DNA of 23,037 nucleotides from a virus: positions 1 to 23,037 of the IMG/VR virus record IMGVR_UViG_3300025280_000182; one strand, written 5' to 3'. The first letter of the stretch is position 1, and each line of letters begins with the position of its first letter. Below are positions 1 through 23,037 of this stretch, one piece after another. The notes beneath the pieces are model-generated. The model saw nothing but the letters and a program-made list of their open reading frames with translations. It ran no database searches and was not told the DNA's origin. The position numbers and the translations under genes were made by a program.

Positions 1-350
1 ATAATAGAATTCATTACAATCGTGGACGTAGGGGCAGTTGAACTCCATGCCAGTCCCGCTTGCGTAATATCATCGAAGGCTCCGTCAAAATTGTCTTCTT
101 TGAGAATCTTCCCGCCAGCAGAAACAATAAGTTTCTGCGTATCGCCCAGTTGGAAGTCGTGGACACCATTCACGACTGTCGCATCTGTGATCGCATTGCT
201 CATGTGACGATCTTGACCACCCCGCTGTTTGCGGCCTCCATCACGGGTCACCACCATGTTCTGCAAAGGAACACGCCTTTCCGCGCCGAACGGAGGGCGG
301 ATCGGCTGGTTCAGGGTGATCGTGACAGGTTGTGTGAATTTCTGTGCCAT
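1..350 (-). CDS. Partial tail protein, possibly propeller-type (P22 gp10-like)
   Basis: An open frame starts at an ATG at 348-350 and runs off the left edge (about 116 residues, no stop). The start follows the upstream gene's stop by 14 bases and has a GGTAGGTG purine-rich stretch before it. The protein begins MAQKFTQPVTITLNQPIRPP and contains QNMVVTRDGGRKQRGG, then VVNGVHDFQLGDTQKLIVSA. An N-terminal line of prolines, then a TRDGG...R...G stretch, then a 'gl-df....-l-v-gg' blade-like strand pattern is what I associate with beta-propeller tail hub or head-closure proteins of podoviruses such as P22 gp10. That assignment is inference from pattern. Its place last in the virion operon fits a tail protein. 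It could be another tail or fibre-associated protein; most of the gene is missing. Confidence 0.6.
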   Translation of the reverse strand, partial: MAQKFTQPVTITLNQPIRPPFGAERRVPLQNMVVTRDGGRKQRGGQDRHMSNAITDATVVNGVHDFQLGDTQKLIVSAGGKILKEDNFDGAFDDITQAGLAWSSTAPTSTIVMNSI

Positions 351-364
351 TCAAGCACCTACCC

Positions 365-1024
365 TTAAAAAGGCCCCTCACCCAAAATATCGCCCCACTC
401 GTTTCTTATCGGTTTGGATAGAAGTTTACGCAAGCGTTTACGCAACGCTTGTTCATATTTACGCAACTTCTTGAGGTAGGCCTCCCGTTTCCGGAAATTC
501 TCTCTTTCTTTTCTTTTAATTTCCTTCATCCTCTTCTGATATATTCGATAATCCTTGGCGTCTTTTCGTTTTGCCTGCGCCATACCTTTACGAATAGCAT
601 CCTCCGACTCTGGGAGACCATACTCGGTCCACGGCTGATTTCTTGTCTGAGGGCCTTTGCTACCAGATCCACCCACCGACTTAACCGAAATACGCCGACT
701 CGCCTGGGGACTCCTGGGCTGGTCGGGAGGACGCCTCCCGAACTTAATGGATGGGATCTCACTCGGGGCTTGGGGCAACCTCCCAGAAGCCCATTTACCA
801 AATGTCGATCCTGCTCGGCCCAAGACCGATCCAGACCAAGGCGCATCCTCTGGAACATTTTCCTCCATACGCCTACCTATGCCTCTCCAGGGTTCTTGAA
901 CATAGGGATCTTCAAACACCGCACTCAAAGCGTCCCCCCCCGGCCCCGGTCCCTGCGGAACGGGTGGCGGGAGCCGATCCAATGCATTGTAAAACTCAAA
1001 GTCCTCTTCATCGAAATACGGCAT
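365..1024 (-). CDS. Hypothetical basic coiled-coil protein in the virion operon
   Basis: 219 residues; family not recognised. The first 120 residues are Pro/Gly-rich and probably disordered (for example LPPPVPQGPGPGGD). Residues about 140-205 are extremely rich in Lys, Arg and Glu (IYQKRMKEIKRKERENFRKR) and should form a long charged helix or coiled coil. There is no signal peptide or membrane segment. The ATG lies one base after the adaptor-like gene's stop, so the two are probably co-translated. The basic helical tail could bind DNA or pack inside the virion, but that is speculation. Its position between the adaptor-like gene and the tail gene suggests a structural or assembly role. The reading frame is well supported by operon spacing; the function is not. 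Confidence 0.75.
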   Translation of the reverse strand: MPYFDEEDFEFYNALDRLPPPVPQGPGPGGDALSAVFEDPYVQEPWRGIGRRMEENVPEDAPWSGSVLGRAGSTFGKWASGRLPQAPSEIPSIKFGRRPPDQPRSPQASRRISVKSVGGSGSKGPQTRNQPWTEYGLPESEDAIRKGMAQAKRKDAKDYRIYQKRMKEIKRKERENFRKREAYLKKLRKYEQALRKRLRKLLSKPIRNEWGDILGEGPF

Positions 1025-1025
1025 T

Positions 1026-2159
1026 TCAGACGCCTACCCTTGGGTTGGTTAGCGCAGGAATCAATCTCACCGTCTGCGTGCCAAGGCTGTAATCTTTTCG
1101 CAGTTGTTCTTTCCAGCGTTCAAAATCAGCGCGGGCTATGACTCGCTGTCGATCACTTTGGTCGGCATACATATCAATCAATGCCCCGTCGATGATAGCC
1201 GGATGGTAGAGGTCCGGCATTTCCGGGATATTTGTCATGTCCGCCAGATCCGGTAACTGCCGGATATATTTCAGTGTGTGAAGAATCTCGTCGTCTGGAA
1301 TCGGATGGAGCCTCACCCGCAACCACCCGTCCTGGCGTTGAGAGGTTGTGCTGGTCCCCGTCGTTCCGTTCCACGCCTGTTTCAGTGTCAGCGCAGTGTC
1401 CGAGGCAATAGAGTCTACTTCCCGCCAGAGCGTTCCGGCTTCTGTCCCCGAGACAAAGGTTACAACGTGGCGAATCATGTCGCCGGGAACAAGTTCCGTC
1501 GTAAAGCTCGATCCAGAACCCGTCACGCTTCTGGAGGCATCGTTGAATGTGATGGTTCCCGTGAGCGTTGTCACCGCCCCCTCGCGAGACTTGAAACTTT
1601 CAATCGTGTATCGTTGCGGGGTTCCAAACGAGGAATTGTTCGGGAACTCGTTCGTCAAATCCCAGACCCCCTCCTTCTCAAGCCCACCGCTTGAATTCGG
1701 GTTTGACATGATGATATCTGCGTGGAAGTCGGCTGGCATGTCGTACTGATCTTCAAAGATGTCGTAGTTCAGGGTGCCAGCCGTAGTTCCCTGAAATGCC
1801 CGATCTATCTGAATGGAAGTCGTAGAGACGAACCGCGTAATGATGTAAATAGATTGGTCCGAAGCCAGCTTGAACTTACGCCCAACCATCGCCGAGGTGA
1901 ATGTCGTTCCTGACCCCGCAATCGTGCGCGAGGCATTCGTTGCCGTGACCGTACCCGTGTTATAGGGAGCGGTAGTCAGGAACGTGTACCGTTTTGACAT
2001 CCACGGGAGACCACGCCTGTTCCCCGTCAGGTAATTCAGTTCCTTATATCGGCGGTTAATGGCCTCAAGGGCCTTGATCTCAATCGCCGTGTTGAACGAG
2101 GAACTAACCCGATTGTCTATTTGCTCGATAACTCTTGTCAGGATAGTTCTAAGAAGCAC
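1026..2159 (-). CDS. Putative head-tail adaptor / tail accessory protein
   Basis: 377 residues, GTG start at 2157-2159 with GGAG eight bases upstream, 12 bases after the previous stop. The N terminus is helical (residues 1-48, ending NRRYKELNYLTG). Two copies of a beta-rich motif follow: residues about 69-125 (GTVTATNASRTIAGSGTTFT, then VGRKFKL, then IDRAFQG) and about 201-265 (GTITFNDASRSVTGSGSSFT, then GDMIRHV, then LKQAWNG). EDQYDMPADFHADI sits between them. I recognise this 'GTV-N-S-V-GSGT-F' strand pattern with a nearby 'Y-LPADF' box from phage connector or adaptor proteins with P22-type portals. The C-terminal third is helical. Following portal, scaffold and capsid genes in the same operon supports a head-tail joining role. 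It could alternatively be a tail tubular protein. Confidence 0.7.
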   Translation of the reverse strand: MLLRTILTRVIEQIDNRVSSSFNTAIEIKALEAINRRYKELNYLTGNRRGLPWMSKRYTFLTTAPYNTGTVTATNASRTIAGSGTTFTSAMVGRKFKLASDQSIYIITRFVSTTSIQIDRAFQGTTAGTLNYDIFEDQYDMPADFHADIIMSNPNSSGGLEKEGVWDLTNEFPNNSSFGTPQRYTIESFKSREGAVTTLTGTITFNDASRSVTGSGSSFTTELVPGDMIRHVVTFVSGTEAGTLWREVDSIASDTALTLKQAWNGTTGTSTTSQRQDGWLRVRLHPIPDDEILHTLKYIRQLPDLADMTNIPEMPDLYHPAIIDGALIDMYADQSDRQRVIARADFERWKEQLRKDYSLGTQTVRLIPALTNPRVGV

Positions 2160-2171
2160 AAACCATCTCCG

Positions 2172-3110
2172 TTATGCCGAAGCGGGTTCTGAGAGTTTCC
2201 CCTGAATACGAAGAACCTCTTCCACCGTGGTCCCCTGCTCTTCGGCGATCTTCTCGGGGTCAAGATTCTTGAACATCCTGATAGCTTTTTCTGTGTCGGA
2301 AAGGCCGGGGTCTTCCCAACCCTGAATCATCACGCTGGCCGAGGACGGCTCGAACCGCTTTAGCGCGGGCGCACCCGGCCTGATGGTCTCTATGGACCGA
2401 TACGTCGAGTCCGTCTGATAGCGTTCCGGGTCCAAGGTCTGCCGCAAATGCTTGATGCGTGAAATCCTCGAACTGTTGTGTTCGTGCCAGTCCAGGTTGT
2501 ACTGGCCGTGGTTTTGCAAAAGAACCCCGTTCTTGGATTTGCTGTCAGGCAGGAAGTAATCGTTCTGATGCAACATTCCCTCGGACACTTCCTTTTCAAG
2601 ATGTTTCAGTTCTTGATTGAGGGAGTCCCTTCGGGTGGGAGATGTCGCAACGGTCGTGGCATCGGAAATTATCTTGTCAATCTCCGTAATCCGGTTCCGA
2701 GCGGAAGCCTCATCAATCTTGGCGGCAAATTCCGGGGCCGAATCAAAGACACCAGCCGGAAGTCCCTGTAAATCCGACTGGTTCTTTATCTTCATCCCGC
2801 TCTCACCCAACAAGGAACCTTCGAGCTGGGTTTTCTCAGACTCCAGTTCCTTCAGGTATTGAGGGCTGAGAGGTGCGCTTTTTGGCTCAACATCCTGTGG
2901 AACATGAACGTCGGCCAATGCAGATCGAACCGGCATCGGGGCTTCCACGGTCATGACTTCACCGGAAATATGGTCTGCTTGTTGTTGCGCCCTTGTCTGG
3001 GCTTCATGCTTTGCAGAAACGGTTCTGATCCCTTCCGCAATCTTGTCTTTCTGTTCTGGAGACATTGCCCGTCCCCTTTTTCCCCGTTTCTTGATTGTTT
3101 CCGTACTCAT
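2172..3110 (-). CDS. Hypothetical helical virion-operon protein
   Basis: 312 residues; no family recognised. The ATG (3108-3110) overlaps the preceding stop as ATGA, with GGAGG nine bases upstream, so it is translationally coupled. The N terminus is strongly basic (KKRGKRGRAMSPEQKDKIAE). Residues 85-215 are rich in Glu, Lys and Gln and look helical, with TEIDKIISDATT and LNQELKHLEKEVSEG as likely coiled-coil pieces. The C terminus has a short helix-turn-helix-like stretch (DPEKIAEEQGTTVEEVLRIQ). The basic N terminus resembles recurring 'KRGR-MSPEQ' starts of minor phage proteins of unknown role. It is probably a minor virion or assembly protein, inferred from its position only. Confidence 0.75.
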   Translation of the reverse strand: MSTETIKKRGKRGRAMSPEQKDKIAEGIRTVSAKHEAQTRAQQQADHISGEVMTVEAPMPVRSALADVHVPQDVEPKSAPLSPQYLKELESEKTQLEGSLLGESGMKIKNQSDLQGLPAGVFDSAPEFAAKIDEASARNRITEIDKIISDATTVATSPTRRDSLNQELKHLEKEVSEGMLHQNDYFLPDSKSKNGVLLQNHGQYNLDWHEHNSSRISRIKHLRQTLDPERYQTDSTYRSIETIRPGAPALKRFEPSSASVMIQGWEDPGLSDTEKAIRMFKNLDPEKIAEEQGTTVEEVLRIQGKLSEPASA

Positions 3111-4387
3111 TTACCAATCCTCCCTTCGAGAATTCCAAGAACCATTAAACCCGATACCGCCAGCGGAGCCACCGCAAACGGTTGATACCCGAGCATTGTG
3201 ACCATGAAAACCACCGAGGCTCCCATGTAAGCATTTGTCCATTTCTCCGACTTCTTTCTGGCAATCTTCCGGCACATCCACATGAGCCATCCAGTTATGA
3301 TAAATAGAACCGGCCACCCCAGTTCAAATACGGCTTTCAGCAGTTCACTGGATGGGTGATGGTATATTTCCGTATGGGTAGGGAACCTCTTCTGCTGAAC
3401 GTGTTTCCCTGTTTGTCGATTCCGAACTGATGCCGTTCCGAGATTGTGGTCGGTTTTGATCAACCACCGGACGAAGACCTGCTTGAAACTTCCCGGCCCA
3501 CACCCGAAAACCAAACCGTTTGGGCACTGCGCCTGAACTTTCAGGGAATCCCTGAAGACTGCCAAACGCACTCCGTCCCCAGAGAACCTCGGGGGGTCCA
3601 GTATCCCGATGTAAAGAGCCGCGAGTCCGAACAGGGCGAGAACTATTGGGCGAAACCTCTTCGCCCACCAACGCTTCGCAACGATCACGCCGATGATTCC
3701 AGCCACTATCGGAAGGGTCTTTGTAGCCAACAGGACCGGGATCGCCAGCGGGATCACCAGCCACCATGACAGAACCGATGCAAGCGGAATTGTCATCGCC
3801 AGGTAGTGAACAAGATTCGTGTTGTTGTCCAGCCAACCCGTGAACCTCCAGTTGTGTTTCAGTTCTTCCGGTCGAATCTGATGCCATATCGGGTCAATTT
3901 CCCAGTGTTGCAGTGGAAGCCAAAACACGTTGATAAGCGCGATGAACAGAAGAACCCTTGCCATCATCTCTGCATGGAGTCTTTTTGAAAACACGAAGAA
4001 GGATATCAGTGCTACTGCGTAGAATGTATCGTAGAAGATAAAAACGAACGGGCGACCGACCCATAGGATCTGGTAGGCTGACATGAGTGATATCCATGCG
4101 ATCAGCGCACCCGCCCACAGACTTTTTGTCGCAACCCATGCTCCAAATCCCACCAGAATGAGTGTGAGCGTCCACACCTCTCTTGGCCCCCTTACGCCAA
4201 GAAAGGTAATTAGTCCAACTGATTCCTGGGGAGTCCTGCCTTCTTGCGGCAGGACTCCCCACCAGACCAGGAAGTGAACCCCTATAAGGAGTATCCCGAC
4301 AACCACACAAGTCCACGCATCTTTTGTCGTATGCAAAAGATAGCTGACTATGGAATATCGTTCGGGCACCCTTGAGCCGTTATGCAC
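3107..4387 (-). CDS. WaaL/Wzy-like O-antigen ligase or polymerase membrane protein
   Basis: 426 residues with about 10 hydrophobic helices. Likely GTG start at 4385-4387 after AAGGGAG; it overlaps the upstream secreted-protein gene by 40 bases and the next gene by ATGA. Hallmarks of the O-antigen ligase/polymerase superfamily: GWLDNNTNLVHYLAMTIPLA at residues 184-203, a conserved-type Arg (RLAVF, 274), GLVFGCGPGSF at 291-301, and a long extramembrane loop ending in HHPSSELLKAVFELGW (343-358), which matches the family's 'GxGxGxF ... HN-x-LE-x-x-ELG' signature. Family members polymerise or transfer lipid-linked O-antigen at the periplasmic face of the inner membrane. In a phage the likely role is altering host surface glycans (serotype conversion, superinfection exclusion); that is inference. 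It is unusual inside a capsid/tail operon. Confidence 0.75.
   Translation of the reverse strand: MHNGSRVPERYSIVSYLLHTTKDAWTCVVVGILLIGVHFLVWWGVLPQEGRTPQESVGLITFLGVRGPREVWTLTLILVGFGAWVATKSLWAGALIAWISLMSAYQILWVGRPFVFIFYDTFYAVALISFFVFSKRLHAEMMARVLLFIALINVFWLPLQHWEIDPIWHQIRPEELKHNWRFTGWLDNNTNLVHYLAMTIPLASVLSWWLVIPLAIPVLLATKTLPIVAGIIGVIVAKRWWAKRFRPIVLALFGLAALYIGILDPPRFSGDGVRLAVFRDSLKVQAQCPNGLVFGCGPGSFKQVFVRWLIKTDHNLGTASVRNRQTGKHVQQKRFPTHTEIYHHPSSELLKAVFELGWPVLFIITGWLMWMCRKIARKKSEKWTNAYMGASVVFMVTMLGYQPFAVAPLAVSGLMVLGILEGRIGK
4227..4261. repeat. Perfect 14-bp hairpin inside the O-antigen-ligase-like gene
   Basis: TGGGGAGTCCTGCC (4227-4240) and its exact reverse complement (4248-4261) are separated by 7 bases. 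The repeat lies in the N-terminal coding region (residues about 43-54, around VLPQEGRTPQ). No U-tract follows on either strand, so it is not a normal terminator. It may act as an mRNA structure that attenuates translation or blocks RNase, or be an inserted palindrome. Confidence 0.7.
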
Positions 4388-4740
4388 GCCACTCCCTTGG
4401 AATCATCCAGCGTCACATTTCCTTGCCGGATCGCGTCCGCACCCAGTCCAGATTCCACCGTTGCGTGATGCGATACAAGCAAGACCCCGTTCAGCGGGGG
4501 TGTTTGGCCGAGCCAGAAATAGTAGCGATCATACGTTCCGCTACCAAGTCCAGAGTTGTTCGACCCAGCACGGGGCACCTCGACCATCTTGTACGGGATC
4601 GGAGTTGAGTCTACCGATTTTCCGAAGCAGACGGTTCCGGTTCCGGGCGGGTAAAAGCACGTCCACTCGGCTGATACAATCGTTGGCAATACCAGCCATG
4701 CGGCCAGGAGAGCCAACGCCAGGAACAATTTTCGCTTCAT
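4348..4740 (-). CDS. Small secreted protein with signal peptide and four cysteines
   Basis: The ATG at 4738-4740 is preferred over a longer frame opening at 4797 because AAGGAGAG lies five bases upstream and the new N terminus is a textbook signal peptide: MKRK, a hydrophobic stretch LFLALALLAAWLVL, then TIVSA before EW (predicted cleavage after residue 24). The mature protein is about 106 residues with Cys 28, 38, 119 and 125, enough for two disulfides. It is rich in Tyr, Gly and Ser and has no family that I recognise. It is the first gene after the major capsid gene and overlaps the membrane protein downstream by 40 bases, so the two probably act together. Export to the periplasm or cell surface is inferred from the signal peptide. 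No lipobox is present. Confidence 0.75.
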   Translation of the reverse strand: MKRKLFLALALLAAWLVLPTIVSAEWTCFYPPGTGTVCFGKSVDSTPIPYKMVEVPRAGSNNSGLGSGTYDRYYFWLGQTPPLNGVLLVSHHATVESGLGADAIRQGNVTLDDSKGVACITAQGCPNDIP

Positions 4741-4750
4741 GGCTCTCTCC

Positions 4751-5695
4751 TTATGACACCTGTGCGCCAACAACCCATCTCCAGTCATTGAAGTCACAAC
4801 CGTACCTGACGTACCCGCGTTCCTTCATGACCATCGTGTCGAAGTCGTTGAACATTTCCATCTCGAACGACTCGCGGTTCCACCACGTCAGGGCTTGTTT
4901 CATCCGGCGAGAATCGATCAGGAAGTAGTTGTTCGTCTCGCTGTTGTCGTCACCCGTCAGGTAATCCCACTGGAGGAGCCGATACTGGCCCTGATGGACG
5001 TTGGGATTGTTGTTCGAGGTGTCAACCTTCCCCGCCGCCGCAATGATCTCATATGCGGTTGCATAAAGATCGGGCGGAATCAGGATGGTATCGGGATTGA
5101 TTCCGCCCATCCGTAGCGAGGCTGGATTCCTGAACTTCGACATCAGGATTCGCATGGTAATAAGGTTCACGGCAGAAAGAGCAGTCGTGACCAGATTGTC
5201 GAATCCCGTCGTGGTGCTGGTCCCACTGTTGGTCGTGTGGGAGTTCGAGCAAAGCGCAACAGCCTCGGACTGGCTGTAAAAATACGAGTCCGACTGGAAC
5301 GCAAGCCGGAAGACCCGAGAAGCGTTATGCTCTTCGAGATCCTGGAAGGAATCCCTGAGAAGAGTCGGCAAACGCTCGATAGCACCATATTGATCGTCCC
5401 GCATCAGCTTCCGCTGGATCTGGAAACCGCCCGCGAACTCACGGGGGGTGGCAATCACATCGTATCCCTGTGACTGGGACTGATACGTGATTGACTGGTT
5501 GCTGGTGGTGCCAAACTCACTCGGACGACCAAACGGCTCCATCTGCGACTGCCGCTCATCCGCCTTCGTGGTGGTCTTCACCGTATAGAATTCCGGCAAC
5601 ATCGCGTCAGGTGGCTCAGTCCACCGCATTAAGATTTCTCTGAAACGGGTATCCAGCAGATCTGGATGGCTTCCCGCTGTCATCGGTACGGCCAT
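4751..5695 (-). CDS. Major capsid protein
   Basis: 314 residues, ATG at 5693-5695 with AAGGAGA eight bases upstream. The sequence has the character of an HK97-fold capsid subunit of the Mu gpT-like type: an N-terminal arm (TRFREILMRW ... MLPEFYTVKTT), then FGRPSEFGTTSNQSITYQSQ, a central helix with EEHNASRVFRLAF, SHTTNSGTSTTTGFDNLVT, INPDTILIPPDLYATAYEII, and a C-terminal domain with NYFLIDSRRMKQALTWWNRE and KERGYVRYGCDFNDWRWVVG. Ligand loops such as 'P-D-LIPP-L' and a closing 'G-DW-R-V-G' are typical of this group; the assignment is by pattern, not alignment. It follows the scaffold-like and decoration-like genes and has its own upstream terminator-like hairpin, which would allow separate control of its level. 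Confidence 0.85.
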   Translation of the reverse strand: MAVPMTAGSHPDLLDTRFREILMRWTEPPDAMLPEFYTVKTTTKADERQSQMEPFGRPSEFGTTSNQSITYQSQSQGYDVIATPREFAGGFQIQRKLMRDDQYGAIERLPTLLRDSFQDLEEHNASRVFRLAFQSDSYFYSQSEAVALCSNSHTTNSGTSTTTGFDNLVTTALSAVNLITMRILMSKFRNPASLRMGGINPDTILIPPDLYATAYEIIAAAGKVDTSNNNPNVHQGQYRLLQWDYLTGDDNSETNNYFLIDSRRMKQALTWWNRESFEMEMFNDFDTMVMKERGYVRYGCDFNDWRWVVGAQVS

Positions 5696-5721
5696 GCTAA
5701 TCTCCTTCCTGGTTTATAACG

Positions 5722-5764
5722 AGAAAAAGGGGCCACCCAGGTACTCGGCCCCGAGTGGCCCCTT
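5722..5764 (-). terminator. Rho-independent terminator-like hairpin upstream of the capsid gene
   Basis: Perfect 10-bp stem AAGGGGCCAC (5727-5736) with GTGGCCCCTT (5755-5764) around an 18-base loop. Read leftwards it ends in TTTTTCTCG, a short U-tract. It lies between the decoration-like gene and the capsid gene, both leftward, so it would be a partial terminator or processing site inside the operon. Confidence 0.65.
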
Positions 5765-5819
5765 ATCCCGATGTTCTTGCCAGGGAGCGACCTTGGCAAG
5801 TCAGATTGTTTCCCGACTA

Positions 5820-6536
5820 TCAGTCAATCGGACTGAAGTAATGATTCGAGAAAACGATGTTCGCAAAGCTGTTTGTTGCGCCATCGAGTTCAACACTCTG
5901 GCATCGAGCCGTCCCACCAGTTCCCACCGCAATCGCAGAGTTAATCTGGTCAAGGGTGGACGTAAGCTGGACAGCCGCAGTCCGGCCAGGACACATCGGA
6001 GTGAAATGGTAAGTCTCCGTTGTCCCGATGTCCTGGGAAAACGGAACCGTAACCACGATGCTGGTAGCCGAGTTGAACGTGACGATTACTCTCGACTCGT
6101 CCTTGTTGCCAGCCAGCCAAGCGGTCCCATTCACCATCGTGGCAGTCCCAACATCCGCATCGGTAATGGTCAGTCCATTGGTGTCTGCGGAGGTCGAGAT
6201 GAGATCCTGCAACGCGGTATTCGCCGTTGCACCACCACTCAGAAGCCCACGGTAGATGGCGTGGGGATCGCAATTCACATCCGCAAGCCCTTCCGCGTCA
6301 CCCTGTGTGGTTGAATAGGTAAGCGATCCGATGTTTCTTCCAACACCGACACCGCCACCAACCGCCATGACCGTTCCCATGCAATCAACAAATCCAGTCG
6401 CGGTAGCGGCTTCGAGTTGACCCGTCCCAGCGGTAGTCTCACTATTGACCACGCGCCCAGCCGTCAAGGTTTCACCCGCTTTGAAGGTAGCGACCAAAGG
6501 GGCCGTACCACCACTTAAAGCACCTGAATACTCCAT
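5820..6536 (-). CDS. Putative capsid decoration / head structural protein
   Basis: 238 residues rich in Thr, Gly, Ala, Ser and Val, predicted nearly all beta. ATG at 6534-6536 with AAGGAG seven bases upstream; that ribosome binding site lies in the last codons of the preceding gene. The N terminus (TFKAGETLTAGRVVN) matches the usual start of phage decoration or stabilisation proteins ('-a-G-t-l-aG-lv-'). A later stretch (TATMVNGTAWLAGNKDESRV, then VTVPFSQDIG) suggests a second beta domain. It sits immediately upstream of the major capsid gene, where head decoration proteins are commonly encoded. Three Cys residues are scattered (53, 88, 182 approx.), with no metal motif. A role in coating the head is inferred from position and composition. 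Confidence 0.65.
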   Translation of the reverse strand: MEYSGALSGGTAPLVATFKAGETLTAGRVVNSETTAGTGQLEAATATGFVDCMGTVMAVGGGVGVGRNIGSLTYSTTQGDAEGLADVNCDPHAIYRGLLSGGATANTALQDLISTSADTNGLTITDADVGTATMVNGTAWLAGNKDESRVIVTFNSATSIVVTVPFSQDIGTTETYHFTPMCPGRTAAVQLTSTLDQINSAIAVGTGGTARCQSVELDGATNSFANIVFSNHYFSPID

Positions 6537-6538
6537 CC

Positions 6539-6955
6539 TTATCTCCTTCGCCGAACAGGGATATCCCCCGAGGTGAGCAAGCCTGTTGCTGGCCTTGCCC
6601 GGTTCTCTTTCATTTGAGGCTTTTTCAACCCGAACCAGGGCGCATGGACTTTCCGAAACTTCTCTTCGGGGTAATACTGATGACAGATACTGAAATCAGC
6701 ATTACAAGCCGTGCATCTGGTGTAGGCTGTTCTTGGTTTTCCGGTTACGTCGGTCACAAGCCCATACGCATTTCCTCGCGCCTTGAGCCGTTTCCGATTG
6801 CAAAGCTCGCAGAGATAGACTGGCATTCGGAGGTCTATTCTATCGTCCACCCTGGTTCCAGCCATCTTTCCACGCCCAACCAGCGGCATCAGCCTGAAGA
6901 TCATTTCCACCAGTTTCCGGCTGATATGCGTGGGTGGCTTTACCGGAATAGCCAT
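6539..6955 (-). CDS. Zinc-ribbon protein, virion operon
   Basis: 138 residues from the ATG at 6953-6955, one base after the upstream stop, with GGAG eight bases before it. A longer frame to 7054 exists but would overlap the neighbour by about 100 bases. Two CxxC knuckles are visible: C49-ELC (YLCELCNRKRL) and C81-TAC (TRCTACNAD), 28 residues apart, with a further Cys at 91: a zinc ribbon. Lys/Arg-rich segments before and after (HISRKLVEMIFRLMP; KPQMKENRARP; RRRR at the C terminus) suggest nucleic-acid contact. Its position between scaffold and capsid genes argues for an assembly or packaging role. The family was not recognised. Confidence 0.7.
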   Translation of the reverse strand: MAIPVKPPTHISRKLVEMIFRLMPLVGRGKMAGTRVDDRIDLRMPVYLCELCNRKRLKARGNAYGLVTDVTGKPRTAYTRCTACNADFSICHQYYPEEKFRKVHAPWFGLKKPQMKENRARPATGLLTSGDIPVRRRR

Positions 6956-6956
6956 T

Positions 6957-7226
6957 TCAGCGTCTCCGCGATCCATCAATGAAGTTATTCGTTCCGCAGT
7001 GTGGGCAGTTCGATGAAGACTGAACCGTCGCCCTTGCAACGGAAGTAACCCCAAGGTTGTCGGCAGGAACAGTCACCGGATCTTTCGCCGTTCCATCCGT
7101 ATTTCCGGTGTCCGTACTCGACCCCCCCACGGATTGGACGCGGAGGTCAATTCCCGAGAACCCACAAACCGAACACTTTATTCGGTAAGGCTCATCGCGT
7201 TCGGCATTCGGGCCGCGAGACCTCAT
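6957..7226 (-). CDS. Small zinc-ribbon protein
   Basis: 89 residues; the ATG (7224-7226) overlaps the scaffold gene's stop as ATGA, indicating translational coupling. Two CxxC pairs, C18-SVC and C74-PHC, bracket a Thr/Ser/Asp-rich, probably flexible loop of about 50 residues. The first knuckle is in IKCSVCGFSGIDLRVQ, the second in NCPHCGTNNFID, a rubredoxin/zinc-ribbon-like arrangement with an unusually long insert. It ends RRR. Together with the next gene it forms a tandem pair of zinc-ribbon proteins. Function unknown; inferred structural zinc binding. Confidence 0.7.
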   Translation of the reverse strand: MRSRGPNAERDEPYRIKCSVCGFSGIDLRVQSVGGSSTDTGNTDGTAKDPVTVPADNLGVTSVARATVQSSSNCPHCGTNNFIDGSRRR

Positions 7227-8107
7227 CGGCCTACCATAGCCTCGGGATTTTTAAACATCCTCTCCATAGTCGCCGGAGCCGCCGCACCGGCAAACCTTCG
7301 GAGATCTTCCTGGCTATCGGGGTCGTATCCGAGGGTTTTCATCATATCTCGGTCTACACCCCCCTTGAGAACCAAGTCCGGCACGTCCGGTTCCTTGGAC
7401 CCACCAACACGATCCACTCCATCCAGATGACGGGAAACCCGCTGTCTGCGCTGAGATTCGTTTTGCCTACCGCGAACCTCTGCTTCCTTGGCTCCGAACA
7501 CGGAATCCAGGTGCTTCTTGACAATAGCCGCACCCCTTGGATTCTTGCTCAAGTCCTCACCGTAATCCTGCGACCACTGGCCCATGAAACGAACTGTTTC
7601 CTCGTTCTGAGATGTGCCAGCAGTTGCATAATCTGGGTATTCGGACTGGAGTGATGTATTGGCCCGTTCCTGTATGGCATAGGCTTGTCGTGCATAAGCG
7701 TCAACCTTGTGCCGCTGGCGGTCCTTGATGTCGGACAGATGCTCCAGATAATCCACTTCCGCGAGTTCGCCCGCCTCGAACATGGCCCTTACGTCGGCAA
7801 TCTCCGCTTCGGGTGTTCGCTCTCGTGGTTCCTGCTGGGGAGCCTGGTTTCTTTCGACTTGTTCCAGGCGCGCCCTGAGTTCTGAATTCTCCTGTCGTTG
7901 CCGGTCAGCATACCGGATGGTCTCATCGATCTCGGTCACTTGGTCTGGCCGAAACCGCCCGCCAATGAGAACTTCTTCCTCTGTTTCCTGAGAGGTCGTC
8001 TCCTCTGGAGGGCTCTCAGGTAGTTGGGAAGGCGTGTCCTCGACGCCTTGTGAACCCTCCGGTTCTCCCGTTTCGGGGGCTTCGGGTTCAGTCACATCAT
8101 CAGCCAT
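7223..8107 (-). CDS. Probable capsid scaffold protein
   Basis: 294 residues, very rich in Glu, Gln, Asp and Arg. The first 50 residues are acidic and disordered (TEPEAPETGEPEGSQG). Residues about 50-100 look like a coiled coil (IDETIRYADRQRQENSELRA, then EQVERNQ), followed by helices and a C-terminal helical region ending in KNPEAMVGR. This acidic-N-terminus, coiled-coil, Lys/Arg-tailed profile is what tailed-phage scaffolds look like, and the gene lies between portal and capsid genes, the usual place. ATG at 8105-8107 with GGGGAG upstream; it overlaps the preceding small gene by 8 bases and the following one by ATGA. Assignment rests on composition and position. Confidence 0.75.
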   Translation of the reverse strand: MADDVTEPEAPETGEPEGSQGVEDTPSQLPESPPEETTSQETEEEVLIGGRFRPDQVTEIDETIRYADRQRQENSELRARLEQVERNQAPQQEPRERTPEAEIADVRAMFEAGELAEVDYLEHLSDIKDRQRHKVDAYARQAYAIQERANTSLQSEYPDYATAGTSQNEETVRFMGQWSQDYGEDLSKNPRGAAIVKKHLDSVFGAKEAEVRGRQNESQRRQRVSRHLDGVDRVGGSKEPDVPDLVLKGGVDRDMMKTLGYDPDSQEDLRRFAGAAAPATMERMFKNPEAMVGR

Positions 8108-8315
8108 CTTTCAATTCTCCCCTTGATCCTTGTTTTCCAATCTCAATTCCCTTTTCCAACCACTGAAAGATTTTCTTCTTTCCGAAAAACATTTCCCCTG
8201 CATAGAATTCCCGCGTTCCCTTTGAAACCTCCGCTTTCATCACTTGCCGTTCCACGTATTCAATTTCTCTATTCAGGTGGAACTTCAAAATCTCCCATCC
8301 CGGTGTCCTCTTCAT
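8100..8315 (-). CDS. Small helical protein between portal and scaffold
   Basis: 71 residues from the ATG at 8313-8315 (MKRTPGWEILKFHLNREIEY), overlapping the end of the portal gene by 47 bases and the scaffold start by 8. An in-frame ATG at 8388-8390 has a better ribosome binding site (GGAGG) and would add 25 residues, but it would overlap the portal by 122 bases; that purine run may be chance within the portal's EEMNG codons. The protein is amphipathic-helical and charged (VERQVMKAEVSKGTREFYAG). Small genes in this slot are common in phage head operons. Function unknown; the start is uncertain. Confidence 0.65.
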   Translation of the reverse strand: MKRTPGWEILKFHLNREIEYVERQVMKAEVSKGTREFYAGEMFFGKKKIFQWLEKGIEIGKQGSRGELKDG

Positions 8316-10749
8316 ATTCCACAGGTGGCGGGCCTGTATCCCCTGCTCGTCGTCCCGGAACTGGGGCGGGCCCTCCATTGGCAGTTCCATTCATTTCCTC
8401 CCGACCCGCCTGGTTTAGGGCGTTGAAAGATGCCACATCCACGGCATCCGTATCAACAACAGCTTTTTTGATCTGTTGGGACTTGAGCTGAATATCCGCA
8501 ACGCCCGCCTGTAGATCCATTCTTATCCTTGCTATCCTCTCCTGTGCGCGGGCGATGATGTCCTGAACATTGGCCTTGCTCACTTCGATCTCGGCCTGTC
8601 CCTTCGCCTGCTCCAACTGTGCCTCGGCCTTCATCAGTTGAGCCTGGAGTTCCTGCATCTGGCTCGCTGACTGGGCTTGCTGTTCCAGCAGTTGAATTAC
8701 CTTATCCGGCAGAATCTCGTCTGCGTCTTTTCTATTGAAATCATGGAGCATTGACCGAATATATGTGACCACTCCGGGTGGATAGACCTGTGCAAGCACC
8801 GGAAGAAGGCTCTGGGAAAGAAGCATTGACTGTTGCATTCTCAGTTGCTTGTTCCCGGACACCGGGTCGCCAAGGAACCGGAAATCAAACTGGCCCCTGA
8901 TCTCCTCGCGGGTGAATTCCCTGAATGGATTTAGCGGATGTTGCTGTCCCGATAGGTGGGGCGGAATACCAAGGCCCATTTTGGCTTGCGGGGCAAGCGG
9001 AGGTCCGCCGCCTCCCGGCTCTTGTTGTGTAGCGGCCATCATCTGCTCTTCGGGACTCATGCCCATCTGCGCCTGACCGTTCATGCCCTGGCCTTGCTGA
9101 AGAGCCATCATCATTTGCTGTTCTTGCGGGTTCATTCCCGGCTGGGGTTGCCCACCAGGGCCTTGGCCCGGTTGCGGTGGCCCACCAGGGCCTTGGCCCG
9201 GTTGAATCTGTTGCGCGAGTTTGGGATTGACCTTGATCTCGAATCCGTCCGGCATGAATGCCTGGTAAAGCTGAAACATCATGGTGATGATTTCACTGGC
9301 GGCGGACTGGAACCGCCTGTTCTTGATCTCAAAACCCATCGCACCTTCGCCGAGCGTTCCCTGGAATTCGGCGGCGGATGCCCTTGAGCTTGGATTCAGC
9401 TTTCCAAGAAAAGCGTCAGACACCCCGGTAACAGTCTCGGTCTTTCTCTCGATGAACTGTATAAGCGTACTGAACACGGGGCCATAATCTGGAAGTGTCG
9501 GGAAGGTAATTCTTGCACCTTCGGGAACCGGGATGAGCTTTCCAAGTTCGAGTGTGATCGGGCCTTCTTCAAGAGAATCCGACTCGTAAGCCCCGGTCAT
9601 CGCATTGATGAGCGTCGCCCTGTCGATGAACTGGTTCAGAAGGGTATTGGTGATGTCGTCCAGATGGCCGATCCATTCAGCCACACCTTTTCCATAGGGT
9701 GACTGCGGGCGAGGGGTATATCTGCCAATGACGATTGGGCGTTTCCCGTGCGGATGCACCTCATCAAGATAAGCGGCCTGGAGAAGCGTTTCCGTCTCGA
9801 CGTGAACGGTGAAAACCACCTCTTCGAGCAATCCGTCCTTGTCAATGTCATAAGCCCCGTGCCACTTGTAGGCTCTTCGCTTGTTGCGGCCCGGAGTGGA
9901 GATGACACCCTCGCTTGAATCCTGTTCCTCTTTCGTTTCGGTCGGAGACGAGCTATCATCCCGCTTCTCGAATTGCTTGACACTCTCGAAATCCTTGCGG
10001 GTCATGACATTGTATGCGCCGGTCTTGTACCGTCTGGCGATGGCATCGAAGGGCAACCAGACCTGAAGAATGACCCAGTCAGCCTCTCCCGCCTGAACCC
10101 CCGTTGCGTCCGAGGGAAGGATGACATTTTCCGTGTCAATCATGTCAACCCATGCGCCCTCAAAGATAACCTCTTCCTGCTTTTCAATGAATTCATTTCC
10201 ATCCAGGTCTGTAATGACGCTCGGGATGTTTCGAACCTGGCGTTTCCAGTAAACATGCGCCGCGTAATCTCCCCTTGGGGGAATTGCGGCGGCGAACTCA
10301 AGTTTTTCGTAGAGATTCAAGCGGTCATCGGTAACAAGCCATTCAACAAACTGGCGGGCGGCAGGAATTCTCGAAATGTCATCAGATCCAACCGCCGTCA
10401 CGTCCATGATCTGGGAGACACCGAAGATTGAAGCCATGTAACGGGCGGCGGTGGCAAACGAAGCAACGGCAACGGCAGGGAGCTTTATGTTGGATGCGCC
10501 CTCCCAGGGCCAGGTCTTGGACTCGGTTTCCATCTCCAGACGCTTGATCGCGTCACGGCGTTTCGATAACCAGTCGGACCTGGCTTCCATGCCAGCCTTG
10601 GCATCAGCAATGACCATGCGGGCAATCTTCTCCCGCTCGGTCTTGCTTAACCGGATTTCTATCTCTGGCCGCTCCTCATCCGACCGACCTGGTACGGGAG
10701 CGTCGAGATCGATGGCTACAGATGCTGATTCTTCAATATCATCAAGCAA
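8269..10749 (-). CDS. Portal protein (P22-like group)
   Basis: 826 residues, about the size of the large podovirus portals. The frame opens at TTG 10747-10749 with AGGGG upstream; no ATG lies nearby in frame. Recognisable portal features: WPWEGASNIKLPAVAVASFA (the 'wp-Ga-n-k-P' box), RYMASIFG, DYAAHVYWKRQVRN, VILPSDATGVQAGEADWVIL, HPHGKRPIVIGRYTPRPQSP, GVAEWIGHLDDITNTLLNQF (the wing/stem region), then GVSDAFLGKLNPSSRASAAE. Residues about 511-586 are a Gln/Gly/Pro/Met-rich low-complexity insert with DNA-level repeats. The C-terminal 100 residues are a Gln/Ala/Glu coiled coil, as in P22 portal barrels. The protein forms the dodecameric DNA entry ring at one capsid vertex (family knowledge). Confidence 0.88.
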   Translation of the reverse strand: MLDDIEESASVAIDLDAPVPGRSDEERPEIEIRLSKTEREKIARMVIADAKAGMEARSDWLSKRRDAIKRLEMETESKTWPWEGASNIKLPAVAVASFATAARYMASIFGVSQIMDVTAVGSDDISRIPAARQFVEWLVTDDRLNLYEKLEFAAAIPPRGDYAAHVYWKRQVRNIPSVITDLDGNEFIEKQEEVIFEGAWVDMIDTENVILPSDATGVQAGEADWVILQVWLPFDAIARRYKTGAYNVMTRKDFESVKQFEKRDDSSSPTETKEEQDSSEGVISTPGRNKRRAYKWHGAYDIDKDGLLEEVVFTVHVETETLLQAAYLDEVHPHGKRPIVIGRYTPRPQSPYGKGVAEWIGHLDDITNTLLNQFIDRATLINAMTGAYESDSLEEGPITLELGKLIPVPEGARITFPTLPDYGPVFSTLIQFIERKTETVTGVSDAFLGKLNPSSRASAAEFQGTLGEGAMGFEIKNRRFQSAASEIITMMFQLYQAFMPDGFEIKVNPKLAQQIQPGQGPGGPPQPGQGPGGQPQPGMNPQEQQMMMALQQGQGMNGQAQMGMSPEEQMMAATQQEPGGGGPPLAPQAKMGLGIPPHLSGQQHPLNPFREFTREEIRGQFDFRFLGDPVSGNKQLRMQQSMLLSQSLLPVLAQVYPPGVVTYIRSMLHDFNRKDADEILPDKVIQLLEQQAQSASQMQELQAQLMKAEAQLEQAKGQAEIEVSKANVQDIIARAQERIARIRMDLQAGVADIQLKSQQIKKAVVDTDAVDVASFNALNQAGREEMNGTANGGPAPVPGRRAGDTGPPPVEYEEDTGMGDFEVPPE
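9151..9204 (-). repeat. Tandem repeat inside the portal low-complexity insert
   Basis: A 24-base block at 9151-9174 recurs exactly at 9181-9204 (period 30 bases, 10 residues; encoded core QPGQGPGG). The flanking sequence encodes further Gln/Gly/Met/Pro-rich runs. Such repeats expand or contract by slippage and probably form a flexible loop in the portal. Confidence 0.8.
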
Positions 10750-10758
10750 TTATGGCCC

Positions 10759-11109
10759 CTAAGCGACACCTTCCTTCAGTCTTTTTCTTACATCTCCGAG
10801 ATCAAGGTCCAGGAGATCGCAGCAATCTTCAAATTTCAATCGGGACGTCTTCTTGTCTGCTGGTTTTCCGAATATCCATGCCGTGGCCTCGGCCTTCCAC
10901 AGTTTCAGTCCTTCCAGTCGCTCAGAGACGTGGCATCGGCTCGGGTCAATCTGGTAGTCCCTGACGGCCTGAAGAACCACCGCCGAGAGAAGGTTTCTGC
11001 AAGCATCGTCACTGGGCTCTGTGGCCCTGAACTTCTTCAGTTCCTTGTCTATTCTTCCTGGTCTTTTGGTCTTTTTTGAATTATCACGGCTTCGAAGCCT
11101 TGGGCTCAT
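10759..11109 (-). CDS. Conserved-looking small helical phage protein, unknown function
   Basis: 116 residues. The ATG at 11107-11109 is chosen over the adjacent GTG because GGAGG lies six bases before it. A basic N-terminal 25 residues (SRDNSKKTKRPGRIDKELKK) is followed by LLSAVVLQAVRDYQID, LKLWKAEATAWIFGKPA, and LKFEDCCDLLDLDLGDVRKR. The arrangement 'L-AVi-qAv-D ... A--Wi ... F--vC--L-lD---vR--l' recurs in small phage proteins encoded near terminase or portal genes; its function is not known to me. It ends nine bases before the portal start, so the two are co-translated. A role in DNA packaging or regulation is possible. Confidence 0.75.
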   Translation of the reverse strand: MSPRLRSRDNSKKTKRPGRIDKELKKFRATEPSDDACRNLLSAVVLQAVRDYQIDPSRCHVSERLEGLKLWKAEATAWIFGKPADKKTSRLKFEDCCDLLDLDLGDVRKRLKEGVA

Positions 11110-11148
11110 CACTCACCTCCGATTGTGATTTCAGCGGATGGGCATGGA

Positions 11149-11400
11149 TTATGTTCTCGATGCCCTCTTGGAGTCCCGTCCAGCTTTAAGGGAAATCTTC
11201 CCGCCATCGCTACCCGATGATGGTTGCACGGAGTCAACAGAACCTTGCGCCGCCCCGCTTGAGGCAATCTGCGGCATATTGATTCCGCTTTTGGTGGAAG
11301 CACTAGATCCAAAACTCATAGTTCCAGGCAGAACGTGGCCCTTCTGATTGGAGGGTCCACGGGTGTCTGGCTTCACATAGTTATGGTCACCTTTCGGCAT
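11149..11400 (-). CDS. Small Ser/Gly-rich hypothetical protein
   Basis: 83 residues from the ATG at 11398-11400, chosen because AAGGAGA lies six bases upstream and the previous gene stops just before it (that gene's stop codon TAA overlaps this binding site). A longer frame extends to 11622 but is the shadow of the neighbouring gene. The sequence MPKGDHNYVKPDTRGPSNQK continues as a low-complexity Ser/Gly/Ala/Gln chain with a basic C terminus, likely disordered. No family was recognised. Confidence 0.6.
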   Translation of the reverse strand: MPKGDHNYVKPDTRGPSNQKGHVLPGTMSFGSSASTKSGINMPQIASSGAAQGSVDSVQPSSGSDGGKISLKAGRDSKRASRT

Positions 11401-11410
11401 TTCTGTCTCC

Positions 11411-11653
11411 TTACAGGATTTTCGCTCCGGTTCGGGCCTCGACAGACTTGATCGTACCCGCGCCCTTCCCGGCCATGATTGCCTTCGCCTCGGCATCCGA
11501 GATGGAGCCATCACCGGGAATTGCCCGGTTGCAAGCATCAACAAATTTCTGCATTGCCGCCGGATTGGGTATCTTGGACGATACCGGCTTTGCGGCGGCA
11601 ATCTTCTTCTGATCTTTTTCAATAGCCTTTTTCTTCTTGTCCAGAATTGACAT
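11411..11653 (-). CDS. Small basic/helical hypothetical protein
   Basis: 80 residues. ATG at 11651-11653 with GGAGA six bases upstream. The Lys-rich N terminus (LDKKKKAIEKDQKKIAAAKP) is helical. The rest (AMQKFVDACNRAIPGDGSIS, then DAEAKAIMAGKG) is a short helical domain with a DGSISDAE turn that superficially resembles an EF-hand-like loop, though calcium binding cannot be claimed. It is the first gene downstream of a good promoter (11700-11729) and thus heads the virion operon. Family not recognised. Confidence 0.65.
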   Translation of the reverse strand: MSILDKKKKAIEKDQKKIAAAKPVSSKIPNPAAMQKFVDACNRAIPGDGSISDAEAKAIMAGKGAGTIKSVEARTGAKIL

Positions 11654-11699
11654 TCTTGTCTCCAGAAAAGGAAAGCCTAAATTTCATCTGCCCATTTCG

Positions 11700-11729
11700 G
11701 ATATACATCCTTTCAAAGCAACGTGTCAA
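11700..11729 (-). promoter_or_regulatory. Sigma70-type promoter for the leftward virion operon
   Basis: Read leftwards: TTGACA (11724-11729), 18-base spacer, TATATC (11700-11705). The -35 is perfect and the -10 matches at four of six positions; a TGTATA alternative gives a 16-base spacer. It lies about 45 bases upstream of the first gene of the operon. Confidence 0.6.
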
Positions 11730-11815
11730 CAAGTTTTTTTGATGAATCGGGTTCATTTGCCAAAGGAACAAAATAGAACGGGTTTTGCGGGAATTCTGTT
11801 CTATCCCATAACTCC

Positions 11816-11876
11816 TTTGTTTTCAAGTATATCCTCATAAGACAAAATGAATCATGAGGATATACTTGAAAACAAA
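11816..11876. repeat. Perfect 23-bp inverted repeat with 15-base loop
   Basis: Arms 11816-11838 and 11854-11876 are exact reverse complements; the left arm begins TTTGTTTTCAAGTATATCCT. The loop is AAGACAAAATGAATC. Neither strand has a U-tract after the stem, so it is not a standard terminator. It sits about 85 bases upstream of the virion-operon promoter. Possible roles: an operator, a recombination or cleavage site, or a small structured RNA. Confidence 0.85.
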
Positions 11877-11916
11877 CCACGCACCAAAGAAACCTGGTTT
11901 GTCTGGTGCGTGGTTT
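11874..11916. repeat. Perfect 13-bp inverted repeat abutting the 23-bp palindrome
   Basis: AAACCACGCACCA (11874-11886) pairs with TGGTGCGTGGTTT (11904-11916) across a 17-base loop. It shares three bases with the right arm of the preceding palindrome, so the two stems would compete. CTGGTGCGTG, part of the right arm, recurs as a direct repeat at 11961-11970. Confidence 0.8.
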
Positions 11917-11975
11917 CATCCGGTCTGTCCGGTTAATATCCCAGACAGCTCAGGTGTGAACTGGTGCGTGCGATC

Positions 11976-11999
11976 CCGGGGGGATAGACCCCCCCCCGG
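11976..11999. repeat. GC-only 8-bp hairpin
   Basis: CCGGGGGG (11976-11983) pairs with CCCCCCGG (11992-11999) over the 8-base loop ATAGACCC. It is very stable but lacks a U-tract. It is part of the hairpin-dense gap between the terminase block and the virion operon. Confidence 0.6.
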
Positions 12000-12173
12000 C
12001 CATTACTGTGTACGAATGGGCTCGGACAGCATCAAATGGGAAGTTTGTTCCCATATAGGGGGATGGTACGTATTCGCGGGGGTATACTTGATTGCTGTTT
12101 ACAGGGTCTGTTTTTGCACGGGGAGTCCGGCTGGCTGGGGGGTACTCTGAAGTGTAACAGCGTAACAATCGTT

Positions 12174-12258
12174 TACTGGCAAGGGTTTTCGGGGATCTTC
12201 AACCGTAACATGACCCCCCTCTGTTACGGTTTGAAATTCGCTGAAACCCTTGCCAGTA
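12174..12258. repeat. Nested pair of perfect inverted repeats
   Basis: The outer arms are TACTGGCAAGGGTTT (12174-12188) and its exact reverse complement at 12244-12258. Inside them AACCGTAACA (12201-12210) pairs with TGTTACGGTT (12222-12231) over an 11-base loop. GTAACA also occurs twice just upstream (around 12153-12167), and GTTGTGAC is tandemly duplicated just after (12263-12278). The rest of the 650-base gap (11654-12302) holds no convincing gene. Such nested dyads suit repressor operators or a replication or recombination site; function unknown. Confidence 0.75.
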
Positions 12259-12302
12259 TTGGGTTGTGACGTTGTGACGTTTTGAATGGGGGGGGTAGGG
12301 GT

Positions 12303-12644
12303 TTAATGGGGATTTGCCTCAAGCTCTTCGAGTACTTGCTGCCTCTCAACCCATCTTTTCCACGGCCTGCCGTCAGAATCACCACTCAGGCAAACGAAAT
12401 TCCTGGACAGGGCGACTTCCTCGACAATACCGTCGTGCAAACTCATGTCATGTCCCAGGACAAATAGAACACGCATTCCGGCCCGTGGGCGAACCGGCCC
12501 GCTCTTAATCCGGGCTTGCGCCTGTTTCAGCTCCTTTTTCTGCTCATCGGAAAGGGGAATGGACTTGAGCTTTGCGGGACCGGGCCCTATGGATTCTTCA
12601 TCCTCCAGATCTTCTTCCAGGACAAAATCTTCTTCGTTCGTCAT
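12303..12644 (-). CDS. Hypothetical protein downstream of large terminase
   Basis: 113 residues, ATG at 12642-12644 with GGGGAGA seven bases upstream. An acidic N-terminal 20 residues (NEEDFVLEEDLEDEESIG) leads to a Lys/Gln helix (SDEQKKELKQAQARI) and a compact C-terminal beta domain (RAGMRVLFVLGHDMSLHDGI, then VALSRNFVCLSGDSDG and RWVERQQVLEELE) that could be an SH3/KOW-like barrel. It follows the terminase gene by 33 bases. It may be a terminase partner or a regulator; no family was recognised. Confidence 0.7.
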   Translation of the reverse strand: MTNEEDFVLEEDLEDEESIGPGPAKLKSIPLSDEQKKELKQAQARIKSGPVRPRAGMRVLFVLGHDMSLHDGIVEEVALSRNFVCLSGDSDGRPWKRWVERQQVLEELEANPH

Positions 12645-12677
12645 GCCAATTCTCCCCGGCTGGTATGGAAATAACCC

Positions 12678-14285
12678 TCAGTATCCCGTGCTTTGAGCAA
12701 TTCCACGGCGAATATCACTGGCTTTGGAATCCCGAATACTGTCCTGGAATCTCCTTGTTGGCTCCACGTAGGCACGGCCCTGCCGCGCAATGCGTTCCTC
12801 GATGTAGCGCAGGCAGTCAGGATGGTCCCGATTCACCTCCTTCAGCTTGTCTGTCCTCGATTTCTCATAAATCGAGTGCCTGGAACTGTCATCCCACTGG
12901 ACACGGCGCATCTGGTGAATCAAACCATACTTTTCACCCTGCCTGCCGACTTCAATTTTCCCGCAGGCTCCGCGAAAGAACATGATCGATGGGATTTCCC
13001 GCTTTTCGAACGTGTCGTACTCCGGTTTAAGGCCCTTCTTGACAATCCTTACCCCGATTCCCACCGATCCGGGGGATGAGTTGCTTAATTTGATGTTTCT
13101 GAGTCCGGCACGCTCAAGTTCCCGCTTCCAGGACGTCCTGTGTCCACTTACCACGGACGGCTCCTCGGCGGCTTTTCGGTCAATTACGGTCCAGAACGGG
13201 TCGTTTCCGCCATGCTCGGCCCTTTTTGCCTTGATAGCCTGGACCAGTTCCCTCGGACCCCCGTCCACCACAAGCTGATCGTAGTAATACCGCCGTCCCT
13301 CCCGATTAACAGCACAGAAAACAATGCACGACGGCCTCGATCCGTGCGGATCTATGGCCTCATAACGGGTCCATTCCCACGGAATGGGGAAATCCTCGAC
13401 CATATGAGCCTCGCCAATCTCGGGATACGCCACGCCAGCCAGATGAGAGAAGATTCCTTTTTCCCGCGCCAACCTTTCTTCAGGGGGAACCGTCTTCAAG
13501 AACGCCTCTATCTGGTCCCGGCGCAGATGACCCCCGGTGTCAGCGCAGTTTTCCCATATTTCCACCCGCCGGACGTGAATGTTCTTGTCCTCATCCTCCT
13601 GATCACACAGCTCGGAGTCCACCCACGGCTCAATCAGGGGTGTCATGGTGAAAAACGCAATCCCGTCACGTGCCATCAACCCACGCTTGGTCGCCGTCCA
13701 TAACTTGTGAGGGGGGGGCTCGTCAAAACCCGCAATATCAAAGGTTTTCCCCTCAAAAGCCATCGAATCCTGCTGGTATGAGTTGAAATATAGCGTGTTT
13801 CTAAGATTCGGGTTGCAAAGACTCGGAACAGAAGTGGGATCGAAGAACCTGAAGCTGAATCCGCGTATATGTCCGCCATTCTTTATCGGTTCCGCCATGC
13901 CCTCGGGAAGAAGCTCGTAAAACTTTCGTAAATACGTCTGTTCCAGCCAGTTATCGAAGTCCGGGCCGCTCTGAACGCCGATCAGCGGCGGTCCCCAACG
14001 CCCATCCTTCCCGTCCTTCCGGTTCTCAAGGGGCCACCAGTCAGGATATATCTGCATCATGTGGCAAAGCATCTCGAAGATGGCAAAAGTCGTCTTTCCA
14101 GACTGGTTACCACCCGGGATCACCCGTATGGACTGCGGATGGCCCCGGGAATGCTCCTCCTTCTGCCACGGCAGGGGATTATGGAACATCATCGGCTGAA
14201 TGCGCCGAGCCTCGCGCTCCCGAAGCTCCGCTACGCCCAGATCTCGGATTTCTTCACGACTCATGCCGTCAAGAAGACCAGGCAT
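12678..14285 (-). CDS. terL: Terminase large subunit (packaging ATPase-nuclease)
   Basis: 535 residues from the ATG at 14283-14285 with GGGGAG seven bases upstream (a TTG five codons earlier is less likely). The ATPase domain has Walker A GGNQSGKT (about residues 58-65) and Walker B FDIAGFDE (about 182-189), followed by PPPHKLW and the motif III region FFTMTPL. The RNase H-like nuclease domain shows three acidic positions: D312 in YEAIDPHG, D369 in TVIDRKAAEE, and a C-terminal aspartate near residue 490 in DHPDCLRYI. It pumps and cuts phage DNA at the portal (family knowledge). All key motifs are intact. No certain small-terminase gene is adjacent; the HTH protein at 18.0-18.5 kb is the only candidate. 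Confidence 0.93.
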   Translation of the reverse strand: MPGLLDGMSREEIRDLGVAELREREARRIQPMMFHNPLPWQKEEHSRGHPQSIRVIPGGNQSGKTTFAIFEMLCHMMQIYPDWWPLENRKDGKDGRWGPPLIGVQSGPDFDNWLEQTYLRKFYELLPEGMAEPIKNGGHIRGFSFRFFDPTSVPSLCNPNLRNTLYFNSYQQDSMAFEGKTFDIAGFDEPPPHKLWTATKRGLMARDGIAFFTMTPLIEPWVDSELCDQEDEDKNIHVRRVEIWENCADTGGHLRRDQIEAFLKTVPPEERLAREKGIFSHLAGVAYPEIGEAHMVEDFPIPWEWTRYEAIDPHGSRPSCIVFCAVNREGRRYYYDQLVVDGGPRELVQAIKAKRAEHGGNDPFWTVIDRKAAEEPSVVSGHRTSWKRELERAGLRNIKLSNSSPGSVGIGVRIVKKGLKPEYDTFEKREIPSIMFFRGACGKIEVGRQGEKYGLIHQMRRVQWDDSSRHSIYEKSRTDKLKEVNRDHPDCLRYIEERIARQGRAYVEPTRRFQDSIRDSKASDIRRGIAQSTGY

Positions 14286-14309
14286 CCTATTGCTCCCCAA
14301 ATACAGGTA

Positions 14310-14591
14310 TCAAAAATCCCCGTACCTTCCTTTTGCCTCATTCGGCAACAATATCTTCCGCCCGGTATCCCTCTCCACCCGCCCAACCCTGAATCCAAGG
14401 GCAAAAGTATACCATAGAGCCTCGTCCGGTGTTAATTGCTCCTCCCCAACACGATCAAGGTATATCTCAATCGTCTTGGAAACAGGCTTGTAGGGAATCA
14501 TCATGTGTTCAAGACATAACTGGCGGGGATGTATGACTCCAATCTTCGCAGATTCGTCCTCAAGTATCTTTGCTAACTCAAGATCCGTCAT
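14310..14591 (-). CDS. Hypothetical small protein upstream of terminase
   Basis: 93 residues starting MTDLELAKILEDESAKIGVI, overlapping the upstream membrane-protein gene by 14 bases and ending about 24 bases before the terminase start. Contains HPRQLCLEHMMIPYKPVSKT and LTPDEALWYTFALGFRVGRV, mostly helical, with no membrane segment or metal motif. Family not recognised. The tight spacing argues for co-expression with terminase. Confidence 0.65.
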   Translation of the reverse strand: MTDLELAKILEDESAKIGVIHPRQLCLEHMMIPYKPVSKTIEIYLDRVGEEQLTPDEALWYTFALGFRVGRVERDTGRKILLPNEAKGRYGDF

Positions 14592-14829
14592 TCTCCATCC
14601 TCATGAGGGCTATCTTCTGGCAGAAATCCGACTTCCGCGCTACCGGATGATGCTCGCACTCCCAGGCACTCAAAGAGGCCAGATACAACAAAAACACCGT
14701 CCCCGCAACCAATATCCCCACCCACCACCACCAGCGATATGCCAGAAACCACCATAGTTCGCGGAGGAAAACCAACCCCTCAGAGCCTTGGATTGTAGTT
14801 TTCGAGATAAATCTCTGTCCAGGCACCAA
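14578..14829 (-). CDS. Small single-pass membrane protein
   Basis: Up to 83 residues. The frame opens at TTG (14827-14829) or the adjacent GTG, both after AGGGG; a TTG at 14773-14775 just after the upstream stop is a shorter alternative. One clear hydrophobic helix (WWWWVGILVAGTVFLLYLAS) is preceded by an aromatic-rich stretch (ELWWFLAYRW) and followed by a hydrophilic tail with two Cys (WECEHHPVARKSDFC). It overlaps the upstream gene by up to 50 bases and the downstream one by 14. Size and topology would suit a lysis accessory protein or a small membrane modulator; no lysis enzyme is in the window to support the first. Confidence 0.55.
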   Translation of the reverse strand: MVPGQRFISKTTIQGSEGLVFLRELWWFLAYRWWWWVGILVAGTVFLLYLASLSAWECEHHPVARKSDFCQKIALMRMENDGS

Positions 14830-15325
14830 TTCGACCCCTGATCAACCAGTAAAGAGCCGCTTCCGCCGGAAATCCCAGGGCCAAACAAACAGAACCCGTG
14901 TAACAGGCCGCATTGGGAAAGACCTTCTTGCCGCTTTCGTGGAGTATGTCCGTGATTTCCCTTATCCTGTCCCAGATGTCCCGGTTCCTTACACATAGAA
15001 CACGGTCAATCCTCGAAAGCTCCGGGTCAGGTCTGCCTTTCACGAAACCAGAACCCCAACCAGGAACCAAACGCTTCCCCTTGATTCTGAGCCTCGCCTC
15101 TTCTGCGTAAGAAGACCCGGAAAGGAATCTCACTACCTGGCTCACAGGCCCGTGAACCCCCCCGATAGCAAGCATCCCAGCAGCAATGGATGAAATGTAG
15201 TCCTTCTCAGCCGTCGCGTACTGGGAAATGACAACCGAGCTTAGATTCTCCCTCCTCGCTAACCGATCGTGGACCAACATCAACTCGTCAACCAGAACCC
15301 CGCCTAGCTCCCGAAGAAGAACCAT
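14780..15325 (-). CDS. Citrate-synthase-like protein lacking two catalytic residues
   Basis: 181 residues matching the C-terminal half of citrate/2-methylcitrate synthase or citryl-CoA lyase relatives in order: DELMLVHDRLARRENLSS (the 'L-vlhaDHe-n-S' helix), ISSIAAGMLAIGGVHGPVSQ ('-a-aaGi-al-G-lHGGan'), LVPGWGSGFVKGRPDPEL ('i-GfGHrvyk--DPRa'), FPNAACYTGSVCLALGFP ('-pNvDfysg-v---lGip'), LYWLIRGRIGAWTEIYLE ('lf-iaR--GW-AH--E'). The 'HGG' His is kept (H58), but the GHR His is replaced (GSG, 91-93) and the Asp of 'NvDfy' is Ala (NAA, 138-140). Citrate synthases are about 370-430 residues, so this is a half-length, probably non-catalytic relative. It may bind acyl-CoA or have a new role. ATG at 15323-15325; the ribosome binding site is weak. 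Confidence 0.7.
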   Translation of the reverse strand: MVLLRELGGVLVDELMLVHDRLARRENLSSVVISQYATAEKDYISSIAAGMLAIGGVHGPVSQVVRFLSGSSYAEEARLRIKGKRLVPGWGSGFVKGRPDPELSRIDRVLCVRNRDIWDRIREITDILHESGKKVFPNAACYTGSVCLALGFPAEAALYWLIRGRIGAWTEIYLENYNPRL

Positions 15326-15349
15326 ATGGTTAATTCTGCCTCACCGTAT

Positions 15350-15595
15350 CTAAAAGGGGATGTACGCCGCGATCCGTAACAACGTGATAAGGACCATTCC
15401 CGTGAGCAGAAAAATGGTCCAAGTAATGGCCCAAATGGCGATTTGGAGGGGTTTCATCCTCACACCTTCGCGTAACCCGGCACTCCAGGCCCCGCCACCC
15501 CGTTCCACCAGTAGAAATGCGCCCACCATACAGAGACAGGTTCCACGTGAAACCCTATAACACCCCAGGAACCGTTTGGCAAGACCAAGCATCAT
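15350..15595 (-). CDS. Small membrane protein with two hydrophobic segments
   Basis: 81 residues from the ATG at 15593-15595 (a second ATG follows at once), with AGGGG just upstream. A weaker hydrophobic stretch (GTCLCMVGAFLLV) and a strong one near the C terminus (IAIWAITWTIFLLTGMVLIT) suggest two membrane passes, a holin-like layout. Alternatively translation starts at an internal ATG near 15457 (MKPLQIAIWA) with AAGGTG upstream, giving a 35-residue one-pass peptide. The gene ends 24 bases before the citrate-synthase-like gene. Function unknown. Confidence 0.45.
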   Translation of the reverse strand: MMLGLAKRFLGCYRVSRGTCLCMVGAFLLVERGGGAWSAGLREGVRMKPLQIAIWAITWTIFLLTGMVLITLLRIAAYIPF

Positions 15596-15683
15596 GGGGC
15601 CCCTAATCCTGTCCCGGGCAACATGTGACAACCGGCAAATGGATAAGGGGCCCCTTTGTGGGGACGGCACAGGGAGGGGGATG

Positions 15684-15705
15684 CAAAGCGCGAGGTCGCG
15701 CTTTG
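15684..15705. repeat. 10-bp palindrome in the regulatory gap between operons
   Basis: CAAAGCGCGA (15684-15693) and TCGCGCTTTG (15696-15705) are exact inverted repeats separated by GG. The gap 15596-15827 contains no convincing gene. It also holds several GGGGCCCC blocks (15597, 15651, 15731, 15763 approx.) and the direct repeat TGATAAGTTT (15779-15788, 15801-15810) with a CTTATCATC inverted copy near 15745. A perfect TTGACA (15714-15719, leftward) has no good -10. This is probably the control region for the terminase block. Confidence 0.6.
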
Positions 15706-15821
15706 GGAAAATTTTGTCAAGGCTTTTTTTGGGGCCCCGCCGTCCTTATCATCGGGAAAAATGGGGCCCTTTTTTCAATGATAAGTTTGTCGGTTTGCGA
15801 TGATAAGTTTCGGGGCGCGGA

Positions 15822-15854
15822 CAAAAAAAGAGCCCGGGATTTTCCCGGGCTCTT
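15822..15854 (-). terminator. Strong rho-independent terminator of the three-gene operon
   Basis: The 11-bp stem AAGAGCCCGGG (15828-15838) / CCCGGGCTCTT (15844-15854) has a 5-base loop. Read leftwards the stem is followed by TTTTTTTGT. It lies about 24 bases past the stop of the last gene in the operon. Textbook structure. Confidence 0.9.
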
Positions 15855-15877
15855 CGGGTTGACTGCTCTCTAAATTC

Positions 15878-16129
15878 TCATTCAAAAAATACGATCGCGA
15901 TCCTTCCATCTTCTAGCGGTTCGCATTCGAAGAGCGGAAGGTTCGGCAGCCACACTGCAAATTGTTTTCCCCTCTCCCCGAGGTTACCGCCACAAACGCA
16001 AGTTGGAATCCCACACAACTCTCGGCGAGCACGGCGGACCTGTCGGGTTGACAAAATCCCATCATCGGGAAGGTCAAGGCGAACACTCGAATTGTGGAAG
16101 CTATTTGTGATCGTGATTCTATGTTTCAT
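15878..16129 (-). CDS. Small hypothetical protein, last gene of a three-gene operon
   Basis: 83 residues from the ATG at 16127-16129 (MKHRITITNSFHNSSVRLDL). The upstream frame to 16162 only translates the intercistronic hairpin, and GGGGAGAATGGGAAAATG supplies the binding site. A central basic stretch (LSTRQVRRARRELCG) is followed by GIPTCVCGGNLGERG and a beta-rich end (LFECEPLEDGRIAIVFFE). Three Cys (CGIPTCVC) could bind metal but do not make a full motif. The TRQVRRARRELCG...CVCGG arrangement resembles small phage proteins that regulate or modify host factors, but I cannot name a family. Confidence 0.7.
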   Translation of the reverse strand: MKHRITITNSFHNSSVRLDLPDDGILSTRQVRRARRELCGIPTCVCGGNLGERGKQFAVWLPNLPLFECEPLEDGRIAIVFFE

Positions 16130-16149
16130 TTTCCCATTCTCCCCTAAAG

Positions 16150-16173
16150 GGCCCGGGGACAATTCCCCGGGCC
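16150..16173 (-). promoter_or_regulatory. Intercistronic CCCGGG hairpin
   Basis: GGCCCGGGGA (16150-16159) pairs with TCCCCGGGCC (16164-16173) over a 4-base loop. Read leftwards it is followed by CTTTA, too short for efficient termination, and then the next gene's ribosome binding site. It is nearly identical to the hairpin at 16858-16883, so it is a repeated element, probably for partial termination, mRNA processing or 3'-end protection. Confidence 0.75.
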
Positions 16174-16184
16174 TGGGTTAACTG

Positions 16185-16838
16185 CTAGGCGGCTTTCAGT
16201 TTGCCCGAAGCCTTAAGTCCGATCGTCAAACCCAGGTCGAACAACTTCCCCGAATCAAAACACAAACCGCAATCAACACACTTGATTCCCCGTGTCGCAT
16301 GCGGGCAAGGGGCGATATCTTCCCCGTCTAACTGGTAGACCTTTTCAGATGGAAAGTCTTGAACCACGATCGCGGCGGCGTATCCACGCTTGCGCGCCGC
16401 ACGGACGTCCGTGACGTTCTCACAACTCGCGAGGACGTTCGCCCCTTGCCAACTTTTTATTGATACGGTCCGCCACGCATGCGTGTACGTGTACGCTAGA
16501 AACCCGGACCGTGCCTGATAACGCAACATTGCGCTAGACACGATTAGCGCGGTGGCGTCCGTGGGGCAATCGCCTAGCACATGTACCCTTAAGTCCCGAT
16601 CGCCGGGCAAGCTGTCAATGCCCGCCGCCTCACAAAGTGCGATTTGAATCAGATCCTTAATCGGGGATTTGTTTAACCGGTTAGTCGTGAAAGCGGCTGG
16701 ATAAGCTAGCGTGTAACAGTCACCGGATAGATACGGGCAGTCACTCGGGCATGTTTCCATGCTTGCCCACGTGACAGCGAGCGGGCCCGTTTTAGAATCC
16801 CCGGTAACCTTGACAGCGATTGCGGGTTGACTATGCAT
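16185..16838 (-). CDS. Cysteine-rich phage protein resembling DUF7227 / mycobacteriophage Gp88-type
   Basis: 217 residues from the ATG at 16836-16838 with AAGGAGGA upstream; the longer frame to 16871 only reads the hairpin. The N terminus GDSKTGPLAVTWASMETCPS, then DCPYLSGDCYTLAYP (Cys 30, 34, 41), is the pattern I associate with phage families of the 'K-GP--vt--s--TCP--CP----CYA' type. Later come LRVHVLGDCP, YTYTHAWRT, VLASCENVTDVRAARKRGYA and a C-terminal cluster APCPHATRGIKCVDCGLCF (Cys 178, 187, 190, 193). Two Cys clusters suggest an Fe-S or zinc site. The function of these families is not established. It is the middle gene of the operon at 17.1-15.9 kb. Confidence 0.75.
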   Translation of the reverse strand: MHSQPAIAVKVTGDSKTGPLAVTWASMETCPSDCPYLSGDCYTLAYPAAFTTNRLNKSPIKDLIQIALCEAAGIDSLPGDRDLRVHVLGDCPTDATALIVSSAMLRYQARSGFLAYTYTHAWRTVSIKSWQGANVLASCENVTDVRAARKRGYAAAIVVQDFPSEKVYQLDGEDIAPCPHATRGIKCVDCGLCFDSGKLFDLGLTIGLKASGKLKAA

Positions 16839-16857
16839 TTTCCCGTCCTCCTTTAAA

Positions 16858-16883
16858 GGGCCCGGGGACAATTCCCCGGGCCC
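16858..16883 (-). promoter_or_regulatory. Intercistronic CCCGGG hairpin (second copy)
   Basis: GGGCCCGGGGA (16858-16868) and TCCCCGGGCCC (16873-16883) form an 11-bp stem with a 4-base loop (CAAT on the plus strand). It is the same element as at 16150-16173, again between a stop codon and the next ribosome binding site. Followed leftwards by TTTAAAGGAGGACGGGAAAA. Confidence 0.75.
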
Positions 16884-16893
16884 GGGTTGAATG

Positions 16894-17085
16894 CTATCGA
16901 TCGGAGAGAATCCGATCGTAAGCGGCCCGGACGTCTATCCAGGCAACAAACCCGTCGCCCATCGCATCCTTCAGAGCGGCCAAGATATTTTCTTGGGACA
17001 CATCATCATCAAAGTAAGCGATTTGTTCATCCGTCCATGTTTCAATCCTTGAATCAAAGTCTAGATCAAGTTCTCTATCATTCAT
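16894..17085 (-). CDS. Small acidic hypothetical protein, first gene of the operon
   Basis: 63 residues, ATG at 17083-17085 with GGAGAATGGGAAA upstream, the same leader used by the next two genes. The N-terminal half is strongly acidic (MNDRELDLDFDSRIETWTDE, then YFDDDVSQ). The second half is helical (NILAALKDAMGDGFVAWIDV). Small acidic early proteins often mimic DNA or bind host proteins, which is only a possibility here. No family recognised. It lies directly after a near-consensus promoter and so should be strongly expressed. Confidence 0.7.
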   Translation of the reverse strand: MNDRELDLDFDSRIETWTDEQIAYFDDDVSQENILAALKDAMGDGFVAWIDVRAAYDRILSDR

Positions 17086-17138
17086 TTTCCCATTCTCCGT
17101 TTAGGTGTTACTCGCCGGTCCCTTGACCAACTTGAATA

Positions 17139-17169
17139 CTATTTTACAAAATAGATATCAGAGTGTCAA
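17139..17169 (-). promoter_or_regulatory. Near-consensus sigma70 promoter with overlapping dyad
   Basis: Read leftwards: TTGACA (17164-17169), a 17-base spacer, TAAAAT (17141-17146). Five of six -10 bases match and the -35 is perfect. A 7-bp inverted repeat, CTATTTT (17139-17145) and AAAATAG (17148-17154), covers the -10 and could be an operator. It drives the three-gene operon ending at the 15.83 kb terminator. Confidence 0.8.
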
Positions 17170-17330
17170 GGGAAAAATGGGCTAAATTGAAAAAAAATGA
17201 AAAAAAATATAGGCCGACAAATACAAGATTTTGGCACAGAGATTGCAAGAAACATCTGGGGCCTGCTAACTGTTAACAGTCAACTGTGATGTTTGGGGGG
17301 CGAAATTGTTAACAATCGGCAATCGACTGT

Positions 17331-17407
17331 GGGCTGTTGACAGTGGGCTGTTGACAGTGGACTGTTGACAGTGGACTGTGGGCTGTTGACAGTGAACTGT
17401 TGACTGT
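17331..17407. repeat. Sub-array of 14-base units (GGGCTGTTGACAGT type)
   Basis: Consecutive units at 17331, 17345 and 17359, a half unit at 17373, then 17380 and 17394. Each is two heptamers (GGRCTGT + TGACAGT). The half unit shows that 7 bases is the true period. Each unit carries an imperfect dyad ACTGTTGACAGT. Confidence 0.85.
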
Positions 17408-17472
17408 CAACAATCGGCGGTTGACTGTTGACAGAAAAAAACCGGCTGCTAACTGTTAACAGTCAATTGTCA

Positions 17473-17542
17473 TCGGTTTGCTGCTGTCGGTTTGCTGTTA
17501 TCGGTTTGCTGTTATCGGTTTGCTGCTGTCGGTTTGCTGTTA
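17473..17542. repeat. Five tandem 14-base units (TCGGTTTGCTGYTR)
   Basis: Units start at 17473, 17487, 17501, 17515 and 17529 with no indels. They alternate only at the last positions (CTG or TTA). The array then runs straight into three overlapping GTTAAC words (17538-17560). Related single copies occur near 17563-17585 and 17637. The exact 14-base phase suggests recent amplification. Confidence 0.88.
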
Positions 17543-17888
17543 ACAGTTAACAGTTAACAGTTGTCGGTTTGCTGTCATCGGTTTGCGGTGGAAAAAAAGC
17601 TGTTAACTGTTAACAATCGACTGTTGACAGTTCTCATCGGTTTGCCGCTAAAAGAAAAAAACAAAAAAAACTGTTAACAATCGACAGATGGCAGATTTCT
17701 GTCGGTTTGGTGGGTCAAACTGTTAACAGTTGGCTGTCAACAATCGACTGTCATTTGGTTGTTTGGGGGGCAAAACTGTTAACAATCGACTGTCAACAGT
17801 TGACTGTGCCGTGGGGGGGGCAAAACTGTTAACAGTTGGCTGTTTACAATAGACAGTGAATAGTATGCTGCTTATCTGAGCCGGGGCG

Positions 17889-17944
17889 ACTCACATTACA
17901 TGACTTGAATACTGCAACTCAAATTACATGAGTTGAGTCCTGCA
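17889..17944. repeat. Two tandem 28-base iteron-like repeats
   Basis: 17889-17916 and 17917-17944 match at 24 of 28 positions; both contain ATTACATGA and end in CTGCA. The second carries an ACTCAA ... TTGAGT dyad. They lie between the heptamer array and the HTH gene, which is a typical place for binding sites of a replication or regulatory protein. Confidence 0.8.
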
Positions 17945-17960
17945 CCGCAGATCACGCCTG

Positions 17961-18004
17961 CCTGCAAAAGGCGTGCCAAAAGTATCCTGCAAAATGCGTG
18001 CCAA
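17961..18004. repeat. Two 19-base direct repeats beside the HTH gene
   Basis: CCTGCAAAAGGCGTGCCAA (17961-17979) recurs at 17986-18004 with one mismatch (G to T), a 25-base spacing. The second copy ends three bases before the HTH gene's stop codon. Iteron-like; possibly bound by that protein. Confidence 0.8.
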
Positions 18005-18007
18005 GGG

Positions 18008-18481
18008 CTAGGGTGAAACGTCAGGTTTCGTGGCCTGCCCTCCGGGCGCGGCTACTCCCCCCGACCGGCGGACCCGGGCCTCGGCGAGGAGTTCGAGTTC
18101 CTTCTCGGAGATCTGGATCTGCCGGGCATCTATATCCCCGTTTATGAGCAGTGACAGGCTCAGGGGGGCCTGCTGGCCGGGCATCTTCATTTCAATCAAC
18201 TGGACCTTGTCGGTGGCGATCGCCGCGCTGGTCACCAGTGACTTGATGTCGTTCGCGTTCGTCGCCTCGATCGATGGGAGGTCACGCGCAACGGTGGAAC
18301 GCAAGGCCGACGCCAGGGCCAACCATTCCTGGACCCTGCGCTCCTTTGCCCGGCTAACGAGCGTTTCGAACGCTTCCCGATCGCCCGGGGTCTCATCATC
18401 GTCCAGGTGGAAATATTTGAGAATGGTAGGCACAGAAAGATTGAGTTTCCTTGACGTCGGTCTCACTCCTTCCCCCAGCAA
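18008..18481 (-). CDS. HTH DNA-binding protein, possible small terminase or initiator-like
   Basis: 157 residues from a TTG at 18479-18481. A helix-turn-helix is visible at the start: LLGEGVRPTSRKLNLSVPTI, then LKYFHLDD. The middle is helical (VQEWLALASALRSTVARDLP) with SLVTSAAIATDKVQLIEMKM, a 'l-aGi-tDK-qLl' pattern seen in phage and transposon HTH proteins. The C terminus has SEKELELLAEARVRR. The same frame stays open to about 18587 and reads protein-like (SQEIAKKLSIDRIAEIKAAQ), completing the first helix, but has no ATG, GTG or TTG. The true start may be non-standard or lost by a frameshift. Repeats at 17.9-18.0 kb lie just downstream. Role uncertain. Confidence 0.65.
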   Translation of the reverse strand: MLGEGVRPTSRKLNLSVPTILKYFHLDDDETPGDREAFETLVSRAKERRVQEWLALASALRSTVARDLPSIEATNANDIKSLVTSAAIATDKVQLIEMKMPGQQAPLSLSLLINGDIDARQIQISEKELELLAEARVRRSGGVAAPGGQATKPDVSP

Positions 18482-18602
18482 CTGGGCGGCCTTTATCTCG
18501 GCGATTCTATCTATCGAAAGTTTCTTTGCGATTTCCTGAGACCCCTTGACATATCTCGATTTGTGTGGTCGGTCTAGCCTTGCTTTTCACTCAACGGCAA
18601 GG

Positions 18603-18632
18603 ATGTTACCGGACCCCCCAGAAGCGTGTCAA
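18603..18632 (-). promoter_or_regulatory. Promoter for the HTH gene
   Basis: Read leftwards: TTGACA (18627-18632), 18-base spacer, TAACAT (18603-18608). Transcription would begin near 18596, only a few bases before a GTG at 18589-18591 (GTGAAAAGC), so the mRNA may be almost leaderless. Confidence 0.55.
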
Positions 18633-18695
18633 GTACTAAATGCTACTTGGCAGGATATTTCTCAAGAATAATTTCTGAAATAAAAAGCCCACAGA

Positions 18696-19389
18696 TGGCG
18701 TGTGCGGTTAGATCTCGACCTCCCCCTGGTAAAGACCCTCCTTGTGCGTAAATGCTCTCTGAGGGGCTTATATGGCCTCTCAGGGGGAGATCCATATTTG
18801 GAAGTGGGTCGTGATTAGAGAGCGGGGCGGGCTGATCGGGCGTGTCGGGGTGCCTGAAACCCTAGGCTATTACTCGACTTATTGATTTTACTTGAAAGAA
18901 AGAGTGGTAATTCTCACTGTGTATATGCACATAGACGGAGTACCATAGACGTGTACGCGGGACGGAATAAGCGAACTCAATCTCCCCAAAGGGGACGCTG
19001 GAAGAAAGGCGGTAGACGACGAATCAAAGAGCCCGCAAGAGAGTCAAGGAGCCATCAGTAAGTGGGAGCAGTTGAGGGAACTGGTGCGGTGCGGTAAGGC
19101 CGACCCCACCCCGATTATCAGCCGACCCTAGACCATGATGTAGATTACGGAAGCGGGTCAGACATCTACAACGCAACATCGTCGGCTGGAGCGCGCGGGT
19201 GGAACACCGAGGGCCGTCAAGCCAACTGAATCCCCTGGCCGCAGGGAGACCTTGGATGCGAGTCGTTGTGGGTAATTGGGCTTCGACAGAATTCCACCTG
19301 GAAGATGGGCGGCCAACAGCGTACGGGGCGATGGTCGCCCCGCTGAAGAGGCCCAAGCGAGGGCCGAAACGCTGAACAGGAGAACGGGC
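18696..19389 (+). ncRNA. Candidate structured non-coding RNA / leader of the rightward operon
   Basis: About 690 bases with no frame having both a good start and coding character, but with many stems. Examples: CTCCCCCTG (18720-18728) / CAGGGGGAG (18781-18789) enclosing CTGAGGGGC (18759-18767) / GCCTCTCAG (18775-18783); CAGCCGAC (19119-19126) / GTCGGCTG (19181-19188) enclosing TGTAGAT (19139-19145) / ATCTACA (19164-19170); CAGTT/AACTG at 19069-19083; and CGGGGCGA / TCGCCCCG at 19324-19342. Nested stems suggest a folded RNA, possibly like the large phage-associated RNAs (GOLLD, ROOL), or a long 5' leader. No clear plus-strand promoter was found. Two start-less coding-like frames (18945-19131 and 19138-19374) leave a decayed gene as an alternative. 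Confidence 0.35.
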
Positions 19390-19632
19390 ATGACCAAGAA
19401 CATGATCAAGGAAAGAACTACCATCAGAGATGCGGTCTCGAAGGTCTTCGACCGGCTGGCCCAATACTCATCGAGCTTCGGAGGCGTCGCACAGGCCTCT
19501 GAGGATATCCTGCACGTCATCGACACGGTCGCCTACAAGGAGTTCGACCCCGACCTGGAAGAACTGGTTGGCAAGCTGAGATGGCACCTCGACAAGGCCT
19601 ACAAGGAGGGACTGATATCTGACTGGCGGTAA
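19390..19632 (+). CDS. Small helical hypothetical protein, first gene of the ATPase operon
   Basis: 80 residues, ATG at 19390-19392 with AGGAG seven bases upstream. A frame open to 19276 exists, but its extra residues translate the upstream hairpin. Sequence MTKNMIKERTTIRDAVSKVF, then SEDILHVIDTVAYKEFDPDL and ELVGKLRWHLDKAYKEGLIS: entirely helical, no membrane segment or metal motif. It is separated from the next gene by the first covarying leader element. Family not recognised; it probably serves the same module. Confidence 0.75.
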   Translation: MTKNMIKERTTIRDAVSKVFDRLAQYSSSFGGVAQASEDILHVIDTVAYKEFDPDLEELVGKLRWHLDKAYKEGLISDWR

Positions 19633-19717
19633 CCCGGTGAGCCACCCGCCCCCCCCCGGGGGGCGGGCGTAACCCCCTGAACCCGGTGGCAAGGCCGGGG
19701 AGAAAAGGAGATCAGAT
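19633..19717 (+). promoter_or_regulatory. Repeated structured leader element, copy 1
   Basis: Starts right after the stop codon. The conserved block GGTGAGCCA is followed by a 10-bp stem CCCGCCCCCC (19645-19654) / GGGGGGCGGG (19658-19667), then CGTAACCC, then a second small stem CCCGG ... CCGGG whose loop contains TGGCAAGG, then AAAAGGAG before the next ATG. It is homologous to 20618-20720, and the main stem differs there by two compensatory pair changes. Confidence 0.75.
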
Positions 19718-20617
19718 ATGAGCCAGTCGATAGATAAGAGCCTTGGTATTCAATCCCGCTACATGCTGGCCAGCCTTGAAATCAAAGGCTGGTCGGGTCG
19801 GGCGTACGACGCCAAGGCGTCCGCCGAGGTCGCCGTCGCCCACAACGCCCCGGTGGACTCGGGGCGGTACAACAAGATGCTTGTCGCCAGGGACGCGATG
19901 GCCGAGCGCAAACGCAATTCTGGGAAGGCCCGCAAGTTCCACTATGACTCAAGCCTGGAATGGCGGAAGCCCTGGAGACTGCTTCCCGGCAAGGCTTTCA
20001 CGGATTACTCCCGAACGATGCGGGAGTTCATGGCGACTGACCAACGGCTGGTCAAACAGTTCCTGGCGGTATATCCCGACTTGATCGAGGACGCCAAGCG
20101 GAGGCTAAACGGGATGTTCGATCCCGCTGACTACCCGGCCCCCGACTCCATCGGCGAGTTCTTCAGCTTTGAGAATTCGATCGAGGCCATCTCTGACCCG
20201 GGCGACTTTCGGGTGGCCCTCCAGGCGGATGAGGTATCGACCATCAAGGCCGAGATGACCCGGTCCCACCGGGCCTCCATCGAGACCGCCCAGAAGGAGA
20301 TCTGGGGGCGCGTCCAGACTGTCGTCCGGCACATGGCGGACAAGCTCAAAAGCTACGACGTCGGCGCGGACGGCAAGGTCGAAAGCCCGTTCCGAGACAC
20401 GCTGGTCTCGAACATCTCGGGGCTGTTGGATATCCTCCCCGGGCTCAACGTAAAGCAGGATCCCAACCTCACGGCCATCGCCGAGGAGATACGGCGTGAG
20501 GTGCTGGGGACGACTGGAGACCCGCAAGCCTTGCGGGACTCCAAACTCCTGCGTACCCAGGTCGCCGAGTCCGCCGAGGCGGTGCTGGAGCGCATGGCCG
20601 GATTCATGGACCGCTAA
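19718..20617 (+). CDS. DUF3150-like partner of the MoxR ATPase
   Basis: 299 residues, ATG at 19718 with AAAAGGAG upstream. Mostly helical and soluble. The N-terminal 60 residues (SLGIQSRYMLASLEIKGWSG ... VDSGRYNKMLVARDAMAERK) look like the conserved start of phage DUF3150 proteins, followed by FTDYSRTMREFMATDQRLVK, FLAVYPDLIEDAKRRLNGMF, the FDPADYPAPDSIGEFFSFEN box and DPGDFRVAL. DUF3150-type genes are commonly found next to MoxR/CobS-like ATPases and VWA proteins in phages, as here (recollection, not searched). Function unknown; it may be the substrate or adaptor of the ATPase. Covarying leader elements flank it on both sides. Confidence 0.65.
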   Translation: MSQSIDKSLGIQSRYMLASLEIKGWSGRAYDAKASAEVAVAHNAPVDSGRYNKMLVARDAMAERKRNSGKARKFHYDSSLEWRKPWRLLPGKAFTDYSRTMREFMATDQRLVKQFLAVYPDLIEDAKRRLNGMFDPADYPAPDSIGEFFSFENSIEAISDPGDFRVALQADEVSTIKAEMTRSHRASIETAQKEIWGRVQTVVRHMADKLKSYDVGADGKVESPFRDTLVSNISGLLDILPGLNVKQDPNLTAIAEEIRREVLGTTGDPQALRDSKLLRTQVAESAEAVLERMAGFMDR

Positions 20618-20720
20618 CACGGTGAGCCACTCACCCCCCGGCCCGGGGGGTGAGCGTAACCCGCAAGCCCGGTGGCAAGCCCGGGCGCAAGGGACAACCC
20701 TAGCAGGAGGAGAACGGGAC
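20618..20720 (+). promoter_or_regulatory. Repeated structured leader element, copy 2
   Basis: GGTGAGCCA is followed by the stem CTCACCCCCC (20630-20639) / GGGGGGTGAG (20645-20654). Compared with copy 1, stem position 2 changes from C-G to T-A and position 4 from G-C to A-T, so pairing is kept. Then CGTAACCC, then GCCCGG / CCGGGC around TGGCAAGC, then AGGG/CCCT, then GGAGGAGAACGGG before the ATPase start. Confidence 0.78.
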
Positions 20721-21794
20721 ATGGCAACAACGAGACCCAACATTGAGAAGGTGAAGCCCTCGCAACTCAAGAAACACCTGGAGGTTGCACTGCTCACCCT
20801 GGCCGAGGAGAACCCCCTGGTTATCATGGTCTGGGGAGAGCCGGGGCTGGGCAAGTCGGCCATCGTCCGACAGGTGGCCGAGGATAACGGCCTGGAGTTC
20901 CGGTCGGTCATCGGCTCGCTGATGGAGCCGTCGGATCTGATGGGCATCCCCAGCGTGGAGAACGGCGTGACAAGCTGGAACCCCCCGGCGTTCTTCCCCC
21001 GTGAGTCCTCGTCACGGGGCATCATGTTCCTCGACGAGGCGACAACCTGTCGCCCAGACGTGCAAGCCGCCATGCTCGGGCTGGTCTACGGGCGCAAGCT
21101 CGGTGAGTACCGTCTCCCCGATGGCTGGCTCATCGTCATGGCGGGCAACGGCTACGCCGACCGGGCGATGGTCAACAAATTTTCAAGCGCGACGAATAAT
21201 CGCGTGACCCACGCCGAGTTAATCCCCGACGTGGACGACTGGTGCCGGTGGGCGGTCCCCAACGGCGTCGCACCGGAGGTCATCGCCTGGGTCCGGTTCC
21301 GCCCGGGGCTCCTGCATCGGTTCGACGCAGACGCGAACCCCCATGCGTGGCCCTCCTGTCGGTCCAACCATCAACTCTCCACCGTCCTGAAACACACTCC
21401 CGATGAGCCGGGAGAGGGTGGCAACCGGGCGACCCTGCGTAGCCTGATCTGCGCTACCATCGGAGAGGGGCCGGGGTCAGAGTTCATGGGCTTTCTGGAC
21501 GTGTGGAAGAACCTCCCCCGCTTCGACCGGATCGTTCACGATCCGGTTGGGACGCCCACGCCGGACCCGTCCCGGGCGGACGTGTGCTGGGCGACGGCGT
21601 CCATGTGTTCCCGACTCGCCACCGTCGAGAACCTGTCGGCGGTCTGGGCCTACGTAAAGCGGTTCCCATCGCGTGAGTTTCAGGTTGTGTGGGGGCGCGA
21701 CCTCGTGGCGCGGTCGCCGGAGTTGGCCGAGACCCCGGCGTACATCGACTGGGCCGTTCAGCACCAGGACGCCCATGTCGGATACGGCGGCTAA
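20721..21794 (+). CDS. MoxR/CobS-type AAA+ ATPase
   Basis: 357 residues from the ATG at 20721, chosen for its GGAGGAG binding site; the frame is open to 20496 but upstream is the neighbour's shadow. Walker A GEPGLGKS (39-46), Walker B IMFLDEAT (101-108), sensor 1 VMAGNGY (139-145), an arginine-finger candidate in NNRVTH (R161), and HAWPSCRSNHQLST (208-221) in the sensor-2 region. EPSDLMGIPSVENGVTSWNP is the 'dl-G-----g-----pg' box of MoxR/AAA_5 proteins. MoxR ATPases act as hexameric remodelers with VWA-domain partners, as in RavA-ViaA or CobS-CobT (family knowledge). The next gene encodes just such a partner. The C-terminal 130 residues are a helical lid. All ATPase motifs look intact. Confidence 0.9.
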   Translation: MATTRPNIEKVKPSQLKKHLEVALLTLAEENPLVIMVWGEPGLGKSAIVRQVAEDNGLEFRSVIGSLMEPSDLMGIPSVENGVTSWNPPAFFPRESSSRGIMFLDEATTCRPDVQAAMLGLVYGRKLGEYRLPDGWLIVMAGNGYADRAMVNKFSSATNNRVTHAELIPDVDDWCRWAVPNGVAPEVIAWVRFRPGLLHRFDADANPHAWPSCRSNHQLSTVLKHTPDEPGEGGNRATLRSLICATIGEGPGSEFMGFLDVWKNLPRFDRIVHDPVGTPTPDPSRADVCWATASMCSRLATVENLSAVWAYVKRFPSREFQVVWGRDLVARSPELAETPAYIDWAVQHQDAHVGYGG

Positions 21795-21881
21795 TGCTTA
21801 ATTGAATCTACTCGGGCTCTCGACGGCGGTCGAGGGCCTGGGCCGATTCAATCCGGGATCGGAAGAGCAGGAGGAGGAGAC
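21795..21881 (+). promoter_or_regulatory. Third intergenic hairpin of the operon
   Basis: Outer arms ATTGAATC (21801-21808) and GATTCAAT (21845-21852) enclose the 9-bp stem GCTCTCGAC (21816-21824) / GTCGAGGGC (21829-21837, one G-T pair) with a GGCG loop. It is unrelated in sequence to the two GGTGAGCC elements but occupies the same place, before GGAGGAGGAGAC and the next ATG. Confidence 0.6.
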
Positions 21882-23037
21882 ATGGGAACCAACCCGATGC
21901 ATCGCTCAGGATGGGGCGACGACCCAGATGGGAACGAGGAGTACTGGGCTAACTCGGCCCGGGGAGTGGACGTGGAGGAGATCGAAGAGGTGGCCGAGGA
22001 GACCCAGAAGGCGGTTGCCTCGTTCGCCAAAAACAAGGCCGGGGAGAAGGTCGCCCTGGCGCGTAAGCGGCTCATCCTCGACCACCCATTTTTCGGGTCG
22101 GTGGCGATGAGCATGGAGCTTGTCGAGGATGAGGCCATCCCGACATTCGCCACCGATGGAAAGACCATCCGGTACAACGCCGGATACCTCGCCGACCTCA
22201 CCGTCGGCGAGACCATCACAATCCTCGCGCATGAGTGCATGCACGTCGTCCTGGGTCACCAGTTTCGCCGAGGCGAGCGCGACCACGCAGAATTTAACAT
22301 CGCATGCGACCACGCAGTTAACCCGCATCTGAAGGAATCCGGCAGGTTCGATTGGCCGGAAGGCGGGCTCTACGATCCGAGGTTCACCGGCTGGTCCGCC
22401 GAGGCGATCCACGAAGACCTTTTTGGGGGCGGGCCGGAGCCGGAGCCTGGGCCGGAGCCTGGAGGCGAGGGCGAGGGCGAGGGCGAGGGTGGCGACCAGG
22501 ACGGCCCTGGCGACCCAGACGCCCCGGGCGACCAGGACGACCCAGACGCCCCGGGCGACCAGGACGACCCAGACGCCCCGGGCGACCAGGACGACCCAGA
22601 CGCCCCGGCGGGCGACCCGGGCAACCGGAAGGCCGAACCGCCCGCCCGGTGGGGAGACGTGGAGGACGCCAAGGACGACGATGGCAAAGACCTGTCGCCG
22701 TCGGACAAGGCCGAGGCTGAAGCCGAAAACCGGATCAAGGTGATCCAGTCAGCGCAGGTCGCCCGGGGGATGGGCGACTTGCCCGGATGCATCGAGCGAC
22801 TGGTCGGCGAGATCGTCGAGCCGAAAAAGGACTGGCGCGAGGTTCTTCGACGCCTGATCGATCAGGCGTCCGCGCAAGCCCGCTCGACGTGGAACAGGCC
22901 CAACCGGCGGTTCGTCGCCAGCGGGCCGTACCTCCCGGGGACGCTCCGGGAGGGCGTCTCGCATCTCGTCGTCGCCGTGGACACGTCGGGCTCGATCGAC
23001 CGGCGGGCTCTCGATGCCTTCAGCGCGGAGATTGGCA
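21882..23037 (+). CDS. HExxH metallopeptidase-VWA protein (DUF2201-like), partial
   Basis: 385 residues to the window edge, ATG at 21882 after GGAGGAGGAG. The N-terminal domain has TITILAHECMHVVLGHQFRR with HExxH at 117-121 and His126, plus EFNIACDHAVNPHL downstream, the layout of DUF2201-type N-terminal metallopeptidase domains. Residues about 182-250 are an acidic Gly/Glu then Asp/Pro repeat linker (a 27-base DNA repeat). Helices follow (DKAEAEAENRIKVIQSAQVA, then GEIVEPKKDWREVLRRLIDQ), then TWNRPNRRF. HLVVAVDTSGSIDRRALDAF (361-380) opens a VWA-like domain with the MIDAS D-x-S-G-S. It pairs with the upstream MoxR ATPase; MIDAS-VWA partners usually recruit such ATPases. The substrate is unknown. 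The C terminus is missing. Confidence 0.88.
   Translation, partial: MGTNPMHRSGWGDDPDGNEEYWANSARGVDVEEIEEVAEETQKAVASFAKNKAGEKVALARKRLILDHPFFGSVAMSMELVEDEAIPTFATDGKTIRYNAGYLADLTVGETITILAHECMHVVLGHQFRRGERDHAEFNIACDHAVNPHLKESGRFDWPEGGLYDPRFTGWSAEAIHEDLFGGGPEPEPGPEPGGEGEGEGEGGDQDGPGDPDAPGDQDDPDAPGDQDDPDAPGDQDDPDAPAGDPGNRKAEPPARWGDVEDAKDDDGKDLSPSDKAEAEAENRIKVIQSAQVARGMGDLPGCIERLVGEIVEPKKDWREVLRRLIDQASAQARSTWNRPNRRFVASGPYLPGTLREGVSHLVVAVDTSGSIDRRALDAFSAEIG
22518..22604 (+). repeat. Tandem 27-base repeat in the metallopeptidase-VWA linker
   Basis: Three exact units start at 22518, 22545 and 22572, then a partial one. Each encodes DAPGDQDDP. Just upstream, GAGGGC hexamers (about 22464-22490) encode GE repeats. 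It forms a flexible, highly acidic linker between protease-like and VWA domains, prone to length change by slippage. Confidence 0.88.

Follow-up and report, generated by a model that had tools for sequence, protein, structure and literature searches.

Described relatives of the locus

Pairs of a MoxR ATPase and a metallopeptidase-vWA protein have been described from jumbo phages as previously unrecognized, and were proposed to act in virion assembly and, along with it, in the processing of peptides (Iyer et al. 2021, PMC7824862). The phage N4 proteins gp24 and gp25, which sequence comparison identifies as the same pair, figure in the core-gene table of the Schitoviridae, gp25 by one of three methods (Wittmann et al. 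2020, PMC7650795). Beyond phages, NorD combines an N-domain, a disordered or flexible linker and a VWA domain, and acts through its MIDAS as the adaptor which binds the target for the NorQ ring (PMC9976466). The MoxR-vWA ternary conflict systems encode a MoxR ATPase, a vWA protein and a third protein in each operon (Kaur et al. 2020, PMC7159879).

The window analyzed here, an entire 23-kb virus record (23,037 nucleotides), encodes a pair of this type (genes A and V) together with a third gene, D. The A-V pair is already known from other phages and is not new; D as its constant partner appears to be new, and the usual site of the block beside DNA-replication genes appears to be undescribed, as judged from the open-licence literature. 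N4 gp24/gp25 resemble the window pair in their families, in their adjacency on one strand and in their HExxH and MIDAS motifs, but a D gene is found nowhere in N4. The pair of the group 2.2 jumbo phages likewise consists of a two-domain V and a MoxR partner, but those examined lack D, and the virion role proposed for them contrasts with the tracking of replication genes by the window-type block. The NorQ/NorD, CbbQ/CbbO and RavA/ViaA systems present a comparable combination of an AAA+ ring with a MIDAS VWA adaptor, and the layout of V is like that of NorD, except that the N-domain of V is a metallopeptidase. To our knowledge, no HExxH peptidase domain has been reported in NorD, and systems of the NorQ/NorD type have no D-like third partner. 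Unlike the ternary conflict systems, where the third part is a VMAP, iSTAND or propeller protein and effectors are swapped on the vWA protein, the window block has a DUF3150-like third part, and the peptidase of V is N-terminal and constant. Two narrower assignments were rejected: a MoxR-vWA-beta-propeller conflict system, as the bpMoxR model (PF20030) scored 24.6 bits on A, under its 27-bit cut-off, and D is mostly helical with no propeller; and a CobNST or magnesium chelatase system, as V matches DUF2201 and a Pfam scan returned no CobT or chelatase model for it.

Organization of the locus and its three conserved genes

The head and packaging genes of the window lie on the minus strand and include, on the basis of domain and family searches, the terminase large subunit (12678-14300), an SU10-like portal (8269-10749), the capsid (4751-5695) and an SU10-type adaptor domain (within 1026-2159). 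D (19718..20617), A (20721..21794) and V (21882..23037, truncated at the contig end) are on the plus strand, pointing away from this structural module, and each start is preceded by a good ribosome-binding site (AAGGAG in the case of D). The preliminary description had included in the operon a fourth gene, the plus-strand 80-residue ORF at 19390..19632; this ORF has a plausible ribosome-binding site, but zero relatives in any of the 129 loci having both D and V, leaving it outside a conserved block of three genes.

Gene A encodes a 357-aa MoxR-type AAA+ ATPase (AAA_5, 3.7e-9; phrog_1297, 9.7e-81) related to N4 gp24. As had been described from the letters of the window, its ATPase motifs are intact: the residues G44, G46 and K47 of the Walker A motif (GEPGLGKS, 20835..20858), D107 and E108 of the Walker B motif (IMFLDE, 21021..21038) and A143-G144-N145 of sensor 1 (AGN, 21141..21149) are all invariant in alignment A1. 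Additionally, A has the conserved arginines R163 and R216. Midasin is the nearest to A among solved sequences, and tblastn recovers relatives of A in 821 phage records. An initial scan using A alone as a single protein gave no matches. A swap of the ATPase in the window phage was also considered and set aside: a FastTree phylogeny put A, at 0.89, among the N4-type ATPases, whereas its placement stayed unresolved in a careful analysis with IQ-TREE.

The product of gene V shows an N-terminal metallopeptidase domain, DUF2201_N (PF13203, 5.8e-54), an acidic low-complexity linker and the start of a VWA domain, of which the first 23 positions of PF09967 are covered; the protein belongs to the DUF2201 metallopeptidase-VWA family (also phrog_1314, 6e-67), and its full-length relatives contain both domains. 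This bears out the earlier identification of an HExxH domain joined to a MIDAS VWA domain. The structure model likewise resolves into a metallopeptidase, a disordered linker and a VWA domain, the last of which matches MDN1-MIDAS and NorQD structures in Foldseek. Conservation of the zinc-site motif (HECMH, 22230..22244, plus strand) had been set beforehand as a refuting test, and among the distinct V sequences of the D-seeded loci, a sample selected independently of the V motif, 53 of 54 retain HExxH. Within this sample H117, H121, H126 and D143 are present in 54/54 and E118 in 53/54, with N147 likewise conserved. The MIDAS DxSxS motif (DTSGS, 22980..22994, plus strand) is found in 50/50 distinct sequences from the D-seeded loci, and the MIDAS T and D in 111/111 and 112/112, respectively, across all distinct V proteins; as the contig stops inside the VWA domain, the T and D of the window V itself fall outside the window. 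Relatives of V were recovered by tblastn in 399 phage records. RefSeq and PHROGs name the gp25/phrog_1314 family "HNH endonuclease". Judged by its sequence this is a misnomer: a Pfam scan of N4 gp25 (L002:6212-7354) found PF13203 (3e-87) and PF09967 (1e-46), and did not find an HNH domain. The A-V pair, counted among the core genes of the Schitoviridae, occurs in hundreds of phages.

Gene D encodes a 299-aa protein with a predicted mostly helical, long-helix fold (AF2 pLDDT 94). A Pfam search with the window D gave zero matches; among its relatives, one (L101) reaches PF11348 DUF3150 at 25.7 bits against a cut-off of 24.9, with others under the cut-off, and the model aligns to a viral "DUF3150 domain-containing protein" in BFVD with a TM of 0.83. 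Hence, the label DUF3150-like, given in the preliminary description, is right, with D a candidate member of the family. Solved structures resembling D were not found (best E 0.39), and a search of open-licence literature gave no mention of DUF3150. In 32 mainly Planctomycete loci, a D homologue has a different AAA+ ATPase nearby in 25, within 600 bases in 20, which suggests that D is a general AAA+ partner. In these Planctomycete and related genomes (L230-L261) the DUF3150-like genes are mostly near a PF00004 AAA+ ATPase, not MoxR-VWA, and Paludisphaera soli has several copies.

Co-occurrence of the three genes in viruses and plasmids

With the D proteins of the window, of two further phages and of four plasmids combined in one profile, 174 viral loci were retrieved. 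Planktothrix phage Pra-JY27 is one example of a D-bearing phage. Counts were made on the best 80 of these 174 (IMG/VR), which are the most window-D-like and not independent of each other. All three genes are present on one strand in 75 of the 80, the remaining five breaking at contig ends; with the window included, the gene order is A-D-V in 63, D-A-V in 9 and A-V-D in 4. The co-occurrence anticipated earlier is thus upheld for D, A and V, and, on one strand, it speaks against chance. In the converse sampling of 80 V-seeded loci, all three genes occur in 49 and A and V only in 24, so that D is not universal. N4, phage G and the jumbo phages examined likewise keep A and V but lack D, showing that it is not needed everywhere. 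The ATPase tree gave no support for D having arisen only once, the label requiring at least three changes, and the one ORF compared from those D-minus loci with an ORF of ~300 aa between A and V gave no match to a divergent D.

The A-D-V block is also carried by conjugative plasmids of Burkholderiales: it is seen in 46 of 48 Burkholderiales or MAG loci, the other two being cut at a contig edge, and 35 of the 48 plasmid or contig loci adjoin VirB11/VirB4 homologues. PRTRC is found upstream of the block in two plasmids; a general association of the plasmid copies with PRTRC was set aside, the flanks being too short to bear on it. In one Paraburkholderia clade (L014, L193, L199, L203) HExxH has given way to LKxxQ, it was lost separately in L200 (QLxxH), and L212 has HDxxH; all six retain DxSxS-T-D. 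At least two losses of HExxH have occurred in plasmid copies retaining the MIDAS, A and D, so that in some plasmids the remodelling core has persisted after the peptidase site disappeared. Two plasmids, Synechocystis pSYSA and one from Sphaerotilus (L016, L020), have an A-V pair without D, near DUF262 and, on pSYSA, also near toxin-antitoxin-like genes.

Genomic context of the block

Strands were tallied by hand in 28 long D-bearing records. The terminase (PF03237; some matches under the family cut-off) was located in 12 of the 28 and lies on the strand opposite to the block in 12/12, whereas DNA polymerase A, located in 22, shares the strand of the block in 21/22 (the exception being G012). 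In a separate tally of distinct loci, for which the terminases of the window and of two relatives served as queries, the terminase was opposite every time. In these mid-sized D-bearing phages the block belongs with the replication genes and not the packaging genes, a pattern that tells against virion maturation and favours, for these phages, an early or replication role.

Functional inferences

The gene content, motif integrity, co-occurrence and strand context of the block are established, and we consider, at about even confidence, that A, D and V work as subunits of a single MoxR/VWA-type, ATP-powered protein-remodelling machine with a built-in metallopeptidase and, probably, an early or replication target. 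A would assemble as an AAA+ ring; the MIDAS VWA domain of V, on its flexible linker, could serve, by analogy with NorQ/NorD, its best parallel, as the adaptor holding the target to the ring; and the zinc metallopeptidase domain of V may be able to cut the remodelled target. D would add a third, dedicated subunit, which most likely serves the AAA+ ring as an adaptor or scaffold. As the block is situated with DNA-replication genes and not with packaging genes, the protein acted upon is probably one encountered early or during replication. Coupling of ATPase-driven remodelling to cleavage, as put forward in the preliminary description, remains the leading inference given the conserved HExxH and the co-occurring genes; however, as plasmid copies have lost HExxH with all else kept, cleavage would not always be required and may be secondary. 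A broader formulation, which we regard as unlikely, is that of a hitherto undescribed three-subunit ATP-dependent metalloprotease (AAA+ ring, DUF3150 subunit and HExxH-VWA adaptor-protease), found in phages as well as conjugative plasmids, which would clear away or cleave the proteins that sit on mobile-element DNA at replication or transfer.

The published alternative (PMC7824862, which cites an archaeal virus MoxR-VWA pair) is a virion-assembly chaperone and protease that remodels and trims structural proteins. The A-V pair of one Asteriusvirus jumbo phage does adjoin genes annotated as structural. However, this explanation seems doubtful in light of the strand tallies given above, of the N4-like phages, in which the pair comes after the RNAP II genes, and of the conjugative plasmids, which make no virions and yet carry the block adjoining type IV secretion genes. 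The constant third partner and the replication-strand context make virion maturation a less expected role and define a concrete complex to reconstitute. The early-strand location could accommodate a factor for host take-over or counter-defence, acting by unfolding or cutting a protein of the host or of a rival, with the pSYSA and Sphaerotilus neighbourhoods as further indications. Such an anti-host, inter-phage or conflict role, also raised in the preliminary description, is not borne out and is quite improbable: the A-V pair is a Schitoviridae core component (PMC7650795) rather than an accessory one, the block keeps a steady position with replication genes and is carried by many plasmids, variable effector domains are absent, and a PADLOC 2.0 search of A, D and V matched only DolB (0.0075), a trivial hit across 32 P-loop residues.

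Comparably improbable is a non-proteolytic chaperone or metal/cofactor-insertion pair of NorQD or CobST-like type, with the HExxH domain a structural or metal-handling relic. Insertion or chaperoning is the typical job of MoxR/VWA pairs (PMC9976466), and some plasmid copies have lost HExxH with the rest intact; against this, the HExxH, the third-ligand candidates and N147 are nearly invariant in phages, and V is without a match to CobT or chelatase models.

Additional features of the window

GC content rises in a sharp step at ~19000, from ~0.54 in the structural module to 0.62-0.71 in the A-D-V block; in the comparison with the terminase (0.55), the block has 0.62-0.67. The difference between block and terminase in the window (~10 points) exceeds all 39 comparisons in relatives (mean difference -0.01, sd 0.04); owing to this unusual excess, the window block may be a recent acquisition, or there may be an assembly join near 19 kb. 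Two near-alike GC-rich intergenic hairpins (GGTGAGCCAC...GCGTAACCC...CCCGGTGGCAAG) precede D (19636-19700) and A (20621-20690). Between the divergent modules, a stretch of ~600 nt that lacks 50-aa ORFs (17250-17870) is made up of degenerate heptamers (ACTGTTA, ACAGTTG, ACTGTCA, CGGTTTG) spaced by 7/14 nt, a possible origin or regulatory array. Finally, amid the phage structural module, the minus strand at 14780-15325 encodes a 181-aa protein with matches to citrate synthase (PF00285, 33.5 bits; PDB, E 0.001) in the C-terminal half of that enzyme.
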